A stretch of DNA of 64,000 nucleotides. Origin: Actinomyces dentalis DSM 19115 (GTDB lineage: Bacteria; Actinomycetota; Actinomycetes; Actinomycetales; Actinomycetaceae). The position numbers and the translations under genes were made by a program. This document shows, in pieces, positions 1 through 64,000 of this stretch; position 1 is the stretch's first letter, and the number at the start of each line of letters is the position of its first letter. Location of the stretch: positions 5,280 to 69,279 of the forward strand of contig NZ_AUBL01000002.1 in assembly GCF_000429225.1 (NCBI RefSeq), in the 5' to 3' direction. The notes beneath the pieces are model-generated. The model searched no databases. It was given only the letters and a program-made list of their open reading frames with translations, and had not been told where the DNA came from.

Positions 1-254
1 CTCAGACTCACCCCGCCCAGAGCCACCACCCGAGCCTCACCCGACCCGTACACCCGCACCACATCACGCGCCTCCACCACAACATCGGCGCGGGCGGCGC
101 CGGGGGCGCCGGGGAACGGGGCGGGCCCGGCGCCGGACGGCGGCGCGGTGCGGGGGTCGCGGGCGCCGGGCGCCGGCGCGGTGCGGGGGTCGCGGGCGCC
201 GGGCGCCGGGGTGGGCCGGTGGTCGGGTGCGCCGGGTGCGCTGCGGTGGTGCAT
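1..254 (-). CDS. ABC transporter ATP-binding protein, 5' part only (runs off the left edge)
   Basis: Reading from ATG at 254 toward position 1 gives 84 open codons with no stop. The first 50 or so residues are a Pro/Ala/Arg-rich tail containing a duplicated GARDPRTAP unit. This is followed by VVVEARDVVRVYGSGEARV and ALGGVSL, the typical start of a MacB/LolD-type ABC ATPase just before the A-loop and Walker A. A GAGGAG ribosome site lies about 8 nt upstream of the ATG. The Walker motifs and the rest of the gene lie outside the window. By family it should pair with an FtsX-like permease further left, but that is inference. The gene is divergent from folP. The identity is fairly safe although no catalytic motif is visible. 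Confidence 0.75.
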   Translation of the reverse strand, partial: MHHRSAPGAPDHRPTPAPGARDPRTAPAPGARDPRTAPPSGAGPAPFPGAPGAARADVVVEARDVVRVYGSGEARVVALGGVSL

Positions 255-527
255 GATGCCTTCTCCTCAAGACGGTGGTCCGGGCCCTTCGCCCGGGTGC
301 TGATTCGACACTAGGAACCGGCGGTGCGCCGCCGGAATGCGACGAAGGAACCGACCCGACCCCCACCTCCACCAAAAGAAGGAGACGAGACTGAGCGTAC
401 CGATTGCGTCGCCGCCCGCTCGCCGGGGCGGATTGGCGCCGTCGGACCCGCGCCGCCCGCCCGCCGGGGCGGACTCACTCCGCCCGCCTCCCCGGTGGAA
501 CGGCCCTCGCCCGGTTAGTCTGGGACG
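255..527. promoter_or_regulatory. Divergent intergenic region with a leaderless folP promoter
   Basis: This 273-nt gap separates the leftward ABC ATPase gene from rightward folP. A TAGTCT box at 516-521 ends 6 nt before the GTG start of folP, the spacing expected of a leaderless actinobacterial promoter. No Shine-Dalgarno sequence precedes that GTG. On the minus strand a weak TAGTGT (313-308) could serve the ABC gene, which does have a ribosome site. I see nothing else in the gap. Confidence 0.45.
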
Positions 528-1406
528 GTGAACACCGACGCCCCGCTCGTCCCAGCACCGCTGCCGGAGAACCTGGTCGCCCCGGCGAGGGCCGGGCGCG
601 CGCTCGTCATGGGGGTCGTCAACGTCACGCCCGACTCCTTCTCCGACGGCGGGCGCTGGGCCACGACCGAGCTCGCCGTCGCCCACGGCCGCCAGCTCAT
701 CGCCCAGGGGGCGGATCTGCTCGACGTCGGGGGCGAGTCCACCCGGCCCGGCGCGCGGCGCGTGGACCTCGCCGAGGAGCAGAACCGCGTCCTGCCGGTC
801 ATCCGCGAGCTCGCCGACGCCGGCGTCGCCGTCAGCGTCGACACGATCCACGCCGCCACCGCCGCCGCCGCGATCGAGGTCGGCGCCGTCGTCGTCAATG
901 ACGTCTCCGGCGGCCTGGCCGACCCGGCGATGGCCGGCGTCCTCGCCGACGCCGGCGTCGTCTACATCTGCCAGCACTGGCGCGGCGACCCGCGCACCAT
1001 GGACGGGCTGACCGACTACGGCGGCGACGTGCTCGCTGGCGTCGAGGCCGAGCTGCGCGCGCGCCTGGACCATCTGGCCGACGCCGGCCTGGTCGACGAG
1101 CAGGTCGTCATCGACCCCGGGCTGGGCTTCGCCAAGACCCACGAGCAGTCCTGGCGGCTGCTGGCCGCCACCGCCCGCCTGCGCGAGGACCTGCGCCGCC
1201 CCGTCCTCATCGGGGCCTCCCGCAAGCGCTTCCTCGCCCTCGCCCTGCCCGACGACGTCGCCGCCGACCCGCTGGCCCGCGACGCCGCCACCGCCGCCAC
1301 CACGGCCCTCGCCGCCGCCGCAGGCGCCTGGGCCGTGCGAGTTCATGAGGTCCCGGCCAGCCGGGACGCCGTCCGAACCGCCTCACTGTGGAAGGAAACA
1401 CGATGA
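528..1406 (+). CDS. folP: Dihydropteroate synthase
   Basis: This cytoplasmic enzyme joins 6-hydroxymethyl-dihydropterin diphosphate to p-aminobenzoate, giving dihydropteroate. It is the sulfonamide target. The 292-residue TIM barrel has the family length. Diagnostic motifs are present in order: MGVVNVTPDSFSDGG near residues 28-42 (pterin diphosphate loop), DVGGESTRPGA, VIDPGLGFAKT and IGASRKRFL near the C-terminus. The start is GTG at 528. It has no ribosome site but sits 6 nt after a TAGTCT box, so the mRNA is probably leaderless. The stop overlaps the ATG of the folB-folK gene by 4 nt (ATGA), implying translational coupling. It is the first gene of the folate/pantothenate block. Confidence 0.96.
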   Translation: MNTDAPLVPAPLPENLVAPARAGRALVMGVVNVTPDSFSDGGRWATTELAVAHGRQLIAQGADLLDVGGESTRPGARRVDLAEEQNRVLPVIRELADAGVAVSVDTIHAATAAAAIEVGAVVVNDVSGGLADPAMAGVLADAGVVYICQHWRGDPRTMDGLTDYGGDVLAGVEAELRARLDHLADAGLVDEQVVIDPGLGFAKTHEQSWRLLAATARLREDLRRPVLIGASRKRFLALALPDDVAADPLARDAATAATTALAAAAGAWAVRVHEVPASRDAVRTASLWKETR

Positions 1407-3550
1407 GCACCCCCGCACCCGACGTTGACACGATCCGGCTGACCGGGTTGTCGGCCCGTGGCCGCCACGGCGTCCTGCCATCCGAACGCCGGGAGGGTCA
1501 GCTCTTCGTCGTCGACGTGACTCTCGGCCTGGGGCGGCGCGGCACCGCCGTCGCCGCCGTCACGGACTCGCTGAACGACGCCATCGACTACGGGAAGGTG
1601 GCCGCCTCCGTCATCGCCGTGATCGAGGGCGACCCCGTCAACCTTCTGGAGACCCTCGCCGAACGGGTCTCCGACGCGGTTCTCGCCTACGGGCGGGTCC
1701 AGGAGGTCGAGGTCTGCGTCCACAAGCCCCAGGCCCCGCTCGACGTCGCCTTCGACGACATCATGGTCACCATCCACCGCAGCGCGGAGGGCGCTGGGCT
1801 GAGCCTGGGCGGCGATGCGGCCTCCGACGCGACGCTCGTGGGCGCGCCGGTGGAGAGGCTGGAGCCCGCGCCCGCCCAGTCCTCGCCCGCCCCCGCCCAG
1901 TCCCCGCTCTCGCCCGCGCAGCCGGCGCCCGTGCAGCCCTCGCCCTCGCCGGCGTCGGGGGCGGACGGCCCGGCGGCGCCCGCCCAGCCCTCCCCGGCGC
2001 AGGCGGCGGTCGAGCACGCCGCACCGGCGGAGTCGATCAGCCCCGGGCACGCGGCCGAGGCGGCGGCCGCCGAGGCGCTGGCGCCCCAGTGGCAGGGCCG
2101 GCAGGCCGACGCCCCCCAGCCCGAGCCCTGGAGCGGATCGGCGGGCGGGGGCCGGCAGGGCTGGGATGACGACCAGGGTCAGTCCGACTCCTGGGGCGGC
2201 GACGCCGATGAGATCCCCTCCTGGGGCGAGCCCGCCGCCGGGGCCCCCGCCTGGGGCGAGCCCCTGGCCGGGACCCCCGCGTGGGGCGTGCCCCTGGGCG
2301 GGACCCCCGCGTGGGGCGTGCCCCAGGCCCAGCCCGGCTCCGAGCCCGCCGCTCAGGAGGGCCCGGGGGCGGCGCCGCAGGCCTCCTCCTGGGGCGGGCC
2401 GGCGAGCGGGGAGCCCGCCTGGGACCAGGCGGCCGCCGGCCCCGCGGCCGATCCCCTCGCCGGCGCGGGCAGTGCGCCGCAGGCGCAGGCCGCCGACCCG
2501 GCGGCTCCGCTGGGCGGGGCCCCGGACGCCCCCGCCCCCCTCGCCGGTGACACCCCGTGGCCGGCGGTCTCCGCCACCCCCTCGGCCGCGGCCGACGGGC
2601 AGGCCCCGGCGGCCGGCCAGCAGCCGTGGGGCCCCGCCGCGGACATCCCGCCCACCACCGCCGTTCCGGGCGGCGGCCACCAGTGGGGGGAGGGCGCCCC
2701 GGGCGCCGCCCCCGCCGCCCCTGTCCAGGAGCCCCCGCGCGACCTGCTGCGCGAGCGCCCCGCATCCCCCGCGGCGGTCGTCATCGCCCTGGGCGGCAAC
2801 GCGGGCGGCGTCGTCCCGGCGCTGCGCACCGCCGTGAGCACCCTGCGCGAGACCGCGGGCGTCGAGGTCACCGCCGTCGCCCCGCTGGCCCGCACGGCCG
2901 CCGTCGTCGACCCCGGCGCCGAGCCGCAGCCCGACTTCCTCAACACCGTCGTCCTGATCACCACGACCCTCTCCCCCTACGAGGTCCTCGAGGTCTGCCA
3001 GGGCCTGGAGGCCGCCGCCGGCCGCGTGCGCACCGAGCCCAACGGGCCGCGCACCCTCGACGCCGACATCGTCACCTACGAGGGCGTCACCTCCACCGAT
3101 CCCGAGCTCACGCTCCCGCACCCGCGGGCCGCCCAGCGGGCCTTCGTGCTCGTGCCGTGGGCGGAGGCCGACCCCTTCGCCGAGCTGGCGAACCAGTCCG
3201 TCTCCTCCCTGGCCGAGGCCGCCCCCGACCGCGACGGCGTGCGCTGGCTCGCCCTGGACTGGATCGACTCCGACCACCTGCCCACCCTGCCCACCGGCCA
3301 GTACATCGCCCCGCCGGAGGCGCCGTCGGGCGCGGGACAGCCGGCGCCGTCGGGCGCGGTCGCCGACCAGCCGGCGCCCTCGAGCCAGTCCGGCCACTCC
3401 GCCCAGTCGGCCCAGTCCGGCCAGTCGGCCTGGTCGGGCCAGTCCGCCCAGTCCGCCGCGCCGGCCGCCGATGAGGACGGCGAGGAGGACTGGTCCGAGC
3501 CCCTCAACTGGAACCAGGTCGTGGGCAGGCGGCAGAACGGGCAGTCCTGA
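1403..3550 (+). CDS. folBK: Fused dihydroneopterin aldolase / 6-hydroxymethyl-dihydropterin pyrophosphokinase with long disordered linker
   Basis: This 715-residue bifunctional protein should perform two consecutive folate steps: the aldolase reaction on dihydroneopterin, then diphosphorylation of the hydroxymethyl-pterin that FolP uses. Residues about 5-118 are FolB (GRHGVLPSERREGQLFVVDV, then TLAERVSDAVL). Residues about 455-600 are FolK (ALGGNAGGVVPAL, then GPRTLDADIV and LPHPRAAQRAFVLVPW). Between them is a linker of about 330 residues rich in Pro, Ala, Gln and Gly with repeated WGEP/WGVP units. The last ~110 residues are another low-complexity tail with SAQSGQS repeats and a DEDGEED patch. 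The start is ATG 1403 after GGAAGGAAACACG. An upstream in-frame GTG at 1388 lies inside folP and is less likely. Confidence 0.93.
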   Translation: MSTPAPDVDTIRLTGLSARGRHGVLPSERREGQLFVVDVTLGLGRRGTAVAAVTDSLNDAIDYGKVAASVIAVIEGDPVNLLETLAERVSDAVLAYGRVQEVEVCVHKPQAPLDVAFDDIMVTIHRSAEGAGLSLGGDAASDATLVGAPVERLEPAPAQSSPAPAQSPLSPAQPAPVQPSPSPASGADGPAAPAQPSPAQAAVEHAAPAESISPGHAAEAAAAEALAPQWQGRQADAPQPEPWSGSAGGGRQGWDDDQGQSDSWGGDADEIPSWGEPAAGAPAWGEPLAGTPAWGVPLGGTPAWGVPQAQPGSEPAAQEGPGAAPQASSWGGPASGEPAWDQAAAGPAADPLAGAGSAPQAQAADPAAPLGGAPDAPAPLAGDTPWPAVSATPSAAADGQAPAAGQQPWGPAADIPPTTAVPGGGHQWGEGAPGAAPAAPVQEPPRDLLRERPASPAAVVIALGGNAGGVVPALRTAVSTLRETAGVEVTAVAPLARTAAVVDPGAEPQPDFLNTVVLITTTLSPYEVLEVCQGLEAAAGRVRTEPNGPRTLDADIVTYEGVTSTDPELTLPHPRAAQRAFVLVPWAEADPFAELANQSVSSLAEAAPDRDGVRWLALDWIDSDHLPTLPTGQYIAPPEAPSGAGQPAPSGAVADQPAPSSQSGHSAQSAQSGQSAWSGQSAQSAAPAADEDGEEDWSEPLNWNQVVGRRQNGQS

Positions 3551-4047
3551 TGCGGCGCACGCGGTGGACCGCGGTCCTCGCGTGCTTCGTCACGACCACC
3601 GTCATCTCCTTCATCCTGTTCGACCTCGTGCTCCGGCACCGCGGATGGGTCTCCGGGCTCACCGCGTGGGGGGCCGTCGTCGCCGTCGTCATGACGGTGC
3701 TCGTCCTCGTGGCGGGCCTGGCCGTGCGCCGCCTGCGGGAGCACCGCGAGACGTGGATGACGCCGATCGGGGCGGCGGTGACCGCGGCGGCGGCGCAGGC
3801 CTCCGCGCTCGTCGGCGTCCTCGTCGGGGGCGTCTACGCCGGCGAACTCGTCGTCGCCGTCCTCGCCCCCTCCTCGCCGGCGATGTGCTCCCTGGTGTGG
3901 GCCGCGGGCGGCTGCCTCCTGGCCTGCCTGACCTGGAGCGCCGTCGGGCTGCTCGTCGAGCACTGGTGCGCCATCGACATGAGCGACGACGACGAGGACG
4001 GCGGGGGCCGGAGCTCCGAGGTCCCCGGCTCCGGCGCCCCCGCCTGA
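3550..4047 (+). CDS. DUF3180 family membrane protein
   Basis: This 165-residue integral membrane protein has four predicted segments, near residues 9-27, 35-58, 74-98 and 103-130, and an acidic cytoplasmic-type tail (MSDDDEDGGG). The sequence and its place directly after folK match DUF3180, a family of unknown function that accompanies folate genes across Actinobacteria. Its ATG shares one base with the folBK stop (TGATG), so it is co-transcribed and probably translationally coupled. No catalytic motif is visible. A role in the envelope or in folate-precursor transport would be speculation. Confidence 0.85.
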   Translation: MRRTRWTAVLACFVTTTVISFILFDLVLRHRGWVSGLTAWGAVVAVVMTVLVLVAGLAVRRLREHRETWMTPIGAAVTAAAAQASALVGVLVGGVYAGELVVAVLAPSSPAMCSLVWAAGGCLLACLTWSAVGLLVEHWCAIDMSDDDEDGGGRSSEVPGSGAPA

Positions 4048-4111
4048 CCGGCTGCGCCCCCGCCCCCTGCGTGAGAGGCTGTGCCGACCCGATCATGCGA
4101 AGGAGACCTTA

Positions 4112-4675
4112 GTGACCGCTCCCATTCCCACCGGCGCCCCGGCCCCCGCCGCCCACGGGGCGCCCGCCGCGCCGCCGCCGGCGCCCGCCGCGCCGGCCTC
4201 GCCCTTCGAGCCCGCCGGCGTCGTCTTCGCCCCCGTGTCCCCGCGCCTGATCACCGCCCGGCTGCTCGGGGCCGAGGGCGCCAACGCCGCGGGCGCGATC
4301 CTGGGCGTCGTCCTCGGCGTGGCGGTGAGCCCCTGGCTCCACCTGGTCGCCGCGGCGGCGCTCGTCCTGGCCGTCTGGGAGGCCTGGCTCATTCCGCGTC
4401 AGATCCGCGCCATGGGCTACGCGCTGGCGCCGGACCACCTCCTGTGGCGCAAGGGGATCATGTTCCGCTCCATCAGCGTCATCCCCTACGGACGCATGCA
4501 GTTCGTCGACACCTCCCAGGGGCCCCTCGCCCGGGCCCTGGGAATTGCGGAGGTCAAGCTCCACACCGCCGCCGCCACCACGGACGCCACCATCAACGGC
4601 CTGCCGGTCGGCGAGGCCGAGCGGCTGCGCCAGATCCTGTCCGAGCGCGGCGAGCAGCGGATGGCCGGGCTGTGA
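4112..4675 (+). CDS. Membrane PH-domain protein (bPH2/DUF304)
   Basis: This protein has 187 residues: a Pro/Ala-rich N-terminus of about 45 residues, a hydrophobic hairpin near residues 60-93, then one bacterial PH domain with the typical GYALAPDHLLWRKGIMFR...SVIPYGRMQFVDTSQGPLAR pattern. Proteins of this type (YdbS-like) usually pair with a multi-PH partner. The next gene, which overlaps this one, fits that. The start is GTG 4112 after GAAGGAGACCTTA. The molecular role is unknown. Related pairs in Firmicutes have been linked to resistance against antimicrobial compounds at the membrane, but nothing here shows that. Confidence 0.85.
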   Translation: MTAPIPTGAPAPAAHGAPAAPPPAPAAPASPFEPAGVVFAPVSPRLITARLLGAEGANAAGAILGVVLGVAVSPWLHLVAAAALVLAVWEAWLIPRQIRAMGYALAPDHLLWRKGIMFRSISVIPYGRMQFVDTSQGPLARALGIAEVKLHTAAATTDATINGLPVGEAERLRQILSERGEQRMAGL

Positions 4676-6429
4676 GCGGCCGCACCGAGCGCGCCGAGCG
4701 CACCGGCCGCGCCGAGCGCGGCATCGTCCTGCCAGCCGACCTCGTCTGGCGGCGCATGCACCCCGTCTCCCCGCTCCTGGAGGGCTGGAAGATCGTGAGC
4801 GCGATCATCGCGGTCGTCACCATCCGCAACGCGGACAACCTCATCGAGGTCTACCGCTACGTCGTCGCCCACGGCTTCGACCTCGGCGACGACCTGCTGG
4901 TGTGGGCGCTGCTGGGCCTGCTCGCGCTCGTCGCCGTCATCGTCCTCGTCCTGTTCCTGGGCTGGTGGGCGAAGACCTACGCCGTCGACCGCGACGGGGT
5001 GTACCTGCGCACCGGCATCCTCAACAAGCAGCTGCGCATCGCGCGCCTGCCCCGCATCCAGTCCGTCGACGTCGTCCACCCCCTCCTGGGCCGCGTCCTC
5101 GGGCTGGGCCGGCTGACCGTCGAGGTGGCCGGGAGCGGGGACTCGCGGGTCGTCATCGGCTACCTGCCCACCGCCCGGCTCGAGGAGCTGCGCGAGCGCA
5201 TCCTCGCCCTCGCCTCCGGCCTCGCCCCGCGGTCCGACGGCGCGGAGGGGCCCGACGGCGGGGAGGGTCCCTCCGGCGGGGAAGACACCGCCGGCGCGGA
5301 AGACACCGCCGGCGCGCCGCCCGGAGCGGCCGCGATCGGCGACGGGCGGGCCCGCCCCGCCGGTCCCGCCGGCCCGCTCCCCGCCGGTCCCGCCGGTCCC
5401 CTCGGGTTCGAGGATGCGGTGCGGGCCCCCGCCCCGGCCCGCGCCCGCCGCGAGGAGCACCCGCTCTACGCCGTCGACGTCCCGACGCTCCTGGGCTCCC
5501 TGCTGCGCTCCGGGCAGGTGCTCGCAGCCATCGGCCTGGCCCTCCTGGTGGCGGGGTCGCTCCTCGCCCTCCTGGTCCTCACGGATGAGTGGGCGCGACA
5601 GGGCTCCGGGGCCGCCTTCATCCTGTCCGTGATCGCCGGACCGGCCGCCGTCGTGTCCATCGTGTGGAACCGCTTCAACGAGAGCTGGAACTTCCGCGCC
5701 GCCGCGACGCCGGCCGGAATCCGCATGCGCTTCGGACTCACCTCCGACACCTCCTCCACCCTCCCGCCCGGCCGGGTCCACGCGGTGGGCCTCGCACAGG
5801 GGCCGCTGTGGCGCGGCAAGGACTGGTGGCGGGTCCGGGCCGTCGTCGCCGGGCGCCGCACGGGCGAGGCGGGCTCCTCCTCGGGGAGCGCGCAGGAGGA
5901 CGGCATCGGCGTCCTGCTGCCCGTCGGCGACCGGGACACGGCCCTGCGGGCCCTGTGGCTCGTCACCCCCGACCTGGGGACGCCCCGGCCCGACGCCCTG
6001 CTCGCCGCCGCCCTGAGCGGGCGCGACGACGACGGCGTCGGACGCCCCGACGCGCCGGCGGGCTCGCCCGAGCGCGGCTTCATCCGCATCAGCGCGCGCG
6101 GGCGGATCTTCTCCCCGCTCGGCCGGCGGCGCGAGGCGATCGCCCTGACCGGCACCTGCGTCATCCTGCGCACCGGGCGGTGGTGTCGGCGGGTCAGCGT
6201 CATCCCCTACGAGCGCATCCAGTCCCTCCGCGTCCGCCAGGGCCCCCTCGCCCGGCGCCTGCGGCTGGCCAAGATCCACTTCGACATGGTGGACAACACC
6301 CCGGTGCGCGTGGAGCTGAGCAACCTCGACCTCGCCGACGCGGCCGCCGTCGAGCGAGTGGTCTCCGAGCGGGCCCTGCACCGGCGGCGCGAGGAGAACC
6401 TGGACCGCTGGCTCGCCCGCGTCTGCTGA
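4672..6429 (+). CDS. Membrane protein with multiple bPH2 domains (YdbT-like)
   Basis: This 585-residue partner of the preceding gene begins at a GTG overlapping that gene's stop (GTGA, 4 nt). Membrane hairpins lie near residues 40-105 and 280-330. PH-type domains follow each: YAVDRDGVYLRTGILNKQLRIARLPRIQSVDV near residue 105, a second around residues 345-430, and a third (VSVIPYERIQSLRVRQGPLARR) near residue 510. Between the first and second domains is a low-complexity stretch that includes an exact 18-bp DNA duplication (5281-5298 and 5299-5316, encoding EDTAGA twice). The order of one single-PH and one multi-PH gene matches ydbS-ydbT. Function is unknown. Confidence 0.85.
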   Translation: MSGRTERAERTGRAERGIVLPADLVWRRMHPVSPLLEGWKIVSAIIAVVTIRNADNLIEVYRYVVAHGFDLGDDLLVWALLGLLALVAVIVLVLFLGWWAKTYAVDRDGVYLRTGILNKQLRIARLPRIQSVDVVHPLLGRVLGLGRLTVEVAGSGDSRVVIGYLPTARLEELRERILALASGLAPRSDGAEGPDGGEGPSGGEDTAGAEDTAGAPPGAAAIGDGRARPAGPAGPLPAGPAGPLGFEDAVRAPAPARARREEHPLYAVDVPTLLGSLLRSGQVLAAIGLALLVAGSLLALLVLTDEWARQGSGAAFILSVIAGPAAVVSIVWNRFNESWNFRAAATPAGIRMRFGLTSDTSSTLPPGRVHAVGLAQGPLWRGKDWWRVRAVVAGRRTGEAGSSSGSAQEDGIGVLLPVGDRDTALRALWLVTPDLGTPRPDALLAAALSGRDDDGVGRPDAPAGSPERGFIRISARGRIFSPLGRRREAIALTGTCVILRTGRWCRRVSVIPYERIQSLRVRQGPLARRLRLAKIHFDMVDNTPVRVELSNLDLADAAAVERVVSERALHRRREENLDRWLARVC

Positions 6430-6540
6430 CCGCGGCCGGGACCGGCCGTGCGGGTCGGGCGACCGGAGTCGGGTTCGGGTTCGGGCGGCCTGCGCCGGGT
6501 TCGGGGCCGGCCGCCTCCGGCGCGTGAGACGATCGGCGCC

Positions 6541-7578
6541 ATGAGCGAGCCGAGCAGTCACAACCAGAGCCGGAGCCGCCGGCCCCGGCCCGGGCGCCTG
6601 GGGGTCGGCATTGTCAGCGCCGGACGGGTCGGGGCGGTCCTCGGCTCCGCGCTGCGCGCCGTCGACCACCGGGTCGTCGGCGTCCACGCCGTCTCCGAGG
6701 CCTCCCGCGAGCGCGCCGAGATGCTCCTGCCGGGCGTGCCCGTGCTGGAGGTCGAGCAGGTCGTGCGGCGCGCCGAGCTGGTCCTGCTCGCCGTGCCCGA
6801 CGACGAGCTCGCCGGGCTCGTCGGCGGCCTGGCCGACGTCGGGGCGTGGCGGGCCGGCCAGCTGGTGGTCCACACCTCCGGGCGCTACGGCGCGGACGTG
6901 CTCGCCCCCGCGCAGCGGGCCGGCGCCGTGCCCATCGCCCTGCACCCGGCCATGACCTTCTCCGGCTACTCCACCGACGTCGCCCGGCTGGCCGGCTGCC
7001 CCATGGCGGTCACCGCGCCCGCCGCCTTCCTGCCCGTGGGTCAGGCCCTGGCCGTCGAGCTGGGCGGGGAGCCCTTCGTGCTGGAGGAGGGCGCCCGGCC
7101 CGCCTACCACGCGGCCCTCGCGCACGGCGCCAATCACCTGGTGACGCTGGTGGGGCAGGCGGTGCGCGCCCTGGAGGCGGCCGGGGTCGGCGACGGCGCG
7201 GCGACCCTGCGGCCGCTGCTGACCGCGGCGCTGGACCGGGCGCTGCGCGAGGGGGCCGACGCCGCCCTGACCGGGCCGGTCGCCCGGGGCGACGCGGGCA
7301 CGGTGCGCGCCCACCTGGAGGCGCTGGGCGCGCTGCGGGACCCGGGTGCGGGCGGGCCCCTGGAGGACGTCGTGGAGGGGTACCGGGCCATGGCCGCGGC
7401 GACGGTGGAGCGGCGGGCCGCCACCGGGCGGCTGGACCCGACCCGGGCGGCGGCCCTGCGCGACGCCCTGGGCGGCGGTCCCGGCGACCCCGGCCCCGGT
7501 CCCGCCGGCCCCGGCCCCGCCGGCCCCGGCCCCGGCGGCTCCGGCCCCGGCGCGCGGCCGGGTACGGTCGGCTCATGA
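6541..7578 (+). CDS. Rossmann-like / DUF2520 dehydrogenase-like protein
   Basis: This 345-residue protein has an N-terminal NAD(P)-binding fold ([17 protein letters not shown], residues about 22-38; [13 protein letters not shown] further on) and a C-terminal all-helical DUF2520 domain (LHPAMTFSG, then [19 protein letters not shown]). A GPGPAGP-repeat tail of about 30 residues follows. The overall plan resembles ketopantoate or 6-phosphogluconate dehydrogenases. It corresponds in position to Rv3603c, just before panC. No panE or panB is visible here, so a role as ketopantoate reductase is an attractive inference, not a demonstrated one. The ATG at 6541 lacks a clear ribosome site. The stop overlaps panC by 4 nt. 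Confidence 0.82.
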
Positions 7579-8576
7579 CCGGCTCCAGCCCCGCCCCCGC
7601 CTCCACTCCCGACCCCGTTCCCGCATCCGACCCCGCCCCCGGCCCGGCCCCCCGCCCCGGCGCCCTCCTGGTCCGCACCCGGGAGGAGCTGGCCGCCGCG
7701 CTCGACGGCGACGTCGCCCCCCGCGCGGTCGTCATGACCATGGGGGCCCTGCACGAGGGCCACTTCGATCTCGTCGTCGAGGCCGCCCGGCGCGTCGGGC
7801 CCGACGGCACCGTGGTGGTCACCATCTTCGTCAACCCGCTCCAGTTCGCCGCCGGGGAGGACCTGGAGGCCTACCCGCGCACCCTCGCCGCCGACGTCGA
7901 CGGCCTCGTGCGCGTCCTGAGCGGCGGGCCCGGCCGCCCGCGCGCGGGCCGCCTGGTGGTCTTCGCCCCCGACCCGCGGGTCGTCTACCCCGACGGCGAG
8001 CCCGGCGTGCGCCTCGATCCGGGCCCCATGGCCGCGGTCCTGGAGGGGGCCGTCCGGCCCACCCATTTCGCCGGCGTCCTCCAGGTGGTCCTCATCCTCA
8101 TGCACCTGGTCGGTCCGCGCTGGGCCGTGTTCGGCCGCAAGGACGCCCAGCAGCTGGCGATCGTGTCCGCCATGGTCCGCGACCTGGCGGTGCCGGTGGA
8201 GATCGTGCCCGTCGACATCCGCCGCGAGCGCGACGGCCTGGCCATGAGCTCGCGCAACTCCTACCTCTCGCCCGAGCAGCGTGGGCGGGCCCTGGCCCTG
8301 TCGCGGGCGCTGGAGGCGGGTCGCGCGGCCGCCGCGGCGGGGGCCGACGCCGCCTGCGTGCGCCGCGCGGCCGCCGGGCTGCTCGCCGCGGCGCCGGGCG
8401 TGGAGGTCGACTACGTCGCCGTCGTCGATCCGCTCACCTTCGTGGAGCGGGCCGGCGCGGGCCTGGGCCTGCCCGGGGCGGGCGGGATCGCCGCGGACGG
8501 GGAGGTGCTCCTGGCCGTCGCGGCGAGGGTCGGGCGGACCCGCCTCATCGACAACGCCCTCATCGACCTGGGGTGA
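7575..8576 (+). CDS. panC: Pantoate--beta-alanine ligase (pantothenate synthetase)
   Basis: This enzyme condenses pantoate and beta-alanine with ATP to form pantothenate, the coenzyme A precursor. Its 333 residues include an ATP-binding [10 protein letters not shown] motif near residue 56, FVNPLQF (pantoate pocket), [20 protein letters not shown] and the SSRN signature ([10 protein letters not shown]). The first ~30 residues are an extra Pro/Ala/Ser-rich tail. ATG 7575 overlaps the DUF2520 stop. A TACGGT box at 7563-7568 ends 6 nt before that ATG, so an internal leaderless promoter is possible in addition to read-through. The beta-alanine should come from PanD, the next gene. Confidence 0.95.
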
Positions 8577-8734
8577 GGGGCCCGGCGGGCCCGGGGCGCC
8601 CTGCCGGCGCGCGGGGCGGCGGGCCGGCGCACAGGGCGGCGCGGCCCGGGGTCTCCGCCCGGCCGCCCGGGGCGCCTGTCGTATCGGTCACCGACCCTTC
8701 TCCGCCCGGTGCGCGGCGTCTAGCCTGTCTGGCG

Positions 8735-9190
8735 ATGACTGCACGCACCCGGACGATGATGACGTCCAAGATCCACCGCGCCACCGTGACCCGGGCTGAC
8801 CTCGACTACGTCGGCTCCATCACCGTGGACGCGGAGCTGCTTCAGGCCGCCGACCTGCTGCCCGGCGAGCGCGTCGACATCTGCGACTGCACCAACGGCA
8901 ACCGCCTGTCCACCTACGTCATCCCCGGCGAGCGCGGCGGCGGGGAGATCTGCGTCAACGGCGCGGCCGCCCACCTCGTGTCGCCCGGCGACCTGGTCAT
9001 CCTCATCGCCTACTCGCAGATGTCCGACGCCGAGGCGCGCACCTACGTCCCGCGCGTCGTGTTCGTCGACGAGCGCAACCGGGTCGTGGAGCGGGGCGCC
9101 GAGCCCGGCCGGGTGCCCGAGGGGGCCGACGCCGCCCGGGCGCGGGGCCTGAAGTCCTCCGGAACCCCCCTCGCCGAGTCCCGCCGCTGA
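8735..9190 (+). CDS. panD: Aspartate 1-decarboxylase proenzyme
   Basis: PanD is a pyruvoyl enzyme that makes beta-alanine from aspartate for PanC. The 151-residue precursor contains the self-cleavage site DYVGSITVD, where Gly-Ser cleavage generates the pyruvoyl group on the new alpha chain. [30 protein letters not shown] and [12 protein letters not shown] are family signatures. A C-terminal extension of about 25 residues is typical of actinobacterial PanD. The start ATG 8735 lies 8 nt after a TAGCCT box (8721-8726) with no ribosome site, again suggesting a leaderless transcript. The 158-nt gap after panC is GC-rich and otherwise featureless. Confidence 0.95.
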
Positions 9191-9300
9191 CGGCGCCGGT
9201 CCGGCCCATCCAGAGGTCGCCGTCCGGTCTGCAGCCGCCCGGGACGGGGTCGATCGGGCCCGGCCCGGGCGCTCTGAATGCGCGCGCGGCGGATGCGTGC

Positions 9301-9327
9301 GGGCGACTTGCACATTCGAAGTCGCCC
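9301..9327. terminator. Hairpin downstream of panD
   Basis: GGGCGACTT (9301-9309) and AAGTCGCCC (9319-9327) form a perfect 9-bp stem with a 9-nt loop. It lies 110 nt after the panD stop, in the convergent gap before the DUF559 gene. Only a TTC follows, so a classical U-tract is missing. It could act as a terminator or as an RNA-stabilising end. Confidence 0.4.
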
Positions 9328-9409
9328 TTCAAGCAAGGACCTTTCTAGGAGATCGTTGATATGGCGGGGAAAAGTCGGTGTCGACTCCGGAGGTGGGGCG
9401 GAGCGGAAT

Positions 9410-9450
9410 CTCTCCCATGTGCAGCCGGGGTCGCTCTGCACATGGGAGAG
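9410..9450. repeat. Perfect 15-bp inverted repeat in the panD/DUF559 convergent gap
   Basis: CTCTCCCATGTGCAG (9410-9424) is exactly complementary to CTGCACATGGGAGAG (9436-9450), with an 11-nt spacer. It lies immediately before the 3' end of the antisense DUF559 gene (stop at 9462), so it could be that gene's terminator stem. No U-run follows on either strand. The rest of the 271-nt gap (9191-9461) holds no convincing gene. Confidence 0.5.
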
Positions 9451-9461
9451 GTCGACCCCGC

Positions 9462-10388
9462 TCAGGTCCATCCGAGATTCCGCAGAACGACGGGGTTCTC
9501 CGGAATCCTGACTCGGCTCGAATGTGCAACTCCGCGCAGCGCCCCGCCCACGATCCGCAGGATGTTCTTCTCTCCGGCCGCCACGTCGTCATAGGTGAGG
9601 CGCAGCGGGATGTAACCGTGGGCGAGGGCGGTCTGGTCGCGACGCCGGTCCTTGATGAACTGCTCCTTGGAGGAGTGGTATTCGAATCCGTCGGTCTCCG
9701 CCAGGAGCCACCCCTCGATCAGGGTGTCGGTCTCCCCGAGATCGTCGATGATGAAGCCCGTCTCCACGGACAGTCCGGCCCTCTTCAGGCACAGGCGCAC
9801 GCGGGTCTCCAGGTGGGACCGCGCATGCGAGTCGGCCTCGGCGAGCCGCTCCCGCGCCGTTGTCGCGTACCTGCCCGCCAGCAACTCGTCGATCTCCTCC
9901 TTCGTCGTGTCCCTGCGGTTGAGCGCCGCGTCCGCGACGCTGATCGCGTCGAGCTCGTCGAGACAGGACAGGGCGCACGCGACGATCTCGGCCGGTCTGA
10001 CGATCGGGAAGTCGTCGACGGTGGCCGGGGTGAGCTCGACGGGCCGATGGATCCGCACTCCCGCAAGAGGGCGTCGCGTGGAATCGCGGACGGCATGATT
10101 GGGCGGTAGGGCGATATGCACGTCCTCGGGCGGGTTCCACATCCTGTATCCCAGGACCTCCGCGGCACTGGCGCAGGTGAGCCGTCCCCGGAAGTGCCGG
10201 GCGCGCACGATCCGCGGGTCGGTTCCGGGGCGCACGAGGAATCTGCGATACGGCTGAGTGAGTGCTCCCACGGCGATGGCCGCGTCCTTCACCGCCTGAT
10301 CCGATGGTCGCAGGAGCACCTCGTCCCAGTGCGCGGCGCCGTGGAGCGCGTCGATGCGGGTCAGAAGACTGTTGATCTCGAAGTCCAT
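9462..10388 (-). CDS. DUF559/Vsr-like endonuclease-domain protein (AbiEi-like layout)
   Basis: This 308-residue protein has two parts. The C-terminal ~100 residues carry a PD-(D/E)XK-like core: [16 protein letters not shown], then [14 protein letters not shown], then [24 protein letters not shown], the pattern of DUF559/Vsr-related domains. The N-terminal ~190 residues resemble the winged-helix and central parts of actinobacterial AbiEi-like proteins. The start is ATG 10388 with GGAGGAG about 12 nt upstream. A longer reading from 10421 would encode over the ribosome site. Codon use is visibly less GC-biased than in neighbours. It lies antisense between panD and lysS, consistent with horizontal insertion. 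No toxin partner is present. The biological role is unknown. Confidence 0.72.
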
Positions 10389-10582
10389 GCCACCATAATG
10401 CTCCTCCCTGTGTGACGGCATTCACAGGGCGGGGGGAGGGGGTGCGGGGAACCGCCTCTGGGGACGACGGCAAGGTCCGGTATTTCGGGGAAATGGGGCG
10501 CCTCGGGCGGGAAGGGCGCCCGCTGGCGACGATCAGGGGCGCCCGAACGGGGGAGGGCGGGCGCCCCGCTAGACTCGCGCGC

Positions 10583-12361
10583 GTGACTGACGCGATCCAG
10601 CAGAACGACCCCCCCCAGTCCGACGCCTCCCGACCCGACGCCGCGGCCCCCCGGGGGGCGGCCCGCCCCGAGCGGGCCGAGCACGCCGAGCAGACCGGGC
10701 AGCCCGGGCGGGCCGGACAAGCTGGGCGGGCCGAACAGGCCGAACACGCCGGACAGCCCGGACGGGCCGGCCAGGATGCGGGCCCCGGCGAGCAGTTCGC
10801 CGTCCGCGCCGCCAAGCGCGAGCGCCTGCGCGCCGAGGGCTGGGAGCCCTACCCGGTCCGGCTGCCGATCACCACCACGATCGCCGCCGTCCGCGAGCGC
10901 TACGGGCACCTGCAGGCCGGTCAGGAGACCGACGACGTCGTCGGCGTGGCCGGGCGCGTCGTCTTCCTGCGCAACACCGGCCGGCTGTGCTTCGCCACCC
11001 TGGCCGACGGCGCCGGCACCACCCTCCAGGCGATGCTGTCGGCCAAGGCCCTGCCCGGCGCCGGTCACACGTCCCTGGCCGCCTTCAAGTCCGACGTCGA
11101 CCTGGGCGACCACCTGTTCGTCCACGGCCGCGTCATCTCCTCGCGGCGCGGGGAGCTGTCCGTCATGGCCGAGCCCCTCCTGCGCGAGGGCGCCGGGGCC
11201 GCCGACCTGTCCGGGCTGGGCGACGACGACGTCGCCGTCCCCGCCTGGCGCATCGCCTCCAAGGCCCTGCGCCCGCTGCCCAAGGTGTGGACGAACGAGG
11301 CGGGCGAGGAGGTCAGCCTCAGCGAGGACAACCGGGTGCGCCGCCGCGAGCTGGACCTGCTCACCCGCCCGGCCGCGCGCGACATGGTGCGCACCCGCGC
11401 CGCCGTCGTGCGCTCCCTGCGGGACAATTTCCACCGCCGCGACTACCTGGAGCTGGAGACGCCCATGCTCCAGGTCATTCACGGCGGGGCGGCCGCGCGC
11501 CCGTTCGTCACCCACATGAACGCCTTCGACATGGACCTGTACCTGCGCATCGCCACGGAGATCTACCTCAAGCGGGCCGTGGTGGGCGGGGTGGACCGCG
11601 TCTTCGAGATCAACCGCAATTTCCGCAACGAGGGCGCCGACTCCTCCCACTCCCCGGAGTTCACGGCCCTGGAGGCCTACGAGGCCTACTCCGACTACGA
11701 CGGCATGGCCGAGCTGACCCGCGACCTGGTCCAGCGGGCGGCGCGCGACGCCTTCGGCCTGCCCGAGGGCGGGGAGGTCGTGACCCTGGCCGACGGCACC
11801 GAGTACGACCTGTCCGGCCAGTGGGACAAGGTCGACCTGTACACCTCCGTGTCCGAGGCCCTGGGCGAGGAGATCACCGTGGACACCCCGCGCGAGCGCC
11901 TCGCGGCCATCGCCGGGGGGCTGGACCTGGAGGTCGACGACTACGCGGTGGCCGGCAAGATCGTGGAGGACGTCTTCGAGGAGCTCGTCGGCAGCAGGCT
12001 GTGGGCGCCCACCTTCGTCTACGACTTCCCCGAGGACACCTCGCCGCTGACCCGCTACCACCGCTCCAGGCCGGGCCTGACGGAGAAGTGGGACCTGTAC
12101 ATCCGCGGCTTCGAGACGGCCACGGCCTACTCCGAGCTGGCCGACCCGGTGGTCCAGCGCGAGCGCTTCGAGGCCCAGGCCCTGGCCGCCGCCAAGGGCG
12201 ACCCGGAGGCCATGGTCCTGGACGAGGACTTCCTGGTGGCCATGGAGCAGGGCTTCCCGCCCTGCGGCGGCATGGGCATGGGCATCGACCGCCTCCTCAT
12301 GGCCCTGACCGGCCAGGGCATCCGCGAGACCATCACCTTCCCCCTGGTCAAGCGCAGCTGA
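10583..12361 (+). CDS. lysS: Lysyl-tRNA synthetase, class II
   Basis: This enzyme charges tRNA-Lys. The 592-residue protein has an N-terminal low-complexity extension (residues about 1-75) of repeated [13 protein letters not shown] units, an OB-fold anticodon domain ([22 protein letters not shown]), and the class II catalytic core. Motif 2 is [20 protein letters not shown] and motif 3 is [16 protein letters not shown]. The start is GTG 10583, 7 nt after a TAGACT box (10570-10575) without a ribosome site, suggesting leaderless translation. No MprF-like membrane domain is fused, so this is plain LysRS and not LysX. The gene ends the folate/pantothenate block. Confidence 0.95.
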
Positions 12362-12494
12362 GGGCCGCCGGTCGGCTCGCCCGGCAGATCCGGGCCGCCG
12401 GTCGGCGCCGGGGGGCGCCGGTCGGCGGGCCCGGTGTCCGGGTCCGCCGGCGGGCCGTCGGACGAAGAGCACAGTGGAACCTGATAAACAAGGC

Positions 12495-12524
12495 TTGATC
12501 CGGAGAAAATGGGTGGATTATGTT
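12495..12524 (+). promoter_or_regulatory. Putative promoter of the cupin gene
   Basis: TTGATC (12495-12500) and TATGTT (12519-12524) are separated by 18 nt in a locally AT-richer stretch, giving a good housekeeping-type promoter. The cupin start lies about 60 nt downstream behind a GAGGAG ribosome site. The preceding ~130 nt after lysS are GC-rich with repeated GCCGGTCGG units and no gene. Confidence 0.55.
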
Positions 12525-12586
12525 CGGTGCGCCGGGCGCGAGCGTCCGGCGGAGCACGAACCGCACCGCACGAGGAGATCCGCACC

Positions 12587-12943
12587 ATGACCAAGACCAC
12601 GAGTTCCGCGCGCGAGTCCAGTGTCCACACCGGCCTGTCGGCCGCCTGCCCGGTGGCCGACGGCAAGATGAAGGTCTGCGAGATCGTCGACAACGAGGTG
12701 CTGGAGGTCGTCGAGTTCATCCTCGACGCCGACCAGCTGATCCACGAGGAGGAGCCCTCGCCCATGCCGACGGTCGTGCAGGTGCTCGAGGGCACGATCA
12801 GATTCTCCGTCGACGGCGTCGAGCACGAGCTGAGCGCCGGCGACGTGGTGTACATGGCGACCGGCGCCAGGCACAGCGGCCGCTCGGTCACCGCCGCGCG
12901 GGTCAGCGTCGTCGGCGTCAAGCAGGGCGGCGCCGACGAGTGA
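12587..12943 (+). CDS. Small cupin-domain protein
   Basis: This protein has 118 residues. A single conserved beta-barrel covers residues about 40-112: PTVVQVLEGTIRFSVDG, then HELSAGDVVYMATGARHSGRS. Cupin motif 2 (GD...H) is present, but motif 1 is degenerate, lacking the usual HxH. Metal binding and catalysis therefore cannot be assumed. The ribosome site GAGGAG lies 9 nt before ATG 12587. The gene is monocistronic, with its own promoter upstream and a strong terminator just after. Small cupins of this type often act in stress or metabolite sensing, but no specific role can be read from the sequence. Confidence 0.8.
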   Translation: MTKTTSSARESSVHTGLSAACPVADGKMKVCEIVDNEVLEVVEFILDADQLIHEEEPSPMPTVVQVLEGTIRFSVDGVEHELSAGDVVYMATGARHSGRSVTAARVSVVGVKQGGADE

Positions 12944-12951
12944 CCCGCCCC

Positions 12952-13005
12952 GGAGCGCGGTCCCGGTCCGACCCGACGGGTTCGGACCGGGACCGCGCTC
13001 CTTTC
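12952..13005 (+). terminator. Strong intrinsic terminator after the cupin gene
   Basis: A perfect 20-bp stem (12952-12971 pairing with 12982-13001) encloses a 10-nt loop and is followed by CTTTC. It starts 8 nt after the cupin stop. This is the clearest rho-independent terminator in the window. Confidence 0.8.
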
Positions 13006-13071
13006 GGCGCGTTTATACGACGGCGCTCGCGGGAGGGTGGAAACGGCGCGGATACTGGGGAAGGTCTGCTT

Positions 13072-13077
13072 TATACT
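13072..13077 (+). promoter_or_regulatory. -10 box of the deleted ATPase gene (leaderless arrangement)
   Basis: TATACT at 13072-13077 is followed by exactly 6 nt and then ATG 13084. The upstream 75 nt contain another GTTTATAC (13011-13018), and TTTATATG spans the start itself, so TTTATA occurs three times. No ribosome site is present. Confidence 0.55.
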
Positions 13078-13083
13078 GTTTAT

Positions 13084-13638
13084 ATGAGCGACGGGTCCAA
13101 TCCCTTCTCCCCGTCCTTCGGGGTCACGCCCCGGGTCCTGGCCGGGCGCGACGCGGCCCTGGCCGCCTTCCGGGACTCCTTCAGCGGCGGCGCCGGCGCC
13201 CCGGCCCGCACGGTCCTCGTCGTGGGTTCGCGCGGCTACCCCTACCTGGTCCAAGCGATCGGCTACTGCGCCTGGAACGCCTCCTCGGGCGCGGCGGGCA
13301 TCACCACCGCGCACGTGGACCGGTCCCTTTCCGAGGCGCTGGGCATGTACCGGGCGAACGTTCTGGAGCAGGCGTGGCTCGACGCCTCGCCGCGCGAGAG
13401 GGAGATGCTGGCCGTCATGGCGGCGATCTCGACGACGGAGCCGGTGAGCGTGGACGCCGTCCGGCGGGCGTGGGGCAGGACGAGCGGATACGTGGGCGTC
13501 TACCGGGCCCGGCTCCTGGCCGCCGATATCATCGCCGCTCCGGCCAAGGGGCTCCTGGCCTTCGTCCTGCCCGAGCTGGGGGAGTTCGTCCGCGAGCGCG
13601 CGCAGGAGGAGTCGGTCCTGGCCGGGCCGGACGCCTGA
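13084..13638 (+). pseudogene. Internally deleted AAA-type ATPase family gene, still in frame
   Basis: The 184-residue product joins two ends of a family known in Actinobacteria as an ATP-binding protein of about 400 residues. Residues 1-50 are its N-terminus (NPFSPSFGVTPRVLAGRD...ARTVLVVGSRG). In the family this is normally followed at once by GTGKT (Walker A). Here residue 51 leads directly to YPYLVQAIGYCAWNAS, the segment that normally lies far downstream. C-terminal helical and winged-helix parts (REREMLAVMAAISTTEPVSVDAVRRAW) follow normally. The Walker A, Walker B and sensor regions are all missing. It is either a pseudogene or a short non-ATPase derivative kept in frame. It has a good -10 box. 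Confidence 0.65.
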
Positions 13639-13689
13639 GCCGCGCCGCGCGGCCCTGCCCCGGGCGGGGGCGCCCCGGCCCGTCCGCCC
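13639..13689. terminator. GC-rich convergent gap with possible bidirectional terminator
   Basis: These 51 nt separate two converging genes. GCCGCGCCGCGCGGC and GCCCCGGGCGGGGGCGCCCC are self-complementary and could fold in either direction. There is no U-tract. Confidence 0.3.
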
Positions 13690-14319
13690 TCAGTTGCGGA
13701 CCTCGTAGGCGGCCAGCGCCTGGGCGACGTCGTCGAGGAACTCGTCGATCTCGTCCTGCTCGTAGCCGGAGCGGAACGCGGTGGCCTGGAACTTGATGTT
13801 GAGCACGTCGGCGGAGGTCAGCAGCCCGTCCGGGCCGCCGCGCCGCCAGGTCCCCGCCTCGTGGGCGCGCAGGGTGGCCACGATCCGGGTCATGAAGGCG
13901 TCGACGGCCTGGCGATCGTACCCGCCCCGGAGCTTGACGACTCTGAAGGTGCGGCGGGCGGCCCCGTCGGCCGTCAGCGCCGCCCCGGCGTCGGCCCCTG
14001 CCCCGGAGCCCCCCGCGGCCGCGGCGGCCCCGGCCTCGTAGTGCACCAGCGTGCTGACGACGTCGTCGAGGAAGTCGTCGACCCGCTCCTCCTCGTAGCC
14101 CTCGTCGTGGGCGGCCGGGATGGTCGGGAAGGCGGCGCCGGTCACGTCGCCGGAGTGCAGGACGTAGTCGGGCGCCGCGCCGTCCGCCTCCGTCTCCCAC
14201 GCGCGCAGGGTCGCCACGATCTCCTCCAGGTAGGCGTCGACGCTGCTCTTCTCGTAGCCCTCGCGGCTGGTCGTGGTGGGCAGGTGCATCTGCTCGACAT
14301 GATCGGCGGTCAGTAGCAT
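13690..14319 (-). CDS. Protein of four tandem DivIVA motifs
   Basis: The 209-residue protein is built almost entirely of four copies of the short DivIVA N-terminal motif (LT..DV...F.....R.GY....VD.FLD.V...L..YE), at residues about 3-42, 54-95, 115-154 and 167-206. In copies 2 and 4 the block reads VDDFLDDV and IDEFLDDV. Unlike classical DivIVA/Wag31 it has no long coiled coil, so it is not expected to form the usual polar scaffold by itself. It may bind membrane or DivIVA partners, which is inference. The start is ATG 14319 with GAGGAT upstream. A TATTCT on the minus strand (14387-14382) may be the -10 box. An extended start at 14382 is less likely. Confidence 0.75.
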   Translation of the reverse strand: MLLTADHVEQMHLPTTTSREGYEKSSVDAYLEEIVATLRAWETEADGAAPDYVLHSGDVTGAAFPTIPAAHDEGYEEERVDDFLDDVVSTLVHYEAGAAAAAGGSGAGADAGAALTADGAARRTFRVVKLRGGYDRQAVDAFMTRIVATLRAHEAGTWRRGGPDGLLTSADVLNIKFQATAFRSGYEQDEIDEFLDDVAQALAAYEVRN

Positions 14320-14446
14320 GGTCGGGATCCTCGGTTCTGTGTGCGGGAGGCGCGGCGCCCCCGGGGGCGGCGGCGCTGACAAGAATAGGTCGGCGCCGTA
14401 ACCCGGTACCAGCGGGACTTCCGTGACCCGGGCCCCCGATTTCCGC

Positions 14447-14513
14447 GAGCGCGCAGGTTTCCAGTCGAACGCGCACCTCCCAGCTGCGCGTTCGACTGGA
14501 AACCTGCGCGCTC
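14447..14513. repeat. Palindromic extragenic element, copy 1
   Basis: A perfect 29-bp inverted repeat (14447-14475 with 14485-14513) encloses the loop CCTCCCAGC. The arm contains CAGGTTTCCAGTCGAACGCG. The same core occurs at 18188-18264 and 62327-62403. The loop is the reverse complement of the loop in copy 3, so this copy is inverted relative to that one. It lies between the 3' end of the permease gene and the 5' end of the DivIVA-repeat gene. No U-tract follows. Confidence 0.9.
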
Positions 14514-14582
14514 GACGGTGGGGCGCGGCTCGACGGCGGCCCCGAGGGCCTCAGCCCTCCGGGACGCCGCGCCGCCCCGGCC

Positions 14583-16796
14583 TCACTCGAAGCGCACCGC
14601 GGTGCCCGAGACCATGCGCGTGGCGGCCCTGGCGCTGGCCAGGACGGCCGCGCCCACCAGCGCCAGGCACGCCCCGACCACCGCGTAGTACGAACCGGCC
14701 GGCCAGCCGATCGAGCGCGCGGACACGCCCGTGATGAGGACCCAGGCGGTGTAGGCCGCCGCCCCGATGCTCAGCGCCAGCACGGTGGCCACCGGCAGGA
14801 GGGTCTCGTAGGCCACGACCCGTCGCAGCGCGGCGTGCGGCATCCCCGTCAGGCGCAGCAGGCCGAGCACCCGCCGGCGCGCCAGCAGGGAGGAGACGGT
14901 GGACACCGCCAGGGACGCGGTGGACACGCCCGCCGCGATGAGGATGCCGATGTAGCCCAGCGCCGCGAACTGGTTCTCCGTGGCGGAGGCCTGGACGGCC
15001 CGGATGTCGTAGCGCGAGACCGGGTAGGAGACCAGGTCCGCCCCGACGGCGCTCACCATCGCGGTGCGGGCCCGCTCCACCGCCCCCGGGCCGCCGTCGG
15101 TGGCCACGAGCAGCACCGGCGCGCCGGCGGCCGACGGGCTCCCGGCCGACGGCCCGTCCATCTGCGGGGCCTGGGCCGGCGCCGGGTCGGCTCTCTCCCC
15201 AAGCAGCCAGTTCCAGTCCACGCTCACCCAGCCGGTCGGCGAGTCCGCCCCCGTGGCGCCCAGGGCGCGCGCGTCCTCGACCGGCAGGATCAGGCGCAGG
15301 CCCCGGCCCTTCTGCCCCTGCTGCGGCGCCTGCGGGTAGCCGAGCGAGGCGGTGGTGACCCCCGGCACGGCCCGCAGCCGCCCGAGGACGGAGTCCAGGG
15401 CCGCGGGGTCGGCGGTGGCGGGAGTGGTGAACAGGGCCTGGGGGTTCAGGCGCCCGGGCCCGGTCCTCACCCCCGGCACGCCGGCGGCGGCCGTGATGGC
15501 CACGGCGAACAGGGTGACGGCGTACAGGGCGACGACCATGCCGCCCACCGCCCGGAAGGCCGCGCGCGGGTGCTGGACCAGGCGGCCCAGGCCCATGACC
15601 TGCGCGGCGGTGCGGGCCCGGCGCCGCGCCGCCCGCGCCGCCCAGCAGGTCAGCAGCGGCCCCGCCCACAGCAGCCCCAGCATGGTCGACAGGAAGGACC
15701 CGATGAGCAGGGTCATCAGCGCCGTCGTGCTCAGCCTCCCGCCGGCCAGGCGCACCGCGGTCAGTCCGGCCAGGCCCAGCAGCAGCGGCAGGAGGGAGAC
15801 GGGGCGGGGCGCGCGCTCGCGGCGCTCGCGGCTGGCGCCCAGCGGCCCGATGTCGGCCCGCCGGGTCCGCCACCAGGACACGGCCGTCGCCCCGCCCACC
15901 ACGCCGACGGCGGTGAGGATCATGACCGGGGGCGAGGTGAGCAGGTCGCGGGCGAAGAAGCGCGAGGAGCCGATCGTCAGCCGGGCGGCGGCGGGGATGA
16001 GGGCCAGGTAGAGGACGACGCCCGCCACGGCGCCCAGGGCGCTGGTCGCCGCCGTCTCCGCCGCGGCGAGGCGGGCCACGCGCCCCGGCGTCGCCCCGAT
16101 GAGCCGCAGGGTCGCGAGGCGCTCGGCGCGCTGGGCGGCCCCCAGGTCGGTGACGATGGCGATGAGCAGCAGGACGGGGGCGAGGATGGCCAGGGCGCCG
16201 ATCGCGGCGACGACCCGGTAGGCCTGCGCGGCGTAGTCGTGGCCGACGAACCCGGTGACGACCTGCGGCTGCTCCGAGCCCTGCCAGGCGGCCAGGCGCG
16301 GGGCCTCCATCCCCACGACCAGGACGAGGGAGTCGGGGCCCTCCACGGCGTCCTCGGACAGGACGCCCGCCTGCCGGCCGTAGCGCTCGGCGAGCTGGTC
16401 GGCGGGCATGGAGGCGATGAGATCGGCCATGGCCGGCGAGGCCAGGTACTGGCCCGGACGGGGCACGACGTCGGAGCCGGGGATCCGCACGCGCGTGTCC
16501 TCGGTGGTGGCCACCAGCAGGACGGTCACGGTCCGGTTCCCGACGTGGTCGAGGGTGGAGGCGGCCCCCGCCGTGTGCGCGGTGAGCTCGGTGTCGGGCA
16601 TCAGGGCGGTGGGCGAGGCCGTGATCGGCGTGTGCCAGCTCGAGCGCCGGCTGCGCTCCCCGAAGGCCTGGTAGGCGGCGGTGAGCAGGAGGAAGACGGC
16701 GACCCCGACCATGACGCCGGCGACGATCCCCAGCAGGCGGCGCCGGGCGGAGCGGTCGCCGGCGACGATCAGGCGCGCCAGTGCGAAGTCCCTCAT
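14583..16796 (-). CDS. FtsX-like ABC transporter permease
   Basis: This 737-residue membrane subunit belongs to an exporter of the MacB/FtsX family. One membrane helix lies near residues 20-42 and is followed by an extracytoplasmic region. Groups of helices lie near residues 195-350, then a second periplasmic-type domain, and last helices near residues 600-735. The plan is a tandem FtsX-type protein of about 10 helices. Its start overlaps the ATPase stop by 4 nt, and the pair is led by a PadR repressor, an arrangement common for drug or peptide exporters under inducible control. The substrate cannot be told. A short GAGGGC/GGCCCTC hairpin follows the stop. Confidence 0.88.
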   Translation of the reverse strand: MRDFALARLIVAGDRSARRRLLGIVAGVMVGVAVFLLLTAAYQAFGERSRRSSWHTPITASPTALMPDTELTAHTAGAASTLDHVGNRTVTVLLVATTEDTRVRIPGSDVVPRPGQYLASPAMADLIASMPADQLAERYGRQAGVLSEDAVEGPDSLVLVVGMEAPRLAAWQGSEQPQVVTGFVGHDYAAQAYRVVAAIGALAILAPVLLLIAIVTDLGAAQRAERLATLRLIGATPGRVARLAAAETAATSALGAVAGVVLYLALIPAAARLTIGSSRFFARDLLTSPPVMILTAVGVVGGATAVSWWRTRRADIGPLGASRERRERAPRPVSLLPLLLGLAGLTAVRLAGGRLSTTALMTLLIGSFLSTMLGLLWAGPLLTCWAARAARRRARTAAQVMGLGRLVQHPRAAFRAVGGMVVALYAVTLFAVAITAAAGVPGVRTGPGRLNPQALFTTPATADPAALDSVLGRLRAVPGVTTASLGYPQAPQQGQKGRGLRLILPVEDARALGATGADSPTGWVSVDWNWLLGERADPAPAQAPQMDGPSAGSPSAAGAPVLLVATDGGPGAVERARTAMVSAVGADLVSYPVSRYDIRAVQASATENQFAALGYIGILIAAGVSTASLAVSTVSSLLARRRVLGLLRLTGMPHAALRRVVAYETLLPVATVLALSIGAAAYTAWVLITGVSARSIGWPAGSYYAVVGACLALVGAAVLASARAATRMVSGTAVRFE

Positions 16797-17569
16797 CGCT
16801 CCCCCCGCTGCGCGCGTCCGGAGGCCGGCCCGGCCGACCCCGGCGCTCCGGCGGGGCCGACCGGCCCGGCGGGGTCGGTCTCGACCAGGCCCGAGCCCGC
16901 GCTCAGGCGCCCGTCGCGCACAATGACCTCGCGGTCGGCGTAGGCGGCGGTGCGCGGGTCGTGGGTGATGATGATCAGGGCTGCGCCGGCGGACCGGGCG
17001 GCGCGGGTGAGGGCCTGCATGGTCTGCTCGGCGGCCAGGGAGTCCAGGGCGCCGGTGGGCTCGTCGGCGAAGAGGATCCGCGGCCCGCCCACCAGGGCGC
17101 GGGCGACGGCGACCCGCTGGGCCTGCCCGCCCGACAGCTGGGCGGGCAGCTTGTCCTCGTGCCCGTCCAGGCCGAGCTCGGCGAGCTGGGCGCGGGCGCG
17201 GGCCAGGGCCCGGCGGCGCGGGGTCCCGGCCAGCAGCAGGGGGATGGTGACATTGTCCAGGGCGGACAGGTCCGGCAGGAGCTGGCCGAACTGGAAGACG
17301 AAGCCGAACTCGGCCAGGCGCAGGCGGGAGCGCCCGGCCTCGTCGAGGCGGGCGATGTCGCGCCCGGCGTAGTGCACGCTCCCGGCGTCGGGCACCAGGA
17401 CCCCGGCCAGGACGTGCAGGAGGGTGGACTTGCCCGACCCGGACGGGCCGGTGACGGCCAGGACCTGCCCGGCCACGACGTCCAGGTCGACGCCGCGCAG
17501 GGCGCGGGTGGTGCCGAAGGCCAGGGCGAGGCCGCGCGCCCGCATGATGACGCCGGACTCGGGGCTCAT
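16793..17569 (-). CDS. ABC transporter ATP-binding protein
   Basis: This 258-residue ATPase energises the adjacent FtsX-like permease. Walker A is GPSGSGKST, the Q-loop follows in FVFQFGQLLPDLSALDNV, the signature is LSGGQAQRVAVARAL, Walker B is ILFADEPTGALD and the switch His is in IIITHDPRTAAYAD. The last ~40 residues are a Gly/Pro/Ala-rich tail not needed for the fold. ATG 17569 overlaps the PadR stop by 4 nt, and the stop overlaps the permease ATG by 4 nt, so the three genes form one coupled operon. Confidence 0.94.
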   Translation of the reverse strand: MSPESGVIMRARGLALAFGTTRALRGVDLDVVAGQVLAVTGPSGSGKSTLLHVLAGVLVPDAGSVHYAGRDIARLDEAGRSRLRLAEFGFVFQFGQLLPDLSALDNVTIPLLLAGTPRRRALARARAQLAELGLDGHEDKLPAQLSGGQAQRVAVARALVGGPRILFADEPTGALDSLAAEQTMQALTRAARSAGAALIIITHDPRTAAYADREVIVRDGRLSAGSGLVETDPAGPVGPAGAPGSAGPASGRAQRGER

Positions 17570-18090
17570 GGGCGCACCTGCTCGCGCAGCTCGGTCAGCC
17601 GGGCCGCCGTCAGGTCGATCCAGCGCAGGTCCGCCTCGATGTGGAACAGGGCGTGGTCGGCGATGAGGACGTCGTGCAGGTCCGCCCCGTCCTTGAGGCG
17701 GGTGATCTCGCGCATGCGGGCGGTGTGGGCCGCGCGCTGGAGGTCCAGCAGGCGCTCGGCGTCCTCGCCCAGGAGCAGGGCGATGATGGTCTTGGCGAAC
17801 AGGTCGGCCTGGATGGAGTCGGCGGGCACCTGCGGGCTGCGGATCCACTCCTCGACGGCGTCGCGCCCGGCCGCGGTGATCTCGTAGCGCTTGCGGTCGG
17901 GCCCGGCCCCGGCCTGGGCGCCGAGCTGGACGATGAGGCCGTCGCGCAGGAGGCGGGCGAGGGTGGAGTAGACCTGGCCGAAGGCGAGCGGCTTGGTGCC
18001 GGCGAACCAGCGGTCCCAGTTCGTTTTGAGGTCGTAGCCGTATCCGGGGCCCGTGCCGAGCAGGCCCAGGAGGGTGAGTCGGGTGTCCAT
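17566..18090 (-). CDS. PadR-family transcriptional regulator
   Basis: This 174-residue repressor-type protein has an N-terminal winged helix (LTLLGLLGTGPGYGYDLKTNWDRWF, then FGQVYSTLARLLRDGLIV and GPDRKRYEITAAGRDAVEEW) and a C-terminal helical dimerisation part (residues about 100-174). It leads the ABC exporter operon and very probably represses it: a perfect palindrome lies over the -10 box upstream. The start is ATG 18090, 7 nt after TATAGT, with no ribosome site, so this transcript also looks leaderless. Longer in-frame readings would run through the operator and the palindromic repeat and are not credible. Confidence 0.92.
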   Translation of the reverse strand: MDTRLTLLGLLGTGPGYGYDLKTNWDRWFAGTKPLAFGQVYSTLARLLRDGLIVQLGAQAGAGPDRKRYEITAAGRDAVEEWIRSPQVPADSIQADLFAKTIIALLLGEDAERLLDLQRAAHTARMREITRLKDGADLHDVLIADHALFHIEADLRWIDLTAARLTELREQVRP

Positions 18091-18097
18091 GGCAACC

Positions 18098-18116
18098 ACT
18101 ATACACGCGGTGTATA
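18098..18116 (-). promoter_or_regulatory. PadR operator overlapping the -10 box of the exporter operon
   Basis: TATACAC-N3-GTGTATA forms a perfect 17-bp palindrome at 18100-18116. The minus-strand -10 box TATAGT (18103-18098) shares its first four bases with the palindrome, and the ATG follows 7 nt later. A dimeric PadR bound here would block RNA polymerase directly. Autoregulation is inferred from position, as is common in the family. Confidence 0.75.
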
Positions 18117-18187
18117 CGCGCGGTGCGCACAGCCCGCCCCCGTCCCCGCAACGCCGAAACCGGCGGGGCCTCTCGTCGGGTCCGACC

Positions 18188-18264
18188 TCCGCGAACGCGC
18201 AGGTTTCCAGTCGAACGCGTAGCCGGGAGGCGCGCGTTCGACTGGAAACCTGCGCGTTCGCGGA
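18188..18264. repeat. Palindromic extragenic element, copy 2
   Basis: A perfect 32-bp inverted repeat (18188-18219 with 18233-18264) encloses a 13-nt loop. The arm begins TCCGCGAACGCGCAGG and continues through TTTCCAGTCGAACGCG, the core shared with copies 1 and 3. It lies between the PadR promoter and the 3' end of the P-loop kinase gene. Confidence 0.9.
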
Positions 18265-18322
18265 AAACGGGGCCGATCCGTCGAGGGCGCCGTGCTCTCC
18301 GTCATCGCGGTTTCCCTCCCGC

Positions 18323-18353
18323 CCGTCCCCATGAGGCACGGGAGCGGGGACGG
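18323..18353 (-). terminator. Weak hairpin after the kinase gene
   Basis: CCGTCCCC and GGGGACGG can pair (8 bp) just downstream of the kinase stop on the minus strand. No U-run follows, so terminator function is uncertain. Confidence 0.3.
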
Positions 18354-18360
18354 CGCGGAC

Positions 18361-19023
18361 TCACATGACGCCGTCGGCCCGGTTCCCGGGAACGGCGAGG
18401 GAGCCGATGTGCTCGGCGATGGTGGCCTCGCACTGGCGCCGCGAGACCGCCCGGCAGCCCCGCTCCATCCAGTCCCGGATGCGCTCGGGCTCCTCCAGGG
18501 CCAGGCGCAGGCCGCGGCGCAGCAGCACCGTCGGCGGCTTGCGGCGCTCGGCCAGGTCCCGGCGCAGCCGGAACCACCAGGTCGCCAGGCGCGGACGGCG
18601 CAGCACCAGGGCGGCGGCCAGCACGCCCTCGGCGCGGCAGCGGTCGATGAGCTCGGCGGCGAAGACCCCCTCCGCCACGAAGGCGTGCGCCCGGCCGATG
18701 TCCAGTCCCGCCCGCCCGACGGCCGCGTTGCAGGGGATCGAGTATATCGGCACCTCCGTCCGGCCGACGGCGCATAAATCCAGGATCGCCCTCATGGCCC
18801 GCTCGGCGTCCCAGCTGTCCGGGTGGTCCCAGTCGATGCGGTTCGCCTCGCACCGGTCCGCCCCCGCCCCGCCGGTGATCCCGCCGCCCACCAGCGGCAT
18901 GCCGGCCTCGTCGCCGTCGCGGTAGAAATCGTCGAGCTTGAGCCGCTTGGCGCCGACGCGGCGCAGCAGGGAGGTCTTGCCCGAGCCCGAGGGCCCGGCC
19001 AGCAGGATGACGCAGGCATTCAC
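18361..19023 (-). CDS. Uridine-kinase-like P-loop NTPase
   Basis: This 220-residue cytoplasmic protein begins with a Walker A motif, LLAGPSGSGKTSLLRRVG (residues about 7-24), followed by LKLDDFYRDGDE, the uridine/phosphoribulokinase-type substrate segment, and DWDHPDSWDAERAM. AFVAEGVFAAELIDRCR corresponds to the Walker B-like strand. It therefore belongs to the uridine kinase family in the broad sense, but the exact substrate cannot be assigned. The start is GTG 19023. A TAGGCT box (19037-19032) lies 8 nt upstream with no ribosome site, implying a leaderless transcript. It is monocistronic. Confidence 0.8.
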   Translation of the reverse strand: MNACVILLAGPSGSGKTSLLRRVGAKRLKLDDFYRDGDEAGMPLVGGGITGGAGADRCEANRIDWDHPDSWDAERAMRAILDLCAVGRTEVPIYSIPCNAAVGRAGLDIGRAHAFVAEGVFAAELIDRCRAEGVLAAALVLRRPRLATWWFRLRRDLAERRKPPTVLLRRGLRLALEEPERIRDWMERGCRAVSRRQCEATIAEHIGSLAVPGNRADGVM

Positions 19024-19122
19024 GAGGTCTTAGCCTACGGGCCGGGCCGGGCCGCCGGGGCGCCAATGGGGCCCGGTCCCGACCGGGGCCCGCCCCGGGC
19101 CGGGACCGGCCGTCCCGCCGGC

Positions 19123-20571
19123 TCAGGAGCGGGCGACCAGGGCCCGCAGGCGGGCGCGCGCCCCCTGCTCGCGCAGGGCCGCCAGCTCCTCGGCGTAGAC
19201 GGAGCGGAAGCGCTCGTCGTCCGCCAGGTCCCCGAAGATCTGCGCGTTGCCGATGAAGCCGGTGGCCTCGCCGTCCTCCTGGGCCCGGGCGAAGGGGCGC
19301 AGGTCGTCGACCACGGGGATCGCCCCGCCCCTCTCGTCCGTGCCCAGCACGCCCAGCGACCAGGCGGCGCACATGGCCGTCCCCAGGCGGATGGGGCCGC
19401 CGGCCCCCAGGTTGGCCCGCACGGTCGGCAGGACGAACTTGGGCATGCCCGAGGGGGCGAAGAAGGCCAGGCGCGCCAGGGTGTCGGCGATCGCGGCGTT
19501 GGTGAAGCGCTCGAAGAGGGTGTCGACGTACTCGTCCAGGTCGATGCCGGGCACGGCCAACAGCCGCGGGCGGGCCTCGCGGGCCAGGAAGGCCCGGGTC
19601 CACGCGGCGATCTGGGGGTCCGCCGCCGCCTCGTGGGCGTAGCCCATGCCCAGCAGGCGCCCCCAGTGGGCCAGGGCCTGGTGGGAGGCGTTGAGCAGCC
19701 GCAGCTTCATGAGCTCGTAGGGGACGACGTCGTCGACCATCTGCACCCCGACCCGCTCGAAGGCCGGCCGGCCGGCGGGGAAGTCGTCCTCCAGCACCCA
19801 CTGGACGAAGGGCTCGGCCACCACCGGCCAGGCGTCCCTCACCCCCAGCTCGGCGGCGACCTCCTCGACGTCGGCCGGGGTGGTCACCGGGGTGATGCGG
19901 TCGACCATGCAGTTGGGGAAGGAGACGCGCTCGTCGATCCACTCGGCCAGGTCGGGGTCGGACATGCGGGCCTGGCTCACCACGGCGGTGCGGGCGGCCC
20001 TCCCGTTGCCCGGCAGGTTGTCGCAGCTCATGACGGTGAAGGGGGCGGTGCCCGCCTCGCGGCGCCGGCGCAGGGCCTCGACGATGTAGCCGAAGGCGGT
20101 GGTGGGCTCGCGGGGGTCGGCGGCGTCGCGGCGGGCGCCCTCGGAGTCGGTGCGGAAGGCGCCGGTGGCGTCGTCGATGTTGTAGCCGCCCTCGGTGACG
20201 GTCAGCGACACGATGCGGGTGGCCGGGGCGGTCATGACCTCCAGGACGCCGTCGCGGTCGTCGGGGGCGAAGCGGTAGTCGTGGATGGAGCCGATGACGG
20301 CCGGCTCGCGGCGGCCGTCGCGGTGCTTGAGGGTCAGGGAGTAGAGGTGGTCCTGGGACGCCAGCGCGTCGCGCATGCGCGCGTCGCCGGGCAGCAGGCC
20401 GACGCCGCAGATGCCCCAGTCCAGGGCCCCGCCGGCGCGCATGAGGCGGTCGACGTACATGGCCTGGTGGGCGCGGTGGAAGCCGCCCACCCCCATGTGG
20501 ACGATGCCGGTGGTGATGGCGGAGCGGTCGTAGGCGGGGGCGAGGGGGGAGTCGGCCAGTGAGGCGGTCAT
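19123..20571 (-). CDS. Mannitol dehydrogenase family oxidoreductase
   Basis: This 482-residue polyol-specific long-chain dehydrogenase oxidises a polyol such as mannitol or arabitol to the ketose with NAD. The N-terminal Rossmann motif is IVHMGVGGFHRAHQAMY. The catalytic signature KLRLLNASHQALAHWG contains the Lys-Asn-His triad typical of the family. EGGYNID and DNLPGNG are further family markers. The gene lies 71 nt behind an MFS polyol permease on the same strand, with a DeoR regulator upstream: an uptake-and-oxidation module. D-mannitol is the usual substrate, but D-arabinitol is possible. Confidence 0.9.
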   Translation of the reverse strand: MTASLADSPLAPAYDRSAITTGIVHMGVGGFHRAHQAMYVDRLMRAGGALDWGICGVGLLPGDARMRDALASQDHLYSLTLKHRDGRREPAVIGSIHDYRFAPDDRDGVLEVMTAPATRIVSLTVTEGGYNIDDATGAFRTDSEGARRDAADPREPTTAFGYIVEALRRRREAGTAPFTVMSCDNLPGNGRAARTAVVSQARMSDPDLAEWIDERVSFPNCMVDRITPVTTPADVEEVAAELGVRDAWPVVAEPFVQWVLEDDFPAGRPAFERVGVQMVDDVVPYELMKLRLLNASHQALAHWGRLLGMGYAHEAAADPQIAAWTRAFLAREARPRLLAVPGIDLDEYVDTLFERFTNAAIADTLARLAFFAPSGMPKFVLPTVRANLGAGGPIRLGTAMCAAWSLGVLGTDERGGAIPVVDDLRPFARAQEDGEATGFIGNAQIFGDLADDERFRSVYAEELAALREQGARARLRALVARS

Positions 20572-20642
20572 GATGATTCCTGTTCGTGGTGGGTGGTGCG
20601 GGCGGTCGGATCGGTGGCGGATGGATCGGTGGGGGCCGGGGC

Positions 20643-21959
20643 TCAGACGGCGGGCGCGGGCGCGGCCGCATCGTCGGACAGCTCGGGGGCGGTGTGGAGC
20701 ACCCGGGCGTTGCCCGGGAGCTTGAGGGCGAAGCACAGGAGGAAGGAGACGACGTACAGGCCGGCCAGGGCCAGGGCCACCCACAGGTAGCCGCCGGCGG
20801 TGGTCTCGTCGCCCAGGAGGAGGGCGACGACGGCGGGGCCCACGAAGGCGCCCAGGCCCGCGCCGAGATTGAGGATGGCCAGGGCGTTGCCCGTCTCGCC
20901 GTGGGCGTGGGCGGTGATCAGCGGCGTGGTGGGCACGTGGGCGCTCAGGCCGACGCCCACGCCGGCCGTGCCCAGCGCGATGAGCAGGAAGTTCGGGCCC
21001 GCGACGATGGGGATGAGGTAGATGTAGAGCAGCGAGGCCGCCGTGATCGGCGTGGCCGCCCACTGCAGGGTGTTGCGCCAGCCGATGCGGTCGCCCATGA
21101 CGCCCCAGAAGACGTCGCCGACAATGGCGACGAGGCCGAAGATGGAGAACTCCAGAATGGCCTGCGCCTCGGGCATGCCGAAGACCTTGTGGAGGTAGAC
21201 GACGTAGAAGGCCTGCATGCCGTACTGGCCGGAGAGGTTGATGATCTTGACGATCCCGCCGATGGAGACCTTCGGGTGGCGCCACAGGACGGAGACGGCC
21301 GAGCCCAGGGACTGGCCGATGGACTTGCCGCGGGTCCGGGCCGAGGAGGGGTGGCGGCGCAGGAACAGCATGCCCGTCGTGCCCCCGATGGCGGCCAGCG
21401 CCCAGCCGACCCACAGGGTCGCCACGTGGCCGATGGCGCCCAGGAAGAGGCTGGACAGGTAGGAGCCGAGCAGCTGCATGCCCAGGGAGAAGGCGAACCA
21501 GAACCACCCCGAGACCGAGGACTGGCGGGCCGGGGGCGTGACCATCATGGTCCAGGTGAGGAACCCGTAGGCGAACATGGGGTAGCCGAAGCCCCGCAGG
21601 CCGTAGAACAGCAGCAGGAGGTGCATGTTGTGGCTGGGCAGGCCCACGGCGATGAACAGGGCGTCGAAGATCAGGAAGGAGATCAGGCCGATCAGCATGA
21701 CCTTGCGGCAGCCCAGCGCGTCGCACAGGGCGCCGGACAGGAAGGCGGCCAGCGCCACGACGACGCCGTAGGAGGTGATGATCGTCGAGGCCTGCGGGAC
21801 GCTGAAGCCGACCGCGTCGCTGGAGAGGTAGTTGGTGATCCACACGGCCTCGATGCCGTCTCCGATGACGAAGACGACGACGGCGAGGAAGCCGGCGGCC
21901 AGGTCGGTGGGGAAACCGGTGCGCTGTATGGCGGCGACCAGTCGGTTGGAGCTGGGCAT
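20643..21959 (-). CDS. MFS transporter, polyol permease type
   Basis: This 438-residue major-facilitator protein has about 12 membrane helices, for example FPTDLAAGFLAVVVFVIGDG near the start and LWVALALAGLYVVSFLLCFAL near the end. SGALCDALGCRKVMLIG is the conserved loop between helices 2 and 3. The sequence resembles ribitol/arabitol permeases, and the adjacent mannitol dehydrogenase supports polyol uptake. Two ATGs lie in tandem (21962 and 21959). The second has the better 6-nt spacing from GAGG and is chosen. The first would add one Met. Confidence 0.85.
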   Translation of the reverse strand: MPSSNRLVAAIQRTGFPTDLAAGFLAVVVFVIGDGIEAVWITNYLSSDAVGFSVPQASTIITSYGVVVALAAFLSGALCDALGCRKVMLIGLISFLIFDALFIAVGLPSHNMHLLLLFYGLRGFGYPMFAYGFLTWTMMVTPPARQSSVSGWFWFAFSLGMQLLGSYLSSLFLGAIGHVATLWVGWALAAIGGTTGMLFLRRHPSSARTRGKSIGQSLGSAVSVLWRHPKVSIGGIVKIINLSGQYGMQAFYVVYLHKVFGMPEAQAILEFSIFGLVAIVGDVFWGVMGDRIGWRNTLQWAATPITAASLLYIYLIPIVAGPNFLLIALGTAGVGVGLSAHVPTTPLITAHAHGETGNALAILNLGAGLGAFVGPAVVALLLGDETTAGGYLWVALALAGLYVVSFLLCFALKLPGNARVLHTAPELSDDAAAPAPAV

Positions 21960-22054
21960 CATTGACCTCGTTCGGTGAGACGGCACTGTCGCGGCTCCGA
22001 GCCTTTCCGGGGCCGACACGACCAGTGTGCGGCCGGCCGGCGCCCGCGCGGTTG

Positions 22055-22085
22055 CCCGTTCGGGCGTCCGGCGCCGACCGTTCGG
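22055..22085. promoter_or_regulatory. Candidate DeoR operator: two CCGTTCGG sites 22 bp apart
   Basis: CCGTTCGG occurs at 22056-22063 and 22078-22085, start to start 22 bp, about two helical turns. The first is part of the palindrome GCCCGTTCGGGC. Both lie in the 229-nt gap between the deoR-type gene and the permease it probably controls. This is a motif-level inference only. Confidence 0.35.
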
Positions 22086-22188
22086 CCGGGCCGGCAGCGG
22101 CGGGGCGGCGGCGTCGGACCCGCCCGCGGGGCCCGCGCGGTGACCGCGGCGGGGTCCGCGGGTGACCGCGGGCGCCCGCGGCGGGGTC

Positions 22189-22980
22189 TCAGACACGATC
22201 GACCCGGGTCCCCAGCGCCGTGAGGCGCCCCGCTGCGGCGGTGCGCAGTTCGCGGCCGGTGATCACGCGCTCGACGTCGCGCACGTGGGCGAAGCGCACG
22301 AAGGTCGAATGCCCGAACTTGTCGTGGCTGCCCACGAGCACGGCCCGGCGGGCGCAGCCCAGCGCCGTCTCCTTGACGGCGGCGACCGCCGGATCCGGGG
22401 TGGTCAGCCATCCGTCGTCGGTGATCCCGTTGGCGCCCATGAAGGCGAGGTCGGGCTCCATGCGCTCGAGCATGCGCGTGGCCCAGGCGTCGACGGCGCC
22501 CAGCGTCGTCGGGCGCACCCGCCCGCCCACGACGATGACGGTGGTGCGCGGCCCTGCGGCGAGCTCGACGGCGGTGGGCAGCGACGTGGTGACGATGGTC
22601 AGGTCGCGGTCGGCGGGCAGGACCCGGCCCACCAGGAGGGGCTGGTTGCCCTCGTCGAGGAAGACGGTCTCGGCGTCGCCGAGGAGGGCGGCGGCCGCGG
22701 CCGCGATCCTCTCCTTCTCGTCGGCCAGGTGGCGGGAGCGGAAGCCCTGGTCGGTCTCGAAGGCGGCCGACTCGGCCGGGACAGCCCGCCCGTGGGAGCG
22801 GATGACCCGCCCGCCGGCCTCCAGGTGGCGCAGATCGCGGCGGATCGTCTCCACGGAGACGCCGAAGGCGCGCGCGAGGGAGGCGACGTCGGCGCCGCCG
22901 GCCTCGCGCAGGTGGGTGATGAGGGCGTCGCGCCGAGCCCGCGAGGTCGGCTGGCGCGACGGCGCGCCGTCAGGGGCCAT
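22189..22980 (-). CDS. DeoR-family transcriptional regulator
   Basis: This 263-residue protein has an N-terminal helix-turn-helix (ITHLREAGGADVASLARAFG, then VSVETIRRDLRHLEAGGRV, the DeoR signature) and a C-terminal sugar-phosphate-binding domain of the phosphosugar isomerase-like fold (VFLDEGNQPLLVG, MGANGI, then VGSHDKFGHSTFVRFA). Members usually sense a phosphorylated sugar and repress catabolic genes. It lies directly upstream of, and in the same direction as, the polyol permease and dehydrogenase genes, so these are its likely targets. No ribosome site precedes ATG 22980. Confidence 0.9.
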   Translation of the reverse strand: MAPDGAPSRQPTSRARRDALITHLREAGGADVASLARAFGVSVETIRRDLRHLEAGGRVIRSHGRAVPAESAAFETDQGFRSRHLADEKERIAAAAAALLGDAETVFLDEGNQPLLVGRVLPADRDLTIVTTSLPTAVELAAGPRTTVIVVGGRVRPTTLGAVDAWATRMLERMEPDLAFMGANGITDDGWLTTPDPAVAAVKETALGCARRAVLVGSHDKFGHSTFVRFAHVRDVERVITGRELRTAAAGRLTALGTRVDRV

Positions 22981-23049
22981 GGCCCTATCATGCCCGCCCG
23001 GCCGGGATCGGCGGGGCGGGCAGGCCGGCCTCCGGGCGCGGGGCTGGCC

Positions 23050-23703
23050 TCAGTGGGCGATGACGACCTTGAGATGGCGCGGGCCGTGCACGCCGTTGAC
23101 GCGCACCAGCTCGATGTCGCTGGTGGCCGAGCCCCCCGCGATCCACGTCGTCGGGCGCGCCGGGTTCCGCCCCAGGACGTCCACGGCCTGGGGGACGGTG
23201 GGCATGATCGCCTCGCGCTCCAGGACGACGACGTGGGTGTCGGGCACCAGCGTGATCGCCCGGCGCCCCTGGTCGGGCTCGCCGTCGAGGATGATGGTGC
23301 CCGACAGGGACACCGCCACGCGCGCGCAGGTGACCACGGCGTCGACCTCGTCCAGCTCCAGGGTCGGGATGGGCGCCTCGCGCGAGTCCTCGCGCACCAC
23401 GCGCCCGCGGCGGGCCGCGGCCCGCTTGCAGGCTTCGGGCAGTCCGGAGGGGACGACGACGATGCGCGCGCCGCCGAGCAGCTCGTCCACGGCGTCGAGG
23501 ATCTGCTCGTCGTCCGGGGCCAGGACGACGTCGGCCGAGTAGTCCTCCAGCTTCTCCACCATGTCGGCCACGACGGGCTCGGAGCCCGGGGGGTGGGCGC
23601 CGACGCGGATGTAGTCGCGCGGGATCTCGCGCACGGGCCGCCCCCGCTGGGAGCGGGAGATGGCGTCGCGGGCGCGGGCGAGGACGGCGGTCCTGGCGTC
23701 CAT
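23050..23703 (-). CDS. lutC: Lactate utilization protein C (LUD domain)
   Basis: This 217-residue LUD-domain protein is the third subunit of the LutABC L-lactate dehydrogenase system, which oxidises lactate to pyruvate. DVVLAPDDEQILDAVDELLGG, VVVPSGLPEACKRAA and AGGSATSDIELVRVNGVHGPR match the family, the last being the conserved C-terminal block. The ATG shares one base with the lutB stop. It is the last gene of the operon. GC-rich self-complementary sequence follows. Confidence 0.93.
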   Translation of the reverse strand: MDARTAVLARARDAISRSQRGRPVREIPRDYIRVGAHPPGSEPVVADMVEKLEDYSADVVLAPDDEQILDAVDELLGGARIVVVPSGLPEACKRAAARRGRVVREDSREAPIPTLELDEVDAVVTCARVAVSLSGTIILDGEPDQGRRAITLVPDTHVVVLEREAIMPTVPQAVDVLGRNPARPTTWIAGGSATSDIELVRVNGVHGPRHLKVVIAH

Positions 23704-25277
23704 CACTTCTCCTCCTGGTTCTTCAGCGCCCGGCGGGCCGCCTCCACCGTCGCGGCCGGGGTGATGCCGTCGGGGTGCGTGCGGCGCCACCACTGCCGCA
23801 GGGACTCCTCGGGGGCGACCGGCAGGTCGCGCGTGCGGGTCCACAGGGAGGCCGGGAAGGGCAGGGCGCCGATGCGCCCGTCGCGCCCGATGACCCGGGT
23901 CGCCCTGACCCCCTGCGCGGCGGCCGTCCACAGCGCCGGGTTGGACATGACCGGCGTGGACGCGTTCATGGCCACGTCCCACATGTCCGGCACCAGGCGC
24001 CGCTTGACGTCCACGGAGCGGGCCCGCAGGTGGATGAGGATGGTGGGGATGTCGATCTTGACCGGGCAGACCTCGGCGCAGGCCCCGCACAGAGAGGAGG
24101 CGAAGGGCAGGGTGTGGACGGGGTCGTCGTCGGCCAGCCCCTGGGTCAGCTGCGGGGTGAGGATCGAGCCGATGGGGCCGGGGTAGACCGAGCCGTAGGC
24201 GTGCCCGCCGGTGTGCTGGTAGACCGGGCAGATGTTCATGCACGACCCGCAGCGGATGCAGGCCAGGGCCTGGCGCCCGATGGGGTCGGCGAGCGCCTTG
24301 GTGCGCCCGTTGTCCATGAGGATGAGGTGGAACTCCCGGGGGCCGTCGCCCGGGGTCACCCCCGTCCACATGGAGGTGTAGGGGTTCATGCGCTCGCCGG
24401 TGGCGCTGCGCGGCAGGAGCTGGGAGAAGATCTCGATGTCCCGGTAGCGGGGGACGAGCTTCTCGATGCCCATGAGGGTGATGAGGGTGTCGGGCAGGGT
24501 CAGGCACATGCGCCCGTTGCCCTCGGACTCGAAGACGGACACGGTGCCGGTCTCGGCCACGCCCATGTTCGTGCCCGAGACGGCCACGGAGGCGTGCAGG
24601 AACTTCCTGCGCAGGTGGGCGCGGGCCGCCGCGGTCAGCTCGCGGGGGTCGTCGGACAGGTCCGGCGGGGCGTCGCCCATGCGGTCCAGGAAGATGCCGC
24701 GCACCTCCGAGCGGTTGCGGTGGATGGCCGGCACCACGATGTGGGAGGGCATGTCGTCGGCGAGCTGGACGATCATCTCGGCCAGGTCGGTCTCGTGGGC
24801 GGTGATGCCCTCGGACTTGAGGTGCTCGTTGAGGTTGGTCTCCTGGGTGGCCATCGACTTGATCTTGACGACGTCGTCCACGCCCTTGGACCTGATGATC
24901 GAGGTCACGATCCGGTTGGCCTCGGCGGCGTCGCGGGCCCAGTGGACGACGCCGCCGCGGGCGGTCACATTGGCCTCGAACTGCTCGAGCAGCTCGGGCA
25001 GGCGCGAGGCCACCTCGAACTTGACCGCCTCGGCGGCGCTGCGCAGGTCCTCCCAGTCGGGCATCTCCTCCACGCGCTGGGCGCGCTTGGCCCGGATGGT
25101 GCGCGTGGCGTGGCCCAGGTTGCGCCGCATCTGGGTGTTGGCCAGGGTCCTGTGGGCGCCCTCGGGGAAGGTGTGCCCCCAGCGCAGGGGGTCCTCCGGG
25201 GTGTCGACATCGGTGCGCCAGCCGCCGGTGCGGGCCTGCGGGGCGGGGGCGGGCGTGCCGAGGAACGTGCGCGTCAT
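23703..25277 (-). CDS. lutB: Lactate utilization iron-sulfur protein B
   Basis: This 524-residue subunit carries an N-terminal LUD domain (KIKSMATQETNLNEHL, then ETDLAEMIVQLADDMPSHIV) and a C-terminal ferredoxin-like part. Two cysteine sets for [4Fe-4S] clusters are visible: CIRCGSCMNICPVYQ and SLCGACAEVCPVKIDIP. It passes electrons from lactate oxidation onward within LutABC. The start ATG 25277 overlaps the lutA stop by one base. An N-terminal Pro/Ala stretch of about 15 residues precedes the conserved region. Confidence 0.95.
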   Translation of the reverse strand: MTRTFLGTPAPAPQARTGGWRTDVDTPEDPLRWGHTFPEGAHRTLANTQMRRNLGHATRTIRAKRAQRVEEMPDWEDLRSAAEAVKFEVASRLPELLEQFEANVTARGGVVHWARDAAEANRIVTSIIRSKGVDDVVKIKSMATQETNLNEHLKSEGITAHETDLAEMIVQLADDMPSHIVVPAIHRNRSEVRGIFLDRMGDAPPDLSDDPRELTAAARAHLRRKFLHASVAVSGTNMGVAETGTVSVFESEGNGRMCLTLPDTLITLMGIEKLVPRYRDIEIFSQLLPRSATGERMNPYTSMWTGVTPGDGPREFHLILMDNGRTKALADPIGRQALACIRCGSCMNICPVYQHTGGHAYGSVYPGPIGSILTPQLTQGLADDDPVHTLPFASSLCGACAEVCPVKIDIPTILIHLRARSVDVKRRLVPDMWDVAMNASTPVMSNPALWTAAAQGVRATRVIGRDGRIGALPFPASLWTRTRDLPVAPEESLRQWWRRTHPDGITPAATVEAARRALKNQEEK

Positions 25278-26077
25278 CAGAGCCTCACCGACTCCCTGCT
25301 GGGCTGGAAGGAGACGTGCCCCTCGAAGGGGGCGTCCTCGGTGGATGCGAGGATCTCGGCGATGTGCATGATGCGCACGCCGGAGTTGACCCGGGACAGG
25401 GCGCCGCCGATGTTCATCAGGCACGAGTAGTCCCCGGTGCACAGCACCTCCGCGCCGGTGGACATGACGTTGGCGGCCTTGTCGGCGACCATGGCGGTGG
25501 AGGTGTCGGAGTTCTTGATGGAGAAGGTGCCCCCGAAGCCGCAGCACACCAGCGCGTCGGGCAGGTCGAGCAGGGTCAGCCCCTCGACGGCGCGCAGCAG
25601 GCGGTAGGGCCGGTCGCCCAGGTGGGCCACGCGCATGGAGTGGCAGGTGGGGTGGTAGGTGACCGTGTGCGGGAAGTGGGCGCCGACGTCGGTCAGGCCC
25701 AGGACGTCGATGAGGAGCTCGGAGATGTCGTAGGTGTGGCGGCTGAGCTCCTCCACGCGCCGGGCCAGGGCGGCGTCGCCCACGTGCTCGGCCACGAGCC
25801 TCTGCTCGTGGCGGGCGGCCCCGGTGCACGAACCGGAGGGCACGACGATGGCGTCCCACTCGCCGTCGAGCACCGGCTCGAAGGTCCGCACGTGGTTGCG
25901 GACGATGGCCGCCGCCTGCGCGAAGTAGCCGGTGTTGGCGTGCATCTGGCCGCAGCAGGTCTGCCCCTCGGGCAGGACGACCTCGTGGCCGAGGCGCTCC
26001 AGGATGGCGACGGTGGCCTGGGCGGCCTGGGGGAACATGGTGTCCGCCAGACACGTCGCGAACAGGGCGATGCGCAC
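25277..26077 (-). CDS. lutA: Lactate utilization Fe-S oxidoreductase A
   Basis: This 266-residue CCG-domain protein has TCCGQMHANTGY near residue 45 and VCCGFGGTFSIKN near residue 195, the two cysteine-rich CCG boxes that bind a cluster or quinone-type cofactor in LutA/GlcF-like subunits. It is the first gene of lutABC. The start is GTG 26077 with AAGAAGG about 6 nt upstream. A 197-nt gap separates it from the lactate permease gene and contains no gene. Confidence 0.94.
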   Translation of the reverse strand: MRIALFATCLADTMFPQAAQATVAILERLGHEVVLPEGQTCCGQMHANTGYFAQAAAIVRNHVRTFEPVLDGEWDAIVVPSGSCTGAARHEQRLVAEHVGDAALARRVEELSRHTYDISELLIDVLGLTDVGAHFPHTVTYHPTCHSMRVAHLGDRPYRLLRAVEGLTLLDLPDALVCCGFGGTFSIKNSDTSTAMVADKAANVMSTGAEVLCTGDYSCLMNIGGALSRVNSGVRIMHIAEILASTEDAPFEGHVSFQPSRESVRL

Positions 26078-26274
26078 GGTTGACCTTCTTCCTCGAGGCG
26101 TCAGTCGATGGCACCGGCCACGATATGGCACGCCGTCCCCTCCCTGCTCGCGCCCCCGCCCTTCGGCGCCGCGGCGCGCGAAAACGACGGCGGCCCGGAA
26201 GAGCGGGAGGGGCCAATCCGTCATGCGCGCCGCGCGGAATGCGCCCCGCCCCGCCCGCCCGGGCCGCGCCCGGC

Positions 26275-27981
26275 TCAGGGGACGGGGACCAGCGGGCCCA
26301 GCAGGCCCTGGGAGGCGGCCAGGACCAGCGCGCACAGCGTCAGCAGCAGGCCGATGGAGAACGGCGCCGCCCGCCTGAGGATCTCGGCGTCGGCGCCCTC
26401 CGCGTCGACGGCGGTGGCCGCGATCGCCAGGTTCTGCGGCGAGACGATCTTGCCCAGCCCGCCGCCGATGGTGTTGGCGGCCAGCAGCAGGCGCGGATCC
26501 AGGTGCGCGCCGGCCGCCGCCGTGGCCTGCAGGTTGGCGAACAGGGCGCCCGCGCTCGTGGCCGAGCCCGCCACGGCGGTGCCGATCCACCCCAGGACGG
26601 GCGACAGGAAGGCGAAGGCCGCCCCCGTCGTCGCCAGGGCCGCGCCGACCGCGGTGGTCTGGCCCGAGAAGTTCATGACGTAGGCCAGGGCCATGACGGT
26701 GGCGATGGTCAGGATCGACCAGCGCAGGGCGTGGACCGTGCGGGGCAGGACCGCGAACATCGCGCCCACGGAGGCGGGGAAGCGCCCGCCGGAGGAGACC
26801 AGGCCGTAGACGACGGCGACGATGGCCGCCGTCAGGAAGATCCACGTGCCCGGGTTGGACAGCGTCTGGAGGGTGTAGACCGCCGAGGCGGAGGCCCGCC
26901 CCTCGGCGTTGAGCAGGCTGCCGTACACGCCCGGCCACCGGATCTTGATGTCCGTGCCCGACAGCAGCGCCGACAGGTCCGCGCCGATCCTCCACAGCTT
27001 GGTGACGGCGATGATGACCACGACGAGCACGTAGGGCAGCAGGGCCAGGGCCACGCGCCCGCCGTCGGGCCGGTCCGCCGCGGCGACCTCGGTGCGGTGC
27101 TCCTCGGGCGTGGCCGGCGTCCACACCAGCAGGAAGACGAAGCAGGCGGTCAGGCCCAGCAGGGAGGCGACGACGGCGGTCAGCTCGTAGGACGCCCCCG
27201 GGGTCAGGAAGTGGCCCAGCGCCGCCGCGCCCCCGGCGACCAGCGCCAGCGGCCACAGCTGGCGCACGCCGCGCGCGCCGTCGAGGATGAGCAGCAGCAG
27301 GGCGGGGATGAACAGGCACAGGATCCAGGTCAGGCGCCCCATGTCGGCGGCCACCTCGACGGGCCCGGCCCCGCCCAGGCTCGCGGCGGTGGTCACGGGG
27401 ATCGCCATGGCGCCGAAGCCCACGTTGATGGCGTTGCCCACGATGGTGGCGATGGCCGCCCTGACCGGGGGCAGGCCCAGGGTCACGAGCATGGCGCCGG
27501 TGATCGCCACCGGGGCGCCGAATCCCGCCAGCCCCTCCAGCAGGCCGCAGAAGCAGAAGGCGACGATGAGGGCCTGGGCGCGCTGGTCGCCCCTGCCGAT
27601 GGTGTTGAACACGGCCTTGAGGTCCTGGCTGCGCCCCGAGGTCTCGGTGAGGTTGTACAGCCACACCGCCGCGATGATGATGTAGATGATGGGCACGAAG
27701 CCCATGGCCAGGCCCTGGGCGCCGCTCAGGACGGCCATCGGCGCCGGCATGCCGAAGACCAGGACGGCGATGAGGGCCGAGGCCGCCAGCGAGATGAGCG
27801 CGCACCAGTGGGTCTTGACCTTGAAGACCCCCATGAGGACGAAGAAGGCGACCAGGGGCAGCAGGCCGACGGCGGCCGTGAGGAAGACATTGCCGCCCAC
27901 CGCCGTCGTCGACGGCGTGAAGGAGGCGCCGGGCGGGGCCAGGGGCGGGCAGAGGGCGGGCGGAGGCGGGGGAGGTGTCAT
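26275..27981 (-). CDS. L-lactate permease (LctP family)
   Basis: This 568-residue integral membrane protein has about 13 helices and imports lactate, probably with protons, for oxidation by LutABC. LEGLAGFGAPVAITGAML is the LctP signature. SPVLGWIGTAVAGSATSAGALFANLQ and NTIGGGLGKIVSPQNLAIA are the conserved C-terminal blocks. The start is ATG 27981 because GGAG lies 7 nt upstream. A longer reading to 28014 lacks a ribosome site. The product is the transport half of the lactate module. The 130-nt upstream gap has no clear operator. Confidence 0.92.
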   Translation of the reverse strand: MTPPPPPPALCPPLAPPGASFTPSTTAVGGNVFLTAAVGLLPLVAFFVLMGVFKVKTHWCALISLAASALIAVLVFGMPAPMAVLSGAQGLAMGFVPIIYIIIAAVWLYNLTETSGRSQDLKAVFNTIGRGDQRAQALIVAFCFCGLLEGLAGFGAPVAITGAMLVTLGLPPVRAAIATIVGNAINVGFGAMAIPVTTAASLGGAGPVEVAADMGRLTWILCLFIPALLLLILDGARGVRQLWPLALVAGGAAALGHFLTPGASYELTAVVASLLGLTACFVFLLVWTPATPEEHRTEVAAADRPDGGRVALALLPYVLVVVIIAVTKLWRIGADLSALLSGTDIKIRWPGVYGSLLNAEGRASASAVYTLQTLSNPGTWIFLTAAIVAVVYGLVSSGGRFPASVGAMFAVLPRTVHALRWSILTIATVMALAYVMNFSGQTTAVGAALATTGAAFAFLSPVLGWIGTAVAGSATSAGALFANLQATAAAGAHLDPRLLLAANTIGGGLGKIVSPQNLAIAATAVDAEGADAEILRRAAPFSIGLLLTLCALVLAASQGLLGPLVPVP

Positions 27982-28112
27982 GTGGGTCTCCAAGATCGGG
28001 ATGAGGCGCGCCATGGCCTATGTGTCCACGGCGAATCATCGCATCTTCCGCCGTGCGCGGCCCGGGGGTGACGTGCCCGGCCCCGCCCCCGGACCCGGGC
28101 GGCCCGGGCGAC

Positions 28113-28703
28113 TCAGATGAAGCCCTGCGGCGGCATCGGGGCGCGACCGGCCGGGGCGACCCCCCGCGCCAGGGCGGCGATCTCGTCGATCCGGGGGACG
28201 ACCTCGGCGGGCCGCGCCGCCCAGACCTTCATGACGATGTCGACGGCGACGGTGGGCAGCCCCGCCTTTCGCAGCACGACGACGACGCCGGGGTGGGAGA
28301 TCGTGCCCACCGCCTCGCCGTCGGCCCGGCCCCAGAAGCCCGCTATGTCGGGGGAGGGGCGCAGCCTGACGGGCTGGACCGGGCCGAGGATCCTCCTGAG
28401 GAGCTGCTGCTGGGCCCAGTGGCGGGCGGCCTTGGTCCCGTCGTCGTGCGCGATGACCAGGACGATGTCGACGGCGAACAGGCTCTGCGCGTCATCGCCC
28501 AGGTACAGCAGCCGGGCCAGCGCCGACGGCCGGTCCATCCGCTGCACCTCCCGGAGCAGCCGCTCCAGCTCGGCCCTCCGGTCGGGGGTGTGCAGCCCCA
28601 GGCGGAGGCTCTGACGGCGGGCCCGCTCGCGCTCCCAACCGGGGGGCGGGAACTCGGGAATCGTGAGCCACTGCTCCGACGGCGGATATGCAGCGATCTG
28701 CAT
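28113..28703 (-). CDS. Hypothetical protein next to the FHA/kinase locus
   Basis: I do not recognise this 196-residue protein. It appears soluble, has no signal peptide, and has an Arg-rich helical part (residues about 30-75) followed by an alpha/beta region (SLFAVDIVLVIAHDDGTKAARHWAQQ, then GVVVVLRKAGLPTVAVDIVMKVW). Its C-terminus is APMPPQGFI. GAGGAG lies 7 nt before ATG 28703, a convincing start. It is divergent from the first RDD-FHA gene, with only 77 nt between the two starts. Shared control, and a link to the FHA/kinase locus, are plausible but unproven. Confidence 0.7.
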   Translation of the reverse strand: MQIAAYPPSEQWLTIPEFPPPGWERERARRQSLRLGLHTPDRRAELERLLREVQRMDRPSALARLLYLGDDAQSLFAVDIVLVIAHDDGTKAARHWAQQQLLRRILGPVQPVRLRPSPDIAGFWGRADGEAVGTISHPGVVVVLRKAGLPTVAVDIVMKVWAARPAEVVPRIDEIAALARGVAPAGRAPMPPQGFI

Positions 28704-28780
28704 CCGTGATCTCCTCGTGGGCTTCATATAAGCGAATACGGATTTCGATTGTGGATCTGCGCATATTCTATGCTGCCGCT
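28704..28780. promoter_or_regulatory. Short AT-rich divergent promoter region
   Basis: These 77 nt are among the least GC-rich in the window. On the plus strand TATGCT (28769-28774) ends 6 nt before GTG 28781, a leaderless arrangement. On the minus strand TATATG (28726-28721) sits about 18 nt before the ATG at 28703 and its GAGGAG site. The two promoters are back to back. Confidence 0.5.
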
Positions 28781-29503
28781 GTGCTCCCCCACGCGTCGGT
28801 CCCCGCGACGGTCTCCCAGCGCCTGCTGGGCGGAATGATCAATGCCTCACTCGTCTGCGCCGTCTGCGCCCTGGTCCCCCTGCCCCCGGCGGGGCGGGTC
28901 GGCGCCGGAGCGGGAGTGATCCTCGTGTGCGTCGTCAGCCAGGCCCTGACCGGGGCCGGCCCCGGCGGGGCGGTGTGCGGAACCAGACTCCGCCGCACCG
29001 CCCCGCCCCCCGGCCCGCCCGGACGGGCGGCCCTCAAGCGCGCCGGCCTCCTCCTCATCGCCTCCCTGGCCACCCTCGGCGCGGCCCCCCTGATCATGGT
29101 GGCCAGGACGGCGGGCCGAGCCGGGTGGGAGACCACGTGGTTCGACCGCGTATCGACGACCTCGGTGGTCTCGACGCGCTCGCGGGCGAGCTACACGCTG
29201 GTCATCGAGGGCCGGCCCCTGGCGCTGCGCGCGCCGACGGTCCTGGGGCGCGACCCCGAGGCGCCGCCCGAGCTCGACGGCGCCCAGCGGCTGGCGGTCC
29301 TGCCCGAGGAGACGACCCTGTCCAAGACCCACGCGCTGCTGGAGCCGACGCTGTCGGGAGTCATCGTCACCGACCTGCGCTCGACGAACCGGACCTTCGT
29401 GGTCGAGGTGGGCCACTTCCGGGAACTAGTACCCGGTCGCGGCGAGCTCGTGGCCCGGGGGTCGACGGTATACTTCGGGCAGGCCGAGTGCAGTATTCGG
29501 TGA
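28781..29503 (+). CDS. RDD-like membrane protein with C-terminal FHA domain (short form)
   Basis: This 240-residue protein has membrane segments near residues 14-32, 38-56 and 87-108 that resemble an abbreviated RDD region (SQRLLGGMINASLVCAV). A C-terminal FHA phosphothreonine-binding domain follows at residues about 145-240 (VLGRDPEA, LSKTHALLEP, IVTDLRSTNRTFVV). The usual STNGT turn reads STNRT at residues 201-205, so ligand binding may differ. Start: GTG 28781 fits a leaderless -10 at 28769. GTG 28751 is an alternative. It heads the plus-strand FHA-FHA-kinase cluster and is a paralogue of the longer RDD-FHA gene at 34279-35850. Confidence 0.75.
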   Translation: MLPHASVPATVSQRLLGGMINASLVCAVCALVPLPPAGRVGAGAGVILVCVVSQALTGAGPGGAVCGTRLRRTAPPPGPPGRAALKRAGLLLIASLATLGAAPLIMVARTAGRAGWETTWFDRVSTTSVVSTRSRASYTLVIEGRPLALRAPTVLGRDPEAPPELDGAQRLAVLPEETTLSKTHALLEPTLSGVIVTDLRSTNRTFVVEVGHFRELVPGRGELVARGSTVYFGQAECSIR

Positions 29504-29565
29504 GAGCACGAACCGCGGTGACGCCCCGGCGCACACGCCCGGGCCGGGAGCCGAAGGAGGGGCCA

Positions 29566-31692
29566 GTGGCCGATCAGCGGATGAGTACCCGTCAGGCGCG
29601 ATGGGCGGTGGGGGACTGGATCCTCGTCGTCGCCCCGCACGGAGCGATCCTCCTGTCGCCGGAGGCGCCCGGCACCCTGGACGAGGATCTGTGGGAGCAG
29701 ATTCACACCGACGGCGTGAGCCTCGCCTCGGTGCTCGACACCCTCGTCATGGGCGCGGGCGGGCGCCTGGCGCGCATCCCCGACTTCGGCCTGGTGATCC
29801 TCGGCCGCGACCGCGTCCACCTGGCGCTGCGCGGCGGGGTCGTCGCCGAGGTCGACGGCGCGCGCATCGACGCCGAGGGCGTGGTGACCTGGTACGAGTG
29901 CCGCGTCGCCTCCGCCGAATCGCTCGCGCTGTACGCCCCCGGCGCCGCCGATTCCGCGCAGGCGCGCCTGCATCCGGTGCGCGATGCCGTGCTCCCCGCC
30001 TCCGCCGTCCACCTGAGCGTCGGCCCGGCCGCGGCCGAGTCGGCCCTCCCGTCCGCCTCGGCCGACTCCGCCGCCTTCGCCGGTTCCGCCGAGGAGCCGG
30101 TGCTCACGGTGGTCGAGGAGGATGCCGAGGCGGCCGCGGCGGCGGCCGCAATGGCCGCCATGGTCGCGGCGGCCGCGCAGATCGAGGAGGCCGCGCGGCA
30201 GGCCGAAGAGGCCGAGGAGGCCGCGCGGGCTGAGGAGGCCGAGGAGGTCGCACGGGTCGAGGAGGGCGCGGAGGCCGCGCGGGTCGCCCGGGCGATCGCG
30301 CAGGCCGAAGACGCCGCGGCGCTCGCACAGGCCCGGGCGGCCGAGGCGCTCGCGGCGGTTGCAGCGGTCGAACGGGGTGAGGCGGCCGAACCGGCCGAAC
30401 CGGAGGGTCCGGTCGGCGGGTCCGCCACTTCCGCCGAATCGGCTGATGACGTCGCGGGCGGCCCGTCCGCCCACTCCGCCGCCTCCGCCGCCGACGCGGC
30501 CCCGCCCGCATCCGCTCCCTCGGCCCCCTCGGCCGACGACGTCGCCCCCGCCGGGCCCGCCGGTCCGCCCGCCCCCGTCGTCTCACCCGTGTCCGCATCC
30601 TCGGTCCCCTCGGCCGACGACGACGTCTTCTCCGTCCCCTCCGCCTCGCCCGTCTCGGCGGCCTCCGCCGACGAGCCCGCGCCCGCCGCCGCCCTGCTCG
30701 GGCCGTCGCCCCGGCACGCCGCGCTGCCCGCTGCGCCGTCGACCGCCCCGTCCGGGCCGGTCTCCGCCCCGTCCGGGCCGCTGCCCCGCCACCGGCACGC
30801 CGCGCCGCCCGCCGAGCCGGAGGAGGAGCCCGCGCCGTCGGCCGCCTCCGCCGCCTTCGCCGACGATGACCCGACCCCGGTCTCCGGGATCATCGTGCCC
30901 ACGGACATCCCGAGCCCGGTGGAGGACTCCGCCTCGACCCCCCAGATCATCGCCGACGTCGACCACCCGCTCGCCGAGCCGTCGTCGCCCGCCGGGACCG
31001 GCGACGACGACCCCGACGACACCGACGCGGCCCCGGCCGGGGGCTCCACGGGCGACGAGCCGCAGCTCGTGGACGCCGACCGCGTCCCGCGCGCCGGAGA
31101 CCACGACGGCTGGACCGTCGCCGAGCTCCCCGCCGAGCTCGTCAACGAGCTCGGACAGACCCTGACGGGCTCCGAGCCCGGATCCGACCGGCCCGTCATC
31201 GACGCGCCCAAGAAGTCGCCCACCGCCCCCCGCACCGCCCTGTCCGCCATCTGCCCGGAGGGCCACGCCAACCCCACGAACTACGTCAAGTGCCGCGAGT
31301 GCGGCAGGGCCCTGGCCCAGCCCGCCCGGGTGATCATCTGCCCGCCGCTGGGCCGGGTGCGGACCTCCACGGGCGAGGTCGTCGAGCTGGACCGCCCGGT
31401 CCTGGTCGGGCGCGCCCCGGTCCCCTCCGAGGTCCGCGGCCCGGGGGACTCCGCCCCGGCGGTCCTGACCGTGCCGAGCCCCGAGCAGCTCGTCTCCCGC
31501 AACCACCTGCTCATCGAGCTCGACGAGTGGTCCGTGCTGGCGCGCAACCTCTCCGAGAGCAACGGCACCCTCCTGCTGCGCGAGGGCGAGCCCGCCCGCA
31601 AGATCCCCTCCTCCGAGCCGGTCCTGCTGCGCGCCGGCGACGTCCTCGACCTCGGCGACGGCCAGTCGCTGGCCATGGAGGACCTTCCGTGA
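29566..31692 (+). CDS. Large FHA-domain protein with zinc ribbon and Ala/Glu-rich middle
   Basis: The 708 residues fall into four parts. Residues 1-140 form a compact domain of unknown function (ARWAVGDWILVVAPHGAILL). Residues about 180-275 are Ala/Glu/Arg repeats of EEA(A/V)RA type, probably coiled coil. Residues 275-555 are an acidic, Pro/Ser/Ala-rich disordered stretch. At the C-terminus, a zinc-ribbon pattern (Cys563, His567, Cys576, Cys579 in CPEGHANP...CRECG) precedes an FHA domain with canonical Gly615-Arg616, SRNH (644-647) and SNGT (665-668). The protein probably recruits phosphothreonine partners made by the kinase encoded next. Start: GTG 29566, 5 nt after AAGGAGG. The stop overlaps the kinase start by 4 nt. 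Confidence 0.8.
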   Translation: MADQRMSTRQARWAVGDWILVVAPHGAILLSPEAPGTLDEDLWEQIHTDGVSLASVLDTLVMGAGGRLARIPDFGLVILGRDRVHLALRGGVVAEVDGARIDAEGVVTWYECRVASAESLALYAPGAADSAQARLHPVRDAVLPASAVHLSVGPAAAESALPSASADSAAFAGSAEEPVLTVVEEDAEAAAAAAAMAAMVAAAAQIEEAARQAEEAEEAARAEEAEEVARVEEGAEAARVARAIAQAEDAAALAQARAAEALAAVAAVERGEAAEPAEPEGPVGGSATSAESADDVAGGPSAHSAASAADAAPPASAPSAPSADDVAPAGPAGPPAPVVSPVSASSVPSADDDVFSVPSASPVSAASADEPAPAAALLGPSPRHAALPAAPSTAPSGPVSAPSGPLPRHRHAAPPAEPEEEPAPSAASAAFADDDPTPVSGIIVPTDIPSPVEDSASTPQIIADVDHPLAEPSSPAGTGDDDPDDTDAAPAGGSTGDEPQLVDADRVPRAGDHDGWTVAELPAELVNELGQTLTGSEPGSDRPVIDAPKKSPTAPRTALSAICPEGHANPTNYVKCRECGRALAQPARVIICPPLGRVRTSTGEVVELDRPVLVGRAPVPSEVRGPGDSAPAVLTVPSPEQLVSRNHLLIELDEWSVLARNLSESNGTLLLREGEPARKIPSSEPVLLRAGDVLDLGDGQSLAMEDLP

Positions 31693-33131
31693 CATCGGGG
31701 CGGCCTCCCGCGCCCCCGGTCATCCCGGGATTCACCTTCCTGCGGGCCCTGGGGTCGGGCGGCTACTCCCGCGTCTACCTCTACGAGCAGCACATGCCCC
31801 GGCGCGAGGTCGCCGTCAAGGTCATGCACGACGTCGCCGTCAGCGCCACGAGCCGCTTCGAGCACGAGGCGAATCTCATGGCGAAGGTCTCCTCGCACCC
31901 GGCGATCCTGTCCATCTACGGCGCCGGCGTCTCCGAGGGCGGGCGCCCCTTCATCGTCATGGAGTACTGCCCACCCCCGCAGCTGGAGATGAGGGTGCGG
32001 CGCGCGCCCCTGTCGGTCGGGGACGCCCTCGACACGGCCATCAGGATCGCCGGCGCCGTCGAATCCGCCCACCGCGTGGGCATCATCCACCGGGACATCA
32101 AACCGGCCAATATCCTGTTCACCTCCTATCAGCGCCCCGTCCTGTCGGACTTCGGCATCTCCGCCATGCGCGGCCCCGCCGAGTCCCCCGACGAGCTGCG
32201 GGGGATGAGCGTGCCCTGGGCGCCGCCCGAGCAGCTCGTCGGCTCCCGGCACGCGGAGCCGACCACCGACATCTACGCCCTGGCCGCCACGACCTACGCG
32301 ATGCTCGCCGGGCACAGCCCCTTCGAGACCCCCGGATCCGCCGAGTCCGTCTTCGACCTGGCCCGCAGGATCGTCAAGGACCCCGTGCCGCCGCTGGGCC
32401 GGCCCGAGGCGCCGCCCTCCCTCTTCCGGGTCCTGAGCATTGCGATGGACAAGGACCCGTCCCGGCGCTACCGCACCGTGCTCGCCTTCGCCCGCGCCCT
32501 CCAGCAGGTGGAGAGCGAGCTCGGCCTGCCCATCACGGCGGTCGACCTCTACTCCGACTCGCTGCCCGCCGCCGGGGCCGTGGCGGAGGACGGGTCCGAC
32601 GACGACTCCGCCACCCGCATCGGCGTGTTCAGCCGCGTCGATGCGCAGGTGCCGTCCAAGGCCGGCGCCGCCCGCTCGACCTGGTCCTCCACCGGGAACC
32701 CGACCAGGAGGCGGTGGAACCCCGTGCTCGTCGGCACGATCGCGGCGGTGGTCGTGGCGGCGGTCGTCATCGGCGCCGTCCTGCTGTCGCAGGGGGCGGA
32801 CGAGGCCCGCCCGAGGGCGACCTTCGCGACCCTCGCGCCGGGCGGCTCGGATCCCCTGGGGGCCGTCATCCCCCAGCCGCGCACCGTCGTCGGCGAGCGC
32901 CTGGGCGACGGGACGGTCTCCTTCACCTGGCTGTCCCCGCAGGACGGCTGGCGGGGCACCTACCTCTACCGCTCCGACGTCGCCGGCCAGGAGGACGAGG
33001 ACCTGGAGCCGACGACGAAGCCCAGCGCCACGATCGCCGCCCAGCCCGGCTCCACGTGCATCGAGGTCTACGCGGTCCAGACGGACGGGAGGATGTCCCA
33101 GCCCGTGCGCAGCTGCGTCACCACCCCCTGA
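31689..33131 (+). CDS. Transmembrane serine/threonine protein kinase
   Basis: This 480-residue Hanks-type kinase has all core residues: glycine loop LGSGGYSRVY (21-30), Lys44 in VAVKVM, HRDIKPANIL (catalytic loop, His134-Arg-Asp), DFG at 154-156 and an APPEQ motif. A juxtamembrane linker (residues 285-340) precedes one helix (about 345-367). The extracytoplasmic part of about 110 residues looks like a single FN3-type domain with two cysteines (TCIEVYAVQ, SCVTTP), not PASTA repeats. It begins at GTG 31689, overlapping the FHA gene stop, and should phosphorylate FHA partners of the locus. No PP2C phosphatase gene is visible in the window. Confidence 0.93.
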   Translation: MTSGRPPAPPVIPGFTFLRALGSGGYSRVYLYEQHMPRREVAVKVMHDVAVSATSRFEHEANLMAKVSSHPAILSIYGAGVSEGGRPFIVMEYCPPPQLEMRVRRAPLSVGDALDTAIRIAGAVESAHRVGIIHRDIKPANILFTSYQRPVLSDFGISAMRGPAESPDELRGMSVPWAPPEQLVGSRHAEPTTDIYALAATTYAMLAGHSPFETPGSAESVFDLARRIVKDPVPPLGRPEAPPSLFRVLSIAMDKDPSRRYRTVLAFARALQQVESELGLPITAVDLYSDSLPAAGAVAEDGSDDDSATRIGVFSRVDAQVPSKAGAARSTWSSTGNPTRRRWNPVLVGTIAAVVVAAVVIGAVLLSQGADEARPRATFATLAPGGSDPLGAVIPQPRTVVGERLGDGTVSFTWLSPQDGWRGTYLYRSDVAGQEDEDLEPTTKPSATIAAQPGSTCIEVYAVQTDGRMSQPVRSCVTTP

Positions 33132-33188
33132 CCGTCCCCCGACCCGGACCGCCCTGCGCGCCGCCATCACCACCTGACCTGAAGAACG

Positions 33189-33229
33189 CCACACCAAGGG
33201 GCTTGATCGAGCACCACACCAAGGGGCTT
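33189..33229. repeat. 16-bp direct repeat
   Basis: CCACACCAAGGGGCTT occurs at 33189-33204 and again at 33214-33229, a 25-bp period. It starts about 60 nt after the kinase stop. Confidence 0.85.
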
Positions 33230-33281
33230 AACCGGGAGTCCGCGCCGAGGGCGCCCGGGGGAGTCGTTTTGGTGATGTCAC

Positions 33282-33403
33282 CTGGGCTCGCATTGCGCCA
33301 GGTGGGCTCGCGCGAATCGAGCATAGCCGGATTTTGTCGCGCTGGGCTCGCACGGCGCGAGGTGAGGCGGACTGCGTCGCGCTGGGCTCGCATTGCGCAA
33401 GCC
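33282..33403. repeat. Three degenerate copies of a ~20-bp unit
   Basis: CTGGGCTCGCATTGCGC and close variants occur at 33282, 33342 and 33382, with a shorter related GTGGGCTCGCGCG near 33303. Copies 2 and 3 are each preceded by GTCGCG. Spacing is irregular (60 and 40 bp). Confidence 0.75.
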
Positions 33404-33650
33404 GGGCCGGGTTCGGGCCGGCCCGGAAGTCGGCTTGAGAACGTCAATGCCGTCGTTCAGGATCTTCGCCGGATCTGCGCCGGCCCGGGGGCGGCGGGAG
33501 GCTCTGGTGCGCTCGTTCGCGTCGGTCCCGCGGGCGGGGGCCGGGGCTGAGATCCGGCTGTCCGCCTCTCAGGCGGTCTCACGGGCGGGGCCGGGGATGG
33601 CCGGATCCCGCCCGGGTGCGCCGCCCGGGTCGCGAGCACGTCACTTAACC

Positions 33651-33723
33651 CGCGAGATCGTCACTTAACCCGCGAGCACGTACCTCTAGCAGACGTGCTC
33701 GCGGGTTAAGTGACGTGCTCGCG
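33651..33723. repeat. 73-bp imperfect palindrome with internal direct repeats
   Basis: The arms 33651-33681 and 33693-33723 pair over 29 of 31 positions. The inner 23 bp are perfect. The loop is ACCTCTAGCAG. The arm contains CACTTAACCCGCGAGCACGT. TCACTTAACCCGCGAG is also present as a direct copy at 33641-33656. It is about as long as the palindromes at 14.4, 18.2 and 62.3 kb but unrelated in sequence. Confidence 0.88.
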
Positions 33724-33897
33724 GACCCGGCCGGGGCTGGTCGTCGGTGACGGACTGGGCGTCGGCGTCAGCGGACACGAACTGGGCGACGGCGGGGCGG
33801 TTCCGCCGCCCCGCACCCGCATCACCGCCCTATGAATAACCTTCCGGTCAGGCGGAGCCACTCCAGCCGCTCCCGAGAGGTCCGCGGTGGCGCCAGT

Positions 33898-34017
33898 TGT
33901 CCAAATCTGTTGCAAAGGCCTGGATTCCATCGGGGTGCGTGAAGAGAATCGTTGATATTCCGCGCTTCTTCTCGCGGCCGATCCTGGTCCGAGACGCCTT
34001 TGCAACAGATTCGGACA
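33898..34017. repeat. 120-bp element bounded by 22-bp inverted repeats
   Basis: The ends 33898-33919 and 33996-34017 are inverted repeats matching at 21 of 22 positions (ATCTGTTGCAAAGGC core). They enclose 76 bp that contain a second, weaker inverted pair (GAAGAGAATC against CTTCTTCTC). The element is clearly less GC-rich than its surroundings. Size and structure resemble a MITE-like remnant or a structured RNA, and no coding capacity is evident. Confidence 0.7.
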
Positions 34018-34278
34018 CATCCTCGCCCCGGCCAACCCCAGGAGCCCCACGCGTCTCACCATGACCTCGTCCGCCCCCTCTGCATGATGAGCGAGAAGGG
34101 TCGTTAAGGAGAAGGGGCTCCGCAGTGCGTCCGTGGGATCGGTGGGAGCGGGTGCGCCACTGGCGGGGAGTACGGCCCCGGCCCGAAGCAGCCGCGCGCC
34201 GGTCACAGGCGGGTGCGCCGGAGGGGAGGGCGGGCGCGCGATCGGGCGCGCGAACACGACGGGCCCCGCCCGTCACCG

Positions 34279-35850
34279 TCAGGGCTCGGAAACGGAGACC
34301 CGGTAGACGGCGTTGCCGAAGACCACCTTCGATCCGGGCATCGCCGCCTCCTCCTTCTCGGGCACGAGGGCGGTCACGGCGCCGTTCGACTCGATCCGGG
34401 TGCCGTTGGTCGAGTGCAGGTCGGTCACCCACACCCCGCCGGGCACCGGCACCAGCAGGGCGTGCGTCTTGGACACCGACCGGCTGGGATCGAAAATGCT
34501 CGCGCGCTGGGCCTGGGGGTAGGCGGAGATGTTCCTCGGGTCGCGGCCCACCACCGTGGGCTCGGGCAGCGGGATCGACTCCCCGCCCGTGTCCGGCACG
34601 AGGACGATGGTCTGCTCATCGGTGCGGCGCCGGTGGCGCGCCGTCCGACGGCGGGTGCGGGTGTCGGGCGCGTCCAGGACCATCGTGTCGTCCGCGGACG
34701 CCTGGGCGGCCCAGCCGGTCGGGGCGGCGGAGGTGGCAGCGGCGGAAGCGGGGGCGGACTGGGGGATGGCGAGGGTGTCGAGACCGGAGGGGGCCCTGCC
34801 GCTGGGGTCCCCGGTTCCGGGCGCGCTGGCGGCCCCGGGTGCGCTGGAGGTTCTGGGCGCGCTGGCAGCCCTGGGTGCGCTGGCGGCTGCGGGGGGTCCG
34901 GCGGGTGCGCCGGTGGTCCCGGGTGCGCCGGAGGGCCCGTACGCCCTGGGCGCAATGGGAGTCCCGTACGACCCGTACGCCCCGGGCGTCGACTCCGCGG
35001 GACCCGCGGGCCCGGTAGGCCCCGCGGATCCCGTCGGCGCCACCGGCCCCGAGGGCGCCGAGGACCCCGCCCGCCCGGGCCCGCCAGGCCCACCGAGCCC
35101 TCCCGGCACGCCGGGCCCCGGCCCCGCCGGACCGGCCGCCGGACCCGGCCCCCCCTCGGGGGGCAGGACCGCCAGGTCGTCCGACGTCGGCGGGTCCAGG
35201 TGCGTGGGCACCGCTGCCCAGGGCACGGAGTCGATGAGGGCCTGGGAGGCGTCGTCGGAGGACGAGCCCATGGCGGAGGTGTCGAAGGTCGTCCCCCGGC
35301 CGCCCCCCTCCGGGGACTCGCCCGGGCGGAAGAACATGGGCGAGCCCGTCTCCGTGTCCCGCCCCGTCCACCCCGGCTGCGCGGACGGGTCGGACGCCGC
35401 CGCGCCCCCGCGCACGGTCACGGCCCGCAGGCCCGCCACGCGGTCGTGATACCCCTGACCGTGGGGATCCCGCGCCGCCGAGTGCAGGAGCACCACCGCG
35501 CCCAGGCCGAAGGTCGGCACGACGGTGATGAGCAGCAGGTCGAGGTGCAGCAGGAGGCGCCCCCCGGGCGGCCCGCCGGTCTCGACGTCCACCAGCCTCA
35601 CCCCGCGCAGCCGCCCGCCCGGGCTCCAGCCCGTGACGGCCAGGGCGATCTCGCGGGGCACGCCCACAATGAGGCCGGCGATCGCCCACGCGAGCACCGT
35701 CGAGTCCATGAACAGGCCGATGAGAAGGCCGAGGGCCGCCACCACGAGTCCGCAGGCCACCAGGTCGATCGCGCCGGCGATGACGCGGTCGCCCACGGGG
35801 GCCGGGGTCAGTCGGGACCGGGGGAGCGGTGCAGACATGCGTGAGGTCAC
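34279..35850 (-). CDS. RDD membrane protein with long linker and C-terminal FHA domain
   Basis: The 523-residue protein begins with an RDD membrane domain (residues about 15-140; VGDRVIAGAIDLVACGLVVAALG, then three more helices). A 250-residue linker rich in Gly, Pro and Ala follows, then a canonical FHA domain at about residues 415-523 (VVGRDPRN, SVSKTHALLVP, DLHSTNGTRI). It should tether phosphothreonine recognition to the membrane. GTG 35850 is chosen because it overlaps the transglutaminase gene stop (GTGA) and has AAGGAG 9-10 nt upstream. An internal ATG exists at 35838. It is the last gene of the long minus-strand operon. Confidence 0.87.
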   Translation of the reverse strand: MTSRMSAPLPRSRLTPAPVGDRVIAGAIDLVACGLVVAALGLLIGLFMDSTVLAWAIAGLIVGVPREIALAVTGWSPGGRLRGVRLVDVETGGPPGGRLLLHLDLLLITVVPTFGLGAVVLLHSAARDPHGQGYHDRVAGLRAVTVRGGAAASDPSAQPGWTGRDTETGSPMFFRPGESPEGGGRGTTFDTSAMGSSSDDASQALIDSVPWAAVPTHLDPPTSDDLAVLPPEGGPGPAAGPAGPGPGVPGGLGGPGGPGRAGSSAPSGPVAPTGSAGPTGPAGPAESTPGAYGSYGTPIAPRAYGPSGAPGTTGAPAGPPAAASAPRAASAPRTSSAPGAASAPGTGDPSGRAPSGLDTLAIPQSAPASAAATSAAPTGWAAQASADDTMVLDAPDTRTRRRTARHRRRTDEQTIVLVPDTGGESIPLPEPTVVGRDPRNISAYPQAQRASIFDPSRSVSKTHALLVPVPGGVWVTDLHSTNGTRIESNGAVTALVPEKEEAAMPGSKVVFGNAVYRVSVSEP

Positions 35851-38159
35851 GGGTTCCTTCTCCTTGTACGACCGCCGCGGACGAGTCGCCGCCGGAAGCG
35901 GCGGGCGGTGCGTTGTCTGGGAAGCCGGCGCAGAGAGTGCGTCGACAAGCGTGCAATGAGGCGCCGCGGGGCGGACCGACCGGTGCTCATGGCCCTCATC
36001 ATTGCATCGGCCGACTCCCAGAGCCCGTCAACGGCACTCGGGCTCGGCTCGCCGGCCCCGAAGATCTGGGCGTCGACCGCCCGGGCGAAGCGGCGCAGAT
36101 CGGCGGTGGGGAAGCCGGGGGCGAGGACCTCGGCCTCCTCCCGGCGAGTCGCCCGGGCCGGCGGCGCCGACCCCAGGTCCCGGGCGCGATCAACCACCTC
36201 GTCCCAGGCCCCCGCCGCGCGATCGGGCCCGGATCCGCGGGCGCGCCGTCGTCGTCGCAGCGCCTTGAGCGCCAGGATCGTCACCACCGGCGCCACGAGC
36301 GCCAGCAGGCCCCCGACCACGGCCAGGACGAGGCGCAGATCGACGCCGGCGTCCCTGTCGTCCGGGGAGTTCCCGTGCCCGTCGTCGTAGGCGGGCGGCA
36401 GCTCCGCCGGGTGCTGGAGGGGCAGCGGCGGCTGGAGCACGCGCGGCTCGGGATTGGAGACCTTCTGGGTGTTCTGCTGCTGGGGCACGTGGTCGCGGTC
36501 GGGGGTCACATCCACCGCCACCCAGCCGGCCTGCCGGAAGTCGACCTCCACCCAGGCGCTGATGTCCTGGCCGGTGACGGTGGACGCGTCGCCGTCCGTG
36601 GCCGGCTTGAAGCCCATGACGACCCGGGCCGGAATGCCCAGCGAGCGGCACAGCAGCATCATGAGGACGGAGTACTGCTCGTCGTCGCCCACGAGCTCGC
36701 CGGCCTCCACCATCTGCGCCATCCGCGCCGTCCCGTGACCGGGCGGCGAGGAGCTGGTCGTGCCGTCGGAGTAGTAGCCGGCCCGCAGCGCCTGCTGGAG
36801 GAGGCGGATCTGGGCGACCGGCTCGGAGGCGGTGTCCACGATCGAGCGGGCCATCGCCTCCACCGACGGCGGCACATTGACGACGGCGCCCAGCCGCGGG
36901 CTCCCCGTGCCCAGCAGCGCCAGGTCGGCGTCGGAGGGCACGGAGGGCACGACGACCTGCTCGGTCAGCACGTCCCCGCCGGTCAGCCCCGCCGTGGCGA
37001 TGCCCGTGGCGGAGGACATGTCGTAGTGGAGGCTGTCGGAGACGATCTCGGCGCGCGGGCCCGACACGGCGATCGACAGCGCGTCGGAGACCGTGGGGAC
37101 CCAGGCGAAGCCGTAGTCCCGCAGGCGCACGACCACCTCGCGGGCCTGCGGCGAGTGCGTCCCCGCCCCGGTCAGCGGCGTGTCCGCCCCCACCCGCTGG
37201 AAGCGCGAGCTGTCGCCCTGGTCGATGCGCGCGCTCAGCCCGTCGTAGGCGTCGAGGGCCGCAATGCGCACGCGGCCGTCCTCGCCGACGCCGGACACCG
37301 TCATGAGGGTGGTCGAGGCGAACTCGGTCTCCAGGGCGCGCACCAGGGACAGGGGGGTGGCGTACTGGGTCAGATCGACCGGCGGCGCCAGGAGGGTCCG
37401 CAGCACCACGCGGTCCTGGGCGCCCGCCGGGGTGAGCGCGGCCGCCGCCGTCCCCGCCGCGGCCAGCACGGCGACGGCGCGCACGGCCCCCAGGCGGGCG
37501 CCGCGCCTCAGGCCCGCGTCCGAGCCGGCCAGGACCTCGGCCACGCGCGAGCGGCGCCCGCGCTGGGAGGCCAGCGCCCACAGCAGCAGCACCCCGCAGG
37601 TCAGGCCCGCCCCGATCGCCCGGGGCGCCAGGGCCGCCGGCGCCCCCCAGGCCAGGGCCACGAGCGCCTGGCCGACGACGGCCAGCCCGGCCGCGTGCAC
37701 CCGCCCGTCCAGCAGGGCGCGCACGGCCAGCGCCGCCCCCGCCAGACCGGTCAGCCACGGCAGGACGCTCATGGTGGGGAAGGCGCTCAACGGCAGGGGC
37801 AGGGTCAGGGCGTCGCGCCACACGGTCACCGTCGCCCTGAGCACGGCCCGCACCGCCCCCGCCCCCCGCCCGGTGTCGGGCAGAACCCAGGGGGCGACCC
37901 CCAGGTGGACGACGGCGGCCAGCGCCAGCACGGGCAGGGCGCTCAGACGCCGCCGGCGCCCCACGGCCCCGACGACGGCGCCCGCGCACACGCCCCCGGC
38001 CGCCGCCCCCGCCCCGACCGCCGGCCCGAAGGCGGGGACGAACAGCGCGCAGGCGACCAGCTCCAGGCCCACGACGAGGGCCAGGTCGAGCGCCGCCGCC
38101 CCCCGCCCCCGGCGGGCGGCGGGCGCGGCGGGCGCCGCGGCGCCGGGCCGGGCGCTCAC
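35847..38159 (-). CDS. TgpA-type transglutaminase-fold membrane protein, catalytic Cys and His replaced
   Basis: This 770-residue protein has multiple N-terminal helices (about 20-230), an extracytoplasmic transglutaminase-like domain, a C-terminal helix (about 615-637) and a basic cytoplasmic tail. The core segment reads [27 protein letters not shown]. In active enzymes the Cys stands where Asp493 is found here. The His of the usual HAWVEV is Ser534 (SAWVEV). Asp550 in VDVTP is retained. The domain is therefore probably non-catalytic and may bind protein or peptidoglycan. GTG 38159 overlaps the DUF58 stop, and its own stop overlaps the RDD-FHA start. Confidence 0.88.
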
Positions 38160-39505
38160 GCGAACCTCCTCATGACCAGCGGCAGGGTCTCCAACCGGTC
38201 CAGGTCGAAGCGCACCAGGGACCCCACGGCCCGCCGGCCCGAGGGGTTCGACCCGGCGCGCAGGGCCGCCGCGACGGTGTCGGAGGGGGTGATCGTGCGC
38301 ACGCGCCCCAGGACCCCGTCCGGGCACAGCTGCCCGGTGACCGCCAGCAGCACCGAGGCCTCCGGGTGGTGGGTGGTGGCCCGGCGGGCCAGCTCGTCCA
38401 GGCCCAGGGCGCCGGTCGGCTCGATGGCGCACGAGGCGTCCAGCAGCCGGGCCGCCGAGGCCGTGGGCAGGGACTCCTCCTCGGTGACCAGGGCGACCTC
38501 GCGGGCGTGGCCGATGGCGTCCAGCGTCAGCGAGCAGGCCACGGACACGGCCGTCTCGAAGTCCTCCTCGTTCTCGTAGTCCCCGGCCCGGGTGTCCAGG
38601 AGCACCAGGAGGCTGGAGCGGTGCGTCTCCTCGAACTGGCGCACCATGAGGCGTCCGGTGCGGGCCGTGGAGCGCCAGTGGACGTTGCGGCGGTCGTCGC
38701 CGGGGACGTAGTCGCGCAGGGCGTGGAAGGCGACGTCGGAGCTGGACAGCTCCTGGGTGACGGCGCCCTCGACGTCGCGCATGAGGCCGCTGAGGACCGA
38801 GCCCAGGCGGATGGTGCGCGGGTGGATGTGCACCTCCTGGGACTCGGTGCGCTCGCGGGTCAGGCGCACCAGCCCCACCGGGTCGGAGGCGACCGAGACG
38901 ACGGGCCCGACGGTGACGATGCCGCGCCGGGAGGTCGGCAGCACGAAGCCGCGCTCGTCGACGGCGCCCGGCGCCAGGGTGGGCACGGCGAAGACGGCCT
39001 CGACGGGGCCCACCGGCATCTCCATGCGCACGGGCAGGAGGGTGCGGGCGGTCGGGTTGGCGACCCGCACGTGGATGACGGCGTCGTCGCCCACGGTCAC
39101 GCGCGGCTCGAGCAGTTCGTGGGTCACCGCGTGGGCGCGCCGCGGGATGAGCCACAGGCCGGCCGTGACGACGACGAGGGCGAGGACCCCGGCCCCCGCG
39201 CGGGCCTCCTGCCAGCCCAGGCGGGCGGCCGCCCACGCGGACAGGGCGAGCAGGACCAGGCAGAGCCATCCGGTGCGGGTCACCACCGACAGCCGGTCGC
39301 GGGCCCGGCGCACCAGGCCCGGCGCCCTCCGGTGCACCGCGGAGGCGAGCAGCTCGACGGCGCGCAGGAGGGGGCGGCGCAGCGAGATGCTCCGGGCGGT
39401 GCCGGTGGCCGGGGCGGGCCGGTCGGCCGTGCCGGGCGAACCGGCCGTGCCGGATGATCCGGGCGAGTCGGCCGTGCCCGCCGCGCCGATCGGGTCGGCG
39501 GTCAT
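38156..39505 (-). CDS. DUF58 domain protein
   Basis: The 449 residues comprise a Ser/Gly/Ala-rich N-terminus of about 45, two membrane helices (near 75-115), a beta-rich extracytoplasmic-like part and the DUF58 block with the signature [29 protein letters not shown], followed by a vWA-like segment ([15 protein letters not shown]). DUF58 proteins accompany MoxR AAA ATPases and are thought to be their client or adaptor. The gene overlaps moxR upstream and the transglutaminase-fold gene downstream by 4 nt each. Confidence 0.92.
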
Positions 39506-40491
39506 GAGGACGCGGCCCGGTCGTCCCGGGCCCGGGCCACGGGGGCCTGCACGTCGGCCAGGGCGCGGGTGATGACGCCGCGGGCGGTGGCGCCGGTGAA
39601 CTCGGCGTCGGGGTCCATGACCAGGCGGTGGGCCCAGATCACCTCGGCGAGCTCCTTGACGTCGTCGGGCAGGACGTAGGTGCGCCCCTGCGCGGCCGCC
39701 CACACCCGCACCGCCCGGGTCATGGCGATGGCGCCGCGGGTGGACACCCCCAGGCGCGTGTCGGGGGAGTCGCGGGTGGCCTCGACCAGGGCGCCGATGT
39801 AGTCCAGCACCGAGGCCTCCACGTGGTTGCCGGCGGCGAGCCCCGCCATCGAGGACACGGCGTCGGAGGTGATGACGGCGGACAGGCCGGCCGAGCGGTC
39901 CGGCTTGGCCGAGCCGCCCAGTATCCGGGTCAGGGCGGCGCGGTCCGGGTAGCCCACGGAGGTCTTCATGAGGAAGCGGTCGAGCTGGGCCTCGGGCAGC
40001 CGGTAGGTGCCGGCCTGCTCCACCGGGTTCTGGGTGGCGATGACCATGAAGGGCCGCCCCGCCTCGTGGCGCACGCCGTCGACGGTCACCTTGGACTCCT
40101 CCATGACCTCCAGCAGCGCCGACTGCGTCTTGGGACTGGCCCGGTTGATCTCATCGGCCAGAACCACGGAGGCGAAGACGGGTCCGGGGTGGAACTCCCA
40201 CGACCCGGTCTTCTGGTCGAACACGGTCACCCCGGTGATGTCGCTGGGCAGCAGGTCCGGGGTGAACTGGATGCGCGAGTGCGTGCCCTGCACGCTGGCC
40301 GCCAGCGCCCGGGCCAGCGCCGTCTTACCGGTGCCCGGCGCGTCCTCCAGCAGCAGGTGCCCCTCGGCCAGCATGGCCGTCAGCGCCAGGCGGATGACCT
40401 CCTCCTTGCCCAGCAGCGCCTTGGCGACGTTCTCGACGATCATGGTGAAGGTCTTGGCGAACCAGGTCGCGTGCTCCTCGGTCAGAGCCAT
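39502..40491 (-). CDS. MoxR-family AAA ATPase
   Basis: This 329-residue AAA+ chaperone-type ATPase has Walker [14 protein letters not shown] (51-63), Walker [12 protein letters not shown] (109-119), sensor 1 in [24 protein letters not shown] and a C-terminal lid domain ([14 protein letters not shown]). MoxR proteins remodel or activate proteins encoded beside them, here DUF58 and possibly the giant Ig-like protein. The start is ATG 40491 with GGAAGGA about 11 nt upstream. A 91-nt gap separates it from the upstream Ig-like gene. Confidence 0.93.
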
Positions 40492-40582
40492 GGCGGATGG
40501 TCCTTCCGGTCGTTGGGACGGCTCGGGGCCGCGGGACGAATGGGCGAGGGCCGGATGGGGGGCCGGCGCGCCGTGCAACAGC

Positions 40583-43500
40583 CTATTGCTGCGTGCAGGT
40601 GATCGAGTACGACGGCGGTACGCGGCCGACGTCGACCCGGTGCGGGAAGCGGTGGCGGGCGGCGCCGTTGGAGTCCACCGTGAAGGACTCCTCGTACCAG
40701 GAGCCGCCCCCCGGCTCGGAGTACCGGTAGCCGCACTGCACGGTGGAGTCCGGGTTGAAGCCGGAGGCGTCGATGACCAGGCGGCGGCAGACGGAGGGCG
40801 GCCAGCCGGTGTCGTCGACGTCCTGCGGGGTGCAGCGGGCCTCGGGGGCCTCGTCGATGTCGGTGATGATCGGGAAGCTCTTCTCGGTGCCGACGGCGAC
40901 GCGGGGCCCGGCGGTCGCGCTGGAGCACTCCCAGTCCGAGGTCTGCCCGGCGTCGTTGCGCGCCCGCACGCACCAGGTGACCTTGTTCCCGGCGCCCGGG
41001 GAGAAGGACCTCGTGCCCGAGGCCTCGACCTGCGGGGCGTGCTCATTGCGCGAGGTGTCGCCCTGGTAGGTGGTGGGCCGTCCGCCGGTGGCCCCGGCCG
41101 TCCAGGTGCAGCTGACGCCCCCGCCCTGCGCGGAGCAGCTGACGCTGGGCTCCGAGGGCGGGCCGTAGGGCGTCACGGTCCCGGAGGAGACCGGGTCGGA
41201 GGCGGCGTCGTCCCCGTCCTCGTCCACGGCGCGGGCCTGCACCGTGTAGGGCGCGCCGTCGGTCAGGTCGGAGAAGGTCCTCTCCGAGGTCCAGTCCTGC
41301 ACCACGTCCCCGCCGGAGACGACCCGGTACTCGATGTCGAGGTCGTCCGCGGACCAGCCGTTGCCGCCCACCGGCGTCGAGCGGCTCGTCACCTTGATCT
41401 GGCCGTTGACGCCGGTGGCCTCGGCCCCGGGCGTGGAGGGCGGCAGGGGCTTGCCGGTGACGGTGAATTCGTGGGAGCCGGACGAGGCCGTCCCGCTGCC
41501 CGCCGCGTTGGAGGGGGTGACCGTCACCGACACGGAGTGACTGCCCGGGCCCAGGCCCCCCGCCGGCACGGTCAGGGAGGTGTCGGAGGTGGTCTGGCTG
41601 CGGTTGACCGAGCCGGTCACGGACACGGCGTAGGTGACCGCGGCGCCGTTGGCGGGGGCGGGGCTCCAGCTGATGCGCAGGGCGGAGCCGTCGTACTGGA
41701 TCGACGGCGTACCGGGGGCGCCGGGGGCGCCGAACACGTTCAGGCCCGCCGTGCTCCACGGCGAGGCCCCGCCGCCCTCGACGAGGGCGCGCACGCGCAC
41801 CGTGTAGCCGCCGGGCTCCGCATTGCCGAAGGACGCCTCGGTCGCCGGCCCCGTGTAGGAGTTCACCGCCTGCCCGTCCCTGAGCAGCTGGGCCTCGTAG
41901 GTGACGGTCGCCCCCTCGACCGTCACCGCGCTCCACGTCGCCCGGGCCCGCCCGTTCGGGTCCGGGGTCACGACGGGGGCGTCCGGGGTCGCCTCCAGCG
42001 CCGTGGGCGCCGAGGGCGCCGAGGGCGCCGAGCGGCCCGCCCCGTTGACGGCCACGACCCGGAAGGAGTAGGTCCCGCCCGTCGCCAGCCCGTCGGCCCG
42101 GCAGGGGGAGGCCGTGCAGGTCCAGGTCCCGGCGCCGCCGGTCTCGGTCACGATGTAGGAGGTGATGGGGGAGCCGTGGTCGGCCCCCGGACTCCAGGAC
42201 ACGGCCATGGCCGAGGCCCCCGAGGGCGCGGCGCGCACCCCGGTGGGGGCGTCGGGCGGGGAGGCCACGGTCACCGTCACCGTGCCCACGACGGCGCGCG
42301 AGGCGCTGCCGGTGGCGTCGAGGGCCTCGTAGGAGACCACCAGGCGCCCGGTGAAGCCGGACTCGGGGGCGATGGTCAGGGTCGTGCCGGCGGCGGTGAC
42401 GCCGCCCGACCCCGAGGTCACCTGCGGCTCCCGGCTCAGGGTGATGGGCCGGCCCGGGAAGGGGTTGGTCACCAGCGTCGCCACGTCCACGCTCACGGGG
42501 GAGCCGTCGGAGACGAGGGTCGTCGGGGCGGCCGTCATGCGGGGGCGGGTGGAGGCGACCACCCGCAGGGGCAGGGTCGCCGTGACCGCCGCGTTGGTGC
42601 CGTCCTCCACGCGCACCTCCAGCGAGCCCGCGGTGCCGGGCACGGCGTCGTCGGCGGCGCTGACGGACAGGGTCGAGCCCGACACCGAGGTGCTGAAGCC
42701 CTCCGGGGCGGCCCCGGCGGTGAAGACGAGGGGGTCGGAGTCGGCGTCGCGGGTCATGGCGGCCAGGTCCGCGGTCACGGCCGGCTCGCCGGGGGCGACC
42801 GCCACCTCCGTGGGGGTGATCACGGGAGGGGTGTTCGTCGTGGAGACCACCAGGACCGGCAGGGTGATCGTCGAGCTGAGCGCGTCGGAGCCGGTGCCGT
42901 CGGCCACGGCGAGCGTGAGCGAGGTCTGGCCCGTGAACCCCGCGGCTGGGGTCACCGACAGGCTCCGGCCCGAGTCGCCCGCCTGGGCGGAGTCGAGCCC
43001 GGTGCCCGCGTTGAGCGTCGCGGCGTCGGCGACCACCGGGGTCGTGCCGGCGCGCGTGAGGACGTAGTCGGACAGCGCCACCTCGCTCGTCCGCCCCGCG
43101 GGGATGCGCACGGGCACCCGGGCGGAGTCGACCCGCGGGCGCAGCTCGCTGCGGGCCGGCACGACGACGACGGCGCTGCCGGTGCGCCCGTCGACGTCGG
43201 TGACCGTGTACAGCACCAGGTACTGCTCCTCGCCGATCGTGGCGCGGATCGACTGGTCCGTCACCTGGGCGCGCGGGTCGTCGGCGGTGACGGTCAGGTC
43301 CCAGGGGGAGCCGTCGGCGTCCTTGTCGTTGTCCAGGACCGGCACCGTGACCGTGCCGTCCGCGGCCACCTGGTCGACCGTCACGTGGTCGTCCACGCCC
43401 ACGGGGCTGACCGGCGGGGCCTGCGCCGTCACCTGGATGGTCAGGGTGCCCACGTCCGTGCCGCCCCGGGAGTCGGTGACCGTGTAGTGCACCGTGTACA

Positions 43501-46500
43501 GCCCCTCGGTCTGGGGCAGGACCGCCAGGACGCGGTTGGCGCGCACGGACAGCGTGAGGGCGTCGTCGTCGCAGGTCGGCGTGCCCACCAGGGACAGCGC
43601 GTCCCCGTCCGCGTCCAGGTCGTTGGCCAGCACCTCCGCGGCCACGGTCCGCCCCGGCTGGGCCGTGACCAGGTCGTCGGTGGCCACCGGGGCGGCGTTG
43701 GTCGTCGGGGCCGGGGCCACGCCCACGCGGACGGTGCCGGTCGCCTGGGCCCCGAAGCGGTCCTGGACGGTGTAGGTGAAGGTGTCCGTGCCCGTGGCCG
43801 CGCCCGTGGGCGTGTAGACGAGGCGGCCGCCGTCGGAGGTGACGGTGCCGTGGGCCGGCGGCACCTGGCCCAGGCCCACCAGGCTCACCGAGTCGCCGTC
43901 GGGGTCGGCGCCCTCCAGGGGCACCCGGATCGTCACCGGGGAGCCGCCCACCGTGCCGGCCTCCAGGGGCCTGGGCACGGGGGCGGAATTGGCCTCGTCG
44001 TCGCGGGCGCGCACCTCGATCTCGATGGGGGCGGAGGAGGTCTGCCCCTCGGAGTCGACCGCCGTGTAGGACAGGGTGGTCCGGCCGGGGGTCTCCCCGG
44101 CCTTGAATCGCACCGAGTCCTCGCTGACCCAGGCCGTGCCCGGGGCCCCGCCCACCGTCTCCAGGTCCTGGCCCACGGACAGGGTCAGGCCGGAGGGGGA
44201 GGCGTCGTTGTCGAGGACGGGCACGGTCACCACGTCGCCCACGCGCACGACGGCGGTGTCCGGGACCGCCACCGGGACCTGCACCTGCCCGGCGGAGACG
44301 GGCACGACGGCGACCCGGCCCATGGACGTCGGCTCGCCGTTGGAGACCGTGTACTCGATGTCCAGGCTCTGCGACAGGGGCCCGGCGGAGGTGATCTGCA
44401 GCAGGCAGTGGTCCACCACCGTCACGCTCACGCCCGACTCGGCCGGCGCGGTGGCCGACTGCAGGACGAGGATGCCGCCGGTGGGGTCGAAGTCGTTGCT
44501 CAGCGGCGCGATCGTCACCGCGCCGCCCTCGCGCAGCAGGGCGGTGTCGTTCTCGGCGACCGGCGGCACCGAGGCCTCCGCCGGCTCGACGACGTCGATG
44601 CGCACAATGCCCTTGGCGACGGCGGCGCCGGCGGCGACGTCGTAGTCGAGGTAGTAGGTGCCGGCGGCCTCGGCGGAGAAGGTGAAGGTGCCCGCCCGGC
44701 GGTCGAGGGTCGCGCTCGTCCCCTCCGGGGTCTGCTCGATCGCCGCCAGGCTGAGGGCCTCGCCCGAGGGCGAGGAGTCGTTGTCCAGGGGGGAGACGAC
44801 CGTCTGGGAGCCGGCGACGACGCGCACGTGGTCCGCATTGGCCACCGGCGTCTGCGCGTCGGCGGCGCGGACGTCGACGGTGACGGTCCCCGAGGCGGTC
44901 TGGCGCCCGTCGGAGACGACGACGGTCAGCTCGCGCGTCCCCGGGGCGCCCTGCAGGTCGCGCACGGTGACGACCCCCTCGTTCGTGGTGCGCACGTCCA
45001 GGCCCTCGCCCTGCGCGGAGACCAGGTAGGCGGTGTCCCCGTCGGGGTCCTGCCAGCTGCCCAGGACGGACAGGGAGGCGGAGGCGGTGCCCGAGACGGT
45101 CACGGTCGGGGTCATCAGCTGCTCGGGGGCGGAGTTGACCTCCCAGGGGCGGACCTCGACGGTCGCCGTCGCCGAGTCGGACAGCCCCCGCCCGTCGTCG
45201 GCCGTGTAGGGCACGGAGATGGTCCCGGCGGCGTCGTCGGGCACGTCCAGGCGCAGCGCGAGCCCGTCCTGCGCCACGGCGACGGCGGCGTTGGAGGGCC
45301 GGCCCACCGGGGCGGCGGTGAGGACGTCGCCGTCGGGGTCGGAGTCGTTGGCCAGGACGGGCAGCACCGTGGAGCGGCCCGGGCGCACCCCGAAGGCGTC
45401 GTCGACGGCCTCGGGGGCGTGGTTCTCGTCGGTGCGCTCGGGCTGGGACTGGGAGTCGGAGGTCCGGGCGGAGTCGTCCTCGGTGTCGGAGTCCTCGTCG
45501 GTCTGGCTGGTCACGTCGGTCCAGTCCTCGACGAGCACGAGCTGCTCGTCGGGCAGCCACACGCTGCCGGTGACGATGTCGTTGATGACGATGGCGTCGC
45601 GGTTGACGCGGAAGACCGGGGCGCCGGCCGAGCCCAGGGCGTCGTCGTGGACGGTGGTGCGCTCCGAGCCGCACTGGCGCACGTACTGGCCCGAGCCCGA
45701 CCAGGCGGCGTAGGCGCAGCCGCCCAGGCGCACCGGCTGCGCGGCCGCGCCGGGCGCGGGCGTCCCCTCGGAGGCGGGCACGGAGGTCACGCGCCCGTCG
45801 TCCAGGCCCACCGTGATGAGCGCGGTGCGCGAGGCCAGCAGGACGGAGTCGGACTCGGGCCCGGGCTGCTGGAGGGCCAGGCCGGGCTCGCCCAGGTCGA
45901 CGTCGGCGCCGCTCGGCAGGTGGACCGTCCCGGTGCCGCGCTCGAGGACCACGGTGTCGCGCCCGACGGCGGTGACGGCGACGTCGGTGCCGGCGCTCAG
46001 CCGGCCCGGGCGCGTGACGGGCTCGGCCCACCCCTGCCCGTCCACGGGGACGGTGACGATGGCGCCGTTGGCGGGGGAGGCCGCGTGGACGGACCCGTCC
46101 ACGCCCACGACGGCGACCGCCCCGGGCATATTGGCCAGCAGGGGGGCGGCGGCCGGCAGGGAGGCGACGGCGGGCACGGCGGCGGCCCGCACCGTGCCCT
46201 CGGCGGCGTTGACGGCGATGACCCGGTCCGCCCCCTGGGCGACGACGGCGCCGCTGGTCAGCTGGGCGGACTGGGACAGGGTGACGGTGGTCGGGTCGAC
46301 GGAGGCCACGGAGGAGGCGGCGGTGTCGGGCACCAGGACGTTCTGCCCGGACTGGGTGACGTCGAAGCTCGCCGAGGTGGTGCGGATCTCGCCGTCGATC
46401 TGCCGGGAGCGGGTGTTGAGGCGGGCCACGAGGTGCTGGTCGGTGGAGGTCACCCACACGGCGCCGTCGTTGAGGTCGACCTCCGCCTGGGGGATGCCCT

Positions 46501-46621
46501 CGTAGGCCCAGGCCGCCAGGGCCAGGGCGAGGACGGACAGCGCCGCCGCCGCCGCCGACAGCCGCCGCGCCACGCGGCGGGAGGGCCGTCGCAGGATCGC
46601 GCGCAGGGCGGGCGGGCGCAT
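40583..46621 (-). CDS. Giant surface protein with Ig-like (VCBS/cadherin-like) and FN3 repeats
   Basis: This 2012-residue protein has an N-terminal signal-anchor (about 18-42; LSVLALALAAWAYEG) and no C-terminal anchor or LPxTG. Residues about 45-340 look like a beta-propeller-type domain. An acidic linker (TDEDSDTEDDSARTSD) follows. About ten Ig-like domains marked by VLANDSDPDGD, VLDNDASPSG and similar Asn-Asp turns (probable calcium sites) cover residues about 395-1420. At least four FN3 domains cover residues 1430-1900, ending in a Cys-containing cap. It is probably displayed outside the membrane. The ATG lies one base after the cytidylyltransferase stop, implying coupling to sugar-transfer genes. 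Confidence 0.88.
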   Translation of the reverse strand: MRPPALRAILRRPSRRVARRLSAAAAALSVLALALAAWAYEGIPQAEVDLNDGAVWVTSTDQHLVARLNTRSRQIDGEIRTTSASFDVTQSGQNVLVPDTAASSVASVDPTTVTLSQSAQLTSGAVVAQGADRVIAVNAAEGTVRAAAVPAVASLPAAAPLLANMPGAVAVVGVDGSVHAASPANGAIVTVPVDGQGWAEPVTRPGRLSAGTDVAVTAVGRDTVVLERGTGTVHLPSGADVDLGEPGLALQQPGPESDSVLLASRTALITVGLDDGRVTSVPASEGTPAPGAAAQPVRLGGCAYAAWSGSGQYVRQCGSERTTVHDDALGSAGAPVFRVNRDAIVINDIVTGSVWLPDEQLVLVEDWTDVTSQTDEDSDTEDDSARTSDSQSQPERTDENHAPEAVDDAFGVRPGRSTVLPVLANDSDPDGDVLTAAPVGRPSNAAVAVAQDGLALRLDVPDDAAGTISVPYTADDGRGLSDSATATVEVRPWEVNSAPEQLMTPTVTVSGTASASLSVLGSWQDPDGDTAYLVSAQGEGLDVRTTNEGVVTVRDLQGAPGTRELTVVVSDGRQTASGTVTVDVRAADAQTPVANADHVRVVAGSQTVVSPLDNDSSPSGEALSLAAIEQTPEGTSATLDRRAGTFTFSAEAAGTYYLDYDVAAGAAVAKGIVRIDVVEPAEASVPPVAENDTALLREGGAVTIAPLSNDFDPTGGILVLQSATAPAESGVSVTVVDHCLLQITSAGPLSQSLDIEYTVSNGEPTSMGRVAVVPVSAGQVQVPVAVPDTAVVRVGDVVTVPVLDNDASPSGLTLSVGQDLETVGGAPGTAWVSEDSVRFKAGETPGRTTLSYTAVDSEGQTSSAPIEIEVRARDDEANSAPVPRPLEAGTVGGSPVTIRVPLEGADPDGDSVSLVGLGQVPPAHGTVTSDGGRLVYTPTGAATGTDTFTYTVQDRFGAQATGTVRVGVAPAPTTNAAPVATDDLVTAQPGRTVAAEVLANDLDADGDALSLVGTPTCDDDALTLSVRANRVLAVLPQTEGLYTVHYTVTDSRGGTDVGTLTIQVTAQAPPVSPVGVDDHVTVDQVAADGTVTVPVLDNDKDADGSPWDLTVTADDPRAQVTDQSIRATIGEEQYLVLYTVTDVDGRTGSAVVVVPARSELRPRVDSARVPVRIPAGRTSEVALSDYVLTRAGTTPVVADAATLNAGTGLDSAQAGDSGRSLSVTPAAGFTGQTSLTLAVADGTGSDALSSTITLPVLVVSTTNTPPVITPTEVAVAPGEPAVTADLAAMTRDADSDPLVFTAGAAPEGFSTSVSGSTLSVSAADDAVPGTAGSLEVRVEDGTNAAVTATLPLRVVASTRPRMTAAPTTLVSDGSPVSVDVATLVTNPFPGRPITLSREPQVTSGSGGVTAAGTTLTIAPESGFTGRLVVSYEALDATGSASRAVVGTVTVTVASPPDAPTGVRAAPSGASAMAVSWSPGADHGSPITSYIVTETGGAGTWTCTASPCRADGLATGGTYSFRVVAVNGAGRSAPSAPSAPTALEATPDAPVVTPDPNGRARATWSAVTVEGATVTYEAQLLRDGQAVNSYTGPATEASFGNAEPGGYTVRVRALVEGGGASPWSTAGLNVFGAPGAPGTPSIQYDGSALRISWSPAPANGAAVTYAVSVTGSVNRSQTTSDTSLTVPAGGLGPGSHSVSVTVTPSNAAGSGTASSGSHEFTVTGKPLPPSTPGAEATGVNGQIKVTSRSTPVGGNGWSADDLDIEYRVVSGGDVVQDWTSERTFSDLTDGAPYTVQARAVDEDGDDAASDPVSSGTVTPYGPPSEPSVSCSAQGGGVSCTWTAGATGGRPTTYQGDTSRNEHAPQVEASGTRSFSPGAGNKVTWCVRARNDAGQTSDWECSSATAGPRVAVGTEKSFPIITDIDEAPEARCTPQDVDDTGWPPSVCRRLVIDASGFNPDSTVQCGYRYSEPGGGSWYEESFTVDSNGAARHRFPHRVDVGRVPPSYSITCTQQ

Positions 46622-46622
46622 C

Positions 46623-47063
46623 TCAGGCTCCGGGCACCGGCGTGCGGGCCGCGACCTCCTGGGCCAGGACGCGGCGCAGCATCGTCGACGAGGTGGTGGG
46701 CGTGTAGGGCAGGTAGACGACCCGGGCGCCGACCTCGGCCATCTGCTCCTCGAGCCGGCGGCCCTTGTCGGTGCCCTGCCAGTCCGTGCCCTTGAACAGG
46801 ACGTCGAAGGGGGAGCGGCGCCAGGCCAGGCGCTTGTCCTGGTCGACGTCCGCGACGATGGCGTCGACCATGCGCAGCGCCCCGACCAGCGCCATGCGCT
46901 CGGCGTGGGGGACGATGGGCCGGCGCCCCTTCATCCGCTCCAGGGACTCGTCGGTGGCCACGCCCACGATGAGCCTCTCGCACCGGGCCGCGGCCGCGGT
47001 GAGGATGTTGAGGTGCCCGATGTGGAGCATGTCGAAGCCGCCCGGGACGTAGCCGGTGAGCAT
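46623..47063 (-). CDS. Cytidylyltransferase-like nucleotidyltransferase (TagD/GCT type)
   Basis: This small enzyme of 146 residues has the nucleotidyltransferase motif GGFDMLHIGHLNIL (HIGH at residues 14-17), LIVGVATDESLERMKGRRPIVP, and the C-terminal YTPTTSSTMLR. Length and motifs match glycerol-3-phosphate cytidylyltransferases, which make CDP-glycerol from CTP. Other alcohol phosphates, or the ADP-heptose type, cannot be ruled out. It overlaps the sugar transferase stop by one base and is followed after one base by the giant Ig-like gene. The CDP-alcohol transferase at 50883 is a candidate user of its product. Confidence 0.85.
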   Translation of the reverse strand: MLTGYVPGGFDMLHIGHLNILTAAAARCERLIVGVATDESLERMKGRRPIVPHAERMALVGALRMVDAIVADVDQDKRLAWRRSPFDVLFKGTDWQGTDKGRRLEEQMAEVGARVVYLPYTPTTSSTMLRRVLAQEVAARTPVPGA

Positions 47064-48535
47064 CAGTAGGCGCCCTTCCCGCCCAGGACGGCGCGCAGCG
47101 TCCTGGCCAGGACCTCGGCGTCCAGGGCGGCGCCCCGGTTCTCCACGTAGTGGCGGTCCAGGGCCACCGTGGAGTCCCAGGACAGGTCCGAGCGGCCCGA
47201 GACCTGCCACAGGCCCGTCAGGCCGGGCTTGACCAGCAGCCGGCGCAGCGCCTCGTCGTCGTACTCGGCGACCTCCTGCGGCAGGGCCGGGCGCGGGCCG
47301 ACCAGGCTCATCTCGCCGCGCACCACGTTGACCAGCTGGGGCAGCTCGTCCAGGGAGGTGCGGCGCAGCAGGCGCCCGACCCGGGTGATGCGCGGGTCGT
47401 TGCGGTCCTTGAACAGGATCTCGTTGCCGGCGTCGCCCCCGGCGGCCACGACGGCCTCGCGGCGGGCGTCGGCGTCGATGTACATCGAGCGCAGCTTGAT
47501 CATGGTGAAGTGGCGCCCCCGCTCGCCCACGCGCACCTGGGTGTAGAAGGCCGGGCCGGGGGAGTCCAGGCGCACGGCCAGGACGGCCAGGAGCAGCAGG
47601 GGGGAGGCCAGGGCCAGCAGCAGGGAGCCGGCGACGCGGTCGAAGACGTCCTTGGAGCGCACCCGCATGTGGCGCAGCTGCACGTCGATGAGGCCGCTCC
47701 ACCCGTTGGTGACCGGCAGGCCGCGCATGCGGCCGGGGACGACGTCCTGCAGGCCGGGGGCCACGACGAAGCGCGCGCCCGTGGACTCCATGGCCCGCAT
47801 GACGGTGACGATGGCGTCGGGCTCGACGGCGCCCACGGTCATGACCGTGTCGATGTGCTCGGCCAGGATGGTGCGGCGCAGGGCGGGGGCGTCGCCGATG
47901 GGGGCGGCGCCGCTGCGGCACGAGGCGGAGGAGAGGTAGCCCACGATGAGGAAGCCGTCGCCCGGGTGGCGGCGCAGCTGGCGCAGGAGCAGCTCGGCGC
48001 CCGAGCCCATGACGATGAGGGTGCGGCGCAGGCCGTGGCCGTCCAGGCGGCGGCGGCGCAGCCAGGAGGCGGCCGCGCAGCGGTTGGTCAGGGACAGGCC
48101 GGTGACCAGGGCCAGCGGGACGAGCGCGGCGTGCGCGCCGGCGTCGGGCAGGACGCCGTCCTTGAGGACCAGGGCCGCCAGGGCGGCGATGGCGCCGGCG
48201 CCCAGCACGGGGCGCCAGCCGGAGCGGGCCTGGTCGATGACGTCGACGCGGCCGGCGCCCAGCAGCCAGGCCAGGGCGACGGCGCAGGCCCCGACGCCCG
48301 CGGTCAGCGCGGCGCAGGTCGGACCCCACGCGCCGGCGACCAGGGAGCCGACGACGACCGCCGCGATGTCTCCGAAGGTGATCCACATCACCTGATCGCG
48401 GCGAACGACGGGCCACGAGGCGAAGCCGCGCGCGTCGAGGGACGGCGGGCGGGTGCGGGCGCCGCGGCGCTTGGACCGCTGGGGCGCGGTGGAACGCAGG
48501 ATGGCCCCTCGGGGGGCTACCGAGGTCGCGGACAA
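47063..48535 (-). CDS. Polyprenyl-phosphate sugar-1-phosphate transferase (priming glycosyltransferase)
   Basis: This 490-residue WbaP/CpsE-type enzyme starts exopolysaccharide or glycan assembly by moving a sugar-1-phosphate onto undecaprenyl phosphate. N-terminal helices (about 60-150) are followed by a CoA-binding-like middle domain and the catalytic C-terminus: KDVFDRVAGSLLLALASPLL (membrane hairpin), FTMIKLRSMYIDAD and KPGLTGLWQVSGRSDL. No good ATG or GTG exists. TTG 48535, four bases after GGAGG, is chosen. Longer readings extend over the promoter. It heads the operon that includes the giant surface protein and MoxR genes. Confidence 0.87.
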   Translation of the reverse strand: MSATSVAPRGAILRSTAPQRSKRRGARTRPPSLDARGFASWPVVRRDQVMWITFGDIAAVVVGSLVAGAWGPTCAALTAGVGACAVALAWLLGAGRVDVIDQARSGWRPVLGAGAIAALAALVLKDGVLPDAGAHAALVPLALVTGLSLTNRCAAASWLRRRRLDGHGLRRTLIVMGSGAELLLRQLRRHPGDGFLIVGYLSSASCRSGAAPIGDAPALRRTILAEHIDTVMTVGAVEPDAIVTVMRAMESTGARFVVAPGLQDVVPGRMRGLPVTNGWSGLIDVQLRHMRVRSKDVFDRVAGSLLLALASPLLLLAVLAVRLDSPGPAFYTQVRVGERGRHFTMIKLRSMYIDADARREAVVAAGGDAGNEILFKDRNDPRITRVGRLLRRTSLDELPQLVNVVRGEMSLVGPRPALPQEVAEYDDEALRRLLVKPGLTGLWQVSGRSDLSWDSTVALDRHYVENRGAALDAEVLARTLRAVLGGKGAY

Positions 48536-48712
48536 GGTTCCTCCATAAACAAGAACGCGGGTGGGTAGGGTCGCCCGGGGAAGGCGGTGATTGCGTAATG
48601 GTACCGTGATCCCGCTTGCGAGTGGAAACCACGTGAGGGGGTTCACCCCCATCGCCGTCGGAGTCGCTTGCGAGGACCGGAAGCACCCCTCGTCAGACAA
48701 GGAGGCCCTCGC
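48536..48712. promoter_or_regulatory. Divergent promoter region of the polysaccharide locus
   Basis: ATGGTACCGT (48598-48607) reads as TACCAT on the minus strand and TACCGT on the plus strand, so the two -10 boxes overlap by two bases. The plus-strand leader of about 100 nt contains the hairpin GGGGGT-TC-ACCCCC and a 10-bp direct repeat, CGCTTGCGAG, at 48613-48622 and 48665-48674. No -35 box is clear in either direction. Confidence 0.4.
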
Positions 48713-50068
48713 ATGCCTCGGACCCCCGCAGCGCCGTCAAATCGTTCGGGCGCCTGGGCATCGGTGCAGCGCACGGCCCTGTCCAAGGTCCTCGTCATGG
48801 GGGTGGCGGGCGTCTTCGGGCTCATCAATACCCGAATAATCATCGGCCATTTCGGTACCGATGCCTATGCCCAGAACGGGCTCCTGGCGACCTTCCCCTC
48901 CCTCATGCCCTTCACGGACCTGGGTATAGGTGCTGTGATTCTCAACACAGTCGCCGGATCCGAGGACCTGCCCCGGGACGCCGTCGTGAGGCGCACTCTG
49001 ACAACCGCCGTGCGTGTGCTTCTCATATCGTCCCTCGTCATCGCCACGGCCGGCGTCGTCCTCGGCCTGCTCGGGGCCTGGCCCGCCCTCCTGGGGGAGG
49101 ACCTCATGGACGGCGGCGGGACCACGGCCACGGCCTGCCTGCTCGTGTACGCCGCCGCCCTGCCCCTGAGCGTGGGCCAGCGCGTCATCGTGGGCATGGG
49201 CCGCTCGGCCACGCAGGTCATCAGCACCGGCGTCGTCTCCCCGGCCCTGACCTGCATGCTGCTGGCCGCCGTCGTCGCCCGCCTCGACGCAGGCAACGCC
49301 GTGCCGGTCATGTCCTACCTGGCCAACACCCTCGTGTCGCTCATCTGCATCGTCGTCGCCTGGCGCGCCACCCGGCCCCTGCTGGCCGACGCGATGCGCG
49401 ACGTGCCCCGGCTGCGGGCCGTGCGCGGGGTGAGGATCATCGACACCGCCGGGCCCCAGCTCTTCCAGTCCCTGGTCATCCCCATCGCCTTCCAGACCGA
49501 CCGCCTCCTGCTGTCCCACCTGGGCGAGGACGGCTCCCTGGCGCAGTACAACCTGGCGGCGCAGCTGTTCAACCTGCTCACCCAGACCGTGGCCGTGACC
49601 GGGGTGGCCATGTGGCCCCACTTCGCCAAGGCCCGGGCCCGGGGGCGCATCGAGTCGCCCTTCGCCGCCTCGGCGGCCTTCGCCGGCCTGGGCGGGGCCC
49701 TGGGGCTGCTCCTGGCCCTCCTGTCGCCCTGGGCCGCGCGCGTCCTGTCCGACGGCGCCATCTCCCTGCCGGCGGCGCTGCTGGCGGCCAATGTCGTCAA
49801 CGTCGTCATCGAGGCCGCCAAGCAGCCGCTGGGCATGTACATGACCGACCCCGCGGGCCTGCGCTTCCAGATGCTGCCCGTGCTCATCCTCGTGCCCATG
49901 AACCTGGCCCTGTCCTGGGCGCTCATCGCGCCCCTCGGCTCGGCCGGGCCCATCGTCGGGTCGGTGGTCTCCGTGATCGTGTGCCAGATCATCCCCTACG
50001 GGCTGTGGGTGCGCCGCGACCTGCGCCGCCGCCGCGCCCGGGCCGGGGCGCAGGGGGCCGCGGGCTAG
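48713..50068 (+). CDS. Wzx-like polysaccharide flippase
   Basis: This 451-residue MOP-superfamily transporter has about 12-14 helices (SKVLVMGVAGVFGLINTRIIIG at the start; SLVIPIAFQTDRLLLSHLG at mid-protein). It should flip lipid-linked repeat units made by the glycosyltransferases across the membrane. AAGGAGG lies 7 nt upstream of ATG 48713. It is divergent from the priming transferase and convergent with the Wzz-like gene, with a 16-nt gap. The C-terminal tail is Arg-rich. Confidence 0.87.
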   Translation: MPRTPAAPSNRSGAWASVQRTALSKVLVMGVAGVFGLINTRIIIGHFGTDAYAQNGLLATFPSLMPFTDLGIGAVILNTVAGSEDLPRDAVVRRTLTTAVRVLLISSLVIATAGVVLGLLGAWPALLGEDLMDGGGTTATACLLVYAAALPLSVGQRVIVGMGRSATQVISTGVVSPALTCMLLAAVVARLDAGNAVPVMSYLANTLVSLICIVVAWRATRPLLADAMRDVPRLRAVRGVRIIDTAGPQLFQSLVIPIAFQTDRLLLSHLGEDGSLAQYNLAAQLFNLLTQTVAVTGVAMWPHFAKARARGRIESPFAASAAFAGLGGALGLLLALLSPWAARVLSDGAISLPAALLAANVVNVVIEAAKQPLGMYMTDPAGLRFQMLPVLILVPMNLALSWALIAPLGSAGPIVGSVVSVIVCQIIPYGLWVRRDLRRRRARAGAQGAAG

Positions 50069-50084
50069 CGGCCGCCCGGCCCGC

Positions 50085-50717
50085 TCAGATCCCGGCGGGG
50101 GCCGCGGCGGGCGCCGTCGGCCGCTTGAGGCGGCTCAGGACGTAGAGGTAGGAGCACACGCCCGCGCCGACGCCCGCGCCGATGACCCCGCCGTAGAGCA
50201 GGTAGCGCGCCTTGGACGGGCCGGAGGGGGCGGCGGGCAGGGAGGCGGTGTCGACGTCGTTGAGGTTCAGGGCGGTCTCCTCCTGGACCTTGACCGACAG
50301 ATTGCTGACGACCTTGCCCAGCGCCTTGATCTCCGCCTGGGCGATCATCTGCGCCTTCTCGGCGCTGGAGGCGTCCGCGCTCACCTCGATGATGAGCGTG
50401 TTCTCCGGGTTGGTCACCGTGATCGCGTGATTGATCTCATTGGGGGCGACGCCGGTCATGGCGGCCACGTCGTCGAGGACGGGCTGGGAGGTGCCCAGCT
50501 CGACGAGGGTGGGCATGACGGCGGAGATGAGGGTCGAGGAGGAGGTCACGGACTGGGTGCCGTCCTTGCCGGCCGCGACGAACGCGCTGGCCGTGGAGGT
50601 GAACACGGGCGGGGAGAAGGCGGCGACGGCGTACCCGGCGATCGCCCCCAGCACCAGGTGCGCGAGCAGAAGGGGGGTGAAACGGCGCACGAGGGCGAGG
50701 ACCTCGTATGGCTCCAT
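50085..50717 (-). CDS. Wzz-like chain-length / polysaccharide co-polymerase protein
   Basis: This 210-residue protein has helices near residues 17-37 (LLLAHLVLGAIAGYAVAAFSP) and 170-192 (LLYGGVIGAGVGAGVCSYLYVLS) flanking an extracytoplasmic domain (PVFTSTASAFVAAGKDGTQSV ... NPENTLIIEVSADASSAEKAQ), the Wzz/CapA membrane topology. No tyrosine-kinase domain or Tyr-rich tail is fused. It probably sets polymer length or assists export. The start is ATG 50717 with AGGAG about 10 nt upstream. Confidence 0.85.
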   Translation of the reverse strand: MEPYEVLALVRRFTPLLLAHLVLGAIAGYAVAAFSPPVFTSTASAFVAAGKDGTQSVTSSSTLISAVMPTLVELGTSQPVLDDVAAMTGVAPNEINHAITVTNPENTLIIEVSADASSAEKAQMIAQAEIKALGKVVSNLSVKVQEETALNLNDVDTASLPAAPSGPSKARYLLYGGVIGAGVGAGVCSYLYVLSRLKRPTAPAAAPAGI

Positions 50718-50790
50718 GGCGACTGCTCCTACCTCGTACGTCCATCGGGAACCGGCCGTCTCTTGAATCGGCCGAGCCAGGACAGCGATG

Positions 50791-50806
50791 CTACCCGATA
50801 TGGTAG
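50791..50806. promoter_or_regulatory. CTACC-N6-GGTAG palindrome in the Wzz/CDP-alcohol transferase divergent gap
   Basis: CTACC (50791-50795) and GGTAG (50802-50806) flank CGATAT. TATGGT (50799-50804) could be the -10 box for the rightward CDP-alcohol transferase gene, so the palindrome may be an operator over it. The 165-nt gap holds nothing else. Confidence 0.35.
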
Positions 50807-50882
50807 GCGCACCCCGCGGTCCGCCTCCGGGCGGCCGCATCGCCGATCCCGCCCGCCCGGGCGGAGCCCAGTGGAGCCGACC

Positions 50883-51602
50883 GTGACCGAACCGACCATC
50901 CGAGACAATATCCGCGCCCTGGCCGCGGCGCAGAAGTCGAAGGCGGGGGCGCCCCTGTACTCGCGGATCGTCAACCGGCCCGTCGGGCGGGTGCTGGCCG
51001 CCATCGCCCACCGGGCGCACCTGACCCCCGATCAGGTGACGCTCCTCTCGGCGGCCTGCACCCTGGCGGGCATCGTGCTGCTGGGCGCGGCCCCGCTCGC
51101 GCCCGCGGCCACGGCGGGCACCTCGCTGCTGCTCATGCTCGGCTACGCCCTCGACTCCGCCGACGGGCAGCTGGCCCGGCTGCGCCACGGCGGCTCGAAG
51201 GCGGGGGAGTGGCTCGACCACGTGGCCGACGCCGTCAAGCTCTCCACCCTGCACGGCGCGGTGGCGATCGGCCTGTTCCGCTCCGGGCGGCTGGCCGATC
51301 CGGCGCTGCTGCTCCTGCCCCTGGCCTACGGCGCCGTGCAGAATGTGCACTTCTTCACCTACATCCTCACCTACCAGCTGCGCTACCACGGGGGCACGCC
51401 GCTGGCCCGGGACGAGTCGCGCCCCGGCCTGCTCAAGTCCGTGCTGTCGGTGCCCACCGACTACGGGCTGCTGTGCCTGGTCCTGGCCCTGCGCTTCGCG
51501 CCGGGGCCCTTCCTGTGGGTCTACGGCCTCATGCTGGCCGGGCACGCCGCCTACCTGCTGGCCGCACTGCCCAAGTGGTACCTGGAGATGCGCCGGCTGT
51601 GA
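50883..51602 (+). CDS. CDP-alcohol phosphatidyltransferase family protein
   Basis: This 239-residue membrane enzyme has the complete family signature DxxDGxxARx8Gx3Dx3D: Asp91, Asp94-Gly95, Ala98-Arg99, Gly108, Asp112 and Asp116. These residues bind two metals and the CDP-alcohol. About six helices surround the motif. The family transfers the phospho-alcohol of CDP-alcohols to an acceptor. In this polysaccharide context the acceptor may be a sugar or lipid-linked glycan instead of diacylglycerol, and the donor could come from the cytidylyltransferase at 46623. Start: GTG 50883 with GGAG 7 nt upstream. Confidence 0.88.
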   Translation: MTEPTIRDNIRALAAAQKSKAGAPLYSRIVNRPVGRVLAAIAHRAHLTPDQVTLLSAACTLAGIVLLGAAPLAPAATAGTSLLLMLGYALDSADGQLARLRHGGSKAGEWLDHVADAVKLSTLHGAVAIGLFRSGRLADPALLLLPLAYGAVQNVHFFTYILTYQLRYHGGTPLARDESRPGLLKSVLSVPTDYGLLCLVLALRFAPGPFLWVYGLMLAGHAAYLLAALPKWYLEMRRL

Positions 51603-51692
51603 GGGCGCCGGCCGGCGGGTCGTCCGCGGGATGCGCGGCCCCCGCCGGTCTCGTGACTTTCCCGCAGGGCGCGCGTCTTCCGCCGTCGCGGG

Positions 51693-52841
51693 TCACTTCC
51701 GCCGGTCCCGGGCCAGGACTGCGCGCACCAGGGCCTCCCGGTAGCGCCCGGGCGAGAAGCGCGCCAGCGCCTCGGCGCGCCCGGCGGCGCCCACGGCGCG
51801 GGCGTCGGCCGGGTCGGCGGCCAGGGCCGCCACGGCCCGGGCCAGGGCGTCGGCGTCGCCCGGGGGCACCAGGCGGCCCGTGCGCGGGGCGCCGGACAGC
51901 ACCTCGCCCAGCCCCAGGCCGTCGCAGGCCACCACCGGCCGCCCGGCGAGCATGCCCTCGACCGCGACATTGCCGAAGGACTCCCCGAAGGAGGGCACGA
52001 GGACGACGTCGGCCGCCTCCAGGAGGGGGCGGGTGGGGCTGACGTAGCCGTGGAAGGCCACCGCCCCGGCCAGGTCGGCGCGCCCGGCCCGCTCGCGCAG
52101 CTCGGCCTCGAACCACTCGTAGCCGGGGAAGACAGAGCCGCACACGTCCAGGCGCGCGTCCGCGCCCCCGGCCCGCAGCCGCGCCACCGCCTCCAGGGCC
52201 ACCATGGTGCCCTTGCGCGGGGACAGGCGCCCCACGACGACGCAGCGCAGCGGGTCGGTCGCGGCGCGCTCGCGCGCGGGGGCCGGCGCCCCGGCGTCGG
52301 GCACGCCGTTGGGCACGACGGCGATGCGCCCGGCCAGGGAGGGCAGCGCCGCCGTGAGCACGCGGGCGGTGGCCCGCGAATTGGCCACCACGGCGCGCGC
52401 CCCCAGCAGCGGGGCGGCCAGGGCCGTCTGGACGGGGCGGGGGCGCTGGGCCTCGGCCTCGTGGCAGTAGACGACGACGTCGACGCCGGCCAGGCGCCCG
52501 GCCGCCACCCACCACGGCAGGGTGAGGGTGTTGACCACGAGCGCGTCGGGGCGCGCGCGGCGCAGCAGGCGAACGGAGGCGGCCACCGCCGGGCCCAGGC
52601 CCGCGGCGAAGGGGACGATCCCGCGCCCGGACAGCGCCGAGGCGCGCAGGACGGGGAAGGGGAGCACCCGCGTGCCCGCCCCCGCCCGCCGCAGCCGCCC
52701 GTGCAGGGGGCCGGCCTCGGGCAGGACGACGCGCACCGCGGCGCCGGCCGCCCTCAGGGCGCGCACCGCCTCCACGAGCTGGAGGTCGGAGCCGTAGAGG
52801 TCGGCGGCCGGGTGGGCGATGAGGATCCTCTCCGCGCTCAT
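51693..52841 (-). CDS. Glycosyltransferase family 4
   Basis: This 382-residue GT-B enzyme has an N-terminal acceptor domain (ILIAHPAADLYGSDLQLVEAV) and a C-terminal nucleotide-sugar domain (VVVGRLSPRKGTMVALEAVARL, then VLVPSFGESFGNVAVEGMLAGRPVVAC, the E-x7-E motif region). It adds a sugar to the lipid-linked unit, but donor and linkage cannot be read. ATG 52841 overlaps the stop of the upstream DUF1972 transferase by 4 nt. Confidence 0.92.
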   Translation of the reverse strand: MSAERILIAHPAADLYGSDLQLVEAVRALRAAGAAVRVVLPEAGPLHGRLRRAGAGTRVLPFPVLRASALSGRGIVPFAAGLGPAVAASVRLLRRARPDALVVNTLTLPWWVAAGRLAGVDVVVYCHEAEAQRPRPVQTALAAPLLGARAVVANSRATARVLTAALPSLAGRIAVVPNGVPDAGAPAPARERAATDPLRCVVVGRLSPRKGTMVALEAVARLRAGGADARLDVCGSVFPGYEWFEAELRERAGRADLAGAVAFHGYVSPTRPLLEAADVVLVPSFGESFGNVAVEGMLAGRPVVACDGLGLGEVLSGAPRTGRLVPPGDADALARAVAALAADPADARAVGAAGRAEALARFSPGRYREALVRAVLARDRRK

Positions 52842-54007
52842 GACGGCGCGATCCCGGCCCGGCGCCCGCTGGGGCGGTCGCTGCGCGGCCCGGAGGCGGC
52901 CAGCTCGCGGCACAGCGCCTCGTAGCGGTCGGCGACCTCGTCCCAGTCGTACAGGGCGGCCCGCTCGCGCGAGAGCTCCCCGCGCGCCGCCTGGGCCGCC
53001 GGGTCGGCCTCGGCGGAGGCGACCAGGCGGGCCACGTCGTCGGCCCCCGTCCAGTAGCGGCCGGCGTCGCCCAGGACCTCCCGGTTGAAGGAGACGTCGA
53101 AGGCGTCGACGGCGGCCCCCGCGCCGATGGCCCGCAGGAGGGAGGGGTTCGTGCCGCCCACGGAGTGGCCGTGGTAGTAGACCAGGGCCCCGGCGTAGAG
53201 CTGGTCGAGCAGCTCCTGGTCCCAGATGCCCCCCGGCAGGCGGACGCGCTCGTCGGCCAGGGAGGCGATGCGCTCGGTGTAGGCGTCGGAGTAGGGGGCG
53301 GAGCCGACGACGACCAGCGGGAGGACGGCGTCGGAGCGCACGTAGCCCTCGACGACGACGTCGACGTGGTTCTCCGGCTCGAAGCGGGCCACGAGAAGGT
53401 GGAAGCCCCCGGGGCGCAGGTCCATTTCGCCCAGGCGCTCGGAGCCCGCCCGGGTCAGCGGGGCGCCGTAGGCGATGAGGGCGGTGGGCGCCCCGAACTC
53501 CTCGGCGTAGTAGTCGGCGATGCCCTGGGCGTCGGCGATGATGGCGTCGGACAGGCGCACGGCGGCGGCCTCGGCGGCCCGGTAGTAGCGCCGCCCCGCC
53601 GGCCCCCACTTGCCGCGGCGCCACTCCAGGCCGTCCACGTGGGTGGCCACCGGGATCCGCGCCGCGCGCAGGGCGGGCAGGAAGGGCGCGTTGGCGGCGT
53701 TGAAGACGATGGCGACGTCGGGGTGGACGCGGCGCAGGAGGTGGCCCACGGACAGGGCCGTGTGGGACAGCGTCTCCAGGGAGCGGCGCTTGAGGGCCGG
53801 CAGCTCGACCACCCGCATGCCCAGGTGGCGCGGCGGCAGGGGCGCGGAGGGGTCGGGGTTGCGCGAGTAGACGAGGACCTTGTGCCCGCGCGCGGCCAGG
53901 CGCCGGCCCACCTCCTCGACGGCCGTCTCGAAGCCCCCGTAGTGAGCGGGCACACCCCGTGTGCCAAGCATCACAATTCTCAGTCGAGAGGGGTCGGGCG
54001 GGGTCAT
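52838..54007 (-). CDS. DUF1972-type glycosyltransferase (rhamnosyltransferase-like)
   Basis: This 389-residue GT-B enzyme has the DUF1972 N-terminus typical of WchF/WsaF-like rhamnosyltransferases (IVMLGTRGVPAHYGGFETAVEEVG), THVDGLEWRRGKWG and the family-4 C-terminal part (GGIWDQELLDQLYAGALVYYHGHSVGGTNPSLLRA). GGAGG sits 6 nt before ATG 54007, clearly marking the start. It often adds the second sugar of repeat units. It is co-transcribed with the following glycosyltransferase and divergent from the large secreted protein. Confidence 0.92.
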   Translation of the reverse strand: MTPPDPSRLRIVMLGTRGVPAHYGGFETAVEEVGRRLAARGHKVLVYSRNPDPSAPLPPRHLGMRVVELPALKRRSLETLSHTALSVGHLLRRVHPDVAIVFNAANAPFLPALRAARIPVATHVDGLEWRRGKWGPAGRRYYRAAEAAAVRLSDAIIADAQGIADYYAEEFGAPTALIAYGAPLTRAGSERLGEMDLRPGGFHLLVARFEPENHVDVVVEGYVRSDAVLPLVVVGSAPYSDAYTERIASLADERVRLPGGIWDQELLDQLYAGALVYYHGHSVGGTNPSLLRAIGAGAAVDAFDVSFNREVLGDAGRYWTGADDVARLVASAEADPAAQAARGELSRERAALYDWDEVADRYEALCRELAASGPRSDRPSGRRAGIAPS

Positions 54008-54176
54008 AAGCAGCCTCCTGCATGGGAAAGACGGGCTAAGAATGGGGATTCGAGCGGAGCGATCCTCACCCGATAGTATGTATCCCATCCGCCCATCGTA
54101 TGAATGCCCTCCGTCGGATGGCGCATACTCGGACCATTCACCCACCCCTCACCTCCCTACCCCGTCTGGAGAGCAC
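54008..54176. promoter_or_regulatory. Divergent promoter region between glycosyltransferases and secreted protein
   Basis: This 169-nt region is locally AT-rich. TAGTAT (54074-54079), CGTATGAAT and CATACT (54125-54130) are candidate -10 elements. ACCCGATA (54068-54075) also occurs at 50793-50800 in the other divergent promoter of the locus. I cannot assign start sites. Confidence 0.3.
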
Positions 54177-56522
54177 GTGAAGCCGTCACGTCGTCGCCGC
54201 GGACTCCTGTCCGCGATCGCAGTCCTTCCCCTCATCGCGATGGCCTGGCTCGGCGCCGCCCCCGCGGCCGCCGACCCCGCCCCCGCCCCCGCACCCGCGG
54301 ACGCCGCCCCCGCGGCCCCCGCGCGCCCCGCCACCTCCTACTCCGCGGACCCGCTGCCCACGGCCCAGATCAACGGCGTCGTGTGGGACCAGCTCGTCGT
54401 CGGCGACGTGGTGTACGCCACCGGCCAGTTCACCCAGGCCCGCCCCGCGGGCGCGGCCGCCGGCCAGCAGGAGACGCCCCGCTCCAACATCCTGGCCTAC
54501 ACCCTGAGCACCGGCGAGCTCATCGAGGGCTTCGCCCCCGCCCTCAACGGCCCCGGCCGCGCCCTGGCCCTGTCCGACGACGGGCGCACCCTCTACGTCG
54601 CGGGCGCCTTCAACAAGGTCGACGGCAAGTGGCACAACAACCTCGCCGCCTTCGACCTGAGCAACGGCGGCGCGCTCATCGACTCCTTCAAGCCCGTCTT
54701 CAACACCACCGTGTCCACCATCGACGTCGTGGGCAGCACCGTGTACGCGGGCGGCTACTTCAAGAGCGTCAACGGCCAGCCCCGCCTGGGCCTGGCCGCC
54801 GTCGACGCCTCCACCGGGGCCACCCTGGACTGGACCGCCTCCATCAGCGGGGTCAACGCGCAGGTCTACGGCCTGCGCGTGTCGCCCGACGGCACCAAGG
54901 TCGTCGTCGGCGGCTCCTTCCAGGCCATCAACGGCTCCTCCAACCCGGGCTACGGCCTGGCCCTGCTCGACGCCAACACCGCCCAGATCCTGCCCACCCC
55001 GGTCAACTCCCAGATCCGCAACGCCGGGCGGTACGGCGCCATCTACGACGTCGCCGTCGACGACAACGGCTTCTACGGGACCGGCTACTCCATGTCCATC
55101 AGCGAGGCCAATATCGAGGGCGCCTTCAAGGCCGACTGGAACGGCCAGCTCATCTGGCTCGAGCCGTGCCACGGCGACACCTACTCCGTCTACCCCACCG
55201 CCTCCGAGGTCTACGTCACCAACCACGCCCACTCCTGCCAGACCATCGGCGGCTTCGCCGACACCAGGCTCCCCTCGGGCCACCTGGACTACAAGGCCGG
55301 CCTGGCCCTGACCAACTCGCCCGACGTCACCATCGGCACCCAGGGCACCGACGGCTACTACGACTGGTCGGGCTACAAGAGCCCCGACATCCTCGACTGG
55401 TACCCCAACCTGGGCCTGGGCACCTTCACCGGCCAGTACCAGGCCGCCTGGGACGTGACCGCCACCCAGGACTACCTACTGCTCGCCGGTGAGTTCATCA
55501 GCGCCGACGGCAAGCCCCAGCAGGGCCTGGTGCGCTACCCGCGCCGCGGCGCCACCGCCACCCACGCGCCCGAGGGCACCGGGGCCGACCTGGGCGCCAC
55601 GATCAAGGCCGACGGGCCGGGCACGGTCACCGCCTCCTTCAACCCCACCTGGGACCGCGACGACTCGACCCTGACCTACAGCCTCTACCGCGACGCCGAG
55701 ACCAAGCCGGCCGCCTCCACCGACGTGTCCGACCGCTACTGGAGCCGCAGCCCGCACACCGTCCAGGACGCCAAGGCCCCCGGCGGCGAGCACAGCTACC
55801 GGCTCGTCGTCAGCGACGCGGGCGGCAACACGATCTCCACCGACCCGGTGACGCTCACCGTGGAGCCGGGCCCCGACGCCCCCGCGGCCGTCCAGGCCTC
55901 CGACGCCTTCGACCGCACCGTGCAGAACGGCTGGGGCAGCGCCGACAAGGGCGGCGCCTGGACCACCACCGACGGGGCCCCGGTCTCCGTCGCCGACGGC
56001 GCCGGCATCGTGCCCCTCGACCACGTCGGCTGGACGACCGCGGCCACGCTCAAGGACTTCTCCGCCCCGCAGGCGCAGGTCTCCACGACCTTCACCCTGA
56101 GCGAGACGCCCAGCGAGCGCGGCGTCTACACCACCGTCATCCCCCGCCGCACCGACTCGGGCTACTACGGGGTCAAGATCGTCGCCGACAAATCGGGGGT
56201 CACCGCCTTCCTCATCGCCGTCGACGGCAAGACCGAGACCAACCTGACCAGCACCCGCCTCCCCGACAGCTGGAGCGCGGGCACCCCGATCCACGTCACC
56301 GTCTCCGCCACCGGCTCGGGCACCACGAGCCTGAGCGCCACGGTGTGGACCGGCGACGGGGCGGCCCCGCAGACCCCGACGGTCACCGCCGAGGACTCCA
56401 CCGCCTCCCTCCAGGGCAACGGCTCGGTCGGCCTCCAGTCCTACCTGTCCACGTCCTCGACCTCGGTGACCGGCCAGCTGCGGGTCGACGAGTTCAACGC
56501 CACCAGCGACTTGGCCAAGTGA
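54177..56522 (+). CDS. Large secreted beta-propeller / FN3 / lectin-like protein
   Basis: This 781-residue exported protein has an Arg-rich signal peptide (about 1-33; LLSAIAVLPLIAMAWLGAAPAAA). A beta-propeller-like region covers residues about 55-440, with repeats of LAAFDLSNGG, LAAVDASTGA and LALLDANT type. An FN3-like domain follows (about 470-560), and the C-terminal jelly-roll or LamG-like domain is at about 575-775 (DAFDRTVQNGWGSADKGGAW, then GYYGVKIVADKSG). It has no membrane anchor or sortase motif. Its position inside the polysaccharide locus suggests it binds or organises the polymer outside the cell, which is inference. GTG 54177 follows GGAG by 5 nt. Confidence 0.85.
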   Translation: MKPSRRRRGLLSAIAVLPLIAMAWLGAAPAAADPAPAPAPADAAPAAPARPATSYSADPLPTAQINGVVWDQLVVGDVVYATGQFTQARPAGAAAGQQETPRSNILAYTLSTGELIEGFAPALNGPGRALALSDDGRTLYVAGAFNKVDGKWHNNLAAFDLSNGGALIDSFKPVFNTTVSTIDVVGSTVYAGGYFKSVNGQPRLGLAAVDASTGATLDWTASISGVNAQVYGLRVSPDGTKVVVGGSFQAINGSSNPGYGLALLDANTAQILPTPVNSQIRNAGRYGAIYDVAVDDNGFYGTGYSMSISEANIEGAFKADWNGQLIWLEPCHGDTYSVYPTASEVYVTNHAHSCQTIGGFADTRLPSGHLDYKAGLALTNSPDVTIGTQGTDGYYDWSGYKSPDILDWYPNLGLGTFTGQYQAAWDVTATQDYLLLAGEFISADGKPQQGLVRYPRRGATATHAPEGTGADLGATIKADGPGTVTASFNPTWDRDDSTLTYSLYRDAETKPAASTDVSDRYWSRSPHTVQDAKAPGGEHSYRLVVSDAGGNTISTDPVTLTVEPGPDAPAAVQASDAFDRTVQNGWGSADKGGAWTTTDGAPVSVADGAGIVPLDHVGWTTAATLKDFSAPQAQVSTTFTLSETPSERGVYTTVIPRRTDSGYYGVKIVADKSGVTAFLIAVDGKTETNLTSTRLPDSWSAGTPIHVTVSATGSGTTSLSATVWTGDGAAPQTPTVTAEDSTASLQGNGSVGLQSYLSTSSTSVTGQLRVDEFNATSDLAK

Positions 56523-56532
56523 GGATCGGACG

Positions 56533-57207
56533 ATGAGCCCCACCCGGTTCCGACGCGGCTGTGCCGCCGTCCTCCTGGCCGCCTCCCTGGCCCTCCTGGG
56601 CGCCTGCAGCAGCAGCGGCCACGGGGGCGGGGCGTCCGGGGCGTCCGCCGGCTCGACGGCGTCGACGGCGGCCTCCGCCGCCGCGAGATCGTCCTCGGCC
56701 CCGGGGGGCGCGCCCTCCGCCGCGGCCCCGGGGACCGCGCCCTCCGGGGCGCCGTCCGGCGGCTCCGCCGCCCCGACCCCGGACGGGCAGCCGGGCGAGC
56801 CCGGCTACACCCAGCCCGAGGCCGACCCGGTCCCCCTGGAGTCGCCGGCCAGCGTGGCCGACGCCCAGGTCAAGCTCGCGGTCGAGGCGGTCAATGTCGA
56901 GGCGACCGTGCCCGGCGAGGTCTCCGGCCCCGCCGTGCGCGTGAAGGTCACCGCCACCGCCGGCTCGGCGGCCCTCGACCTGTCGGGGGCGAGCGTGACC
57001 GCCACCTACGGGCAGGACTCCACCCCGGCCGTCATGCTCACCAGCGACCAGCAGAGCCAGACCCTGCCCGACTCGGTGGCGGCCGGGAGCGAGGCGACCG
57101 GCGTCTACGACTTCGCCATCCCAGAGGGGTCCCGCGACCAGGTCGTCGTGCGGGTCTACCTCAACTCGCAGGAGCCCGCCGCCGTCTTCAGCGGGGCGGT
57201 GTCCTGA
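56533..57207 (+). CDS. Putative lipoprotein
   Basis: This 224-residue protein has a lipobox: LLAASLALLGAC places the lipidated Cys at residue 25. About 65 residues of Ser/Gly/Ala/Pro linker follow, then a compact beta domain (about 100-224; VKLAVEAVNVEATVPGEVSGPAVRVKVTA, then YDFAIPEGSRDQVVVRVYL). The latter resembles DUF4352-like or BsuPI-like immunoglobulin folds, but I cannot name it firmly. It lies 10 nt after the large secreted protein gene with a shared GAGGA ribosome site, so the two are probably co-transcribed. Confidence 0.85.
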   Translation: MSPTRFRRGCAAVLLAASLALLGACSSSGHGGGASGASAGSTASTAASAAARSSSAPGGAPSAAAPGTAPSGAPSGGSAAPTPDGQPGEPGYTQPEADPVPLESPASVADAQVKLAVEAVNVEATVPGEVSGPAVRVKVTATAGSAALDLSGASVTATYGQDSTPAVMLTSDQQSQTLPDSVAAGSEATGVYDFAIPEGSRDQVVVRVYLNSQEPAAVFSGAVS

Positions 57208-57249
57208 CGGCGGACTCCGAAGGGGCGGTGGGCCCCTTCGGATCCGCCG
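57208..57249 (+). terminator. Long hairpin between lipoprotein and O-antigen-ligase-like genes
   Basis: The arms 57208-57225 and 57233-57249 pair over 17 bp with one bulged base, starting directly after the lipoprotein stop. There is no U-tract. It may terminate, attenuate or protect the upstream mRNA. The next gene starts about 50 nt later with its own AAGGAGG. Confidence 0.55.
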
Positions 57250-57297
57250 CGGGCCGGCAGCAGCGCGACGGCCGCGTCGGAAGGAGGGGAACGGACG

Positions 57298-59034
57298 ATG
57301 ACTCATCTGCTTCCCCTTCTCGCCGCCGCGGCCGTCGGCCTGTGCGGGGCCGCCGGCGTCGTGGTGACGGCGGCCCGCCGGCCCGCGGCGGGCGCCGCGG
57401 CCGTCTTCGGCGTCCTGGCCCTGGTGGGGGTGTGGGTCTGCCTGCCCGTCAACCCGTACGTGCCGCCCGTGGTCCTCGTGGGCGCGCTCGTGTGCCTCGG
57501 CCTGGCCCCGCGCTTCTCCTGGCGCATGACCGGGGGGGACGTGCTGGTGCACACCGCCTTCGCCCTGGTCGGCGTCGCCGCCCTGGGCGGGGCCTCGAGC
57601 ACGCAGGTCCTGGGCGAGCTCATCCTGGGCGCCTACCCCGCCTACATGATCGGGCGGATGCTCGTCGAGCGGATCGGCCTGGTCCGGGCCGCCGAGATCA
57701 TGACCTGCGTGTGGGCCGTCGCGGCGGTCCTGGGGCTCGTCGAGGCCGTCACCGGCTTCAACCCCTTCACGGCCATCCCCTTCCCCAGTCACCTGTACCA
57801 GGTGTGGGCCGTGTCCCAGGAGCGGGCCGGGATGGCGCGGGTCGAGGGCGCCTTCGGCCACTCCATCGCCTACGCCACGTCCATGGCCGCGGGCATCCCC
57901 TTCGCGGCGGTGACCCGGTGGCCGTCCTGGCTGCGGTGCTCGGCCATGGTGCTCCTGCTCGGCTCGACCCTGCCGAGCCTGTCGCGCACGGGCATGGTGT
58001 GCGCCCTCCTGGCGCTCGTGCTGTCGCTGACCCTGCTGCGCACCGATATCGGTCCCCGGTGGCGGGTGGGCACCCTCGCGGGGCTGGGGGCGGCGGGCGC
58101 CGTCGGCCTGTCCCGCCTGCTGGATGTGTTCGCGCGCGCCGGCCGGGAGCAGTCCGGCAGCGCCGAGTACCGCGGCACCATCCTCGTTCTGGTGAGCCGG
58201 CTGCGGTTCCTGGGGGCCTCGCCCGCGGCGGTCAACCGGGGCGGGACGACGAAGTGGGCCGGCTTCAACTCCATTGACAACGAGGTCCTGCTCGCCGCCC
58301 TGCGCTTCGGCTGGGCGCCGGTGGCCCTGTTCCTCGTCGGCCTGGCCGTGGTGGTGGGACGGGTCCTGGTGCGCCGCGGCAACGCCGCCCAGGTGGCGCT
58401 GACGGCCCTGACGCCCGCCTACGTGACAGTGGCCTTCATCACGCAGCTGGACAGCGTCGTGTGGATCGTCCTGGGCATGGCGGTGGCGGCCCAGGCGGCC
58501 TCGACCTCCGACGACGGGCGGAGCCTGACGGCCAAGGAGGCCGAGGAGCTGCGGGTCGCCAGGGTCGTGGCGGCCTTCGGCCGCCGGTTGGTGCCCGCGA
58601 CCCCGTCCCCGGCCTCGCCCGCGACCCCCTCCCCGTCCCCGGCGCCCGGTCCGGTTTCGCCCGCGGCCCCCGCCTCGCCCGCGGCCCCCGCGGCCCCCGA
58701 CCCGGTCCGCAGCCCCGCCGCGGCCCCGGCTCAGGCGACCGCGCGCCGTCGGGCGCCGTCCTACGCCCCGGCCCGGACGGCGCCGTCCCCCGCCATGGCC
58801 GGGACCCGGGCGGCCGCGCGCCGCCGAGCCGTCCCGGTCGTGCCGCAGGGTCCGCCCCGGAGCCGGCCTCCCCAGGGCCCGCCCCAGAGCCGTCCGCCGG
58901 TCGCGTCGCAGGACCCTCCCTCGGGTCCGCCGCAGGGTCCGCCCCGGAGCCGGCCTCCCCAGGGTCCGCCCCAGAGCCGTCCGCCGGTCGTGCCGCAGGG
59001 CCCGCCTCAGATCCGGCGGCGGGAACGGCAGTAG
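57298..59034 (+). CDS. O-antigen ligase / Wzy-like polymerase with repetitive Pro-rich tail
   Basis: The 578 residues begin with ten or more helices (residues about 1-410). RVEGAFGHSIAYATSMAAGIPF and STLPSLSRTGMVCALLALVLSL resemble the Wzy_C/O-antigen ligase core, so the protein probably polymerises or ligates the polysaccharide. The last ~150 residues are a disordered Pro/Ala tail ending in tandem QGPPRSRPPQGPPQSRPP units, encoded by a 62-bp direct repeat (58842-58903 and 58929-58990, one mismatch). AAGGAGG lies 10 nt before ATG 57298. Confidence 0.8.
   Translation: MTHLLPLLAAAAVGLCGAAGVVVTAARRPAAGAAAVFGVLALVGVWVCLPVNPYVPPVVLVGALVCLGLAPRFSWRMTGGDVLVHTAFALVGVAALGGASSTQVLGELILGAYPAYMIGRMLVERIGLVRAAEIMTCVWAVAAVLGLVEAVTGFNPFTAIPFPSHLYQVWAVSQERAGMARVEGAFGHSIAYATSMAAGIPFAAVTRWPSWLRCSAMVLLLGSTLPSLSRTGMVCALLALVLSLTLLRTDIGPRWRVGTLAGLGAAGAVGLSRLLDVFARAGREQSGSAEYRGTILVLVSRLRFLGASPAAVNRGGTTKWAGFNSIDNEVLLAALRFGWAPVALFLVGLAVVVGRVLVRRGNAAQVALTALTPAYVTVAFITQLDSVVWIVLGMAVAAQAASTSDDGRSLTAKEAEELRVARVVAAFGRRLVPATPSPASPATPSPSPAPGPVSPAAPASPAAPAAPDPVRSPAAAPAQATARRRAPSYAPARTAPSPAMAGTRAAARRRAVPVVPQGPPRSRPPQGPPQSRPPVASQDPPSGPPQGPPRSRPPQGPPQSRPPVVPQGPPQIRRRERQ
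58842..58990 (+). repeat. 62-bp direct repeat inside the ligase gene
   Basis: 58842-58903 and 58929-58990 are identical except for one base, with an 87-bp period. They encode the repeated PQGPPRSRPPQGPPQSRPPV segment. The repeat is likely to vary in copy number between strains. Confidence 0.85.
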
Positions 59035-59044
59035 GGGCCAGCCC

Positions 59045-60040
59045 TCAGGGGATGGGCGTGTCCGGCCCCGGCAGCTCGCCGCGCGCGCAGCGGCGCATCA
59101 GGCGCAGGCCGTCGCGCGTGCCCGCCCAGGCGGCCCGCAGGCTGGAGCGCGAGCGCAGCAGCTGGCGCCGCCCCCCGCGCAGGACGATCGCGCGGGCGGC
59201 GGCGGGCGCCGTCGCGGCCCACCGGCGCCGGGCGGCGGCGTCGAGGTGCAGGGCGGCGTAGAGCAGGCGGTTGCGGATGTTGTAGTAGTAGTAGGCGTCC
59301 GACTTGGCCGGGCCCGCATCCGCGTCCCCGTCGCGCTGCGTGCCGCCCTCGTCGTGGACGGCCACGGCCTCGCGGGCCAGCACGAGCGCCCCGCCGGAGC
59401 TCACCACCCGCCGGGAGAAGTCGACGTCCTCCCAGTAGAGGAAGTAGCGCTCGTCGAAGCCGCCGACGGCCTCGAACAGCCGGGTCGACAGGGCCAGGCA
59501 GGCCCCCGAGAGCCACGGGTGGGTGCCGCCGGGCGGAATCGGCCTGGTTGAGCGCGGGGAGCGCATGGACCCGTCGGCCAGGCAGACGACGGCCCGGTCG
59601 GCCACGACCCGCCCCTCGGAGTCGGTGAGCACGGGGGCCACGAGCGAGCGCGGCTCGCGCTCGGCGCGCGCCAGCAGGCTCAGGACGGCCTTGCGGTCCA
59701 GGACGGCGTCGGGGTTGAGCAGCAGGAGCAGCCGGGCGCCGTCGGCCGCCGCCCGGGCCCGGGCCAGGTTCATGCCGCCGCCGAAGCCCGTGTTCCCCTC
59801 CGGCTCGACCAGCGTCCAGCCGTGCTCGGCGCACAGGTCCCGGGTCCGCAGGCGGGTCTCCTCGGTGGAGTAATTGTCGACGACGACGACGCCCGCCTCG
59901 GGCGCCGCCCGCGCCACGCGGGTCAGGTTGCGCTCCAGGAGCTCGGGCGAGCCGTAGCTGACGACGAGGATCGCGGCGCGCGCGAGCAGGCGGGCGGCGT
60001 CGTCGCCCGCCGGTCCGCTGACGCGGGGCGTGGGGCCCAT
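59045..60040 (-). CDS. Glycosyltransferase family 2, rhamnosyltransferase-like
   Basis: This 331-residue GT-A enzyme has the order ILVVSYGSPELLERNL, VVVVDNYSTEETR, EGNTGFGGGMNLARA, LLLLNPDAVLD and GGFDERYFLYWEDVDFSRRV, the pattern of RfbF/WbbL-like transferases. It is cytoplasmic and probably membrane-associated through its basic C-terminus. AAAGGA lies about 9 nt before ATG 60040. It is convergent with the ligase gene (10-nt gap) and divergent from the next two family 2 genes. Confidence 0.92.
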   Translation of the reverse strand: MGPTPRVSGPAGDDAARLLARAAILVVSYGSPELLERNLTRVARAAPEAGVVVVDNYSTEETRLRTRDLCAEHGWTLVEPEGNTGFGGGMNLARARAAADGARLLLLLNPDAVLDRKAVLSLLARAEREPRSLVAPVLTDSEGRVVADRAVVCLADGSMRSPRSTRPIPPGGTHPWLSGACLALSTRLFEAVGGFDERYFLYWEDVDFSRRVVSSGGALVLAREAVAVHDEGGTQRDGDADAGPAKSDAYYYYNIRNRLLYAALHLDAAARRRWAATAPAAARAIVLRGGRRQLLRSRSSLRAAWAGTRDGLRLMRRCARGELPGPDTPIP

Positions 60041-60141
60041 GGTGGCGTCCTTTCTTCCGACGGGCCGGTTGCGCGGGGCCCGGAGCCCTGATAGTACCGT
60101 CGCGCACGCGCAAGCACAGGAAGACGGCCAGGAGGCGACCG

Positions 60142-61233
60142 GTGGACACTCAACGGGATCCCGCGACCGGCAACGGACCCGACGGCGCCGGGACCGCGCC
60201 CGGCCCCGAGCGGCCCCGCCTGACCGTCGCGGTCCTGACCTACCTGCGCAACGCCTACCTGGCCGAGCTGCTGCCCGCGCTGGTCGAGCAGGCGGGGTCG
60301 GTGGCCGGGCGGGCGCGGGTGCGCATCCTCGTCGTCGACAACGACCCGGCCGGCGGCGCCGAGCGGACCGCGAGGGCCGTGCGCCCCGCCGGTGCGGACT
60401 CTGACGGCGCCGGGCCCGCGCCCGGCGCCGAGCCCGAGGTCGTCTACGTCCACGAGCCCGAGCCCGGCATCGTCGCGGGCCGCAACCGCGCCCTGGACGA
60501 GTCCGGCCGCGAGCGCCTGCTCGTCTTCATCGACGACGACGAGCTCCCGCGCCCCGGCTGGCTCGCCGCCCTGCTCGACGCCCGCGAGCGCCACGGCTGC
60601 GCGGCGGTCACCGGGCCGACCCCGCCCGTCTTCGAGACGGCCCCCGACCCGTGGGTGGCCGCCTGCGGCGCCTTCGACTCCTGGGAGGCGGCCGACGGCG
60701 CGCGCGTGCGCAGCGCCGACACCGGCAACCTGCTGCTGGACCTGGGGCGCGTGCGGGCCCTGGACCTGCGCTTCGACCCCCGCTACGGGCTCACCGGCGG
60801 GGAGGACTCCCTGTTCACCCGGCGCCTGACCCTGGCGGGGGAGGAGATCCGCTTCGCCGCGGGCGCCGTCGTCGACAAGCGCGTGCCCGCGCAGCGGGCC
60901 CGGCGGGACTGGGTGCTGCGCCGCGCCCACCGCTCCGGCTCCACCTGGGCGCGGGTCCGCATCGACACCGCCGATCGCGCCCGCACGGCCCTGCGCCTGG
61001 GCTACGCCGTCAAGGGCCTGGCCCGGGCCGGGCGCGAGGGGGTGCTGGCCCTGCTCGCCCGGGCGGGCGGCGACGTCGCCTCCCGGGCGGTCCACGAGGT
61101 CGGCGCCCGCGGCGGCCTGGGCATGGTGGTCGGGGCCCTGGGCGGGAACGTGGCCGAGTACGGCCGGTCGGGCGGGTCGGGCCGATCGGGCGGGTCGGCC
61201 GCTCCGGGCGCGCCCCGGAAGGGGGCGTCGTGA
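60142..61233 (+). CDS. Glycosyltransferase family 2 (ExoM-like), first of a tandem pair
   Basis: This 363-residue GT-A enzyme has LTVAVLTYLRNAYLAELLPALVEQ, ILVVDNDPAGGAE, EPGIVAGRNRALDESG, LLVFIDDDELPRPGWL (the DDD metal and sugar-nucleotide motif) and GLTGGEDSLFTRRLTLAG. The last ~100 residues are helical and basic with a Gly/Ser-rich tail. GTG 60142 follows GGAGG by 6 nt. The stop overlaps the next, paralogous gene by 4 nt. Confidence 0.9.
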   Translation: MDTQRDPATGNGPDGAGTAPGPERPRLTVAVLTYLRNAYLAELLPALVEQAGSVAGRARVRILVVDNDPAGGAERTARAVRPAGADSDGAGPAPGAEPEVVYVHEPEPGIVAGRNRALDESGRERLLVFIDDDELPRPGWLAALLDARERHGCAAVTGPTPPVFETAPDPWVAACGAFDSWEAADGARVRSADTGNLLLDLGRVRALDLRFDPRYGLTGGEDSLFTRRLTLAGEEIRFAAGAVVDKRVPAQRARRDWVLRRAHRSGSTWARVRIDTADRARTALRLGYAVKGLARAGREGVLALLARAGGDVASRAVHEVGARGGLGMVVGALGGNVAEYGRSGGSGRSGGSAAPGAPRKGAS

Positions 61234-62273
61234 GCGGCGCCGGGCCCCTCGTGCCCCCCGCGGGCCTGACCGTGGCGATCCCCACCTACCGCCGCCCCGG
61301 GGCCGTGGCCCGGGCCCTGCGCGCCGTCCTGGCCGAGGCGGGCGCCTGCCGCGAGGACGGGGCGGGTCCGGGCGGGCCGGTCGAGGTCCTCGTCATCGAC
61401 AACGACCCCGACGGCTCCGCGCGCGAGGCTGTGGCGACCGCCGCCGGGGGCGCGCTCGGCGCCGGATCCGCGCGCGACGCCGGGACCGGGCCCGGCGCCG
61501 CGGACGGTCCCGGCGCTGCCGTGCGCTACGTCGTCGAGCCGGCGCCCGGCGTGTCCGCCGTGCGCAACCGGGCCCTGGACGAGACGGCCGGCCGGGCCCT
61601 GCTCGTCTTCATCGACGACGACGAGGAGCCCGAGGCCGGCTGGCTGCGGCGGCTGCTGTCCACCCGCCGGGACACCGGGGCGGCCGCCGTCGCCGGACTG
61701 GTCGTGCCCGACTACGAGGCCGAGCCCGGCCCGTGGCTGCGGGCCGGGGGCTTCTTCGACCGCCAGTCCTGGCCGACGGGCGCGCGCCGGCCCGTGGCGG
61801 CGACGAACAACCTCCTGCTGGACCTGGGGGCGGTGCGCGCCGCCGGCCTGCGCTTCGACGAGGCCTTCGGCGCCACCGGCGGGGAGGACGCGCTGTTCAC
61901 CCGCTCGCTCGTGGCGGCCGGGGGCGTCATCGTGTGGTGCGACGAGGCGCGGGTGCGCGACCGCGTGCCGGCGGCGCGCCTGGAGCGGGCCTGGGTCCTG
62001 CGGCGCCGCCGCTCCCACGCGGCCACCGCGGTGCGCGTCGAGCTGGCCCTGGCGGGGCCGGGGGCGCACCCGGGCATCAGGGTCCGGGCGCTGGCCGGCG
62101 GGTGCGCCCGGGTCCTGGCGGGCCTGGGGCGCATGGCGCTGGGCGGGCTGGGGGCGGTGGCCGGGCGCGGGCTGGTGCACCGGGCGCGCGGGGCCCGGCT
62201 CGTCGCCCGCGGGTCGGGGATGGCCGCCGCCGCCGTCGGCCGCGGCGCCCACCGCGAGTACGGCCGCCCCTGA
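61230..62273 (+). CDS. Glycosyltransferase family 2 (ExoM-like), second of a tandem pair
   Basis: This 347-residue paralogue of the preceding gene keeps the same motif order: LTVAIPTYRRPGAVARAL, VLVIDNDPDGSAR, APGVSAVRNRALDETAG, LLVFIDDDEEPEAGWL, NNLLLDLGAVRAAGLRFD and TGGEDALFTRSL. The central region has an extra Gly/Ala insertion. GTG 61230 overlaps the previous stop (GTGA), so the two are coupled. The pair probably adds successive or alternative sugars to the repeat unit. Donor sugars are unknown. Confidence 0.9.
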   Translation: MSGAGPLVPPAGLTVAIPTYRRPGAVARALRAVLAEAGACREDGAGPGGPVEVLVIDNDPDGSAREAVATAAGGALGAGSARDAGTGPGAADGPGAAVRYVVEPAPGVSAVRNRALDETAGRALLVFIDDDEEPEAGWLRRLLSTRRDTGAAAVAGLVVPDYEAEPGPWLRAGGFFDRQSWPTGARRPVAATNNLLLDLGAVRAAGLRFDEAFGATGGEDALFTRSLVAAGGVIVWCDEARVRDRVPAARLERAWVLRRRRSHAATAVRVELALAGPGAHPGIRVRALAGGCARVLAGLGRMALGGLGAVAGRGLVHRARGARLVARGSGMAAAAVGRGAHREYGRP

Positions 62274-62287
62274 GGCCGCCGCTTCAC

Positions 62288-62321
62288 CGAGTTCCGCGGA
62301 CGGCCGAGTTCCGCGGACGGC
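62288..62321. repeat. 17-bp tandem repeat leading into palindrome copy 3
   Basis: CGAGTTCCGCGGACGGC occurs twice head to tail (62288-62304 and 62305-62321). A third, partial unit (CGAGTTCCGCG) at 62322 merges into the palindromic element. Confidence 0.85.
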
Positions 62322-62326
62322 CGAGT

Positions 62327-62403
62327 TCCGCGAACGCGCAGGTTTCCAGTCGAACGCGCGGCTGGGAGGTGCGCGTTCGACTGGAAACCTGCGCGTTCGC
62401 GGA
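62327..62403. repeat. Palindromic extragenic element, copy 3
   Basis: A perfect 33-bp inverted repeat (62327-62359 with 62371-62403) encloses GGCTGGGAGGT. The arm carries the same CAGGTTTCCAGTCGAACGCG core as copies 1 and 2. It lies in the convergent gap between the glycosyltransferase pair and glpK. GCGCGCGTTCGCGGA near 62431 is a partial further copy. Confidence 0.9.
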
Positions 62404-62465
62404 GATGTGGGGCCGCGAAGGGGAGGAGTGGGCGCGCGTTCGCGGAGGGGGACGGCTCCCGCCCG

Positions 62466-64000
<1,535 letters not shown>

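Follow-up and report, generated by a model that had tools for sequence, protein, structure and literature searches.

The window analysed here is a 64,000-nucleotide stretch of contig NZ_AUBL01000002.1 of Actinomyces dentalis DSM 19115 (contig coordinate = window coordinate + 5279), and it contains three long palindromes of one family, hereafter F1, as well as members of two other dispersed families, F2 and R3. F1 copy 1 (14446..14514, minus strand) has 30-bp perfect arms and a 9-nt unpaired loop, copy 2 (18188..18264, plus strand) has 32-bp perfect arms and a 13-nt loop, and copy 3 (62327..62403, plus strand) has 33-bp perfect arms and an 11-nt loop. These arm and loop lengths were obtained by exact extension and agree with the preliminary description, which had placed three perfect palindromes at these sites. 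An independent-base estimate at the same composition gives a chance expectation of ~2e-9 perfect palindromes (arms of at least 29, loops of 3-13) per 64 kb. We also confirmed that copies 1 and 3 have loops of opposite orientation, that no T-tract follows any of the three palindromes, as expected from the reported lack of a U-tract, and that F1 palindromes exceed the other hairpins in the blocks scanned in length and perfection. The reported proximity to gene 3′ ends likewise held: counted with a simple gene caller from 10 nt outside the 53-nt core, a 3′ end lies at 66 bp for copy 1 and at 98 bp for copy 2, and copy 3 is flanked by a convergent pair of 3′ ends. Copy 2 occupies a tandem gap on the 3′ side of the gene at 18361-19023 (minus strand), and the convergent gap of copy 3 has a counterpart in the related genome G032 that is ~180 bp shorter and lacks the element. 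A short tandem repeat (GAGTTCCGCGGACGGCC) at 62288-62340 runs into the left edge of copy 3.

The multi-copy intergenic family proposed in the preliminary description extends well beyond these three copies. A search of the strain's own genome (G000; 3.53 Mb in 90 contigs) with the core gave 69 matches at up to three mismatches, with none for the reversed-pattern control. Since these matches make 35 F1 elements, the family is not limited to the window. Thirty-three of the elements are intact and two-armed, one (L045) has a right arm without a 20-bp unit, and one (L053) is split by an IS481-like element. Among 49 genomes of the genus, the only second carrier was G032 (94 matches at up to two mismatches), which is close to G000 (90-97% over the matches to one window stretch), and G033 held a single F1 relic without one 20-bp unit. 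A sample of 396 genomes from the same order, G032 not among them, contained no further carrier: 13 other genomes had one or two matches at two mismatches, and the reversed control matched 14 genomes, once each. Exact patterns (two-armed F1 and an F2 22-mer) had no match in GTDB contigs, a search from which records near the own genome were possibly omitted and which did not return G032. The exact pattern gave no F1 match in viral contigs, and BLAST of one F1 copy gave none against plasmids and phages, again with records near the own genome possibly omitted. No paper on palindromic repeats of Actinomyces was found in the part of the literature that our searches covered. An Rfam identity, considered for two loci, was discarded, as all 12 matches (microRNA families and one sRNA family) fell below gathering scores.

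F1 is a hairpin-forming, non-coding element of ~70-85 bp. In the family register, an intact copy has a 13-nt loop between a 20-nt arm core and the mirror arm; copy 1 of the window also has a 13-nt loop in this register, and the loop strand that contains GGGAG is the minus strand. All 33 G000 arm pairs are found at the same 33-nt offset, even though matches were sought without a spacing rule. The ends are mostly TTCCGCG...CGCGGAA, and the loop consensus of 40 copies is CRGNYGGGAGRYG. Across 80 two-armed copies (33 from G000 and 47 from G032), the stem covaries strongly between arms, with Watson-Crick pairs in 2462 of 2560 stem cells compared to a mean of 2323 and a maximum of 2350 in 500 re-dealings of the arms, a control that ignores the relatedness of copies. 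The 2560 cells comprise 118 paired changes, 82 single transitions (49 of them in the two outermost stem pairs), and 16 other mismatches. Stem pair -24 is A-T in 40 copies and G-C in 34, and stem pair -19 is C-G in 44 and T-A in 34, the latter form being frequent in G032 and absent from two-armed G000 copies. Separate amplification in each species fits such species-typical stem forms as well as conversion does. Several other stem pairs are identical in all 80 copies. In six pairs of copies that share a gap between the two species, differing stem pairs number 16 with a change on both sides and 10 with a change on one side; among the six, flanks are alignable in L056/L228 only (3 and 4, respectively). 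The motif CGARCGCG is repeated 20 bp apart within the arm, and slippage between these repeats would account for a 20-bp unit having been lost from both L045 and the G033 relic.

Changes in the loop were found as well. In G032, a 183-bp flank and its F1 copy are duplicated (92%) around a small gene cassette at L229, and the loops of the two F1 copies are exact reverse complements, while their stems as printed differ at two bases. The equivalent site in G000 (L058) has one F1 copy, oriented as the first L229 copy. A between-species loop inversion, with one mismatch, was detected at L054/L254. In these two cases with matching flanks, the loop is thus inverted at unchanged length, as in template-switch inverted repeats, and arms that change together, as seen across the 80 copies, are also characteristic of such repeats. 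Loop orientation is kept in L056/L228, L053/L238, and L058/L229 (first copy), and given that three of the four same-gap pairs with alignable flanks keep their orientation, inversion is not frequent. Two further candidates for loop inversion were dropped: the near flanks do not align at L041/L209, and at L034/L244 the near flanks are likewise unaligned and an intact copy in one species faces a remnant in the other. L034 and L244 each contain two F1-like elements side by side, the degenerate one being on the left in G000 and on the right in G032. The L229 cassette (L229:3050-4395) comprises two genes between the two F1 copies, next to the duplicated gene end; it presumably encodes a putative antitoxin and a RES-type toxin, with no Pfam or NCBIfam match for the first gene.

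Template switching at a hairpin would explain the paired arm changes and the loop inversion together. In single-stranded DNA, the F1 arms would fold into a hairpin, at which a polymerase could switch templates and copy one arm onto the other, keeping the arms identical, and the same switching could sometimes copy the loop backwards, leaving it inverted. Selection for an RNA hairpin could be an alternative source of the stem covariation. Placement was determined with a simple codon-based gene caller and is approximate (overlaps of up to 15 bp were allowed). None of 74 classifiable copies lies inside a gene. The G000 copies (n = 35) occupy 17 tandem, 13 convergent, and 2 divergent gaps, with 3 at stretch edges, and the G032 copies (n = 45) occupy 20 tandem, 15 convergent, and 7 divergent gaps, also with 3 at stretch edges. 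In placement tests that count same-gap copies of both species twice, convergent gaps hold 28 of 74 copies but 21% of intergenic bases (p = 0.0008 pooled; p = 0.01 in G000 alone), and tandem copies lie nearer the 3′ end in 28 of 37 cases (13/17 in G000 and 15/20 in G032; p = 0.003), while the divergent deficit is not significant (0.09 in G000, 0.22 pooled). The loop strand showed no bias by chromosome half in G032 (11/7 and 15/12, p = 0.77), with halves taken by coordinate and the origin not located. Beside F1 at L042, L044, L049, L050, L051, and L055, we observed a short repeat of TTTCCGCCGGTTTCG-like units next to a TTATCCACA-like word, which we take to resemble a DnaA box.

The excess in convergent gaps and near 3′ ends, together with the stability predicted for the RNA hairpins of window copies 1-3 (-62 to -76 kcal/mol), would be consistent with F1 elements being bidirectional terminators or mRNA 3′-end protectors kept by selection, and F1 shares with intrinsic terminators a stable hairpin near a gene 3′ end. 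However, at least four T in 8 nt occurred in 0 of 160 outward flanks, and given this lack of a U-tract, F1 copies are not standard intrinsic terminators. Mean flank composition (A 1.8, T 0.8) is the reverse of what a bidirectional intrinsic terminator would show, and the loop strand is unrelated to gene direction (8 same and 9 opposite among the 17 tandem G000 copies). With the absence of F1 from many sister-species gaps described below, these observations make a terminator or protector role rather unlikely as the reason for the family, and selfish or passenger hairpin DNA fits F1 better than ordinary transcription stop signals.

When gene gaps were matched between the species by their flanking genes, 21 of the 35 G000 sites were readable in both. 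F1 was present in both species in nine of these gaps (L035/L233, L056/L228, L058/L229, C1_7683/G032_B, L041/L209, L053/L238, L054/L254, L034/L244, and L051/L253). It was missing from G032, with both flanks read, in the other 12 (the three window copies, L032, L033, L037, the second copy of L038, L042, both copies of L043, L046, and L050), which speaks against conserved terminators; the absence at copy 3 and L037 was read directly from the sequence letters. A renewed search for arms (up to six mismatches) in eight F1-less intervals representing nine sites and in three one-sided stretches recovered only an F2 unit, in the interval of L042. Those three stretches correspond to the first copy of L038, L040, and L048, where one flank could be read and the stretch contained no arm. 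Stem-adjacent sequence was alignable on at least one side, above 200 shuffles, in four of the nine shared gaps: the right flank aligns clearly in L056/L228 and L058/L229, the left flank aligns in L054/L254, and both flanks align, narrowly, in L053/L238. The five shared gaps without alignable stem flanks may therefore represent separate insertions in one gap, and given that F1 is missing from 12 of the 21 readable gaps and that flanks are alignable in only four of the nine shared ones, F1 turnover is fast. The unaligned G000 stretch at absent sites spans 116-377 bp in the seven cases measured, and because it is longer than the F1 element, a gain is no more probable than a loss through deletion. 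At L037/L245, the tightest of the empty sites, there is just an 8-base overlap of GC-rich sequence, other sites are imprecise, and no constant target duplication was detected at the compared sites. From this turnover between species, we infer that F1 has been mobilised.

The preliminary description had suggested looking for a REP-associated tyrosine transposase (RAYT). PF01797 had no match in either carrier, although the G000 assembly is in 90 contigs. Across the 59 genomes searched, 2 had a match, as did 5 of 14 controls. F1 elements resemble REP elements in their intergenic habit and general look, but they lack a GTAG/CGTC tag, and both stem and loop are longer than in the classes treated in the available excerpts of PMC3733652. 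Mobilisation of F1 as REP elements by a resident RAYT (Y1) transposase is therefore extremely unlikely. The preliminary interpretation is supported for the multi-copy, intergenic palindrome family and for the missing U-tract, and is not supported for a RAYT; F1 also has neither the tag nor the short loops of the REP classes. A reverse transcriptase (PF00078) was also rejected: each carrier has one match, but the family is not carrier-specific, since it occurs in 20 of 49 genomes.

Alternatively, F1 could be a MITE derived from a conventional DDE insertion sequence, its inverted ends now only 13 bp apart; its inverted-end architecture, its intergenic dispersal, and the different gaps occupied in the two species point this way. 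We regard this origin as quite unlikely, given the constant 33-nt offset in 33 of 33 intact G000 pairs, the fact that no constant target duplication was detected at the compared sites, and the lack of a further carrier in the 396 genomes of the order drawn without G032. No parent element with F1 ends was found in G000, where the offset is constant, among the 47 two-armed G032 copies that were read, in the 396 genomes of the order, or in viral contigs searched with the exact pattern. Of the 85 Pfam families found among 66 neighbouring proteins, the 25 most frequent have metabolic, transport, or housekeeping roles, with no transposase family among them; one of the 66 proteins is the IS481-like transposase of L053, the only case of arms enclosing a transposase, and there the element splits the copy. 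This IS481-like element (L053 ~3035-4449 in G000) scored 188 bits in NCBIfam, under the cut-off of 224, and lies at the F1 loop, flanked on each side by a repeat of the loop region. The interrupted F1 copy of G032 carries an IS5-family element (L254 ~740-1940; 215.6 bits, cut-off 110) in one arm, with CTAG on both sides. Both interrupted gaps have an uninterrupted F1 copy in the other species (L238 and L054, respectively).

F1 is not the only palindrome family in these genomes. F2 (33623..33731, no strand assigned), which was not listed in the preliminary description though it lies inside the same window, is built of 20-bp units in mirror order. In the window element, an 11-nt loop separates a left side of two units plus a cap from a right side of one unit plus a cap. 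Unit numbers differ between the two sides of F2 copies, and a loop example is CTGCTAGAGGT. At up to three mismatches, F2 had 220 matches in G000, 108 in G032, and 0 in the 47 other genomes; F2 is more abundant than F1. Near the F2 element lies R3 (33899..34016, no strand assigned), a third dispersed family, whose members form a long, imperfect hairpin; measured from start to start, the inverted ends are 97 bp apart in most listed pairs. Arm matches number 136 in G000 and 245 in G032, where a related lone-arm repeat is included in the count. R3 also occurs at L031:2670-2800 and is sometimes close to F2. R3 as a MITE with a visible parent was not upheld, as the one G032 lone-arm repeat that was read had no transposase beside it. 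A scan of 400 kb from five other species detected a palindrome family with a 19-bp period in G025 (L194:715-792 and 4581-4658), whose pattern also occurs in G010 (L255, L257, and L259) and in no other of the 49 genomes. This family has an F1-like plan, a half-site repeated at 19 bp and mirrored, with a different sequence.

The 20-bp-period direct repeats, CGARCGCG in F1 and CGCGAGCACGT-like in F2, and the stem pairs that are invariant in all 80 copies would suit binding sites of a chromosomal DNA-binding protein, with half-sites ~20 bp apart in mirror symmetry. However, the occupied gaps differ between the sister species, the families are present in only 2 of 49 genomes, and the putative protein has no candidate, and we consider such a role very unlikely for F1 and F2. 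The two families do share mirror-ordered 20-bp units around a similar loop, with the unit orientation opposite, and the F1 unit matches the reverse complement of an F2 unit at 14 of 20 positions, a value reached by 26 of 2000 shuffles with the variants chosen afterwards. A common origin of F1, F2, and F3 was rejected, as F1/F3 and F2/F3 were not above chance. It is conceivable, if unlikely, that F1 and F2 represent branches of a single, hitherto undescribed class of mobile palindromes, propagated in G000 and G032 by a hairpin-processing enzyme other than RAYT and with loop inversion as part of the cycle.

Taken together, F1 is a new REP/MITE-like palindrome family, real and fast-changing, and by the tests made here it is not a RAYT-mobilised REP. 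Our preferred explanation, which we consider probable, is that F1 is a dispersed hairpin DNA repeat acting as a REP/MITE-type passenger, with its arms kept by template switching. Spread of this passenger to new sites might involve an enzyme acting in trans or accidents of replication or recombination. Most copies would persist beyond gene 3′ ends, as they are least harmful in that position, and once present, they may add some 3′-end or termination effect. F1 represents a natural multi-copy record of how near-perfect palindromes are maintained in a bacterial chromosome, and two loop inversions can be seen in it. It also points to REP-like elements that may spread without RAYT, and a mobiliser, should there be one, would move hairpin DNA in a new way.

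MITEs are non-coding elements with inverted ends that are dispersed in genomes and vary between relatives. F1 is likewise non-coding, has inverted terminal repeats, and is dispersed and variable between relatives, but its interior is only 13 nt, and no parent transposase or constant target duplication was found. With REPs and REPINs, F1 shares the character of short, many-copy, intergenic palindromes. According to the excerpts of PMC3733652, however, whole REPs are 20-40 bp, while F1 arms alone are ~30 bp, and CGTC REPs have loops of 4-5 nt compared to the 13-nt core loop of F1. Without a tag or RAYT, F1 is unlike the RAYT-mobilised REPs described in those excerpts; the CGTC REPs reported there resemble F1 in having no dedicated transposase. 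REPs are known as targets of insertion sequences, and the part of PMC1525189 reached by term search names IS110, IS3, and IS5 and not IS481. Two F1 copies are likewise interrupted, by IS481-like and IS5-family elements, although two copies do not show a target preference. A further parallel is with template-switch inverted repeats, in which, as in F1, the arms co-change and the loop inverts at constant length. Template switching is described as a source of both arm homogenisation and spacer inversion in the consulted sections of PMC8604942 and PMC8794818, the latter including an actinobacterial example of loop inversion. As far as those sections go, they treat yeast coding sequence and RNA genes, while F1 is a dispersed family of intergenic repeats.
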